Below, in pieces: positions 1 to 42,735 of a stretch of 42,735 bases of DNA. The notes beneath the pieces were generated by a model. It made no database searches. It was given only the letters and a program-made list of their open reading frames with translations, and was not told the origin of the DNA. How positions within the stretch are numbered: position 1 is the first letter of the stretch; every line of letters begins with the position of its first letter. This stretch comes from Verrucomicrobia bacterium LW23. Lineage in GTDB: Bacteria; Verrucomicrobiota; Verrucomicrobiia; Methylacidiphilales; UBA1321. Location of the stretch: NCBI GenBank assembly GCA_003054695.1, contig QAZA01000018.1, positions 1 to 42,735 on the forward strand. Direction: 5' to 3'. Made by a program: the position numbers and the translations under genes.

Positions 1-20
1 TAGGTCGTCGCCAGTACCCA

Positions 21-60
21 CCAACCCCTCTGCAGGCCCAAAACCCGCACGAGGGGTTGG
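21..60. terminator. Stem-loop, possible terminator of an upstream gene
   Basis: CCAACCCCTC (21-30) and GAGGGGTTGG (51-60) are perfect reverse complements around a 20-nt loop. A short C/T-rich tract follows on the plus strand (CCCCTTTCT). The T-run is poor, so termination is only a guess. No gene end is visible upstream because the window starts here. Confidence 0.35.
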
Positions 61-319
61 CCCCTTTCTACCCCACAAGCCCATCCGCAGCCTTGCCGGC
101 TAATCGTTGCCCGTTGCTCGCATACTGAGGCGCGTTCGCCTCGTTATCAGGCCTTGTGGCCGGCCACTTTTGGGTGCATGCGGCGCTGGTCTTCCCGTTA
201 TTCCTCATTCAAAAGCGCTCCCATACCGTCAAAAGGCCACATTACGCAGTTATGGGTTCTGATTCTCCTTGCACCTGCCGGGTGCTCGTTGTTTGTTGAA
301 GGAGCGGGCCTGGAATTTC

Positions 320-348
320 TTGCTTTTCACGTGACTATTATATATATC
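320..348 (+). promoter_or_regulatory. Candidate promoter of the L,D-transpeptidase gene
   Basis: TTGCTT at 320-325 and TATATC at 343-348 are separated by 17 bases in an AT-rich patch upstream of the gene at 406. Both boxes match the sigma-70 consensus only partly. A second possible pair (TTGAAT at 351 with the TTTATT/TATTAT region near 375-382) lies just downstream. This is a weak inference. Confidence 0.25.
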
Positions 349-405
349 ATTTGAATCGCTTGTATATTCAGCGGTTTATTATGATTTTCCCGCGCTGAAG
401 CGTGG

Positions 406-1866
406 ATGCTCTCTGAAAGAATGCCACGCTTTGCTGCGATTCTATTGAAAGGATCTTACGCCTCCCAATACCCCTCCCTCCCCGGTCCTTCCATTGTGAG
501 AGACTTTATTACACGCGCCTACCTCGCCCGCATTGGTGAGAAAGCACGCCCGGTCATGGCGACCCAGGTGCGTCCCACCTTTGTCGAGGCGCCTGTGCCG
601 CCCAGCCGCTGGCGCATGGTCAGGCGGGTGGCCCTGGGTGGGGTGGCGATGGTAGTCGTCCTCTTACTCATCCTCCCGGCGCCTGTCACATCCGGATTTA
701 TCGCTGGCACGGCCCGCTTGCTGGGTATCCGCACGTTGCCCCGTCACCTCATGCCGGTCGGGCAGGGGGACTCCACCGGGCGCGACAACTGGGCGTCAGG
801 CCAGTCCTCCCAGGATCGGAATGCGATGGGCGATGGGAATGCCAGCAATGCCAGCTCCAACAGCGGCGGCTCTAAAACGCCTCACCCCGGCGGACGCGGC
901 GGGCGCAGCACGGGTACGCGGGATGGCGAATCGCGCGATCCGGCGTCTTTACCCGCGGCAACCAGCGCGGGCCTTCCGGCGCTCCCAGCACAGCCTGCGC
1001 CACCGCCCGCCCCTGGCCCTTCCGGCGTAACTTCCATGGCTGCAACAGATTACCTGCTGGACCCCGACCACAATGCTCCCCACACGCCGCCTGCGCCGGT
1101 CAAGCCCGCCGGCCCGTACTCTATTACGGAGAGAATGAAACAGTTTGCGCCGACGGCGGAGGCCCGCCTCAAGCCGGCTTTTCGCAGCGCGGGCGTGGCG
1201 TATCCTCCTGCATATGTGACACTTATTGGCTTTAAGGAGGAAAAGCGCCTGCAGCTTTACGCGGCTGGCGCGGACCGCAAGTTCACGCTTATCCGCACCT
1301 ACCCGGTGCGTGCTGCCAGCGGTGTGCCCGGCCCCAAGTTGCGTGAGGGCGACGGCCAGGTGCCGGAGGGCCTCTACCGGGTGGAGCTGCTTAACCCCAA
1401 CAGCTCCTACCACCTCTCGCTGCGCGTCAATTATCCCAGCGAATACGACCGCGAGCGGGCGCGCGAGGACGGCCGGCAGGAGTTGGGCGGCGATATCATG
1501 ATCCATGGCCGCGCCGTCTCGATCGGCTGCCTGGCGATGGGCGATCGTGCGATCGAAGAGCTTTTTGTACTGGCCGGCCGTATGAAGCTGGAGGATGTTC
1601 GCATCATTCTGGCCCCGTGGGATTTACGTGCGCGCACCCGCGAGCAGGCAGCGGCGGCTGACCCACTCGTGGCGGCAGCGCTCAATGCCGCGCCAAAATG
1701 GACACCCGCCCTGCATGAGCGCATTCGCCAGGCCCTCGCCAGATACCCGTCGCCCGGCGCGGCACCCAGTGCCGGACCGCCCGTGCCCGCCGGTATGCCC
1801 GCTTCTACGCGAGAGGCTGAGGCGCGGGATTCCAGCCGTCGCGCGTCCCCGCGCCCCGGCGGGTAG
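406..1866 (+). CDS. L,D-transpeptidase (YkuD/YafK type), membrane anchored
   Basis: Probable peptidoglycan L,D-transpeptidase acting in the periplasm, where this family makes 3-3 cross-links or attaches or releases partners on meso-diaminopimelate stems. A hydrophobic segment near residues 69-93 looks like a signal anchor. It is followed by about 130 residues of Ser/Gly/Pro-rich linker and then a catalytic domain (roughly 235-420). The family signature is clear: MIHGRAVSIGCLAMGD, with His367, Ser372, Gly374 and the nucleophile Cys375. This is closest in style to YafK-like members. The C-terminus is Ala/Pro/Arg-rich. The start is uncertain: 406 gives 486 residues, but GTG at 496 or ATG at 556 also fit and would put the hydrophobic segment closer to the N-terminus. 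No good Shine-Dalgarno precedes any of them. The family call is firm; the substrate is not known. Confidence 0.85.
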   Translation: MLSERMPRFAAILLKGSYASQYPSLPGPSIVRDFITRAYLARIGEKARPVMATQVRPTFVEAPVPPSRWRMVRRVALGGVAMVVVLLLILPAPVTSGFIAGTARLLGIRTLPRHLMPVGQGDSTGRDNWASGQSSQDRNAMGDGNASNASSNSGGSKTPHPGGRGGRSTGTRDGESRDPASLPAATSAGLPALPAQPAPPPAPGPSGVTSMAATDYLLDPDHNAPHTPPAPVKPAGPYSITERMKQFAPTAEARLKPAFRSAGVAYPPAYVTLIGFKEEKRLQLYAAGADRKFTLIRTYPVRAASGVPGPKLREGDGQVPEGLYRVELLNPNSSYHLSLRVNYPSEYDRERAREDGRQELGGDIMIHGRAVSIGCLAMGDRAIEELFVLAGRMKLEDVRIILAPWDLRARTREQAAAADPLVAAALNAAPKWTPALHERIRQALARYPSPGAAPSAGPPVPAGMPASTREAEARDSSRRASPRPGG

Positions 1867-2102
1867 CGCGGTGTTTGCGTAAACGTGCGCGCGGGCCAAG
1901 TGGTTCTCCCCACAGCGCACGGGGCCGGATGTTGCCCGGGATGTTGCTTGACGTTTGGCGGGTCAACTGCGAACCTTCGCGGCAGGCGACATTCCGTCGC
2001 ATTCGTTAAAGCGCGTAGCATCCCCCTTTATCTTTTCCCAATCCCCGTCGCGGCGCCAGGCCCCCGCGCTTAAATGGATCGATCGCATCGCACCGCACGA
2101 GT

Positions 2103-3350
2103 ATGGATCCGCTCCGTAAAGATTTCTGGATTCGGGACGCCAAGGCTACGGAGGAAGACGCCCCGCTGCGCGGCCCCTACGATTTCGTATTTCTCAAGAC
2201 GCTGGCGGGGATCAACGTAATCGACGACAGTACCTGGGTGTACGAGGAGAGCGCGCACGACTGGTTTGCCTGGGCGGACATCAAAGTGCGCCCCATCGAC
2301 GAGCCCGCGCCAGCCGCCGCCGAGCCGGCCGCACCGTCCCCTTCCCCTGCCGCCGCGCCGGCCACCTTGCGCCGCGGGAGCTCCGCGCCGGAGGAAGTAT
2401 TGCCGGCGCAGGTGGCTCCTGCCACCAAAACCAAAGCGCAGGGCGATCTCCAGGCACAGATTGCCGCGGCCAAAGCGGCGCTGGCCGGTGCCGTCACTCC
2501 ATCCCCGGCAGCGGGTGGCAAAGCCGCGGCGCCTATGCCGCAGCCCGCGGGGCCTGCTGCCGTGCCCGCCCCCGGTCTAGCCCCTGGCGCATCGGCCATT
2601 GCGAAGACCCCTGCCATCTCCCCGGTGCGGGCCAGCTCGTTCGACACTCCTTCTGCGCCTCCCAAAAAGTCGCCGCCCGAGGCCCCCGCCCCGGCACCGA
2701 GCGAGGCCGACGTGCTTGCCGCCGTGGCCGCCGCCAAAGCAGCCAAAGCCAAAGCTGCGGAGGAGGCAGCGGCGGCTCAGCGCAAAAAGGCCGAGGAAGA
2801 CGCGGCCAAGCGCGGACCGGCGCTTCCACAAAAGGACTGGTACCTGATGCAGTTTGGCGAGCAGGTCGGCCCTGTCTCCACCGCCGAGCTGGTGGAGCGG
2901 CTGAACCTGGGCAAAGTGCCTCGCGATACCCAGGTGTGGTGCGACGGGATGGCCGAATGGGCCGCCGCGCAGGACGTGGAGACCCTGGCCAAAAACCTCA
3001 AGGCCCCCGAGCCGCCCGCCCCAGCGCCCGTCGCCGACGCCCCCCCGCTCAGCGCCGCCCCCAGACACCGCCCGCCCACGCCCGAGGAAATCGCCGCCGC
3101 CAAAGCGGAACGAGAGCAGGCGCTGCTGACGGAGCTTAAACGCAGCGAAAAGCTCCCCGTGCGCAAGCAGCCCAAAAGTCTTGTTTATATCCTCACGCGC
3201 CTCGTTTTCGGGCTGCTCATCCTTGGGGGCCTGGCTTACCTGCAGTACAAGTACGAGATTTTTACCAACGCGATAGCTGCTGTTGTTGATGCTATGTCCC
3301 TGGCGTGGAAACAGTTCCAGGATATATTCAAGGGGATGAAGTTTTTCTGA
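2103..3350 (+). CDS. GYF_2 domain membrane protein
   Basis: A protein of 415 residues with a GYF_2-type domain at about 245-295 (DWYLMQFGEQVGPVSTAELV, then a VWCDGMAEW segment). Such domains are usually treated as protein-interaction modules in bacterial membrane proteins. The first 60 residues (DFWIRD, LRGPYDF, WVYEES..DWFAW) look like a second, divergent copy. The region between is a long Ala/Pro/Lys-rich linker with Ala-Lys heptad-like stretches around 195-235. A single transmembrane helix is predicted near 359-380, followed by a short amphipathic tail, so the bulk probably lies on one side of the membrane. The function is unknown. The neighbours are both envelope genes but do not form an obvious operon, with gaps of 236 and 344 bases. 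Confidence 0.75.
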   Translation: MDPLRKDFWIRDAKATEEDAPLRGPYDFVFLKTLAGINVIDDSTWVYEESAHDWFAWADIKVRPIDEPAPAAAEPAAPSPSPAAAPATLRRGSSAPEEVLPAQVAPATKTKAQGDLQAQIAAAKAALAGAVTPSPAAGGKAAAPMPQPAGPAAVPAPGLAPGASAIAKTPAISPVRASSFDTPSAPPKKSPPEAPAPAPSEADVLAAVAAAKAAKAKAAEEAAAAQRKKAEEDAAKRGPALPQKDWYLMQFGEQVGPVSTAELVERLNLGKVPRDTQVWCDGMAEWAAAQDVETLAKNLKAPEPPAPAPVADAPPLSAAPRHRPPTPEEIAAAKAEREQALLTELKRSEKLPVRKQPKSLVYILTRLVFGLLILGGLAYLQYKYEIFTNAIAAVVDAMSLAWKQFQDIFKGMKFF

Positions 3351-3694
3351 TGGCCCGTGAGTCACGTCAAAGGTGTTCAAGTCATTTGCACAAGATACGA
3401 AGTCATTGCTGTTGAAAAAAGCATCGGTACAAAGGCAGTTGTATTAGATATTGGCTGGGCCGGCCTGCGAGCCCTGCTGGCCGTCGGTTCATCGCGGCGA
3501 CCCCGCGCCCCGTTGTGCCGCTGGCCCTGAAAGTGAAAAGGCGCTGAGCTGTGGCTGAGACTGAGACTGCTGCGCCGCAAGCCGGGGCACACAGGCGTGT
3601 ACCTGCGTGTCCGTCCGTCCCATCGCACTTCTTATCGGTAAACATGTGGATGATCGGCTTGACTTCTTCCTCACGGCTGCTTGCTTTGGAAACC
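3351..3694 (+). other. Non-coding gap before the GHL10 gene
   Basis: An open frame extends from 3551 into the following gene, but the signal peptide only begins at the ATG at 3695, so this stretch is treated as untranslated. It probably holds the promoter of the downstream gene. I see no convincing promoter boxes, RNA gene or strong hairpin. Confidence 0.4.
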
Positions 3695-5455
3695 ATGTCC
3701 TGCTTCCGATTTCCCCGCCGGATCGCAGCCCTTGCCCTTGCGGCCGCGCTGCTGCCTCTCCTCGGATTCGCCCCCACCCTGCGCGCGGCGCCCGATGCCA
3801 CTCCGGCCAAAAAATCGCCAGCCAAGGCTAAGGAAAAACCGAAGAAGGACGACGCGAAATCTTCGTCCTCTCCCTCCTCCTCCTCCGCAGCCGCCGCCAA
3901 AAAGAAGCCCGCCCCCGGCGACCCCGCCACAGCGCCATCCTCCGCCAAAGTGGAAGATCTCCCACCCGCCACCATTGCCGCCCCAGGCGTACCCGCCGCA
4001 TCCGATCCCACCGGGCGAATCGCCCCTTATCCCACCGCGCCGGGCACCCCCGGCACGCCCGTGGAGCCCCCCGTGGCCGGCGCCGGAATTGTGCACCGGC
4101 GCGAGCTGCGCGGCGTTTGGGTGGCGTCCGTCAGCAACATCAACTGGCCGCCGCGCGCCGGCATGGGGGCAGGGGAGGCCAAAGCGGCGCTCGTTCGCCT
4201 GCTCGATACGATCCGCGAGCGCCGGCTCAATGCCATCTTCTTTCAGGTACGCCCGGAGTGCGATGCGCTCTATCGCTCCCGCCTGGAGCCCTGGAGCCGC
4301 TTTCTCACTGGCACGCAGGGGCAGGATCCCGGCTACGACCCGCTGCAGTTTTTGATAGACGAGGCGCGCAAGCGCAATATTGAGGTGCATGCGTGGTTCA
4401 ATCCCTATCGCGCCGCCTCCAACGCCGGCAAACCGCTCGCGGCCAACCACCCGGCCCGCACGCTCTCGCAGTATGTGCGCAGCGTGCCGCCCTACCTGTG
4501 GATGGACCCCGGCGCGCCCGCGGTGCAGGACCACACCTTTAACGTGATTATGGACGTGGTGCGCCGGTACGACGTGGACGGCATCCACTTTGACGATTAC
4601 TTCTATCCTTATCCTAAAATCCCCGGCGTGCCCATCGACTTCCCCGACGGCGAGACCTACAGGGCCTATCGCAGCGGCGGCGGTACCCTCGACCTGGGCG
4701 ACTGGCGCCGAAACAATGTCTCCACCCTCATGGCCCGCATCTCCCGCGCCATCAAGGCGGAGAAACCGTGGGTGCGCTTCGGCATCAGCCCGTTCGGCAT
4801 CTCCCGCCCGGGCATCCCCGCCGGCACGGAGGCCAAGCTCAATCAGTACACGATGATCTATGCGGACCCCGTCAAGTGGATGCGCGAGGGGTACGTGGAC
4901 TACCTGGCGCCCCAGCTCTACTGGCGCGACGGCGGGCCGCAAAGCTTCTCCCTGCTGCTGCGCTACTGGCGCGGCGCGGAGGCCAACCCGCGCGGCGTGC
5001 CCATCTACCCCGGCCTGGCGGTGGACCGCATGACCGAGCAAGGCTGGCCCCTCTCAGAGATCAAGGCGCAGCTGGACCTCACCCGCAGCATCACCATGCG
5101 GGGCGCCAACGAGGGCCACATCCTCTGGAACGCCAAAACGGTCGTCGGCAACACCAAGGACGTCGGAAACGCGCTGAGTAACTTCTACGGCCCGCCCGCC
5201 CTCTCCCCACGCATCGGCGGCACGGCCGGCAGCGCCAAAGCGCCGGAGGGCGTCGCGTGGCGCGATGGCAAACTGACCTGGACAGGCACCGGCGCCCGCG
5301 CCTATGTCATCTACCGGCGCGACCCGGCGGCCGGCTGGATCGTCTACGACATCGTGCCCGGCAACACCCGCCAGGTGCAGGCCCCCAACGCCGTCTACGC
5401 CATCACCGCCGCCGACCGCAATAACCGCGAAAGCGCGCCGGTCATCGCCAGGTAG
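3695..5455 (+). CDS. Exported glycoside hydrolase-like protein, GHL10 family
   Basis: An exported protein of 586 residues from the GHL10 (formerly DUF187) family, TIM-barrel proteins predicted to cleave glycans, perhaps at the cell wall. The ATG at 3695 is chosen because it is preceded by a TTGGA-like ribosome site and starts a classic signal peptide (CFRFPRR then a hydrophobic core, ending near ALRAAPDA). A Lys/Ser/Pro-rich linker runs to about residue 130. The barrel then shows LRGVWVASVSNINWP, RPECDALY, EVHAWFNPYRA, VDGIHFDDYFYPYP, FGISPFGISRPG and LAPQLYWRD. The Asp residues of the HFDDYF motif are plausible active-site residues by analogy with related barrels. The last 70 residues look like a small beta-sandwich domain. 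The natural substrate is not known. Confidence 0.85.
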   Translation: MSCFRFPRRIAALALAAALLPLLGFAPTLRAAPDATPAKKSPAKAKEKPKKDDAKSSSSPSSSSAAAAKKKPAPGDPATAPSSAKVEDLPPATIAAPGVPAASDPTGRIAPYPTAPGTPGTPVEPPVAGAGIVHRRELRGVWVASVSNINWPPRAGMGAGEAKAALVRLLDTIRERRLNAIFFQVRPECDALYRSRLEPWSRFLTGTQGQDPGYDPLQFLIDEARKRNIEVHAWFNPYRAASNAGKPLAANHPARTLSQYVRSVPPYLWMDPGAPAVQDHTFNVIMDVVRRYDVDGIHFDDYFYPYPKIPGVPIDFPDGETYRAYRSGGGTLDLGDWRRNNVSTLMARISRAIKAEKPWVRFGISPFGISRPGIPAGTEAKLNQYTMIYADPVKWMREGYVDYLAPQLYWRDGGPQSFSLLLRYWRGAEANPRGVPIYPGLAVDRMTEQGWPLSEIKAQLDLTRSITMRGANEGHILWNAKTVVGNTKDVGNALSNFYGPPALSPRIGGTAGSAKAPEGVAWRDGKLTWTGTGARAYVIYRRDPAAGWIVYDIVPGNTRQVQAPNAVYAITAADRNNRESAPVIAR

Positions 5456-5624
5456 CGCGGGCGGCCTGGCGGCGGTGGCGGCGCTCCTGAGGCGGGCGCG
5501 CGGTGCAGCGCAGCAGGGAATCGTGCCTGCAGGGCAGCGTTTCGCCTTGGCACATGCGCCGATCAGCGGCACGATGGGACATATCGTCCCGCTTGCTTGC
5601 CCATCGCCACGATCGCCCCCCGCC

Positions 5625-7538
5625 ATGCCCTCCCGCCCCATCCCCCACGACCTTCGGCCCGTGCGGCTGGCCGTCTGCGCGATGGGCATCCTGGGCTGGC
5701 TGGCCGGCCTTGGTGCACTGAGCGCCTACCGCAGCGTGGCCGCCGGCGATTGCTGGGCACCCGTCGCCCTGGCGGCCGCCGTGGTGATTGCGGATATTGC
5801 CCTGCGCATCGCGTTCCGCGCCGGCGAAATGCCCGCCCCCCCGGAGGCCTGGCCGGCCCCGGCCCACGTCTTTGGCCTTCTCGCCGCTTGGCTTACGCTT
5901 ATAGTTGTAGCTGTGCTATTTGTGCCGGGTATTCGGCGCGATTTCCTTCTGCGCGATCACGGCTGGACGCGCGGCATGGCGCCCCTCTCCGGCGGCCTGG
6001 GCCTTGCCACCCGCGAGCAACTTTACCGCGCCGAAACCGGCCGCGCCCTGTTGATAAGCGAGCCCGCCCTGGAGCGCCGCCTTCGCGCCCTCTCGGCCGA
6101 GCCCGCCGCCTTCCCCCCCGTGCCCTGGCGGGGCGACCTGGCGCTGGTTTATGCCGCGCTGCGAGCCCAGGGGTACAGCGATGACAAAATCCTCAGCCTG
6201 CCCTCAGGCAAGCGCATTGTTGTGGGTGCGTTGTGCGCGGAAGTGGCTCCGCCTTACTGGTTTACACTGGCCCAGGTATGGCTGCACGCCAGCCTGATGG
6301 CCGAGCCCGCGGGAGGCCTCCGCATGGGCTGGCTGCGCCCCGCCCCCACCCGCCGCCTCATCGCGCAATGGCTGGCCAGGCCTGAGCAGATATCCACGCA
6401 AATGCTTGACGGCCTGATATTTGCGTGCGGCTATGCTCCGGAGCTCTTCGGCGAGGAAAACGCCGCCCGGCTGTTTCAACTGCGCATCGCCTCCCTCACC
6501 GCCGGCACCTGGAGCGACCCGGCGGCGGCGTCAGGGACATTACATGTCCCAGGGACACGTAATGTCCCTGATGCGCAGAAAGCGATGGCACCGCCCGATC
6601 CGCGCGAAGCCGCCCTGGAGCGCCGCCGCCAGACGGCCTGGTGGCAGGAAATCGATCGCACGCGCGAAAAGCTTGCCGCCTTTCTGCAGGGCGCAGGCAC
6701 CAGCGCGGGTGACGACGGCATCTCTCTCCTGGCTCAGGCCGACTTCCCCGCGGGCTGGACTCCCACGACTACCGCCGCCGGCCGCGATGCGGTAGCCCGG
6801 TTCATCGCCATGACAGGCCGCCACGTGGAGTGGCTGGAGGAAGCCCAGCACGCAAACGCCTCCGCGCCAGCAACATCCGCCGGCGATACAGAGGGCGCTC
6901 CTGTCGCTGGATTCGCACGCCCCGACCAGGTCCCCGCAATCCCTCCCCCCGGTGCCGCGCAGCAGCCTCCCGATCCCCCGCTCAAGCCTGATATCCGCGT
7001 GCATATGTTCCTGCGCTCCAGCCTGTTAGACAAGGTGCGCTTTGAGTTCGCCGTCCCTCCCCAGGCCCCCGCAACCGCCAGCCCGGGCGCCGTGCCTCTC
7101 ACCGTAGTACGCGAGCCGATGCCCGAGATTGTGGTGGATGAAATTGCCGAACGCGTATCCGTCCGCAACGTGGAACGCGATGTCGTTCGCTATCAACAAC
7201 CTGCGGAAATACGCACCGGCCAGGGCCCCGTCCGACTCCCCGTCCTGTACGTCCGCCTGGAGCGCGATGGCCGCGAGCTGATGCTGACCCTTCCGCTACT
7301 CCCACGCGTCAATCTGGACGAAGCACGCCTGGTGCTGGACATTGTGGATGCGAAAAATCGCGCCCCGTCGTCCCAACCCGGCACCGCCTCCGGCTCCGCC
7401 CTTACATCCACGCAAAGCGCTGTGCTTAATCACTTTGTGACGCGCGTGCTCCTCTCTCCCTGGCGCCTCAACCAGCCCGTCTCCCCCGGGGATGAAGACT
7501 GGCGCATCGCCAAGGATGATGCCGCGACAGCACGGTAA
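5625..7538 (+). CDS. Unrecognised membrane protein with three N-terminal helices
   Basis: I do not recognise this family. From the ATG at 5625 it is 637 residues. Three hydrophobic segments lie at about 14-34, 43-65 and 80-102, followed by a large soluble region. The soluble part has a mostly helical middle (about 120-290), a low-complexity stretch around 300-450 and a C-terminal region rich in beta-type sequence (about 465-575, VRFEFAVPP to LYVRLERDGRELMLTLPLLP). A repeat-encoded insert lies at residues 303-315 (see 6531-6571). The frame is open back to 5304, overlapping the previous gene; an ATG at 5574 is an alternative start. The ABC-F gene begins 42 bases after its stop, so the two may be cotranscribed. 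That it is a real gene is supported by its length, the ordered hydrophobic pattern and its tight spacing to the next gene. Confidence 0.65.
   Translation: MPSRPIPHDLRPVRLAVCAMGILGWLAGLGALSAYRSVAAGDCWAPVALAAAVVIADIALRIAFRAGEMPAPPEAWPAPAHVFGLLAAWLTLIVVAVLFVPGIRRDFLLRDHGWTRGMAPLSGGLGLATREQLYRAETGRALLISEPALERRLRALSAEPAAFPPVPWRGDLALVYAALRAQGYSDDKILSLPSGKRIVVGALCAEVAPPYWFTLAQVWLHASLMAEPAGGLRMGWLRPAPTRRLIAQWLARPEQISTQMLDGLIFACGYAPELFGEENAARLFQLRIASLTAGTWSDPAAASGTLHVPGTRNVPDAQKAMAPPDPREAALERRRQTAWWQEIDRTREKLAAFLQGAGTSAGDDGISLLAQADFPAGWTPTTTAAGRDAVARFIAMTGRHVEWLEEAQHANASAPATSAGDTEGAPVAGFARPDQVPAIPPPGAAQQPPDPPLKPDIRVHMFLRSSLLDKVRFEFAVPPQAPATASPGAVPLTVVREPMPEIVVDEIAERVSVRNVERDVVRYQQPAEIRTGQGPVRLPVLYVRLERDGRELMLTLPLLPRVNLDEARLVLDIVDAKNRAPSSQPGTASGSALTSTQSAVLNHFVTRVLLSPWRLNQPVSPGDEDWRIAKDDAATAR
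6531..6571 (+). repeat. 41-bp palindrome, two GGGACAT-type units, inside a gene
   Basis: Two 17-bp units lie in tandem, GGGACATTACATGTCCC at 6534-6550 and GGGACACGTAATGTCCC at 6552-6568, one base apart. Together with flanking TCA/TGA they make a 41-bp palindrome in which 19 of 20 pairs match (the A at 6544 opposite the C at 6558 is the mismatch). The 18-bp period equals six codons. In the host gene it encodes Ser-Gly-Thr-Leu-His-Val-Pro-Gly-Thr-Arg-Asn-Val-Pro. Related units occur in mutS at 13138-13262. Confidence 0.85.
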
Positions 7539-7580
7539 TCCTTGCAAGGCGCGCGCTTTTCTGCGATAGTGGCGCGGTCT

Positions 7581-9563
7581 ATGCTTACGCTCGCCAATGT
7601 TTCCAAAAGCTTCGGGGCCCGCACGCTCTGGGAGGATGTATCCGTGCAGGTCAATACGGGCGAGAGAGTTGCGCTTGTCGGCGCCAACGGCGCTGGCAAG
7701 ACGACCCTCTTCTCCGTCATTCTCGGCGAGAACGAGCCCGACAGCGGCAATGTCATCCTGGAGCGCGGTACCACGCTCGGCTACCTGCCGCAGGAAACCA
7801 CAGCCACCGGCGACGAAACCGTGCTGGAGCTGGCCCTCGCCATCACGCCGGAGCACGGCACCTTGCGCCGCATCCTGACGGAAGGCGATCGCACCGGCCA
7901 CACCGATACCGAGGAGTACCACGACGCGCAGGGCCGCTACGCGGAGCTCGGCGGCTACCAGCTGGAGCCCAGGGCCAAGCGTATTCTCAGCGGCCTGGCG
8001 TTCCGCGAAGCCGACTTTGACCGCCCGGCACGCACAATGAGCGGCGGCTGGGTGATGCGGGCCCACCTGGCCCGCCTGCTGGTGATGGAGCCCGACCTGC
8101 TGATGCTGGACGAACCGACCAATCACCTCGATCTCGAGTCGCTCGGCTGGTTCCAGAATTATCTGGATAATTATCCCGGCGCGATATTGATGATCTCCCA
8201 CGACCGCGCCTTTCTCAACGCGCTCGTCAACGGCATCTTCGAGATCCGCAACAAAAAGCTCTCCCGCTACCGCGGCAACTACGACGACTACCTGGAGCAA
8301 CGCGCCGCCCGCGCCGAGCAACAACTTGCCGCGTACAAAAATCAGCAAGCAGAAATAGCACGGCTGCAAGCCTTTGCGGATCGCTTCGGCGCCAAAGCCA
8401 GTAAGGCGGCCCAGGCGCAAAGCAAGCGCAAGCAGATCGAGCGCATGGAAAAAATCGAGGCACCGGAGGGCGAGGAGAAAAAGATTTTCATCAAGTTTCC
8501 GCAGCCGCAGCGCAGTGGCCAGCGCGTCATCACACTCAGCGGCGTGCACCACGCCTACGGCCTGGGCACGCCGGAGGAACTCGTCGTCTACCGCGGCATC
8601 GATTTTGAGATGGAGCGCGGCGAGCGCATTGTGCTCGTAGGCCCCAACGGCGCCGGCAAATCCACGCTGCTCAAGTTGCTGGGTGGTGCGCTGGAGGTGC
8701 AGGCGGGTGAACGCAACCTGGGCCACAACGTACAGGTGGGCTATTACTCACAAAACCGAGTGGAGATGCTCAACCCTAACCGTACCGTTTTGCAAGAGGT
8801 TATGTCGATTGACAAACCTGTGCCGGAGGTTCAGGCGCGCACCGTTCTCGGCAGCTTTCTGTTTACCGGCGACGATGCTTTCAAAAAAACCGGCGTGCTT
8901 TCCGGCGGTGAAAAATCCCGTCTCGCGCTCATCAAACTGCTGCTCGATCCCCCCAACCTGCTGCTGATGGACGAGCCGACCACCCACCTGGACATGGCGA
9001 GCATCGACGCGCTGATTAACGCGCTGCAACAGTACCAGGGCACGCTTGCGTTTATCAGTCACGACGTCTACTTCATTAAGTCATTGGCCCAGAAGGTGTT
9101 GCACATTAGTGCCGGCCGGCTGACACCCTACGCGGGTGACTACACCTACTACCTGGATAAAAGCGGCGTGGAATCCGAACGCTCCGGCCTCGTCGCCGGC
9201 CAAAAGCTGTCGGACTCCCGCCCGAAGGAGTTCCCCGTCGCGGCCGAAACGACCTCGCCCGCCCAGGAGCGCACCGGCTATAAAACCAAGGAGCAGAAGC
9301 GGTTAGAAGCGCAAGCCCGCCAGGCCGCATCCGCCGCGCGCAAAGCCGCCGCCAACGGAGTGGCCGCGCTGGAGGCTGAAATCGCCAAACTCGAGACGCG
9401 CCAAAAAGAACTGACCGCGAAGCTGGAAGATCCATCCAGCTACCAGGGCGGCGGCGAACTTATGAGGTTGAACCGCGAGTTCGTAGAGAACACGCAGCGC
9501 CTGGAAAAGCTGAACGAGCAGTGGACCGAGGCCTCCCTGAAGATGGAAGAAAACCCGGCGTAA
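7581..9563 (+). CDS. ABC-F family ATPase (ribosome-associated type)
   Basis: A soluble protein of 660 residues with two ABC ATPase domains and no membrane domain, which defines the ABC-F family. Members bind the ribosomal E site and relieve stalls, regulate translation or give antibiotic protection. Domain 1 has Walker A GANGAGKT (34-41), signature MSGGW (about 153) and Walker B LLMLDEPTNHLDLES. Domain 2 has GPNGAGKS (about 354), signature LSGGEKSR (about 440) and LLLMDEPTTHLDM, where the usual Asn of PTNHLD is Thr. The linker (about 235-290) is charged and helical. The last 70 residues form a coiled coil, as in Uup- and YdiF/YfmR-like members. The ATG at 7581 is chosen because the ABC domain begins there (MLTLANVSKSFG). 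Which subfamily it belongs to cannot be settled by eye. Confidence 0.92.
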   Translation: MLTLANVSKSFGARTLWEDVSVQVNTGERVALVGANGAGKTTLFSVILGENEPDSGNVILERGTTLGYLPQETTATGDETVLELALAITPEHGTLRRILTEGDRTGHTDTEEYHDAQGRYAELGGYQLEPRAKRILSGLAFREADFDRPARTMSGGWVMRAHLARLLVMEPDLLMLDEPTNHLDLESLGWFQNYLDNYPGAILMISHDRAFLNALVNGIFEIRNKKLSRYRGNYDDYLEQRAARAEQQLAAYKNQQAEIARLQAFADRFGAKASKAAQAQSKRKQIERMEKIEAPEGEEKKIFIKFPQPQRSGQRVITLSGVHHAYGLGTPEELVVYRGIDFEMERGERIVLVGPNGAGKSTLLKLLGGALEVQAGERNLGHNVQVGYYSQNRVEMLNPNRTVLQEVMSIDKPVPEVQARTVLGSFLFTGDDAFKKTGVLSGGEKSRLALIKLLLDPPNLLLMDEPTTHLDMASIDALINALQQYQGTLAFISHDVYFIKSLAQKVLHISAGRLTPYAGDYTYYLDKSGVESERSGLVAGQKLSDSRPKEFPVAAETTSPAQERTGYKTKEQKRLEAQARQAASAARKAAANGVAALEAEIAKLETRQKELTAKLEDPSSYQGGGELMRLNREFVENTQRLEKLNEQWTEASLKMEENPA

Positions 9564-9614
9564 GAAATGCCGGATAAGGTTGATGCTTGGTCTAAGTGAC
9601 CGCGCTTCAATAAC

Positions 9615-9860
9615 TTACTGGCGCTCGTACTCGCCGTTGCCAATCTTCTTGTAGGTCACAAATCCGGCGTTCTTCGCGTCGGCAACCGATACCGGCGCCG
9701 TCACTTTAGGCACGTTAATGCGCGAGTAAACGCGGCGCACCGGCTTTTTGCACAGAGGGCACTTCTCCAGCACATTGGCGTCCATGGGGCGACGGATGGT
9801 AAACGGGCCGCGGCAAATGCGGCAGACGCCCTCGGCCAGTTCGTATTCGTAAGTCGGCAT
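9615..9860 (-). CDS. FmdB-family zinc ribbon protein
   Basis: An 81-residue protein starting MPTYEYE, the hallmark opening of the FmdB/CxxC_CxxC_SSSS regulator-like family. Two CxxC pairs (Cys13/Cys16 and Cys34/Cys37) should bind one zinc. The tail SVADAKNAGFVTYKKIGNGEYE is longer than in the shortest members. The role of the family is poorly known; some members are linked to regulation or to metal or amide metabolism. It is the last gene of a probable minus-strand run mutS, basic-tail protein, FmdB, with 61 bases separating it from the gene before. The open frame reaches further upstream, but the MPTYEY motif fixes the start at 9860. Confidence 0.85.
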   Translation of the reverse strand: MPTYEYELAEGVCRICRGPFTIRRPMDANVLEKCPLCKKPVRRVYSRINVPKVTAPVSVADAKNAGFVTYKKIGNGEYERQ

Positions 9861-9921
9861 AATTATCGCTTTCGTTGTCAATCTAGCACTTTTTGCCGAG
9901 ATTGGGAAGCCCGCATGCGCC

Positions 9922-10782
9922 CTATTTTGCCTTGCGGGAGGCCGACCGAGCTGGTTTGGCAGCCGGCTTTGCAGCCCCAGGCGCCGCGCCGTTTGCCTTC
10001 TTCGATGCCACGGCGGCGAGCTCAGCCTTTGCCTTGGCGCGCGCTGCCTCGGCACTGGCGCGTGCCGTGGCTGGAGGCTTTGCGATCGGGGTGACGGCTG
10101 CCGGCGGACGGGGAAGAAAGGCGGGTTTCGTTAGCGGAGTGGCAAGAACGCGTGGAACTTTTCGTACGGGAGCCTTTGGCTTGGATTTTGCGGAAGTTGT
10201 TGAGGCAAAAGCATCTGCGTCATCGCCTTCATCCTCCGCAAACTCGTCTCCATCGTCGTCCGCCTTAGGGGGCGCAATCTTGCCACGTGTTGTCAGCTTG
10301 GGCTTTGTAGGCGCAACTTCCTCAGTGGCAGCGGCTTGCAGGCGTTCTTTAATCTCCGCAATCGGCACCGGCTTGGCAAACGCCGCGCTCACGTCCTGAA
10401 AATCCGTTACAATCGTGTCGCCTTCGCTGTCCGCCAGCAACTCCTCCGCTTCCTCCGTCAGGCTGGGCACGGGAACGGCGCCGGCGGCTTTGGCCCGGGC
10501 GATGGCCGCGGCTTCCTCGGCCTCGCGGCGGCCCAGCGCCTTTAGCAGCGCCTCGGCAAGCTGCACTTCCTTCCAGGTCGCCTCGCGGCGGCGGTAGCGG
10601 CGCTGGATGAGGTCCAGAAAGTACTCCAGCTCAGGACGTTGCGGCTCGCGCTTGTAGTCCCAATGCGATGCTCCGTGCTCGCGAAACTGGAACTTGAACT
10701 TGCCGCTAAAGCGCACCACGCGCACGTCATACGTCGTGCCGTCGTCGTCCCGCTTCATTTTCCAGTCGATATCTCGCGCCAT
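9922..10782 (-). CDS. Unrecognised protein with a histone-H1-like basic tail
   Basis: A protein of 286 residues in two parts. Residues 1-90 are a compact, charged and aromatic domain (MARDIDWKMKRDDD, VRVVRFSGKFKFQFRE, EYFLDLIQRRYRRREATWKE) that I do not recognise. An acidic stretch (about 185-200, DDDGDEFAEDEGDD) follows, and the last 90 residues are Lys/Ala/Pro-rich (KPKAPVRKV, PARSASRKAK), like bacterial histone-H1-type or other nucleic-acid-binding tails. A good ribosome site (AGGGGA) precedes the ATG at 10782. It lies 68 bases downstream of mutS and upstream of the zinc ribbon gene. DNA or RNA binding is an inference from composition only. Confidence 0.65.
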   Translation of the reverse strand: MARDIDWKMKRDDDGTTYDVRVVRFSGKFKFQFREHGASHWDYKREPQRPELEYFLDLIQRRYRRREATWKEVQLAEALLKALGRREAEEAAAIARAKAAGAVPVPSLTEEAEELLADSEGDTIVTDFQDVSAAFAKPVPIAEIKERLQAAATEEVAPTKPKLTTRGKIAPPKADDDGDEFAEDEGDDADAFASTTSAKSKPKAPVRKVPRVLATPLTKPAFLPRPPAAVTPIAKPPATARASAEAARAKAKAELAAVASKKANGAAPGAAKPAAKPARSASRKAK

Positions 10783-10850
10783 AAAGTCCCCTTATCATTG
10801 CCCATTTGCCCACGCTGTACAATGCGCAAATGTCTCGTGCCGTCTCCGCG

Positions 10851-13800
10851 CTACAGCAGCTCTTCCATCACGCCGCCGTCGGTCGAAGCGCCGGCGCCCT
10901 CGCGCAGCAGGCCCTCGTCAGTTTCGCCTGGCTCGTCCTCACGCACAACGGATTTCCCGTTGATAGTCATGCGCTTACGAGGAATTCGCGCCACCTGAAA
11001 AAGGTCAAACTCTTCCTCCAGAAGCTTGCGCGTGCGCGCCTCCGCGCCCTGGCGTTTGCCGCCCGCCGCTTTGGTTCCACGCGTTTTGCCCAGCCGCGGC
11101 TGGCCGTGCTCGTCGAGCTCGCCTTCCTCCAGCTGCCGCAGCAACTGCCGCGCGCGCACCAGAACAGGTTGCGGAAGGCCAGCCAGACGCGCCACTTGAA
11201 TGCCATAGCTTTTGTCCGCACCGCCAGGCAAAATTTTGTGCAGAAAGACGATCTGATCGCCCCACTCGCGTACGGCCACGTTGTAATTCTTCACGCCGGG
11301 GCAGCGCAGCGGAAGCTCCGTAAGTTCATGATAATGAGTGGCAAAGAGCGTTTTGGCGCCAATCTGCGAACATAAGTGCTCGGCCACCGCCCAGGCAATG
11401 CTCAGGCCGTCAAACGTGCTGGTGCCGCGGCCGATTTCATCAAGAATGACGAGACTTTGCTTCGTCGCATGGTGGAGAATATTGGCCGTTTCATTCATCT
11501 CCACCATAAAAGTGCTCTGCCCGCGGCTCAGATCGTCGTTGGCCCCCACGCGAGTGAAAACGCGGTCCAGCAGGCCCACCGTGGCGCGCCGAGCGGGCAC
11601 AAAGCATCCGCAATGAGCGAGGATGGCGATGAGCGCCACCTGACGGATGTAAGTGCTTTTGCCGGCCATATTTGGGCCGGTCAGCACCACCAGATTCTGC
11701 TCGCGATTGTTGAGCAGCGTATCATTCGGCACAAACACGCCGCCGCTGGGCAGCATCTGCTCAATCACCGGGTGGCGGCCGTCTTCAATATTCAGCACTG
11801 AGTCGGTCGTGAGGTCGGGGCGGCGATAATCGCGCTCCTGCGCCAGCGTGCCCCAGCCTGCCAGCACGTCCAGCGCGTTAAGCGCGGCGGCGGTAGCCTG
11901 GATGGCGGCGATGTGGCTGACGGCTTCGGCCCGCAGCGCGATAAACAGCTCGTACTCCAGCTGGCGCGAGCGCTCCTCGGCACCCAGGATTTTGCCTTCC
12001 ATCTCCTTGAGCTCGGGCGTGATATAGCGCTCGGCGTTGGCCATGGTTTGCTTGCGCGTATAGTCCGCGGGCACGGAGGCCAGGTTGGCGGTGCTGATCT
12101 CAATGTAGTAGCCGAAAACCTGGTTGTACCTCACCTTCAACGACTTAATGCCGGTGCGCACCTGCTCGCGCTGCTGAAGCTGGGCGACCCAGTCCTTGCC
12201 TTCCGTGGCGGCGGCGCGCAGTTCGTCCAGGCCGAGGTGGTAGCCCGAGCGGATGATTCCGCCCTCCTTAAGGGGCAGGGGCGGCTCGTCCTCAATAGCG
12301 CGGGCGAGGAGCTCCACTAGCTCCGGCAACGGGCTGACTTGTGCTTTAAGTTGTTGCAGCAGAAAGGGAAGAGGGGCGGCGGCGAGATCTTGTGCGACGC
12401 TGGGCGGTGGTGTTTCGAGGTGCGAGAGCAGTTCCGGAAGCTGCGAAAGGGAGAGGCGCAGGCCGGTGAGGTCTCGCGCGTTTCCGGCGCCCTGGGCCAG
12501 GCGGCCGATGAGGCGTTCCAGATCTCGCACGCCCTTAAGGTGTTCGCGCAGTCTCTCCCGGTTCTCCTCGTGGTTAAGGAACCAGGCCACGGCATCCTGG
12601 CGTGCCCGCAACGGTTCGATTTCGCACAGGGGCTCCAGCAACCAGTTGCGGAGTGTGCGGCCGCCGCCCATGGTGCAGGTGCGATCGACGGCCTCGAGGA
12701 GGGTGCGGGAGCCTTGGGTGGCGCGGATGCTCTCGACGAGTTCCAGGTTGCGACGCGTGGCGGCATCCAACATAAGTCGTCCGGGCGCAATAAGTTGGGT
12801 AATGCGGCGGACGTGGGCCAGATTGCGGCGCAGAGACTGCGTGAGGTAGAGGAACAGGCCGCCTGCGGCACCGATGGCCAGAGGGGCATCGTGCAGGCCG
12901 AAGCCGTCGAGCGACTGAACGCCGAAATGCTCGCACAGGTTGTGCCGGGCGATCTCGCGAGTGAATGCATCATCCTCAAACGCAACGGTTAACGCAGGCA
13001 GGGCTGCCCCTATCGCTGCGAGTGTGCGCAGGGAGTTTTGGGTGGCGTTACTGGGTGCGGCGCCGCCCCTGGGGCCGTTGCGGGAGGAGCGCGGTGTTTT
13101 TGCAGGAGCGGTAGGAGATGGCTCGTCCTCCACGGCGGGGACATTGGATGTCCCTGCTTCAACGGTATCAGGCTGGCCAGGGACATGTGATGTCTCTGCT
13201 GTGCCGGATTTGCGGACGCTGCGAGCAGAGACATTGCGTGTCCCTGAGACACGCAATGTCTCTGGGTCATCCTCCCGAACCCGGCCTACGCCGGAGCCTC
13301 GGAACATTTCCAGATATTCCACGGGCACAACGACTTCTGCCGGATTAAACTGCAGCAGTGCGTCCAGCATTTCTTCTGCCTTGGCAAACTCGCCTGCACG
13401 GAAATCGCCGGTGCTCAGGTCCAGGCACGCCATGCCAAAACGGCCACGGGAGGGGAGGATGGCGCCGAGATAATTGTGCGCCTTGGCGGGCAGCTGGTTA
13501 GTCTCGATGACGCTGCCTGGGGTGATGATCTGCGTGATTTCGCGGCGGACCACGTGGCCGGGGCGGGGCGGTTCCATCTGGTCGCACAGGGCGACGCGTT
13601 TGCCGGCGCGAACGAGGCGGGAAAGGTAGCCCTCCGCTGCGTGGTAGGGGACGCCGCACATCGGTGTGCCGCCGCGCGCGGTTAACGTAAGATCCAGAAT
13701 ACGAGAGGCTTCCACCGCGTCGTCGTAAAACATCTCGTAAAAATCACCCATCCGGAACATCAGGATCGAGCCCGAGGGGGAGCCCGCCTTGATGGTGTGA

Positions 13801-13874
13801 TACTGTTGCATCATCGGCGTAAGGCCCTGCGGTATAGTGGGTTGTGGCGATGGTGATGATGCGGGCTCAGGCAT
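10851..13874 (-). CDS. mutS: DNA mismatch repair protein MutS, with an inserted segment
   Basis: MutS recognises mismatches and recruits MutL. The N-terminal domain carries the Phe-x-Glu mismatch motif (GDFYEMF, Phe45 and Glu47). The lever/clamp region follows, and the C-terminal ATPase has Walker A GPNMAGKSTYIRQ, a GANDDLSRGQSTFM loop, Walker B LVILDEIGRGTSTFDG and the FATHYHELTEL motif. The ATG at 13874 puts TPMMQQY at residues 19-25, matching the usual MutS opening; the frame is open to 14018. At 1007 residues it is longer than the common 850-900. About 80 extra residues (198-278) interrupt the connector domain after EVVVPVEYLEMF and are low complexity, including four repeat-encoded GT/ET-x-x-V-P/S hexapeptides. 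The insert is in a likely surface loop, and all catalytic motifs are intact, so it is probably functional. No mutL is in the window. Confidence 0.95.
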   Translation of the reverse strand: MPEPASSPSPQPTIPQGLTPMMQQYHTIKAGSPSGSILMFRMGDFYEMFYDDAVEASRILDLTLTARGGTPMCGVPYHAAEGYLSRLVRAGKRVALCDQMEPPRPGHVVRREITQIITPGSVIETNQLPAKAHNYLGAILPSRGRFGMACLDLSTGDFRAGEFAKAEEMLDALLQFNPAEVVVPVEYLEMFRGSGVGRVREDDPETLRVSGTRNVSARSVRKSGTAETSHVPGQPDTVEAGTSNVPAVEDEPSPTAPAKTPRSSRNGPRGGAAPSNATQNSLRTLAAIGAALPALTVAFEDDAFTREIARHNLCEHFGVQSLDGFGLHDAPLAIGAAGGLFLYLTQSLRRNLAHVRRITQLIAPGRLMLDAATRRNLELVESIRATQGSRTLLEAVDRTCTMGGGRTLRNWLLEPLCEIEPLRARQDAVAWFLNHEENRERLREHLKGVRDLERLIGRLAQGAGNARDLTGLRLSLSQLPELLSHLETPPPSVAQDLAAAPLPFLLQQLKAQVSPLPELVELLARAIEDEPPLPLKEGGIIRSGYHLGLDELRAAATEGKDWVAQLQQREQVRTGIKSLKVRYNQVFGYYIEISTANLASVPADYTRKQTMANAERYITPELKEMEGKILGAEERSRQLEYELFIALRAEAVSHIAAIQATAAALNALDVLAGWGTLAQERDYRRPDLTTDSVLNIEDGRHPVIEQMLPSGGVFVPNDTLLNNREQNLVVLTGPNMAGKSTYIRQVALIAILAHCGCFVPARRATVGLLDRVFTRVGANDDLSRGQSTFMVEMNETANILHHATKQSLVILDEIGRGTSTFDGLSIAWAVAEHLCSQIGAKTLFATHYHELTELPLRCPGVKNYNVAVREWGDQIVFLHKILPGGADKSYGIQVARLAGLPQPVLVRARQLLRQLEEGELDEHGQPRLGKTRGTKAAGGKRQGAEARTRKLLEEEFDLFQVARIPRKRMTINGKSVVREDEPGETDEGLLREGAGASTDGGVMEELL
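13138..13264. repeat. Cluster of four GRGACAT palindromic units inside mutS
   Basis: Units of the same 17-bp type as at 6534-6568 lie at 13138-13154 (GGGACATTGGATGTCCC), 13180-13196 (GGGACATGTGATGTCTC), 13228-13244 (GAGACATTGCGTGTCCC) and 13246-13262 (GAGACACGCAATGTCTC). The last two are tandem with one base between and form a 39-bp near-perfect palindrome (13226-13264). On the mutS strand they read GTSNVP, ETSHVP, ETLRVS and GTRNVS, the same reading frame of the unit as in the other gene. Confidence 0.85.
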
Positions 13875-14047
13875 GGGCACGGAAGAGTAGTGGCGGCAAA
13901 AAGCGCAAAAAGGCGGGCAAGCTTCTGGCCGCAAAGGGCTTTGCGTTGGTACAAATCCAAGCACGTGCGTGCGGCCGCCCTTAGTATAGGAGGGGCCCGC
14001 CGCGCTTAGCAATGCCATTCCCGCACCGAGTTTGCGGGTGCCCTGTC

Positions 14048-17000
14048 TTACCAGATACGCTGTTGATTGAGCAGGCGGAAACGGTACGGGCCCAACGGTT
14101 TAAGTGGGTCTGCCGGATCGAACGCGGCTTTCTCTGTTTCCAGGTATCGCTCCACAATTGCCGATCCTCGCAGCTCGGCGAGTATCTCGGCGTGCTGCTC
14201 GAAAAACCGGGTGGGATCGACTCCCGGCATCTTCTTGTTGCGCAGGGGTTGCACCCAGTAATGGACGGTAAAGGTGTTGGACTGCGTGGTGAGGCGGGGG
14301 TGCAGGTGGGCGTAGGGGGATTCGCGCAGGTTGTCGCCGGTAACGGCGGCCTGGCGCCAGAAATCATCGACGTCAAGGAAGCTGGAGATGCTATTGTAAG
14401 TGGTTTGTGCTACGGTGGTTGTGCCGGCGTTGGAGGTGAGGATCGGGATGCCGGCGGGGGAGAGAGCGGGCACCAGGGGGACCTCGCAGATCTCGGAGGC
14501 GGAGATAAACGGACGTCCGCGCTCGCGGGAGTCGATGCCAGCCATGGTGCGATCCAAGTCTAACGCGTAGAGGGTGTTACGTGTGCTCATGGCGCCGCTT
14601 GCGCCTTTGGTTTCGGTGATTTCCAGGGCGTCGGCCTTTTTGGCGCTGATGCGGACGTCGCGAAGGACGGCGCGCAGGGCGGTGTTGCGGCGCACGTAGG
14701 TGAAGGGAAATATTTGCTGGTTGAGGTTGACGCGCCCCGCCGTGGAGTGGCGCGCGGAGATGGCCCACGGCTCGACAACCGGCATCGTAAACAAATCCAG
14801 CCACAGGTGATCCGGTGGCGTGGCCGCGCCGGGGTGGCGCTCCAGGGCGCCGGCTGTCTCCGCGGTGGCGGGGCGGAAGAGAAGCGTCTCCCACGGGCGG
14901 CGAGCGAGAGTGCCGGTGGGGAGGCCGCCCAGCACGACGGGTCCAGCGACTTGGCGCATGGCGGAAGCTGTTGGCATGGAGGCGTTTGTGGCGCGGACCA
15001 GATAGCCCGTGTAGCTGGTGGGCAACATTTCGTCCATCAGCGTACCCGTGCCGCCGGGCGTGCCTTCATCTACGCGGCGTGTGCCGGGGCCGTCGGGGGC
15101 GCGGCCGAGGCCGCTGTCGAAGTCGGGGCGACCACCGTCGGCGCGGGCGATGCCGTTGGTGATGGCGGAGGGTGCGAATGCGATGGGAGGCTCGCTTCCT
15201 ATCACGTTGATATCACGGTACATGCGGCCCCATGCTGGCGCGTTAGTGCCGGTTGTCATGATGGAGGCGACGCGGTTGGTGGCGTTGGCGTAGTCGCGAT
15301 GCGGGCGGAAGAAGCTTGTATCTACAACGGGGCGGGCGGCGATAACGCGCAGGTCTCCGTCGATCGGCTCGATTGACCGCACGATATCGTGCGCGGGCGA
15401 GGGAAACAGTTTGGGGGAGTTGGCCGGGTAGCTGAACGTCAGCAAACGCGTGGTCATGTCGGTGTGCGTGCGGGGTAATGGCGCTGTAAATGGTTGCAGT
15501 TGCAACGATGTTGTCTGCACCAGCTGGCCGGATGCCGTCTGCGTTTCCACGCGCACTGTTCCGCCGAGAAACTCGAAGCTGGTGGGGAAGTTGGTGCCGG
15601 AGACAGGGACGGGCAGGGTTTCGCTGAAGAACGGGTAGCTGCCGGGGCCGGGGGTGCGGTTGAGCGGTTTTACGGCGCCGGGGCCGGACATCAGAAAGTG
15701 CTCGCCGAGCAGGGCCGGCCCGCGCCAGCGATCGCCGCCGCCGGCGAAGGCGTGGGGGCCGCAGCGCACCTCGTTCACGTAGCTATCGCCGGGGAAGAGC
15801 GCGGCTTCGTCACCGGAGGGGAAGCGCACCTTCAGGGCCGCGAGGCCGGTGACGACGTGGCGCAGGTTGTCGACCACCTGCGGATGCCCGGCGCCCGGGT
15901 TCATTCCGTTGAGCATGAGCAACATGCGCAGCTGACCGGCGGCACCGGACGGCTCCGCGGGGTTAAGCGCGCCGGTGCCGGAGAAGACCATGGTCGCGCC
16001 GGCCACCAGGGTCATCCGGCCAAGGCCCTGGCGGGTTCCGATGCGCAGCGGGGTGACCTGGCCGGCGCCGGGCAGGGCGTGCCCCGTGGCGGAATATCCC
16101 GGGGCGAACGGGGTGGCGCCGGGTGTGGTATCGGCCACGTTGAAGGTGCGGATGGCGTCCAGGATGCTGGTCAGAATCTGGTCGCGCTCGCCGGCTACGC
16201 GGCCGGGGCCGGTTTCGACTTTGGCGCGGAGGGAGGCGCCGAAGCCGGGGACGGGGGCGTCGGTTATCGCTTGTAAGTAGCGGAATATCAGCTGATTAGC
16301 GGTGATATCGTCGAAGTCGGCCGTCGGACTTTGGGAGTCCGCGCGTTGCACCACAAATGAAGTGGTGGCGTCTGCCGGGCCGATGGTGGAGCTGGCGACG
16401 GCGAGGCGGTCCGCACCGGTGCGTCGTGATGTGTTAGTCCATATGGGCCAGAGACTTACGCGGGGCGTGCCGAAGAGTGTGACATCCGGCGCGCGCGATC
16501 GGGCGGTGAGGAAGAAGGCTGGATTGGGCAGCTCGCGCTGAACGTCGGCGGCATCCAGGCCGCCGGAGCGCCCGCAGGCGTTGAGGTAGGTGCCGACCGA
16601 TTCTGAGGGTGCGTCGGGCAGGACGGTGGCGGTGCTGGAGGAGGGGAGCGTTCCACTTGCGTATATCCCGCCAAAGCCTTGCATGGCAAGGGGATGGGAT
16701 GTTGAGGCTCGGGTGCCTTCCAGGCTTCCGCCGGGCTCCAGCATGGGGGCAAGGGCCAGCAGCCGCTGGCGGCGCTCCGTGGGGTTAAGCAGGGGGAAAA
16801 AGAGGGTTTCGTTCAGCACGAGGTCGAGGGCGGTGGCGGCGGGGTGGCCGGGGTAGCGGCTAAACTCGCCGTCCACGGGTTGCGCCCAGCTCAGGGCAGC
16901 CCCCTGCCAGGTCACGTCGGTCGGGGGCGTCCAGAAAGCGCCGCCCGCCGCGGTGTTGATATTGATTTTGCACGTCTCGTCGTCGCACCAGAAGGCGATG

Positions 17001-17686
17001 CGGCCGGTGACGGGGTTGTCTGCCGAGGCGCCGGGCAGCTCGCCGGTGGTGGGGTTGCGAACGACCAGCGAGCCATCGCTGAGGACGTAGAGCCAGCGCA
17101 CCGGCATGGGCAGCGGGTGGGTCTCGCTGGTGGCCAGGCCGGGGATCGCGGGATCCGCCGCATAGCCTGGGACGGCGGTGGCACCGGGCCGCGTGGGCGT
17201 CATAATGGGGCAGCGCAGCGTGCCGGGTGTGGGCGGGGCGCCGCCGGTGGGGAAGCTGGTGGCGAGGGCCTGATTGAGGTCGACGAAATCGTCGGGGTGC
17301 TCGATCCAGTCGGCGGGGATCTCGGCGGCTGCTGTGGATTCCCCCAGCGGGAACTCGTTGCCGGGCAGGGACATAGCCTCGGCTGTGTAAAGTTTATAGG
17401 AGGTAGCGGGGCTTCCGTCGCCGGCAAAGGTGCGGATGAGGCCGGGCTGGGAGATCCAGGCGACGCCGCGCTGGGAGGTGGCATCGCGGATCTGGGCGAT
17501 CGCGATGTCTACAGCGGAGTCACGCAGCTGCTGGGCATGGAGCTGGGTGAGCTGAGAGTGAGTGATGCGTGTATCGCTAATGGCACGTTGTAGGAACGCG
17601 CAGATCAGAAGGGCCGTAACCGCAATGGAGACCAGTACGGCGATGAGGGTAAATGAATCCTTTTTTCGCCTCAACGATACGCTCAC
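14048..17686 (-). CDS. Verru_Chthon cassette protein A-like exported protein
   Basis: A protein of 1212 residues resembling the large protein A of the Verru_Chthon cassette, a set of prepilin-like proteins seen in Verrucomicrobiota. The N-terminus is a short basic stretch, then SFTLIAVLVSIAVTALLI, a pilin-like hydrophobic helix, then a helical ITHSQLTQLHAQQLRDSAVDIA segment. The rest is a long, Gly/Pro/Thr-rich extracellular-looking region with conserved-looking patches (GRIAFWCDDETCKININTA, RVNLNQQIFPFTYV, SEICEVPLVP, NTFTVHYWVQPL). The prepilin site is degenerate: Ser replaces the usual Gly before Phe, and Ala replaces Glu at position +5. The start is a GTG with AAGG upstream. No B, C or D cassette genes are in the window. 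The function of the family is unknown; surface or appendage roles are inferred from the pilin-like ends. Confidence 0.75.
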   Translation of the reverse strand: MSVSLRRKKDSFTLIAVLVSIAVTALLICAFLQRAISDTRITHSQLTQLHAQQLRDSAVDIAIAQIRDATSQRGVAWISQPGLIRTFAGDGSPATSYKLYTAEAMSLPGNEFPLGESTAAAEIPADWIEHPDDFVDLNQALATSFPTGGAPPTPGTLRCPIMTPTRPGATAVPGYAADPAIPGLATSETHPLPMPVRWLYVLSDGSLVVRNPTTGELPGASADNPVTGRIAFWCDDETCKININTAAGGAFWTPPTDVTWQGAALSWAQPVDGEFSRYPGHPAATALDLVLNETLFFPLLNPTERRQRLLALAPMLEPGGSLEGTRASTSHPLAMQGFGGIYASGTLPSSSTATVLPDAPSESVGTYLNACGRSGGLDAADVQRELPNPAFFLTARSRAPDVTLFGTPRVSLWPIWTNTSRRTGADRLAVASSTIGPADATTSFVVQRADSQSPTADFDDITANQLIFRYLQAITDAPVPGFGASLRAKVETGPGRVAGERDQILTSILDAIRTFNVADTTPGATPFAPGYSATGHALPGAGQVTPLRIGTRQGLGRMTLVAGATMVFSGTGALNPAEPSGAAGQLRMLLMLNGMNPGAGHPQVVDNLRHVVTGLAALKVRFPSGDEAALFPGDSYVNEVRCGPHAFAGGGDRWRGPALLGEHFLMSGPGAVKPLNRTPGPGSYPFFSETLPVPVSGTNFPTSFEFLGGTVRVETQTASGQLVQTTSLQLQPFTAPLPRTHTDMTTRLLTFSYPANSPKLFPSPAHDIVRSIEPIDGDLRVIAARPVVDTSFFRPHRDYANATNRVASIMTTGTNAPAWGRMYRDINVIGSEPPIAFAPSAITNGIARADGGRPDFDSGLGRAPDGPGTRRVDEGTPGGTGTLMDEMLPTSYTGYLVRATNASMPTASAMRQVAGPVVLGGLPTGTLARRPWETLLFRPATAETAGALERHPGAATPPDHLWLDLFTMPVVEPWAISARHSTAGRVNLNQQIFPFTYVRRNTALRAVLRDVRISAKKADALEITETKGASGAMSTRNTLYALDLDRTMAGIDSRERGRPFISASEICEVPLVPALSPAGIPILTSNAGTTTVAQTTYNSISSFLDVDDFWRQAAVTGDNLRESPYAHLHPRLTTQSNTFTVHYWVQPLRNKKMPGVDPTRFFEQHAEILAELRGSAIVERYLETEKAAFDPADPLKPLGPYRFRLLNQQRIW

Positions 17687-17783
17687 ACAAACAGCCTTTC
17701 TCTGTTAGGTGTGATACAAACATGCAGCCCGGGGGGAGGACAAGAAAGAAAAGGCTACAAAATCGCCGAGGCCGCGCTTCGTA

Positions 17784-17822
17784 CAAAAAAAGTCAAGCTC
17801 CTGTGGGTAAAACAGGAGCTTG
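17784..17822 (-). terminator. Rho-independent terminator of the pilin gene
   Basis: CAAGCTCCTGT (17794-17804) and ACAGGAGCTTG (17812-17822) form a perfect 11-bp stem with a 7-nt loop. On the minus strand the stem is followed by GACTTTTTTTG, a proper T-run (17784-17790 on the plus strand is A7). It lies 64 bases beyond the pilin stop codon and upstream of the cassette gene, so the two genes are probably transcribed separately. Confidence 0.85.
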
Positions 17823-17834
17823 TCAGCGGAGACA

Positions 17835-17870
17835 ATTCGAATCGAGGGAATCGGACGCCTCGATTCGAAT
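17835..17870. repeat. 13-bp inverted repeat with internal palindrome
   Basis: ATTCGAATCGAGG (17835-17847) and CCTCGATTCGAAT (17858-17870) are perfect reverse complements with a 10-nt loop, and each arm contains the palindrome ATTCGAAT. It sits between the pilin stop and its terminator, so it may protect the 3' end of the pilin mRNA or be an operator for the gene downstream. No T-run follows. Confidence 0.6.
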
Positions 17871-17885
17871 CGAAAACGGCCGATG

Positions 17886-18086
17886 TTAAACGGAGGCGGC
17901 CTGCGCTTCCTGAAGCTTGCCTTTGATCGTGCCGAACACCTTGGTGATTTCACCACCGAGTTGCTGGAGGACCAGAATGGCGACGACGGAAATGAACGCC
18001 AGGATGAGGGCGTATTCCACGAGGGTCTGACCGGACTTGTTGCTCTTGCGACGGAGCGAAAGGAACTTGGAAAAGGATTTTGTCAT
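17886..18086 (-). CDS. Flp-type pilin precursor
   Basis: A 66-residue protein with a basic N-terminus, then SGQTLVEYALILAFISVVAI, the signature of Flp/Fap pilins of tad systems. The prepilin peptidase should cut after Gly19, leaving Gln at +1 and the conserved Glu24 at +5 with Tyr next to it. A 20-residue hydrophobic helix and a short Lys/Gln-rich tail follow. The start at 18086 is chosen because a strong ribosome site (18101-18110) lies inside the longer open frame that begins at 18140. No prepilin peptidase, TadA or secretin is nearby, so the assembly machinery must be elsewhere. The strong ribosome site and dedicated terminator suggest a highly expressed single-gene unit. Confidence 0.88.
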   Translation of the reverse strand: MTKSFSKFLSLRRKSNKSGQTLVEYALILAFISVVAILVLQQLGGEITKVFGTIKGKLQEAQAASV

Positions 18087-18100
18087 AATAATTTGATTTT

Positions 18101-18110
18101 CACCTCCTTT
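18101..18110 (-). promoter_or_regulatory. Strong ribosome binding site of the pilin gene
   Basis: On the minus strand this reads AAAGGAGGTG, nearly the full anti-Shine-Dalgarno complement. It is 14 bases before the ATG at 18086, a somewhat long spacing. It is the best Shine-Dalgarno in the window and decides the pilin start. Confidence 0.8.
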
Positions 18111-18333
18111 ACTGAGCAGAAAGCTCAATTCGTACTTCAATTAACGGAACAGCAAATTCAAACTTAAGGGCAAAAAAATAGAAAGGAAAGAAAATAGCGC
18201 CGTACTTCGTCCACAATCTTCGTGCTTGCAGTCTGCGGACAGACTTGGTTGACTAACCGGCTTTATTTGAGGGCCACGCGCCCTCGTGCAGCACTTTTGC
18301 CCGAAGACTTTATCCCTGCCAGGAGCCCGCATC

Positions 18334-20136
18334 ATGTCCCTCGAACTCACGCGCAATTTTTGCATCATCGCGCACGTTGACCACGGCAAGACGACCCTTT
18401 CCGACCGCATTTTGCAGGCGACGGGAAGCATCACCGCCCGCGAGATGACGGACCAGCATCTGGACAGCATGGATATGGAGCGCGAGCGCGGCATTACCAT
18501 CAAGGCGCACCCCGTAACGATGCAGTACAAGGCCAGGGACGGGAAGACCTACACGCTCAATCTCATCGACACCCCCGGGCACGTCGATTTCTCCTACGAG
18601 GTCTCCCGCTCGCTCTCCGCATGCGAGGGCGCGCTGCTGGTTATTGATGCCGCGCAAGGCGTTGAGGCGCAGACGGTTGCGAACGTGCACCTGGCCAATC
18701 GCCAAAACCTCAAGCTCATCCCCGTCATCAACAAGATTGACCTTCCCAACGCGGACCTTCCCAACGTGCGCCGCCAGCTGGAGGATGTGCTGACCATCGC
18801 CGGCGACGAAGCGATCCCCGCCAGCGCCAAGCAGGGCATCGGCATCGAGGACATCCTGGAGGCCGTGGTGGAGCGCATTCCCCCGCCGCCCAGCTTTCCG
18901 GACAACAAGCTGCGCGCACTGGTGTTCGACTCGCTGTTCGATGCCTACCGCGGCGTCGTCACCTACGTCCGCGTATTCTCCGGCGAGATGCGCAGCGGCA
19001 CCCCCATTACGCTGATGCACAGCGGCGGCCGGTACGAGGTCAAGGAATCCGGCATCTTTACGCCCAAGCCCACCAAGGTGGACGCGCTGGGCACGGGCTC
19101 CGTGGGCTACTTCATCGCCAACATCAAAACGGCGGCGGAGGTGAAGATCGGCGAGACCATCACCACCACGCAAAACCCGGCCACCGACCAGTTGCCCGGT
19201 TTTAAGGAAGTCAACCCCATGGTCTTCAGCGGCATCTACCCCATCAACACCGCGGACTTTGAAGCTCTGCGCACGGCCATGGGCAAACTGCAGCTCAATG
19301 ACGCGGCGTTTACCTACACCACGGAGAGCTCCGTGGCGCTCGGCTTTGGCTTCCGCTGCGGCTTCCTGGGCCTGCTGCATATGGAGATTGTGCAGGAGCG
19401 CCTGCGCCGCGAGTACAACATGGACATCATCGCCACCTACCCGAGCGTGGTGTACGAGGTGATGTGCACCAACGGCGAGAAACTGATGGTGGACAACCCC
19501 GTCAAAATGCCCGACCCCTCGCAAATCGAGACGATCGCCGAGCCGATGGTGAAGGCGTTTATCATGGTGCCCAACGAGTATATCGGCGACATCATGCAGC
19601 TTGTGCTGGAGAAACGCGGCATTTGCGCGCATACCGAAAGCCTTGACGCCAAGCGAGTTCTGCTGCACTGCGAGATTCCGCTCAACGAAATACTGGTAGA
19701 CTTTAACGACAAGATCAAGTCCATCACCCGCGGCTACGGCAGCATGGACTACGAGTACGCCCCCTACCGCGTGGGCGACATGGTAAAGCTGGACATGATG
19801 GTTAACGGCGAGACCGTCGACGCGTTCTCCTGCATCGTGCACCGCAGCCGCTCCGAGGGCCGCGGCCGCCTGCTGGCCGCCAAGCTTAAGGAAGTCATTC
19901 CGCCCCACCTGTTCCGCATCGCCATCCAGGCCGCCATCGGCGCCAAAATCATCGCGCGCGAGGATGTGGGCAGCGTCGGCAAGAACGTGACGGCCAAGTG
20001 CTACGGCGGTGATATCTCCCGCAAGCGCAAGCTGTTAGAGAAGCAGAAAGAAGGCAAAAAGCGCATGAAGAACATCGGCAGCGTGGAGATCCCGCAAGAA
20101 GCCTTTGTTGCCGTGCTGCGCGCGGAGACGAAGTAG
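18334..20136 (+). CDS. lepA: Elongation factor 4 (LepA), back-translocating GTPase
   Basis: Translational GTPase of 600 residues, the usual length for LepA. It acts on ribosomes and is proposed to assist initiation or to back-translocate stalled complexes. The G1 motif is [13 protein letters not shown], then [13 protein letters not shown] (switch I/G2), [12 protein letters not shown] (G3) and NKIDLPNAD (G4). The LepA-specific C-terminal domain is visible ([20 protein letters not shown] region with [14 protein letters not shown]). The ATG at 18334 has CAGGAG eight bases upstream and begins with [18 protein letters not shown], as in the family. It is divergent from the pilin gene with a 247-base shared upstream region. 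Confidence 0.97.
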
Positions 20137-20293
20137 GGGGGGCGGAAGCTAAAGTTAATTTCGGTATGAGAGTACGAAGAGAAATCGAAATTCAGCCTAA
20201 ACCTCAATCTGCTTAATCAATTGGTAGATAATGATGATTCGTTTTCTCTTACTCACGTTAATGCGTCTGCTTCGTTCTCTCGGAGGAATTCAA

Positions 20294-20915
20294 TTAATTA
20301 ACTAAGGTTGTTGGGACGGCCTCCTGATCCACTTTAATCCGTGGTCGAAAGTACGCGTACACGCTCTCCTGCGGATTTTTTACGCACCACTGTACATGCG
20401 TGCGCGCAGCAATTTTGGCTCCTGGGTAGAGGGAGGTGCCCTCGAAGTAAGGGCAACGGATAGTGTCGAATGCGGTTTTGGATGCTCGCAAACGGTAGCT
20501 GTGGAGAAAGTTAATGACTGCGCAATCCAGGCTTCGCAACAGTAGGTCGTGGTCGCCGCTAAAGGCGGACGTATTCTCTGGCATGGGCTCGCCAATCAAA
20601 GCGGAACTCATCCGCGGCTTCTTTTAGAATTTGCAGTGACTTCGCCTCTGCCAAATCGAGACAATTACCAGGAATGATGATAGCGCCGGTGACGAAGGGT
20701 TCATTGATGTTGCCCCTAGATCTCTTCGGCTTTTCCTTGAAAAGAGTTGCCCACTCATGAGCCCGAGCGTAGGAGTTTTCCCAAAAATAAGCGCCCTCGC
20801 CCAGCCAATCGTACTTATTCGAACTAACGTGAACTTCGTCAACTCCTGAGAGGATGGCTTCCCCAACTGCGCGATCGCAGCCATGGTAGCCAATCACCCA
20901 ATTGGGCAGTATCAT
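20294..20915 (-). pseudogene. Frameshifted ADP-ribosyltransferase-like toxin gene
   Basis: Two overlapping frames together make one recognisable protein. The first (20915 down to 20559) starts MILPNWVIGYHGCDRAVGEA and has LGEGAYFWENSYARAHEWA. The second (from 20611 to 20294, offset +1) continues with GEPMPENTS, LLRSLDCAVINFLH and a C-terminal FDTIRCPYFEG, VQWCVKNPQESVYAYFRPR. I recognise this as a common uncharacterised family with a Tyr-His-Gly opening like that of ADP-ribosyltransferase folds. A single extra base between about 20611 and 20625 (an A4 run lies at 20622-20625) explains the break. It overlaps the small upstream gene by 4 bases (ATGA), as in toxin-antitoxin operons. It may be a true pseudogene or a sequencing error. 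The toxin role is inferred. Confidence 0.65.
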
Positions 20916-21103
20916 TCCTGATTCAAGGCGGGTTCAGGGCGATAGCGGGCAGCAAGCTTGCCGTTCTCGTCCAAAATGCCAGCAGATTGCAGGAACTCCC
21001 TCGCTTTCTCCGGGGAGGTAAGGTACGGCTTCATGAACTCACGCATCTCCTCGATCTCCCGTGTGGCTTGCTCTGAAGGGAGGGATGAGGAGATGGCGAT
21101 CAT
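20912..21103 (-). CDS. Small antitoxin-like protein
   Basis: A 63-residue, mostly helical protein (TREIEEMREFMKPYLTSPEK, then AREFLQSAGILDENGKLAARYR). The SPEKAREFL..AGILDENGKL segment resembles short proteins I have seen described as encoded just before the YHGCD-type protein. Its TGA overlaps the ATG of the next gene, so the two are translationally coupled. The pair lies in a patch of lower GC (about 38% at 20161-20220 and 45% at 20701-20760, against 68% in a sample of lepA), which suggests acquisition by transfer. The antitoxin role is inferred from size, order and coupling; no DNA-binding motif is obvious. Confidence 0.6.
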   Translation of the reverse strand: MIAISSSLPSEQATREIEEMREFMKPYLTSPEKAREFLQSAGILDENGKLAARYRPEPALNQE

Positions 21104-21169
21104 TGCTTTGTCGTGGCTTAGGCTTTATTACTGGTACTACGCAATGAGCGCGAGCGCAAGCTTCTCCCC

Positions 21170-22255
21170 CTACGCCACCACGGCCTTGGCCGCTGTGGCC
21201 TGGCTTTGGTTGCTGGCGGGCAGCGTCGTCGTGGCCGGGGCGCTGGCAGATTTCGCCTCGGCCGGCTTGGCATCCGCAGCCGGCGATGCGGCGGCTTCCT
21301 CGCTGTAGGCCATGTAGGTTGTGGCCATGGCGCTGCCGATGCTGTTGAGCTTCATCTGCAGCTCGTCGATGTAGTCGTGGATGCCGCGGCCCAGGATGTC
21401 GTCCACCGTGCTGTAGATGATCTCCGAAATGAGGCGGCCGCTGAGCTTCTCCGCCTGATTGGTAAAGTGCTCGTCCTTGGCGCCGGAGATGCGGTGCAGG
21501 GAGTCGTCCAGGGAGTAGACGCAGAAGCGCACGCTGCGCGGGAAGAACTCGTTCAGCACCAGAAAGTCGACGACTTTGTCGGATTCGACATAGCCCGGGT
21601 AGGTGCGGCGATAGCCGGTTTCGGCGGAGCAGCTGCGCAGTATTGCGTTAAGCATCAACGGTTCGCGCACTTTGCCCTTTTTCTCGTGGGGCAGCAGCAC
21701 TTCTTCGTTGGCGTCCAGCATGCGGGTGGTTTTGTCGGCGCGCTCCAGAAATTTGCCGGTCTGGATAAACTCCCAGCCTTCGCCGTGCATCATGGTGGCG
21801 TCCGTAATGCCCTGGAAAAGGTGCGAGCCGTCCTTAATGAACTTGAAGAACTCCGAAGGTGTTTGCCGCTCAATGTCATCCATCGTCACGTGCTTCAGGT
21901 CCAGGTACACGCGGTTCAGCTCCTCCCACATCTCCACGGAGATGGTTTCGCGCACGTGGCGGGCGTTTTCGCGGGCGGCGTTGATGCAGTGCTGAATGCT
22001 GTTGGAGTTCTTCTCATTAAGAATGAGGTACTCCATCACATGCTCGGGGGTCGCCACCTCGTACTGCTGGTAAAACTCAAAAGCGTCGCCGGTGGCGCGC
22101 AACACGGGCTCCCACAACGCGTTACGGCGCTTGGGGTCCAGCGTCGGCAGATCCAGCAATAGCTGCAGGTTAACATCGAGAATGCGCGCGATGTTTTCGG
22201 CCCGTTCGATGTAACGGCTCATCCAATACAAGCTGTCGGCCACTCGGGAAAGCAT
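21170..22255 (-). CDS. Alpha-E domain protein (DUF403)
   Basis: A 361-residue, nearly all-helical protein beginning MLSRVADSLYWMSRYIERAE, the standard opening of the alpha-E family. Other family segments are visible: YLILNEKNSNSIQHCINAAR, ARHVRETISVEMWEELN, and FLVLNEFFPRSVRFCVYSLD. Members are encoded with circularly permuted ATP-grasp enzymes and are thought to help make or modify a peptide or to be part of an amide-ligase system. The last 45 residues are Ala/Pro-rich and not part of the domain. It lies downstream of its ATP-grasp partner with 188 bases between. Confidence 0.9.
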   Translation of the reverse strand: MLSRVADSLYWMSRYIERAENIARILDVNLQLLLDLPTLDPKRRNALWEPVLRATGDAFEFYQQYEVATPEHVMEYLILNEKNSNSIQHCINAARENARHVRETISVEMWEELNRVYLDLKHVTMDDIERQTPSEFFKFIKDGSHLFQGITDATMMHGEGWEFIQTGKFLERADKTTRMLDANEEVLLPHEKKGKVREPLMLNAILRSCSAETGYRRTYPGYVESDKVVDFLVLNEFFPRSVRFCVYSLDDSLHRISGAKDEHFTNQAEKLSGRLISEIIYSTVDDILGRGIHDYIDELQMKLNSIGSAMATTYMAYSEEAAASPAADAKPAEAKSASAPATTTLPASNQSQATAAKAVVA

Positions 22256-22388
22256 AGGGGGGAAGGGGATGGGGCTGTCGGTAAGTTTTGCCGGGAGAAG
22301 GAGTTATGTGTCAAAGGGGACTAGCCTGGGCGCCGGAGCGGTGGGCCGGTGGGCGCCCTTACCGAAGCGCCCGGGCCTGTCGCTGCGA

Positions 22389-22420
22389 CGCCCCGCTGCA
22401 TGTGGTGCAGGCGCGGGGCG
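22389..22420. repeat. GC-rich stem-loop between the ATP-grasp and alpha-E genes
   Basis: CGCCCCGC (22389-22396) pairs with GCGGGGCG (22413-22420), with an inner TGCA/TGCA pair. No T-run follows on the minus strand. It lies about 24 bases beyond the ATP-grasp stop codon and may be an mRNA-stabilising or partial termination structure between two functionally linked genes. Confidence 0.4.
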
Positions 22421-22443
22421 CGCCGTGGTGGGTGTATGGTATG

Positions 22444-23976
22444 CTAGGCGTCGCCGTAAAGGACCCAGGTGTCCTTGGATCCGCCGCCCTGCGAGGAGTT
22501 GACGACCAGCGAGCCTTTGCGCAGCGCCACGCGGGTCAGCCCGCCGGGCACAATCGTAATCTTCTCGCCATAAAGGATATACGGACGAAGATCGATGTGC
22601 CGGCCCTCAAAATGGCCATCCGTGTAGCTGGGGTGGCGCGACAGCGAAACGATGGGCTGGCCGATGTAGTTGCGAGGATCGGCCTTCACCTTGTCGCGGA
22701 AGTCTTCGATCTCCTCCTTGGTCGCCTTACTGCCCACAATCATGCCATAGCCGCCCGATTCATTCGCGGCTTTGATCACCATATTTTCGGTGTTCTCCAG
22801 CATGTACTTCAAGTCGCTGCTGTTGGCGCCCAGGTAGGTAGGCACGTTGGGCAAAATCGGCTCCTGATCCAGGTAAAACTTGATCATCTTGGGCACAAAG
22901 TAATAGATCGCCTTATCGTCGGCCGCGCCCGTGCCGATCGAATTTGCCAGGCTGACGTTGCCTGCGCGATACGCATCCACCAGCCCCGGCACGCCCAGCA
23001 CGGAGTCCTTGCGGAACACCTGGGGATCCAGGAAGTCGTCGTCGATGCGCCGGTAAATGCTGTCCACCTTCTGTAAACCCTTGGTGGTGCGCATGTAAAC
23101 CTTCTTGTCCTTTACCACAAGGTCGCGCCCTTCCACAATCTCGATACCCATTTGGCGGGCCAGGAAGGAGTGCTCAAAGTAGGCGCTGTTATAGACGCCC
23201 GGCGTCAGCAAAACCACCGTGGGGCGGTTGCCGCGCTCCGGCGGGGCGGCCACGTAGGTCAGCACGTTGCGCAGCTCCTCGCAGTAGTCGTCCACGGGGC
23301 GCACGCCGATTTTCTCGAATGCCGCGGGGAAAATGCGCTTCAGCGCCTGGCGATTCTCCAGCAGGTAGGAGACGCCCGAGGGGCAGCGGCCGTTATCCTC
23401 CAGCACATAATAGGTGCCGTCCTTGTCGCGGATCAGGTCCGAGCCGCACACGTGGATATAAATATCCTTGGGCACATTAAAGTGCATGAACTCCGGACGG
23501 AAGTGCTTGGCGCCCAGGATGTAATCCGCCGGGATGATGCCTTCCTTCAGGATGCGCTGGTCGTGGTAAATATCGTGCAGAAAGAGGTTGAGCGCCGTAA
23601 TGCGTTGCGTCAGACCAGCTTCCAGATGCCGCCATTCCTTGTCGGGAATAATGCGCGGCAGGAGATCGAACGGGAAAATGCGCTCCGTGCCCCGGTCATC
23701 GCTATACACGGTAAAGGTGATGCCCTGGCGCAGAAACGAGTTGTCCACCGCGGCGCGGCGCTCGTCGAATTCTTCCCGATCCATATCCTCGATGCGCTCG
23801 AGGAGTGCCTTGTAGTGCGGACGCGGATTGCCGTCCGGCGTAAACATCTCATCGAAAAAGTCTTCGGGCTGATAATCGCCAAACAGCCCGGTGGGAGCGG
23901 TAGGAAGAGGTGAATTTGACACGATGTAAATAGATAGTGCGGATGATAAGAACGGAGCCGTCGCCCCACCGGCCAC
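22444..23976 (-). CDS. Circularly permuted ATP-grasp type 2 protein (DUF404/DUF407)
   Basis: A 510-residue enzyme of the circularly permuted ATP-grasp family, which is predicted to form amide (peptide) bonds using ATP. Family segments are clear: [78 protein letters not shown], and [16 protein letters not shown] near the end. The C-terminus ends in [16 protein letters not shown], a common ending for this family. Start: a GTG at 23976 gives the listed length, but a GTG at 23922 ([10 protein letters not shown]) is also possible and would drop 18 poorly conserved residues. It is followed by its usual partner, the alpha-E gene. The transglutaminase and protease genes often found with this pair are absent here. 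Confidence 0.9.
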
Positions 23977-24340
23977 CCCTGGGAAAAGGGCTGCCCGGAT
24001 AGCGAAAGTGCCGGTTCGTCAGGCAAAAGTAAGCTTAAGACGTGCCAAAGAGCGTTGCAAATTGGCGAATCTCCAGCTTTGGCACACAGTCGACGCACGT
24101 GTCCGGATCCATCCGACGTATCCGGCTCTGCCACAAGGCAATATCAACAAGGCTAATCGCCCCATCGCTTTTGCCAGGGCTGCGCGTGAAGGCTGCCGCC
24201 CGACTTACCGCAAAATCATAGAGGCATTCGCGCCGCAATTCACCTTTTTTTCGCTGGTGGCGACGTTTTTTTGTTGCATGACCATCGTATGTCGCACAGT
24301 TGCCGAGGGTTGGGTGGAGCGGAAGCGCCTCCGTACCCCT
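23977..24340. other. Non-coding gap upstream of the ATP-grasp gene
   Basis: It lies between the start of the minus-strand ATP-grasp gene and the stop of the P-type ATPase gene. It must contain the ATP-grasp promoter, but I see no convincing boxes. Two T-tracts near 24247-24277 (plus strand) give it a locally lower GC. The open frame that crosses it from 24008 has no recognisable protein features and runs antisense into the ATPase gene. Confidence 0.4.
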
Positions 24341-26434
24341 TTACAGTCTGGGATCATAAACCAGCAGCCGCAGGCCGTTCAGTACCACCACCACCGTGCT
24401 CCCCTCATGCGCAAGGACGCCCAGCGTGAGCGGAATTTGCCAGCCCATCATTGACGCCACGAGTACCAAAATGACCAGCATGCTAAACGCAAGGTTTTGA
24501 TACACAATCATCTGCGCCTTGCGACTGAGCGCCAGCGCAAACGCCAGCTGCCGCAACTGGTCGCTCATCAGCACCACATCGGCCGTCTCCATCGCCACAT
24601 CGCTGCCGGCGCCACCCATGGCGATACCGATGTGCGCCGTGGCCAGCGCGGGCGCGTCATTCACGCCGTCGCCAATCATCGCGGCGCGGCCTTCTCCTTG
24701 TAACTCTTTGACAATTCGCACTTTATCGGCGGGCATCAGCTCGGCGTGAAACGCGTCCACCCCCACCTGCGCGGCAATCCCGCCGGCGGCGCGCCGATTG
24801 TCGCCGGTCAGCATCACCACCTTTTTGACGCCCGCGGCTTTGATTTTGCGTAAACTTTCGGCCGCATCGCTGCGCAGTGTATCTGCAATCGCCACAATGC
24901 CAAGCAGTTGTGTCTCTGTGCCGGAGATGGCCCGTGCCGCAATCACGGCCGTTTTGCCGCGCTCCTCAAAGCCCGCCAGCACGGCGGTAGCCGCTTCGTC
25001 GAGCTTGCCGCCCAGCTGCGCAAAGTAGGTGGGGCTGCCTACGGCGATCTCCTGCCCATCTACCGTCGCCGCGGCGCCCCGGCCGGATGTGGACTGAAAC
25101 GCGGCCGCCTCCGGGACGGCCAGGTTCAGTCGTTTGGCCTCGGCCACAATGGCCCGGGCCAGCGGGTGCTCGGACTTCGCCTCGACGGACGCCACGCGTG
25201 CAAGCAGTTGCTGTGCAGGGTCTTCTGCGCCAAGCTTGTCGATGGTGAGCGCGCCGCCCTGGGGCGTCCACAGGTCCGTAACGCGTGGTTTTCCCTCGGT
25301 GAGTGTGCCCGTTTTGTCAAAGGCAACGATGGTGATTTCCGCCATCCGCTCCAGATGCACGCCGCCTTTAAACAGCACGCCGCGGCGCGCCGCCCCGCCG
25401 ATGGCCGAGAGAATGCTGGCCGGCGTGCTGATGACAAGCGCGCAAGGCGACGCAACGACAAGCAGGGTAATGGCGCGGTAGACGGCCGCTGACACGGGCT
25501 CCGCCCACAGGCCCCAGCCCACCGCAAACACCGTAACACACGTCGCGATAACGCCTAACGCATAATATTGCTCCGCCACATCCAGAAAGCGTTGCGTCTG
25601 CGCCTTCTCGCTGCGCGCGTTCTCCACCATGCTTACCATGCGGGAGAGCGTGGAGTCGCGAGAGAGCCTGGTTACGCGGACATCCAGGGCGCCGGTTTGG
25701 TTGATGGTGCCCGCGAAGACGTTGTCGCCCACTACTTTACGCACGGGCATGCTCTCGCCCGTCAGCGTCGCCTGGTCCAGGCTGCTTTCGCCTTCGACAA
25801 TTTCGCCATCCAGCGGGACGGTGCTGCCGGGGCGCAGCAAAATAATGTCGCCTACCGCAACTTCTTCCACCGGAGTGGCTTGCGTGCCGCCGCCGGGCAG
25901 TTTGCGCAGCGCTTCATCGGGGCGCAGCTTCATGAGCGACTGGATGGCGCTGCGGGTCCGCTGCATGGCGTAATTCTGTAGCAAGTGGCTCAGGGAGAAG
26001 AGGAAGAGAAGCATGCCGCCCTCAAACGGCTTGCCCAGGGCGGCCGCGCCAAAGGCGGCCATCACCATCAGCATGTCGACATCGATTTTGCCTTTAAGCA
26101 GGGCCCGGAAGCCCATTTCCAGCCCATGCAGGCCGCCGGCTGCGTAGGCGCCCAGGTAACACAGATACCAGGGCAGCGAGAACTCCGTAAACGCGCAGCC
26201 GGCAAGCGTAAATAGCAGAGTCACAACGGTTAAGATTGCGTCCTTTTTGTTGTGATCCTCCAGCCCGCCCTCGCCGTGATCATGGCCGTGGCCGTCATCG
26301 TGGCTATGGCCAGGCCCATGGTCGTGCCTGGCTGTGCCGGCGGCTTTGGGTGCAACGTGCGGATGCTCAGCATGATGCGAATGCTCGCCGTCGCCGTGCG
26401 TGTGGTCCTGACCGTGGCCGTGGTCGGTGCTCAT
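24341..26434 (-). CDS. Metal-transporting P-type ATPase, P1B-4-like
   Basis: A 697-residue heavy-metal P-type ATPase. The phosphorylation motif is DKTGTLTEGKPRV (Asp373), with TGES in the actuator domain and MIGDGVNDAPALA in the hinge. The transmembrane metal site is Ser329-Pro-Cys331, not the Cys-Pro-Cys of copper and zinc pumps, and a late helix carries HEGST (676-680). SPC plus HEGxT is the pattern of P1B-4 pumps, which export cobalt, nickel, iron or zinc depending on the member. There is no N-terminal HMA domain; instead residues 1-61 contain 17 histidines in HGH/HDH runs, a likely cytoplasmic metal sensor or buffer. No metal-responsive regulator gene is adjacent. Confidence 0.93.
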   Translation of the reverse strand: MSTDHGHGQDHTHGDGEHSHHAEHPHVAPKAAGTARHDHGPGHSHDDGHGHDHGEGGLEDHNKKDAILTVVTLLFTLAGCAFTEFSLPWYLCYLGAYAAGGLHGLEMGFRALLKGKIDVDMLMVMAAFGAAALGKPFEGGMLLFLFSLSHLLQNYAMQRTRSAIQSLMKLRPDEALRKLPGGGTQATPVEEVAVGDIILLRPGSTVPLDGEIVEGESSLDQATLTGESMPVRKVVGDNVFAGTINQTGALDVRVTRLSRDSTLSRMVSMVENARSEKAQTQRFLDVAEQYYALGVIATCVTVFAVGWGLWAEPVSAAVYRAITLLVVASPCALVISTPASILSAIGGAARRGVLFKGGVHLERMAEITIVAFDKTGTLTEGKPRVTDLWTPQGGALTIDKLGAEDPAQQLLARVASVEAKSEHPLARAIVAEAKRLNLAVPEAAAFQSTSGRGAAATVDGQEIAVGSPTYFAQLGGKLDEAATAVLAGFEERGKTAVIAARAISGTETQLLGIVAIADTLRSDAAESLRKIKAAGVKKVVMLTGDNRRAAGGIAAQVGVDAFHAELMPADKVRIVKELQGEGRAAMIGDGVNDAPALATAHIGIAMGGAGSDVAMETADVVLMSDQLRQLAFALALSRKAQMIVYQNLAFSMLVILVLVASMMGWQIPLTLGVLAHEGSTVVVVLNGLRLLVYDPRL

Positions 26435-26511
26435 GCCGTAACTGTGCGCGGGGGCGCCCCGGCCGTCCAGCGTTGCTTTGCAAAAAGGCGGTTTCGCTGG
26501 TCAGGCCCGGC

Positions 26512-29451
26512 TCATTCCCCGCGCAGCACGGCAAGGGGCGGCTGGCTTAGCACGCCGCGGTTCATCAGCAGGCCGGTAGCGATGGTGATGAGGGGGAGGC
26601 CGAGCATGGCGGCCAGCACGGGCATCACCGGCGGGGTAAAGGATGTCTGAAAGAGGTAAGTGCTTAAGGCCCAGGCTGCTGCGATGGCCAGCAAGGAGCC
26701 GGTGATGGCCGCCAGCAGGCCCAGAGCGGCGTACTCCACCAGCAAAATGCGCAGCACCTGCCGGCGCGAGGCGCCGAGGGTGCGCAGCAACACGCTCTCC
26801 TGCATGCGCTGGTAGCGCCCGGTGGCCAGCGAGGCGAGCAGCACCAGGATGCCGGTCAGCACCGTAAACATGGCCATAAAGCGGATGACGAAGGAGATCT
26901 TGCCCAGGATGGCGTCGAGCGTCTGCACCACCAGGGTCATGTCCACCGTGCTGACGCTGGGGAACGCTTTGATCATCGCCCTTTGCATGCGCGCCGAGGC
27001 GGCGGAGTCCGACACGCGGGTGACCAGCACGTGCATGGCGGGTGCGGCCTCCAGGGCGCCGCGGGGAAAGAGCACAAAGAAGTTGGGCTGCACGCGGCGC
27101 CAGTTCACCTCGCGCAGGCTGGCAATGCGCGTTTTGACGGGCAGGCCCTGCACGTCAAACACCAGCTCGTCGCCCACGCCTACTTTCAGGTCGCCGGCCA
27201 CGCTTTTTTCCATGCTGATGGGGATGATCGCCGTGGCCAGGTCGATTTCAACCGCTGGTGCAGGGGCGGCGGCTCCCGGCGCCGGCTCGGTGCCGGGCAT
27301 CCAGCCTATCCACTTGCCTTCCACCACTTTCTCGCTGTCGCGCATGGTGGCGGTGTAGCTGCTGCGGTACTCGCGGCGCATGGCCCAGGCGGAGGGGCGC
27401 AGGCTGGCCGCAAACGCCTCTGGAGCGGCGTTGCGCGAGGGGGTGCCGCCGCGCTCCATCTCCGGCGCCGGGGCGTCGGCGCCGGATACGGCCGAGTTGC
27501 TGGAAGGAGTTGTGGCTGCAAGATTTGTGGGGGAGGGGGAGGCAACCTCCGGGGCCGCATTCTTCGCCTTTCCCGCCTGCTCCTTCGCGCGCGCCTCCGC
27601 CCGCTCGCGATCGCGCGCGCGGCGTTCTTCGGCCAGGATATCCTCCACCGTGCGGCCTTTGATTTCCCGGATGCGCATGTTGATGATCGGCGCTTCGTCC
27701 AGCACGGGCAGCTTCTGCTCGCGAAGCAGCGCTTTGACGCCGTCGACCTGATCATTGCCGATGCCGTACATGATGGCATTGGGCCGGCCGCTGTCACCCT
27801 CCGGCAACAGCTCCGTAAGCAACGTCTGCTGAACGAGATAGAGCGTGAGCATGAGAAATGTGCCCAGCCCCAGCGAGAGAAGCAGCAGCAAGGTGCGATT
27901 ACCCGGGCGATACAGGCTGGCCAGCCCCTGCCGTGCCGCAAACGGCAGGCCTAGCAGTGGTAACGTCTTGCGCACCACAAACATAAGCAGCCAGCCGCAC
28001 AGTGTCAGCACCAAAAAGGCCGCCGCCAGGCCGCCCGCAAAGCCCCAGCCCAACCGCACGTTCGGCGTCTGGGACAGCGAAAACCAGACGACCCCGGCCG
28101 CGATAAGTGCGCATACCGCGGCCTGCCAGGGGTCAATGCGGCTTCGGCGCGGCTCGTAGGAGGAGCGGATGGCGGCCAGGGGCGAGACGCGTCGCACGGC
28201 CAGCAGAGGCAGCAGCGTAAAGGCCACGCAGATGAAAAAGCCGATCCCCATCGCCTTGCCCAGCGCGGCCCAGGAGACGCGGAACTGGAACTCGAGCGGC
28301 AGGAAATCGGCCAGCACGCCTGGCAGAAGTGCCTGCACGGCAAGACCTAATGCCGCGCCTGCCAGCGCCCCGGCCAGCCCCAGGGCCATGCCTTGCAGCA
28401 GGTAGATCGCGAATGTCTGGCCGATGCTGCAGCCCAGGCAGCGCAGCACGGCCACGGAGGCCAGCTTCTCCCGCACATGCGTGTGCACCGCACTGGCCAC
28501 GCCTACGCCGCCCAGCAGTAAAGCGATGAATCCCACCAGGTTAAGGAAGTGCTGGAGATTGGTGAGCGCCCGGGTGAAATCCTTTTTGCGCTCCTCCACC
28601 GTATCCGCGCCCAGGCGAAGCTCCGCCAGTTGCGGGCGCAGGATGCGCACGAGCTGGGGCACCCGCACGGAGCCGTCGGCGTTCACGATAGAGTCCCTGC
28701 TGCCGGGGGCCGGCGCCTTCAGCTCCTCCGCCGCGGGCGCGGGCATGCCGGGTTTGGCGGAGCGTGTGACATTCGGCGTCGCCGTGTCGGGGCCGAAGCG
28801 GAAGTAGATGCGATACGTGGCGAGGCTGCCGGGGCGGAGCAGACCCGAGGCGTTGAGCTCGGCCATTGGCAGGTAAACGCGTGGGGCGAAGGTGCCGAGC
28901 AGCACGGTTTCGCCCGGCACGCGCAGCACCTGGCCCAGCACCTTCAGGTCGCGGCCGCCAACGCGGATATCGTCCCCGGGCGTTACCTGAAACTGGGTCA
29001 TCAGCGATTCCTCGATGACGGCGCTGGGCCGGTTGCGGAAATCGACGCCTGCGGCGGCGGGCTGCGTTTCGAGCTGGCCGTAGAAGGGAAAGCGCCCTTG
29101 CAGGCCGCGCACCAGGGCCAGTCGCGTGTCGTCGGTGCGGGGAAAATGCACCATGGTAAAGGTGGAGACCTCGCGCGCCTGCTCGCCGCCAATGCTGCGG
29201 AAGAGTTTTTCCGCCTCCTCGGAAAAGGGCGTTTGCGAGGTGAGCACCAGGTCGGCGCCCAGGAGTGATTTGGCCTGCTCCTCCACAGCGCGCTCCAGGT
29301 TGTGGCCCAGGGAGCCGATGGCGGCCAGCGCGGCCACGCCCAGCACGATGGAGCACGAGTAAAGGAGCAGCTTGCGCCGCGACGTCCGTGAGTCGCGCCA
29401 CGCCATCCGCCACGTCCATGCCGAGAAAAGCGCGCGCAAAAAGGCGATCAT
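26512..29451 (-). CDS. YbbP-like FtsX-family ABC permease
   Basis: A large permease of 979 residues with two FtsX-type units, similar to YbbP. The opening TWRMAWRDSRTSRRKLLLYS and the first helix (about 31-50) are followed by a periplasmic domain (ADLVLTSQTPF, GDDIRVGGRDLKVLG). A helical bundle lies at about 310-540, then a second periplasmic part and a C-terminal trio of helices (FVIRFMAMFTVLTGILVLLA; LRTLGASRRQVLRILLVEY; VMPVLAAMLGLPLITIATGL). An Ala/Pro/charged insert (about 600-690, starting AEERRARDRERAEARAKEQ) breaks the second periplasmic part. Permeases of this type normally act with an adjacent YbbA/LolD-type ATPase, perhaps to extract lipid or exported substrates, but no such ATPase gene is in the window. 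The start ATG is supported by the conserved opening. Confidence 0.88.
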   Translation of the reverse strand: MIAFLRALFSAWTWRMAWRDSRTSRRKLLLYSCSIVLGVAALAAIGSLGHNLERAVEEQAKSLLGADLVLTSQTPFSEEAEKLFRSIGGEQAREVSTFTMVHFPRTDDTRLALVRGLQGRFPFYGQLETQPAAAGVDFRNRPSAVIEESLMTQFQVTPGDDIRVGGRDLKVLGQVLRVPGETVLLGTFAPRVYLPMAELNASGLLRPGSLATYRIYFRFGPDTATPNVTRSAKPGMPAPAAEELKAPAPGSRDSIVNADGSVRVPQLVRILRPQLAELRLGADTVEERKKDFTRALTNLQHFLNLVGFIALLLGGVGVASAVHTHVREKLASVAVLRCLGCSIGQTFAIYLLQGMALGLAGALAGAALGLAVQALLPGVLADFLPLEFQFRVSWAALGKAMGIGFFICVAFTLLPLLAVRRVSPLAAIRSSYEPRRSRIDPWQAAVCALIAAGVVWFSLSQTPNVRLGWGFAGGLAAAFLVLTLCGWLLMFVVRKTLPLLGLPFAARQGLASLYRPGNRTLLLLLSLGLGTFLMLTLYLVQQTLLTELLPEGDSGRPNAIMYGIGNDQVDGVKALLREQKLPVLDEAPIINMRIREIKGRTVEDILAEERRARDRERAEARAKEQAGKAKNAAPEVASPSPTNLAATTPSSNSAVSGADAPAPEMERGGTPSRNAAPEAFAASLRPSAWAMRREYRSSYTATMRDSEKVVEGKWIGWMPGTEPAPGAAAPAPAVEIDLATAIIPISMEKSVAGDLKVGVGDELVFDVQGLPVKTRIASLREVNWRRVQPNFFVLFPRGALEAAPAMHVLVTRVSDSAASARMQRAMIKAFPSVSTVDMTLVVQTLDAILGKISFVIRFMAMFTVLTGILVLLASLATGRYQRMQESVLLRTLGASRRQVLRILLVEYAALGLLAAITGSLLAIAAAWALSTYLFQTSFTPPVMPVLAAMLGLPLITIATGLLMNRGVLSQPPLAVLRGE

Positions 29452-29613
29452 TGCCGCACAACATAGCAGAAATCGGGGCGCTGGCCAGAAGTGGGTATTT
29501 CCAGGGAAGCTTGAGGAGAGCGGGGTCTGGAGAGGAGGGGGGAGGTTAACTACGGAAAACAGGCAAGGGCGGGAACCAGAACTCAGGGGGACGAAAAAAG
29601 GGGGGGCGCGTCA

Positions 29614-30198
29614 TCAGTTGAACATGGCGTCCTGCCGCATCCACTTGTCAGTGCGCTCTTTAATCTCCCACTCCATCTCGGGCACGAGATCGAGCATTTT
29701 GAGCGCTTCGCGAAACATCTCGATCCGGCCTGAGCCCGATCGGGTGCCGGAGCCGTCGGAAAACGCAATGCCTGCCGCGGTGGAGCCGTCCTTTCTCACG
29801 CTCCAGGAGAAGGTCACTTCTGCTGAGGTGTAACCCTCGCCAATCTTGATATTGGGCAATTTTTTAGAGAAGGGCTCCGCCTTGATGCTGCCGGCAATCC
29901 CCTTCCACTGATCGGCTTTGTCCAGCGCCGCCTCCAGCTTCTGGCGGTCGCCCGGTAAGATAGCCAGTTCGAAGTCCGAGTCTTTCTGGCCTTCCGGAAA
30001 GTGCCTGATCGTCAGGCGCCCCTGCCTAAGCACAATAGACCACTCGCCGCGCTTCCGCTCAGCGCCAAAAGTAGGCGGCTCAGGCGCGGCGGCGGCAGGC
30101 GTGAGCGTGGAGATCAGCAACAACAGCGCGGCAAGCCCGGCAAACAGCGGCAGCGCGCGCGCAAGGGTAAGCATGGGGAGGGAGGTAGAGGAGCGCAT
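29614..30198 (-). CDS. Exported protein of unknown function
   Basis: I do not recognise this family. From the ATG at 30198 it is 194 residues with a signal peptide (MRSSTSLPMLTLARALPLFA, then AALLLLISTLTPAAAA) and a mature domain of about 160 residues of mixed alpha/beta sequence (GEWSIVLRQGRLTIRHFPEG, FELAILPGDRQKLEAALDKA, SAEVTFSWSVRKDGSTAAGI). The C-terminus is helical and charged. The frame is open to 30270; an ATG at 30174 would also leave a usable signal peptide. It is likely periplasmic or surface attached. The neighbours do not indicate a role. Confidence 0.7.
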   Translation of the reverse strand: MRSSTSLPMLTLARALPLFAGLAALLLLISTLTPAAAAPEPPTFGAERKRGEWSIVLRQGRLTIRHFPEGQKDSDFELAILPGDRQKLEAALDKADQWKGIAGSIKAEPFSKKLPNIKIGEGYTSAEVTFSWSVRKDGSTAAGIAFSDGSGTRSGSGRIEMFREALKMLDLVPEMEWEIKERTDKWMRQDAMFN

Positions 30199-30614
30199 AT
30201 CGGGAAAGGGACGGCAGGGAGTTTTGCAGACGAAAGCGACACGCCGCGGCAACTGCAATAGGACTTGCATGCTACCATGGCTACCCCTCTCTGACGATAG
30301 CGCGGGCCGTGTGATTCACAAAACATGGCCGCCACGGCGATTTCAAGCCGCCGGCGGAGAAGCGGACGATCACGTTTGCTACCGATGAGGAAGTAGACGC
30401 GGCCCGTGCACGGACAAACGCACGACATTCGGAGCTGTTTCGCGCGCTCGCCAAATAGGTTGTCGCAATGCGGGAACCCAGGTTTTTTGAGTAAGGCGCA
30501 TATCCTTGCAATTGCAGCCTCATCTGAGCAAGTGCTGGAAGATCCCCGCCCAGGCACAACGCCGCCTTTGCCGCCCGGAGGATTTGCTCGACATGCTCAC
30601 TCCCGGGCTTTGCG
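30199..30614. other. Non-coding gap with a possible gene relic
   Basis: It lies between the exported-protein gene and the AAA ATPase gene, both on the minus strand. Apart from a short protein-like plus-strand reading without a start codon (30315-30458, listed separately) I see no gene, tRNA or clear hairpin. Part of the promoter of the exported protein gene should be here. Confidence 0.4.
30315..30458 (+). pseudogene. Possible C-terminal relic of a small gene
   Basis: The plus frame ending at the TAG at 30456-30458 reads KRTITFATDEEVDAARARTN then ARHSELFRALAK, which has the composition and length of the C-terminus of a small antitoxin-like protein. The frame opens after a TGA at 30312-30314 and has no ATG, GTG or TTG start within it, so if it was once a gene it has lost its 5' part. 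The evidence is only sequence texture. Confidence 0.3.
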
Positions 30615-31853
30615 TTACTTCTTTGCCCCCAGCTTCTCCCAGAGCTGGCGGGTGGCGGCGGTGAGGGCTTCGCGGTGTTCGGGGTCCTGCACCCACTGGC
30701 AGCGGCCGTCGAGGATGCTGAGGCGATCGCGGAGGTAGGCGGCTTCGCCGGCGGACTCGGCCTGGGTGGCGGCGGGGCCGGCGGCGAGCTGGGTCCAGCG
30801 GTCGTGCAGCTTCTGGATATCTTGCGCAAGCGCTTCGGCGTCAGGGGTTTCCTGCGTAAAGGCGCGGGGGTGGTCGCCGTCGGCGGCGGGCTCCTGGGCA
30901 ATGGCTTTTTGCACCAGGCTTCGCAGCACTTCCTGCTGCTCTTCGGTGTCCCAGATGTTTTGCAGCATCCACATATCCGACAGACGCGCCTGCCGGCGGC
31001 CGCAGAGCAGGGCGCTGGCGGCGATGAGGCGCTGGAGCTTGACGGCGCGGCGATCCGACACCGGCAACCCGCTGTAGCGGATGCGGTGCACCAGCTCCAC
31101 GTATGCGGCCCGTACGGGCGCTAAATCGATGGCGGGCAACGCGTTGCGCAAATCCCGCACGGCGTCGAAGGTGGGGCGCGAGCCGGGCGCGTGGCCGTTG
31201 GCGGCGTGCGGCGCGTTGGCGTTTGGCGACGGACGCGCCTCCAGGCTCCAGCCGCTTTCCAGCACTTGCGTCAGTTGCTCAATGGCTACGTTGCCGCAGT
31301 GCACGCGCAGCAAAAAGCGGTCGAAAAGGGCGCGCAGGGCTTCCTCCTGGGGCAGGTGGTTGCTGGCGGCGACGAACATGAGGCTGCGCAGGTGCAGCGT
31401 CTCGCGTCCGCGACGTAACACCTTCTCGTTCAATGATGTAAGCAGACTGTTGAGGATGGCGCTGTTGGCGTTCAGCAGCTCGTCCAGAAAGACGAGCGAG
31501 GCCTCCGGCAGCATCCCTTCGGTATTCGTCACCAGCTCGCCGTCGCGCAGGCGGCGGATGTCGAAGGGGCCGAACAGTTCGTTGGGCTCCGTAAAGCGGG
31601 TAAGGAGGTAGGAGAAGGTGGTGCCTTCCAGCCGCTGGCCCAGATCGTGCACCAGGGCGCTTTTGGCGGTGCCGGGGGGGCCCAGGATAAACAGGTTTTC
31701 GCCGGCCACCAGGCACAGGCCCAGCAGGTCGATGATTTCCTCTTTGCCGATAAACACGGCTTTCATCGGTTCCAGCACTTCGGCGCGCAGGCGCTCGCCA
31801 AAGGCCAGGTGGTCGGGGGCCAGGATGGGGCGGGGGTGAGTCACGTAGGTCAA
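30615..31853 (-). CDS. MoxR/RavA-type AAA ATPase
   Basis: An AAA+ ATPase of 412 residues of the MoxR superfamily, chaperone-like ATPases that help mature or assemble other protein complexes. Walker A is GPPGTAKS (58-65), Walker B is VFLDE (121-125), sensor 1 is FVAASNHLP and the arginine-finger region is RALFDRFLLRVHC. The middle and C-terminal parts (about 270-412) resemble the RavA-like lid and a helical tail. RavA and MoxR genes usually sit next to a von Willebrand factor A gene; none is present here. Instead it starts 12 bases after the stop of the MEMO-family gene and is probably cotranscribed with it. Confidence 0.9.
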   Translation of the reverse strand: MTYVTHPRPILAPDHLAFGERLRAEVLEPMKAVFIGKEEIIDLLGLCLVAGENLFILGPPGTAKSALVHDLGQRLEGTTFSYLLTRFTEPNELFGPFDIRRLRDGELVTNTEGMLPEASLVFLDELLNANSAILNSLLTSLNEKVLRRGRETLHLRSLMFVAASNHLPQEEALRALFDRFLLRVHCGNVAIEQLTQVLESGWSLEARPSPNANAPHAANGHAPGSRPTFDAVRDLRNALPAIDLAPVRAAYVELVHRIRYSGLPVSDRRAVKLQRLIAASALLCGRRQARLSDMWMLQNIWDTEEQQEVLRSLVQKAIAQEPAADGDHPRAFTQETPDAEALAQDIQKLHDRWTQLAAGPAATQAESAGEAAYLRDRLSILDGRCQWVQDPEHREALTAATRQLWEKLGAKK

Positions 31854-31865
31854 CGGATACCGGAA

Positions 31866-33062
31866 TCAGCGGGCGTCCGCAAGCTCAAGCCATCCGCTGC
31901 TAAAGCTTACGGCGGAGGCGTCGCGGGGGTCGAAACTGGCGCGCCAGCAAGCGGGGTGATAGCGCAGCTTGTCGCCGAACATAAAGAGCAGCAACGACAT
32001 AGCGCCGACGCCGTCAAAGTAGCGCTCGTTGCAGTCGCGCGCGAGAAAGCGGAAAAACGCGGGGAAATCGGCGGCGGAGAAATGCCCCCACAACTCTTCC
32101 TCCCACTCTTTGGTATCCGCAAGTACCTCCTGCGTAACAAGATAGTCGTGATCAAAGCGCGGCCCCTGGTGGCAGCCGTCGATGGAGGTAATGATATGGA
32201 CGCGCTCGCCGCGCGCCGCGGCGGTGTCCAGGTAGCCGCGCAGCGCCCGCGCCAGGGCGCCCAGCAGTGTGCGCGGGCCGGGTGCTTTGCCGCTGCGCAG
32301 CTCGCGATGCAGCCCGCCGCAGAGGATGGGGATGAAGGTGAAGGGTGGGTGAGGGGAGGGGGGCGGGTCGGGCTTTTCCGGCGACTCGGCGGTGGGGGCT
32401 GACCCCGCTTGCACCGTTGCCGCGGCCTTTTTGCCGCGCTTTCTGGTTTTAGTCTCCGTCACTGGCAGCGGCGGGGCGGAGGCGCACGCACCAAGCGCGC
32501 GCATGGCTTGCAGGCAAATCAGGGGGAACTCGATGGAGTGCTCGCGCGCGTGTGCTTGCGTATCCATCAGCAGCTCAGCGGCTTGTGGGGTTTCCAGCGC
32601 CACAGCTTCCACAATCTCCTTAACCGCCGCCACGTTGCAGGGGATGTGGCCCAGCGGCGTCTCGTAACCAAACACGTCCATGCTCCACTCCACCATCGCG
32701 TGGTGGCCCACGCCGAGGATCAGGTACGTATCGGCCGGCGGCTGGGTGCGCAGCGTGTCGAACGCGTGGCTGTATGCGTCCGCCGCCACGCGGAGATCGA
32801 TGTGCGGGGCGATGACGCCGAGGTAGTGGGTGGCGGCGGGGGCGGGGGCGCCCGATTCCTTCGCCGCAGCCCCCCAGATTGCGCCGCCAGGCGCGTCCCA
32901 AAAGCGGCGCACGTACTGCACAAGCTTTTGCGCATCAGCAGGATAGCACACGCCGGCCAGCGTGGCGGGGCGCTGCAGATTCAGTTCGCGTGTCGGCGGG
33001 CGCATAAAGGGCGGGCGCCGGGCAGAAACCGTGCGTCCGCGCGCCGATGATGGCAATTGCAC
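31866..33062 (-). CDS. MEMO-family protein (AmmeMemoRadiSam system protein B)
   Basis: A protein of 398 residues with the MEMO1-type fold related to non-heme iron dioxygenases. Visible family segments are RPATLAGVCYPAD, GVIAPHIDL (His87), LILGVGHHAMVEWS (His120/121), AREHSIEFPL (His175) and FIPILCGG (Cys248). The usual AmmeMemoRadiSam partners (an AMMECR1 protein and a radical SAM enzyme) are absent; the tight partner here is a MoxR-type ATPase. About 45 low-complexity residues (196-240, Lys-rich then Ser/Pro-rich) are inserted between the domain halves. The chemistry of the bacterial family is not established. Confidence 0.88.
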   Translation of the reverse strand: MQLPSSARGRTVSARRPPFMRPPTRELNLQRPATLAGVCYPADAQKLVQYVRRFWDAPGGAIWGAAAKESGAPAPAATHYLGVIAPHIDLRVAADAYSHAFDTLRTQPPADTYLILGVGHHAMVEWSMDVFGYETPLGHIPCNVAAVKEIVEAVALETPQAAELLMDTQAHAREHSIEFPLICLQAMRALGACASAPPLPVTETKTRKRGKKAAATVQAGSAPTAESPEKPDPPPSPHPPFTFIPILCGGLHRELRSGKAPGPRTLLGALARALRGYLDTAAARGERVHIITSIDGCHQGPRFDHDYLVTQEVLADTKEWEEELWGHFSAADFPAFFRFLARDCNERYFDGVGAMSLLLFMFGDKLRYHPACWRASFDPRDASAVSFSSGWLELADAR

Positions 33063-33156
33063 GGCGTTTTGGCCAGCAAAATGCGATCGGAACGAGGTGC
33101 TGTGTCCCTCCAGGATGCGTCAGATTTCGACGCATTCTATTCCCTGTCCCCTCCGT

Positions 33157-33262
33157 AAACTTGGTGTCTTGGTGACTTGGTGGTTAGAATTCCTTCGCGG
33201 ATATCATGGGACAGGAGCGGAACGAAGCAGATAAACCACCAAGACACAAAGACACCAAGTTT
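33157..33262. repeat. 29-bp inverted repeat of the CCACCAAGACACCAAG type
   Basis: AAACTTGGTGTCTTGGTGAC with its following bases (33157-33185) and the arm at 33234-33262 are reverse complements at 27 of 29 positions, with a 48-nt spacer. The arms are built from an ACCAAG-type repeat of about 9 bases. Similar ACCAAGACACCAAG sequences occur in many environmental bacteria, to my knowledge in non-coding DNA. It lies between the MEMO gene start and the stop of the GGDEF-EAL gene. Confidence 0.8.
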
Positions 33263-33298
33263 TGGAAGGTGGGAGGTCCTGCTCAACAGCCCCAGCTC

Positions 33299-35527
33299 TC
33301 ACGCCGTCGCGCTCGGCACATCTTCCCTGGGCCTCGGGCGGCTGTGGAGGTAGCCTTGCGTGTAGTCGATGCCGATCTCTTGCAGGATCTCGAAGGTCTC
33401 CTCGTTCTGTACGTATTCGGCTACGGTTTCCAGGCCCATGTGGTGGGCCATCTCGTTGATGGCCAGGATGATGGCGCGGTGGCTGGGCTTGTTGACCAGG
33501 TCCTTGAGGAAGGAGCCGTCGATCTTCAGCAGGTCTATCGGCAGGTCGCGCAGGTGGGCAAAGGAGCTGAAGCCGGCGCCGAAGTCGTCCAGGGCAAAGC
33601 GGAAGCCCTGGGCGCGTAGATCCTGCACCACGCGGCACGCTACGGTAAAGTTGGAGGCGATTTCCTCCTCGGTAATCTCAAAAATCACGCGGCCTGGCTC
33701 CACGTTGCCGGTAGAGAACTGCTCGCCGAGGATGGTCGGCAGGTCGGGGTCGCTCAGCAGGTCGGCAGAGATGTTGAGGGACAGGATGAGGTCGGCGTGT
33801 TTGCGCAGGTAGGTGATGGCTTTGCCGATAACGTATTTGTCGACAAGCTTTGTGAGCTTGGAGCGCTGGACGGCAGGCAGAAAGACTTGCGGCTCAATGA
33901 TTTGCCCATCCTTGCCGCGAAGGCGCAGCAGCGCCTCCTGAAAAAAGGTTTTGCGCGTGTTGGTGGCGACAACGGGCTGGAACCACAACTCAAACTTGTC
34001 GTCGCGGATGGCTTCCTTTACCACCGCCAGCCAGTTGCTGTCGGCGTGCAGTTGGGCGATTTCCGTCTGGTCCGCGTGGTTGACTTCCACCCGGTTGCGG
34101 CCTTTGTTTTTGGCGGCGTAGCAGGCGGCGTCGGCCTGGGCCAGCAGTTGCTCGCTGGAGTAGGCGGTATCCACGCGGGTAAGGCCAAAGGAGGCGCTGG
34201 CGGAGAAGGTGCGGTCGCTGTCGCGGAAGACGAGGTTGTCGAACAGCACGCGCATGCGCTCGGCGACGACCACGGCCTGGTCCAGCGAGGTGTTGTTCAG
34301 CACCACCACAAATTCGTCGCCGCCAAAGCGCACAATCACGTCGGAGTCGTGCAGGGAGTCGCGCAGCAGGTCGGCAATCTTGACAAGCAGGCGGTCGCCG
34401 GCGGCGTGGCCCAGGCTGTCGTTGACGACTTTGAGGTTGTCCAGGTCGATATACATGACGCAGGAGGGGATGCCGCGGCGCACGTTGTCCAGCGCCAGAT
34501 CCACGGAGCGGTTGAGCTGGGCGCGGTTGAACAGGCGCGTCAGGGGATCGCGCAGCGCCAGGTAGTTCAGCCGCTCCTCCGCATGGAAGCGCGCGGTGAT
34601 GTCCAGGCCGGCGCAGATAACCATTTCGATATCGCCAATGACGTTGGGCACCGTGCTGGCGGACCAGGAGATGTATTTGAGCTCGCCGCTTTTGGTCATT
34701 ACCTTGCTCTCAAACGCGCGGCTGGTTTTGGTGGGCGCCTGGGCGCCGAGGGCGCCGTGGGGGACTTTGGCCTCGAGCATCAGCACATCGTTCATGGCGG
34801 TTTGCACGGAGGCGAAGTCCTCGCGCGCCACCAGGGCGTTGAGGAACGGGGCGCCGAGCAGTTCCGCGTCCAGGTAGCCGGTGGTATCGCGGCAGGCGCG
34901 GTTAAGGCGCAGGATAACGCCGTTGCGGTCCAGCACCACGATGAGGGCAGGCGCGGTTTCCACAACGGCGCTGATGAAGTCGCGCTCGCTTTTCAGCTGG
35001 CTCTCCAGCTGCTGGCGTTGCTCCAGGGCAATGACTTGCTGCTCGGCGATGGTGAGGCGGACGTTGAGCGACTCGTGCAGGTAGGGCTTGTTAACGTAGT
35101 CGTTGGCGCCGGCTTGCAGAATGAGTTTGAGGTCGTCGTTTTGCGTGGAGGTGGTGCCGACCAGGATGTAACAATGGTCCCCGCGCGGTTGCTGGCGCAG
35201 CCAGCGCACAAAGCTGGCGCCGTCCATGCCGGGCAGGTTCAGGTCCACAATGGCCAGCGGGAAGGCGAGGGTGGAGAGTAGCTCGATGGCCTCCTCCGCC
35301 GTGGTGCATGCCGTAACGTGGTGGCCGCGACGACGCAGCGCCTGCGTGAGGAGGTGTCGGGTAACAACGTCGTCCTCCACCACCAGGGTGTTGTAGGCGT
35401 GCGGTTGGGAGTTCACGGGTGCGGGGCGGTCGGGCTTTTCGAGGGAAGGGTGGCTGGCGGCCAGGGCGGTGGTCGCAATATCGGAACGGAGCAATCCTCT
35501 CAGGTTCATGGGAAGCGGGTTTCTCAT
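33299..35527 (-). CDS. REC-PAS-GGDEF-EAL cyclic di-GMP signalling protein
   Basis: A 742-residue response regulator that should make or break cyclic di-GMP. Residues 45-165 form a receiver with acidic pair Glu51/Asp52/Asp53, phosphoacceptor Asp95 and Lys147. A PAS domain (about 185-315) follows a coiled linker. The GGDEF domain (about 320-480) has an intact RFGGDEF (402-406), so diguanylate cyclase activity is plausible; no RxxD inhibitory site is obvious. The EAL domain (about 500-742) has EALLR (531-535), Asn585, DDFGAG (647 on) and LKID (Lys668), so phosphodiesterase activity is also plausible, although the late motif reads AEYVQ where AEGVE is usual. No partner histidine kinase is adjacent. 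The start could also be at the ATG at 35509. Confidence 0.93.
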   Translation of the reverse strand: MRNPLPMNLRGLLRSDIATTALAASHPSLEKPDRPAPVNSQPHAYNTLVVEDDVVTRHLLTQALRRRGHHVTACTTAEEAIELLSTLAFPLAIVDLNLPGMDGASFVRWLRQQPRGDHCYILVGTTSTQNDDLKLILQAGANDYVNKPYLHESLNVRLTIAEQQVIALEQRQQLESQLKSERDFISAVVETAPALIVVLDRNGVILRLNRACRDTTGYLDAELLGAPFLNALVAREDFASVQTAMNDVLMLEAKVPHGALGAQAPTKTSRAFESKVMTKSGELKYISWSASTVPNVIGDIEMVICAGLDITARFHAEERLNYLALRDPLTRLFNRAQLNRSVDLALDNVRRGIPSCVMYIDLDNLKVVNDSLGHAAGDRLLVKIADLLRDSLHDSDVIVRFGGDEFVVVLNNTSLDQAVVVAERMRVLFDNLVFRDSDRTFSASASFGLTRVDTAYSSEQLLAQADAACYAAKNKGRNRVEVNHADQTEIAQLHADSNWLAVVKEAIRDDKFELWFQPVVATNTRKTFFQEALLRLRGKDGQIIEPQVFLPAVQRSKLTKLVDKYVIGKAITYLRKHADLILSLNISADLLSDPDLPTILGEQFSTGNVEPGRVIFEITEEEIASNFTVACRVVQDLRAQGFRFALDDFGAGFSSFAHLRDLPIDLLKIDGSFLKDLVNKPSHRAIILAINEMAHHMGLETVAEYVQNEETFEILQEIGIDYTQGYLHSRPRPREDVPSATA

Positions 35528-35567
35528 TATATCGGGCTTTTCCAGAGAGGGTTGAGCGATTATGAGA

Positions 35568-35596
35568 AATGTATCTTAATAAAATTGTTGCAGCAA
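35568..35596 (-). promoter_or_regulatory. Candidate promoter of the cyclic di-GMP gene
   Basis: On the minus strand TTGCTG (35596-35591) and TACATT (35573-35568) are 17 bases apart in an AT-rich patch, about 40 bases before the start at 35527. Both boxes are partial matches to the sigma-70 consensus. The rest of the 278-base gap to the epimerase gene shows nothing else I can name. Confidence 0.3.
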
Positions 35597-35805
35597 TAAA
35601 AATGGGTTCCGAAATTATGCGAGTGGTTTGACGGAATGGAGCGGCGAAAAGGCCTGCGCTCAAAGCGCGCGCGCGCCTGTGCCTTTACATGGCGGTTACA
35701 TCATGGCCTGCGATCGGCAAAAGCGCAATGGCATCGAGGATCCAAACAACAGAGATCCCATCGGCACGGAACGCGAGCCTTTAAGGAGAAAATACGCGCG
35801 ATGCG

Positions 35806-37074
35806 TTATCCCTCGAACAGATTGCCCTCGTACCACAGCATGCTGGCCTCCAGGCCGGCGGCGACGTCGTGCATGGGCTCGTAGCCGAGCATCGTGCGGG
35901 CGCGGGTAATGTCGGGCAGCAGGGGGCGGAGCTCGCCGGGCTGCGGCGGGCGGTAGCTGGGCATGAGGTTACGCACCGATTTGTGGCGCACGGCCACGGC
36001 GGCGCGCATTTCCAGAAAAAGCTCCAGCAGGCGGATGGGGCGGGAGGAGGCGATATTGCAGGTCATGTGCTTGCGCGCGGTAAGGGGGCAGCAGGCGGCC
36101 ATAATGTTGGCCTGCACAATGTTAGCCACGTAGCAGTAGTCCGCCGCAAAGTCGCCCTCGCCGGGGATGACGACCTCGCCCCCTCGCAGCATGGCGGTGA
36201 TCCATCGTGCAATAATGTCGTCGCCCAGCAGGTTTTGGCGCGGGCCAAAGACCTGGAAGTAACGCAGCCCGACGGCGCTGAGGTTGTACAGCCGCGCGTA
36301 GAGAGAGGCGTACATCTCGTTCATCTGCTTGCTGAGCGCGAAGGGGGAGAGGGCGCGGCCGGTAATATCCTCGCGGCAGGGCTGGGTGGCGGCGTCGCCA
36401 TACACATCGCTGCTGGATGCGTATACAAAGCGTTGCACATCAGCGGCCTGCGCGGCTTCCAGCATCAGCAGCATGCCCGTCACGTTCTCGGCGTGAAACT
36501 GCACCATCTGCTCGTTAGGGCTGGGCGCCTCGCTAATGGCGGCGTGATGCAGCACGTAGTCCACGCCGCGCGTCATAGCGTTGCGGCACGCGTTCGGGTC
36601 GCGAGAGTCGCCCTCCACCAGCGTAAAGCGGCTTTTGGGGCGGCTGGTGCGGGCGTGTACGCGCTCGGCGCCGCCCACGGCCTCGGCCAGGTTTTGGGGG
36701 GAGCCGGTGCTGAAGTTATCGAACGCGATGACCGTTTGCCCTGCTTTAAGCAGCGTCTCCACCAGGTGCGAGCCGATAAAGCCGGCCGCGCCGGTGACCA
36801 GCCAGCGCCGCGGCCGGGCCTGCAATTGCTGCAGTACCTCCGGGTAGGTGGGGGGCGGGGGAGTGGGGCTGGTGGCGGCGGGGTTCACTGGTGGTGGCGG
36901 CGGTGGCGGGAAGGGGGAGAGGCAGAGGCGGCGAAGGCCGGTCGCTACAGCACCGGCCTGGGGAGCGGACGAATGGGGCGGAAAAGGATGGAGGGAAAAA
37001 TGAGTTGAACGGGAAGACGCCCCGGCTTGTCTAAAACGGAAAGCTAGGGGTTCACTGCCTATTTGCAAGCTCAT
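35806..37074 (-). CDS. NAD-dependent epimerase/dehydratase (GalE/WbpP-like), catalytic Tyr replaced
   Basis: An extended short-chain dehydrogenase of the UDP-sugar epimerase group; the opening LQQLQARPRRWLVTGAAGFI is like that of WbpP-type UDP-N-acetylglucosamine 4-epimerases. The NAD motif GAAGFIG (95-101) and DNFSTG (119-124) are intact, and the catalytic Ser is in SSSDVYGD (220-227). The usual YxxxK reads FALSK (245-249): the general base Tyr is Phe (codon TTC) while Lys249 is kept. If the sequence is right, normal epimerisation is unlikely. The first 75 residues are Ser/Pro-rich and may be untranslated; a GTG at Val63 is an alternative start. It lies alone, with no glycosyltransferase or polysaccharide genes nearby. 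Confidence 0.85.
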   Translation of the reverse strand: MSLQIGSEPLAFRFRQAGASSRSTHFSLHPFPPHSSAPQAGAVATGLRRLCLSPFPPPPPPPVNPAATSPTPPPPTYPEVLQQLQARPRRWLVTGAAGFIGSHLVETLLKAGQTVIAFDNFSTGSPQNLAEAVGGAERVHARTSRPKSRFTLVEGDSRDPNACRNAMTRGVDYVLHHAAISEAPSPNEQMVQFHAENVTGMLLMLEAAQAADVQRFVYASSSDVYGDAATQPCREDITGRALSPFALSKQMNEMYASLYARLYNLSAVGLRYFQVFGPRQNLLGDDIIARWITAMLRGGEVVIPGEGDFAADYCYVANIVQANIMAACCPLTARKHMTCNIASSRPIRLLELFLEMRAAVAVRHKSVRNLMPSYRPPQPGELRPLLPDITRARTMLGYEPMHDVAAGLEASMLWYEGNLFEG

Positions 37075-37234
37075 AATAAACGTGATAAAATCATGCCCCA
37101 GCGTTTGTTATCGGGGTTTTTACGTTGCTGCACGTAATTGCGCGGCTGAGCAGGCCCTCCTCGCAACAAGCGCTTGCGCAGCGGCCCTGCACAAGGCACA
37201 CTTATAAATACGCGACGCCCTCTCTCCCCGCCCT

Positions 37235-38875
37235 ATGAAGCGCGAATCCCATCGCCCAATGCTGATCCTCGCCGGAGCCCTGCTCCTGGCGCTGCTCGGC
37301 TTTGCCGGCGTCGCGTGGCATTACATGCGGGACGACGCGTTTGTGGCCTGGTGGAATGCCCCGCTCACCCCACCTGCCGACAAGCCGGTGCCGCGCCACG
37401 TGAAGCACGCCGCGCTGCACAACGACGGCATCTCCGTGCCGCTGACCCATCCGGGCGCAAACAACACCCCGCCCCAGCCCGGCAATACCCCCGGCCCTGC
37501 CAACTCCTCCAACGGCGGCGCGGTAGCCCCGGGGAAGACGGCCGCCATCCTGCCCACGACGCCCGTGCGCCCGCCCGCTAAAATGCCGGCGGATTACGAG
37601 ACGCCCAACCCCTGGTTTGCGCTCGACAAATTTCAGGGCGCGATGACCCGCGGCGAGTTTGATGCGCGCGTGAAGGAGCTGTTCGATCCCTTTGGCGGCC
37701 TGCCCCCGTTTGTCGATATTAACGACGAACGTATCGTGCTGTACGCCAGCCCGCAGCGGCGCGAGATTCCCCAGTACACCCTGCGCTTTGCCCCCGCGGC
37801 GGACAAACGCACCGTTTGGCAGCGCCCCTTTCGCACGCCCGCCGAGTTCCGCGCCGTGCCCAAGCCGCCGGATAAGCCGCTGCACGGCCTGCGCATCGCG
37901 ATCGACCCGGGGCACATCGGCGGCGACTGGGCCAAGATTGAAGAGCGCTGCACCCGCTACCGCGGCAGCGAGTACGTGAAGGAGGGCGACCTCAACCTCA
38001 TCACCGCGTTTATTATGCGGCGCGAGCTGACGCGCCTGGGCGCCAGCGTGTTCCTGGTGCGCGAGGCCAACGAGCCCGTCACCCCGTACCGCCCCGCCGA
38101 TTTTCTGGACGACGCGCGCCGCCGCCTTCTGGACGAAGCCAAGGGCAAAACGCTGGACAAGCTCATCAGGATGACGCCCGAGCAGCAGGCCAAATCGTTC
38201 GGCAAAAAGATGCCCAAGCTGGCCGAGTTTCTCTTCTACCGCTCGTCGGAGATCCTGGAGCGAGGCTCGCGCATCCGCAACAACTTCATCCCGGACATTA
38301 CGATTACGCTCTACATTAACGCCACGCCGGCCAGCGGCCGCGGCGGCCTCGCGTACCTCAACCGCAACATCTTTTTTGTGCACGGCAGCTACATGAAGAC
38401 CGAGGTGGAGGACACCAGACAGCGGCTGCGCATGATGCACAAGATTCTGGAAAACGCCACGCCCATTGAGGTGGAGGTAGCGGACCGGATCAGCCTCGTC
38501 TTCAAGCGCGTAACGGGCTTTCCCGCAGTGCTTTACGGCAATTCCGCCACCACGCGCAAGGTGTGCGATAACCCCTACGTGGTGGCCCGCAATCTGGCCG
38601 CCAACCGCGAGTACGACGGCCCCGTTGTCTGCACGGAGCCGTACTTTATGAACGAAGTAAACACCTACCCGCGCCTGCTGGCCGGCGACTTTGACGGCGA
38701 GCGCAAGTTCAACGGCAAAATGTTCCGCAGCATCTTCCGCGAGTACGCAGACTGTGTGGTCGAAGGCCTCGTCGCCGCCTACGGCCCCCCGCCCAAGCCC
38801 AGCCCGCCCCCCGTGCAAGTGGCGCGCCAGCCCCAACCCTCCGGCACCGCCGGCGAGGTTGCGGCGGGGAATTAG
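37235..38875 (+). CDS. Divergent N-acetylmuramoyl-L-alanine amidase (Amidase_3)
   Basis: A 546-residue cell-wall hydrolase-like protein with an N-terminal membrane anchor (about 9-30) and a Pro/Asn/Gly-rich linker to about 115. The amidase-like domain runs from about 215 to 517. It shows IAIDPGHIGG (zinc ligand His227), EGDLNL (Glu250) and a late VVCTEPYFMNE in which Glu468 would be the catalytic acid. The second zinc His, normally in SIHAN, is replaced: the aligned stretch reads LYINATP, with Asn362. A His at 383 (FFVHGSY) could substitute. About 70 extra helical residues (280-350) lie between the zinc segments. The family usually cleaves the amide between MurNAc and L-Ala. The ATG at 37235 directly begins the basic-hydrophobic anchor. 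Activity is uncertain. Confidence 0.8.
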   Translation: MKRESHRPMLILAGALLLALLGFAGVAWHYMRDDAFVAWWNAPLTPPADKPVPRHVKHAALHNDGISVPLTHPGANNTPPQPGNTPGPANSSNGGAVAPGKTAAILPTTPVRPPAKMPADYETPNPWFALDKFQGAMTRGEFDARVKELFDPFGGLPPFVDINDERIVLYASPQRREIPQYTLRFAPAADKRTVWQRPFRTPAEFRAVPKPPDKPLHGLRIAIDPGHIGGDWAKIEERCTRYRGSEYVKEGDLNLITAFIMRRELTRLGASVFLVREANEPVTPYRPADFLDDARRRLLDEAKGKTLDKLIRMTPEQQAKSFGKKMPKLAEFLFYRSSEILERGSRIRNNFIPDITITLYINATPASGRGGLAYLNRNIFFVHGSYMKTEVEDTRQRLRMMHKILENATPIEVEVADRISLVFKRVTGFPAVLYGNSATTRKVCDNPYVVARNLAANREYDGPVVCTEPYFMNEVNTYPRLLAGDFDGERKFNGKMFRSIFREYADCVVEGLVAAYGPPPKPSPPPVQVARQPQPSGTAGEVAAGN

Positions 38876-39359
38876 AGAACCAGCCCGTGACGGATTTTCA
38901 CGCAACGGCCGCTACGGACAGAAACGCAGCGTACGCAACGGGGGGGAAGGCCCGGGGCACGCTTCTTGTCAAACCGCATCCTTCCGTGATGGTTCAGCGA
39001 ATTGCCTGTACACACCGATGCGGGGTTTTTGGGATCTGTCCCCAGGTGGGCAATTGCCCTGCCCGGAAGACTTTGCCGTATTTATTCCCATTTTGCACTC
39101 GCCACCCGGCGGTAAGTGGATTATGAGGATTCGTAGAAATTTGTCATAGTATAGCGTCTCTCTCGGAGCAACGAACAAAAACCATGACGGGGCCACTCGA
39201 TCCAGCTTCCCTTTCCCATGTGCGGGGCGCATTATGGAGCCCGCCTGGGCCATTGCCGATTGCCCTTAGTGTGACGCCGCGTTGTTCCTGGCGTTGTAAC
39301 CGCCTTATCACCAGCACCTTCCGCACCTCTGTCCATTTCGCTTCCTGAGCCACGTTCCT
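38876..39359 (+). other. Non-coding gap upstream of the kinase gene
   Basis: A 484-base stretch between two plus-strand genes. It contains the perfect 12-bp palindrome GGGCAATTGCCC (39048-39059), a possible operator, and a TATAGT/TATAGC-like element near 39148-39155. Open frames crossing it on either strand lack protein-like features. A short frame from the ATG at 39184 to a stop before the kinase start (54 codons) has no ribosome site, so I do not call it. I see no RNA gene. Confidence 0.4.
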
Positions 39360-41282
39360 ATGTCACGGCCTCTCAGCTACAACGACATCGAGCCTGGTGT
39401 CACGATTGGCAACTTTCTGGTACTGGAAAAAATTGCCCAGGGCGGCATGGGCGCCGTCTTTAAAGGCTTTGATCCATCGCTGGAACGCTACGTGGCCATT
39501 AAAGTGCTGCGTCCCGAGTTTGCGCAGGACGAGGAGTACCTCAACTTCTTTCAGCAGGAGGCCCGCGCCGTCGCCGCGCTGCGTCATGGCAACATCGTGC
39601 CCATCTACTCCATTGGGGTGGAGGGAGAGATCCTGTACTTTGCGATGGCGTTTATCGAGGGCCACACCTTCGATGACTGGATCGACCAGAAGCACCCGAT
39701 GGACGCCGGCGACGCCCTCTGGTTTATGACCCAGGCGATCAACGCTCTGGACTGCGCGTGGCGCAGCAACATCGTCCACCTCGATATCAAGCCCGCCAAC
39801 TTTATGATCGACGCGACCAGCGTCGTGATGCTTACCGACTTTGGCCTGGCGCAAAAGGTTACCCCCACCGACGCCGTCGACACTGAGCGCGAGGCCTTCG
39901 GCACCCCCGCCTACGTGGCGCCGGAGCAAATTACGCGAGAGAAAACCGACCTGCGCACCGATATCTACTCGCTGGGCGCCACGCTGTTTCACCTGATGGT
40001 GGGCTCTCCGCCCTTTGACGGCGCCACGGTGGAGGAAATCGTGTGGGGCCACCTGGAGAAGCCCTTTCCTACCAACAAGGCGCTGGACGCCGGTGTGCCG
40101 GAGGGCTGGATCTCCGTGATGCGCAAGATGATGGAGCGCCGGCCGGACGATCGCTTCCAAACCTACAAGGAGCTGCGCGCCGCCATCCTCGACATCGAAC
40201 ACTACCGCTACGAGGCCGCGCAGCACCAGCACCCGCTGCACGAAGGCCTGCCCACGCCGCCGGCCCAGTACGCGACCGAGGAGGAGCTGGCCGACGCCGA
40301 ACATGCCTCCGCCCTTACCGCCGCGCCCCGCTCCGCCGCCAACCCGGATCTGCTGCACGGCCTGCTGCTGCCCAGCCGCGCCGACTGGTCCAACACCACC
40401 TCCATCTCCAGCAAGCTTAACGTTACCCGCGCGCAGGTGAAGGAAGGCGTGCTGAGCCCCGCCGAACCCCTCGCCCTCACCGCCATCAGCCAAACGCTGC
40501 TGGATCTGTGCCGAGTCGGCACCGTGGACCAGGACGAGGTGGACGAAGCCTGCGAAAAGTTCCCCGGCTTCCATCACACTCTAATGGCCGTGGCCCAGTT
40601 TATGAACAACGGCGAGGAAGCCGAGGACGAAGTGGATGCCGTGGAGATCCTCAGCCCCGAGCGGGTGCGCAACCTGGCGCTCACCTGCTTTATGCTGGGC
40701 TTTGAGTACAAGGGCAACCCCAACTACCGGTTTACCCCCCTCTGGCAGCATTCCATCACCACAGGCATCATGATCGACTTTATGTACGATGCCCTGGACC
40801 TGAAGCGCTCCGGCCTGGAGTACGTCGCCGGCCTTACGCACGATATCGGCAAGATGCTGATGGCCGAGATTTACCCCTTCGCCTTCTACGGCGTCATGCG
40901 GCAAAGCCTCATGAAAACCTCGCCCATCACCCACGAGGAACGCTACGCCTTCAACATCGACCACGCCGAGCTCGGCGCCGAATGGCTCGACTCCCGCGAC
41001 TTCCCCAGCACCCTGACTCAGGCCATTGCCCTGCACGAGAAGCTGGATGGCAACGACCTGGCCAAAAGCCGTAACCTGCTGGCCCACAGCATCGTAAGCG
41101 CCAACGTGCTGTGCAAGCAGCTGGGCATTGGCTACAGCGGCAACGCCTGGCTGCCCTGCGCGTGGCCGGATCTGCCGAGCACTCGCGTCCTCTGGGACGC
41201 CCGCCGCAATGCCGACTACGAGTACGAGGACTTTACCGAAGACTTCCTCAACCAGTTTGAGCAGTTTCCCGACCTGCTGTAG
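39360..41282 (+). CDS. Ser/Thr protein kinase fused to an HDOD/HD domain
   Basis: A 640-residue soluble protein. Residues 15-285 are a Hanks-type kinase: Gly-rich loop IAQGGMGAVFKG, Lys48, Glu67 region, catalytic loop HLDIKPANFM (140-149), DFGLA (160-164) and VAPEQ (186-190). The HRD Arg is Leu, so it is a non-RD kinase; other catalytic residues are intact. A linker of about 45 residues follows, then an HDOD-like region (about 330-640) with His464 and the His494-Asp495 pair in GLTHDIGKML, which would suit a metal-dependent HD phosphohydrolase or a signalling-only HDOD. There is no transmembrane helix or PASTA repeat. The combination suggests a single-chain signal relay. Its 3' end overlaps the convergent MauE-like gene by 35 bases. 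Confidence 0.92.
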   Translation: MSRPLSYNDIEPGVTIGNFLVLEKIAQGGMGAVFKGFDPSLERYVAIKVLRPEFAQDEEYLNFFQQEARAVAALRHGNIVPIYSIGVEGEILYFAMAFIEGHTFDDWIDQKHPMDAGDALWFMTQAINALDCAWRSNIVHLDIKPANFMIDATSVVMLTDFGLAQKVTPTDAVDTEREAFGTPAYVAPEQITREKTDLRTDIYSLGATLFHLMVGSPPFDGATVEEIVWGHLEKPFPTNKALDAGVPEGWISVMRKMMERRPDDRFQTYKELRAAILDIEHYRYEAAQHQHPLHEGLPTPPAQYATEEELADAEHASALTAAPRSAANPDLLHGLLLPSRADWSNTTSISSKLNVTRAQVKEGVLSPAEPLALTAISQTLLDLCRVGTVDQDEVDEACEKFPGFHHTLMAVAQFMNNGEEAEDEVDAVEILSPERVRNLALTCFMLGFEYKGNPNYRFTPLWQHSITTGIMIDFMYDALDLKRSGLEYVAGLTHDIGKMLMAEIYPFAFYGVMRQSLMKTSPITHEERYAFNIDHAELGAEWLDSRDFPSTLTQAIALHEKLDGNDLAKSRNLLAHSIVSANVLCKQLGIGYSGNAWLPCAWPDLPSTRVLWDARRNADYEYEDFTEDFLNQFEQFPDLL

Positions 41283-41796
41283 AGGGCGCGACCTCGTGCG
41301 CCAGCGGGCGGGAGTGGAGGTAGAGATAAGCGGACGCCAGCACGATCAGAAGGTCCCGCCCCAGCGTAACCCAGGGCGACGTGGCCGAGCCGCCGCCAAA
41401 GCAGCCGCAGTCAATCGGTATACCCCGAATAATGCCCTGAGAGATGGCGAGCGCAAAGACTACAGATAGCAAAAGGGTGCCGAATGCGGGGTAGCGGGGC
41501 TGGATGCCGCTGAGAAGCCAGGCGCCAAGGAGGATCTCCAGTGGCGGCAGCGTAAGTGCGGTGAGGCCGATGAGAGGCGCCGGCAAAAGCTGGTAAGTGG
41601 CAATGCTGTCGCCAAAGGCAATGGGGTCGAGCATCTTGAGCCAGCCCGCATACACAAAAACGCCCCCGATCGCGACCCGATAGCCGAGCAAAACCCACCT
41701 CCAGGCCTTGGACCGGGTGAGGGCGAGGAGTGGGGACGCGGGGGCCGGGGACGTGGTTTGTGTTGGCTTGGTTGGTGTGGCGGTGGCGGAGTTCAT
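41248..41796 (-). CDS. MauE/DoxX-family membrane protein
   Basis: A 182-residue protein with four likely transmembrane helices (about 33-56, 70-94, 103-124, 143-162). The central GIPIDCGCFGGG motif is the signature Cys-Gly-Cys-Phe of MauE-like proteins, which are linked to disulfide formation or maturation of redox enzymes. The N-terminus is Thr/Pro-rich. It begins 10 bases after the stop of the rhodanese gene, so the two form a likely sulfur or thiol redox operon. Its last 35 bases overlap the convergent end of the kinase gene. The specific partner is unknown. Confidence 0.88.
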   Translation of the reverse strand: MNSATATPTKPTQTTSPAPASPLLALTRSKAWRWVLLGYRVAIGGVFVYAGWLKMLDPIAFGDSIATYQLLPAPLIGLTALTLPPLEILLGAWLLSGIQPRYPAFGTLLLSVVFALAISQGIIRGIPIDCGCFGGGSATSPWVTLGRDLLIVLASAYLYLHSRPLAHEVAPSTAGRETAQTG

Positions 41797-41806
41797 GGCG
41801 TTATCC

Positions 41807-42470
41807 CTATTGTTTCTCCTCGGGAAGTTGGGCGCTGGTCCATTCAGCCCAGCCGCCGTGGAAGATGGCGATGTTGGTGTAGCCCAGTTTGCGCAGGGCC
41901 TTTTTCCACCAGCGTGCCGTCCTCGCAGCTGGGGCTGGAGCAGTAGAGGACCAGGGGGCGGGTTTTGGGCTGAAGGATCGTCTGGAGTTGAGGGTAGTAC
42001 ACCTCAAACTCGTCGCGCGGCAGCGAGAGGGCGCCGGGGACGTGGCCGAGGCGATGGAAAATCTCGGGGCGGGCGTCCAGCACAAGGACTTGCTTCTCCT
42101 CGACAATGCGGCGGAATGCGGCGAGGTCGAGCCTCGCGGGAAGCTCAACCTGCGCGGGCGCGGCGGCGGCCGTGGCGGGAGCCCCCGGCTCGGGGCCTAC
42201 GAGGGCTACGGCCTGATTCAGGCGCTCCGCCTTGCTCTGGTAAATCAGCGGCGCGGGGCGATCGCGAAACTGGTTGACCAGGAGGCCCAGGCACAGCGCC
42301 GCCGTCGCCACGCAGGCAAAAACGGTGAGATCAAGTGCCAGGGTTTGTGCGATGCGATTGCTGGGAGCCGCAGTCACCCGGGGCCAGGCGCGGGCGGCAT
42401 CGGCCGCGGCCGCAGGCGTGGGCGATGCGGTGGATTCTGCAGCCGAGGATGTGGCGGTGGGGGGATGCAT
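41807..42470 (-). pseudogene. Rhodanese-domain membrane protein, frameshifted
   Basis: A membrane-anchored sulfurtransferase-like protein in two frames. From the ATG at 42470, an Ala-rich start, one helix (about 42-66) and the rhodanese domain are read up to LYCSSPSCEDGTLVEK, including LDARPE (Asp132, Arg134) and the likely active-site Cys177. The frame then goes wrong. The correct continuation, KALRKLGYTNIAIFHGGWAE to the stop at 41807, is in the +1 frame. The junction is an A5 run on the coding strand (T5 at 41901-41905); one A fewer would restore a normal protein of about 220 residues. The active-site loop is intact. It could be a real inactivation, a phase-variable tract or a sequencing error. 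It is followed at 10 bases by the MauE-like gene. Confidence 0.8.
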
Positions 42471-42735
42471 GACGGTGGCGCAAGTGGGTTGCGTAAGCGG
42501 TTTAGCGGCAGAGACCTGTTACCCAGGTGGATGGCGAGTAACGAGGCGCGCTCGGGCGAAGCTGATGCTGAAGATATGGCAAGACGTGTCGCGCTCATGG
42601 CAAGCGTTGTAGCAGGCTGAATACAAAGCTTATCTAGCAAGCCTCCCAGAAATCCGCAAACGATTTCAACAAACTAGAGGCTGTCGACATTCGTTTATTT
42701 CCGTGTTATACGGGCGTATGGATTATGAGAAACGG
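42471..42735. other. Non-coding end of the window
   Basis: The upstream region of the minus-strand rhodanese gene, presumably with its promoter, runs into a lower-GC stretch from about 42610. A short frame ATGGATTATGAGAAACGG begins at 42718 on the plus strand and runs off the end; it could be the start of a gene, but with six codons and no clear ribosome site I cannot call it. Confidence 0.35.

Follow-up and report, generated by a model that had tools for sequence, protein, structure and literature searches.

Are the small palindromes that lie dispersed in a bacterial genome selfish hairpins, or are they sites for proteins? The question is an old one, and the window (the whole stretch of 42,735 nucleotides that was analysed) offers a clean case for it. 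An earlier note on this DNA had described, at positions 6531-6571, a 41-bp palindrome with 19 of its 20 pairs matched, built from 17-bp units at a period of 18 bp, which adds the in-frame peptide GTLHVP GTRNVP to an open reading frame and encodes a nearly identical peptide on the opposite strand. All of this is readily found again. The palindrome is present, its units lie where Table 1 places them, the pair adds GTLHVPGTRNVP to the protein of gene 5625-7538 (+), and GT..VP repeats are read on the opposite strand as well. The palindrome, centred on position 6551, is not a single element; it consists of two 17-bp dyads at a distance of 18 bp. With one mismatch allowed, the pattern matches six times in the window, versus 0.06 times expected from shuffles. 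The host protein itself is of little help: no Pfam family matched it and no homologue was found among 59 relatives, hence the gene's own empty site is not demonstrable.

Table 1. Dyad units and their host genes in the window.
Feature	Position	Strand	Remarks
Host gene of the pair	5625..7538	+	637-aa protein, hydrophobic N-terminal part
Near-perfect 41-bp palindrome made by the tandem pair	6531..6571	.	19/20 pairs
Unit 1 of the pair	6534..6550	.	GGGACATTACATGTCCC; encodes GTLHVP, frame 0
Unit 2 of the pair	6552..6568	.	GGGACACGTAATGTCCC; encodes GTRNVP, frame 0
mutS	10851..13814	-	Domains I-V intact; four units in lineage-specific linker
Extra MutS segment, ~90 residues (approximate)	13017..13301	-	Contains all four units
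mutS unit	13138..13154	.	Encodes GTSNVP
mutS unit	13180..13196	.	Encodes ETSHVP
mutS unit, in tandem with 13246..13262	13228..13244	.	Encodes GTRNVS
mutS unit	13246..13262	.	Encodes ETLRVS

The element is not restricted to this gene, as a search of the genome for the pattern made clear. The unit GRGACAY-NNN-RTGTCYC, which flanking bases extend to CAGGGACA-YNNNR-TGTCCCTG, occurs in 153 exact copies in the 6.61-Mb genome; the reversed control does not occur at all. The strict pattern has no match in 59 relatives from the same family and order, and the looser GGGACA-N5-TGTCCC is found 149 times in this genome, whereas none of 387 other genomes of the phylum has more than two copies. The dyad sites are a lineage-specific, dispersed and clustered family of short DNA palindromes. 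Viral contigs yielded eight scattered single matches and no tandem pairs, and a wider scan of contigs gave, among the matches listed, mostly single scattered ones. No sibling family and no other spacer stood out among palindromes with 6-bp arms and gaps of 0-20.

Details were worked out on 817 kb of fetched sequence including the window. Some 50 of the stretches surround listed copies, a few surround transposase genes, and seven of 20 kb each sample the background. When a single mismatch is tolerated, this sequence contains 196 units, a number to be read with the choice of the stretches in mind: they were picked for holding exact units (145 of the 153 positions are covered), and copies that have decayed at other places may be underrepresented in the count. 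In the background, 140 kb altogether, there are no units. The units occur in clusters of a few kb and form tandem pairs, 54 with a period of 18 bp and four with one of 19 bp. Taking the 41-bp palindrome as the unit was tried and abandoned: the partner loops of the 54 tandem pairs make 108 complementary matches versus 105 expected. Since the loops of pairs are not complementary beyond chance, the 41-bp palindrome is a lucky pair; the real unit is the 17-bp dyad (21 bp when extended), and the near-perfect pairing over 41 bp is in part accidental. One array of six units in tandem at 18 bp (L151:15486-15592, i.e., G000:C25:74486-74592) is of a different kind. Three consecutive units are identical throughout and a fourth shares their loop, which makes it, in contrast to most pairs, a genuine tandem duplication.

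The anatomy of the unit is strict in one respect and lax in another. The arms were found exact 195 times and with one mismatch 24 times; two or more mismatches occur at control level. GGGACA and TGTCCC are separated by a spacer of 5 bp in 140 copies and by no other spacer between 0 and 15. Within this spacer almost everything is allowed: 195 units have 110 different 5-bp loops. Lone half-sites occur at chance level. Pairing covariation is absent at positions 1/15 (odds ratio 1.5, p=0.42), 6/10 (100 Watson-Crick pairs versus 109 expected) and 7/9 (35 versus 58), and the half-sites vary independently of each other. In four diverged paralogues (C6, C35, C43 and C13), the flanks are 59-79% identical, the arms are identical in 12 of 12 positions and the loops differ; these paralogues may, however, exchange sequence by gene conversion. 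That non-templated loops arose in a recent burst was also considered. The paralogues weaken this idea, since they have the site in common and their loops differ in one or two bases. Fixed arms and drifting loops, together with the lack of covariation, point to recognition of double-stranded DNA, and the unit looks more like the site of a dimeric protein than like a hairpin.

Where do the units lie? By gene calls from a home-made hexamer model, which makes all counts of units and genes approximate, 107 of the 196 units are genic, 81 are intergenic and 8 lie across gene ends. The original picture of units within genes needs a correction here: many copies are in frame in genes, but nearly half are intergenic. 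Intergenic units are enriched relative to coding DNA and favour convergent regions; divergent regions, which make up 27% of the intergenic DNA, harbour only 5 of the 81. Such scarcity in divergent regions speaks against promoter operators of the ordinary type. Within genes, frames 0, 1 and 2 are used 72, 7 and 28 times (p ~1e-16 versus the expectation from open frames). Frame 0 is the one that reads GTxxVP, and stop codons do not explain the preference. The period of 18 bp keeps the frame, as does the solitary unit, whose 21 bp are likewise a multiple of three. The period had been tied to six codons. It also holds in intergenic arrays, however, and is therefore not a product of selection for a reading frame. 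Target-site duplications were not found at the units, and unit asymmetry does not correlate with local GC skew, by which a link to the replicating strand was rejected.

The 46 host genes mostly encode intact members of known families. They include mutS, an AddA-like helicase-nuclease, a SNF2 helicase, hrpA, a DinG-like helicase, uracil-DNA glycosylase, a pseudouridine synthase, accA, cheA-like and polyketide-synthase-like genes. Units were also seen in a terminase-like gene (L143, G000:C12:101929-103533) and at the beginning of a gene for a tyrosine recombinase (L168, G000:C50:158508-159479). Two matches to an HrpB-like helicase (G000:C9:56877-57788 and G000:C10:91721-92632) lie on two contigs and have identical scores; they may reflect duplication of a region or the co-assembly of two strains.

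Other host genes supply the comparison of orthologues with and without the element: their units sit in segments that orthologues lack. The ~90-residue segment of MutS has no counterpart in E. coli MutS or in the MutS proteins of 21 relatives, and the sulfite reductases of relatives lack the residues found at its unit. Solved structures served as reference for others, showing about six extra residues at each of two units in acetoacetyl-CoA ligase, 23 and 12 at the units of the DinG-like helicase, about 80 in HrpA and about 10 in the pseudouridine synthase; a U32 peptidase host had no structural homologue to align. The extra segments, of 12 to 90 residues, often exceed the unit and so do not tell how much a single event inserted. 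As orthologues of mutS, sulfite reductase, hrpA and acetoacetyl-CoA ligase do without the extra residues, the genic copies are in-frame linker insertions. The two outcomes that would have spoken against the original proposal, an element unique in the genome or residues always present in orthologues, were not seen. Genes of repair and helicase proteins (mutS, hrpA, DinG-like, AddA-like, uracil glycosylase) evidently tolerate such insertions repeatedly, which recalls the REPs of Opitutus terrae (see below).

How can all this be explained? We consider it an even bet that the units are lineage-specific dyad sites, the arms of which are read on double-stranded DNA by a putative dimeric protein, and that the genic copies are tolerated insertions. 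The two arms would be the half-sites. Recognition would hold the arms and their distance of 5 bp constant, with the loop free to drift, and the arms would be maintained by selection. Within genes, we infer the six-residue GTxxVP peptide to be a harmless by-product that flexible linkers would tolerate, while copies in harmful frames or positions would get lost. The reader might be a protein that organises the chromosome, or else a recombinase of the kind proposed for dRS3 of Neisseria; to judge from the placement of the sites, either is more likely than ordinary promoter operators. A wider claim strikes us as rather doubtful: throughout the species, a dimeric protein would read some 150 free-loop dyads, half of them inserted in open reading frames, where selection on the DNA would keep them and make genes the carriers of chromosomal binding sites.

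The most serious competitor, although itself not very probable, is a mobile hairpin of the REP or RPE kind, a single-stranded stem-loop that is moved by an HUH (Y1) transposase and of which some copies landed in frame in genes. Size, clustering, tandem pairs, avoidance of divergent regions and intragenic copies all fit REP families (PMC3733652), and the genome contains five matches to Y1 transposases. Four full-length Y1 proteins, however, are of the IS200/IS605 type, scores with the RAYT model NF047646 do not exceed 29.2 bits versus a cut-off of 80, and the 2.2-3.3 kb fetched around the Y1 transposase genes contain no unit. Nor do the flanks beyond the dyad show a conserved tetranucleotide, be it GTAG or CGTC, and the arms do not covary around a spacer of constant length. 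Less probable still is a target of a recombinase or of phage or IS integration, with the variable core as crossover site. In Neisseria dRS3, too, invariable arms stand at a constant distance around a core that varies (PMC3898611), yet lone half-sites are at chance level, so that no split sites are seen, and among the loci examined there was no prophage or IS with units at its flanks.

The remaining two alternatives concern the genic copies. The sites could have arisen independently by point mutation in existing codons, without any insertion. The diversity of the loops, which differ at almost all sites, would agree with this, but orthologue and structure alignments reveal added residues at the units instead of substitutions, which leaves the proposal with a very small chance. 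We attach even less credence to selection on the peptide, by which GTxxVP would be a protein motif and the symmetry of the DNA its by-product. That 72 of 107 genic units are in the GTxxVP frame is what it would predict; against it stand 81 intergenic units, the use of the other two frames, the unrelatedness of the host proteins and the location in linkers wherever orthologues or structures could be aligned. The reading by a dimeric protein remains the one we prefer.

Dispersed palindromes within coding sequence are a known kind of element, of which the present family appears to be a new, untagged member; its closest analogues are dRS3, the intragenic REPs of O. terrae and the RPEs. The likeness to Rickettsia elements that the earlier note had sensed is real: like RPE-4 and RPE-6 (CGTC REPs) and RPE-1, the units are dispersed and lie in frame in many unrelated protein genes, as insertions that orthologues lack. 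RPE-1 has been described as a longer palindromic insertion. The 8-bp arms and 5-bp spacer also agree with the stems of 8-9 bp and loops of 4-5 bp of CGTC REPs. The sequence, however, is another one, as had been stated too: in contrast to RPE-4 and RPE-6, the unit is symmetric, and its flanks have neither a CGTC (or TGTC/CCTC) tag nor a CCA-like tail.

Within the same phylum, O. terrae has GTAG REPs inside genes, among them DNA repair genes, DNA ligase and RNA helicases (PMC3733652). These, too, are small palindromes that occur as singles and dimers and are inserted in many genes (PMC3733652), but they are tailed, whereas our unit is symmetric with a spacer of constant length and free sequence. 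No GTAG-type tag emerges when bases are counted over 25 positions to either side of the 196 units, and an associated RAYT transposase was seen neither by profile NF047646 nor through units at the Y1 loci. The dRS3 of Neisseria, ATTCCC(N8)GGGAAT, occurs in ~700 copies and is the target of the Nf1 prophage integrase (PMC3898611). It shares with our family the short fixed inverted arms, the variable core of fixed length and the clustering (PMC3898611), an architecture here represented by 195 exact arms, a spacer of always 5 bp and 110 loops; copies amount to hundreds there and to 153 here. The arms differ (GRGACA/TGTCYC around N5 instead of ATTCCC/GGGAAT around N8), and dRS3 belongs to intergenic mosaic elements, while about half of our copies are genic and neither RS/NIME partner repeats nor a link to an integrase came to light. 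HIP1 of cyanobacteria, GCGATCGC, is a highly iterated short palindrome linked to a methyltransferase, a DNA-reading protein (PMC4390886); it differs from the gapped dyad of our one lineage, however, in being an uninterrupted 8-bp sequence that cyanobacteria commonly have. PARCEL repeats are likewise palindromic DNA that encodes tandem peptide repeats, yet they specify a 25-residue amphipathic domain in dedicated ORFs (PMC2996958) instead of a six-residue insert in housekeeping genes.

Two observations in other genomes may be added. One genome of the survey (G306, L275-L281) contains 14 copies of CCCTGT-N5-ACAGGG, mostly near contig ends, with a single loop from which one copy differs by one base; this is probably an IS or a similar ordinary copied repeat. 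In Amycolatopsis coloradensis DSM 44225, GGGACATNNNATGTCCC occurs on four contigs (L037, L071, L084, L085), which is above chance for a 14-base word and perhaps marks the site of a regulator.
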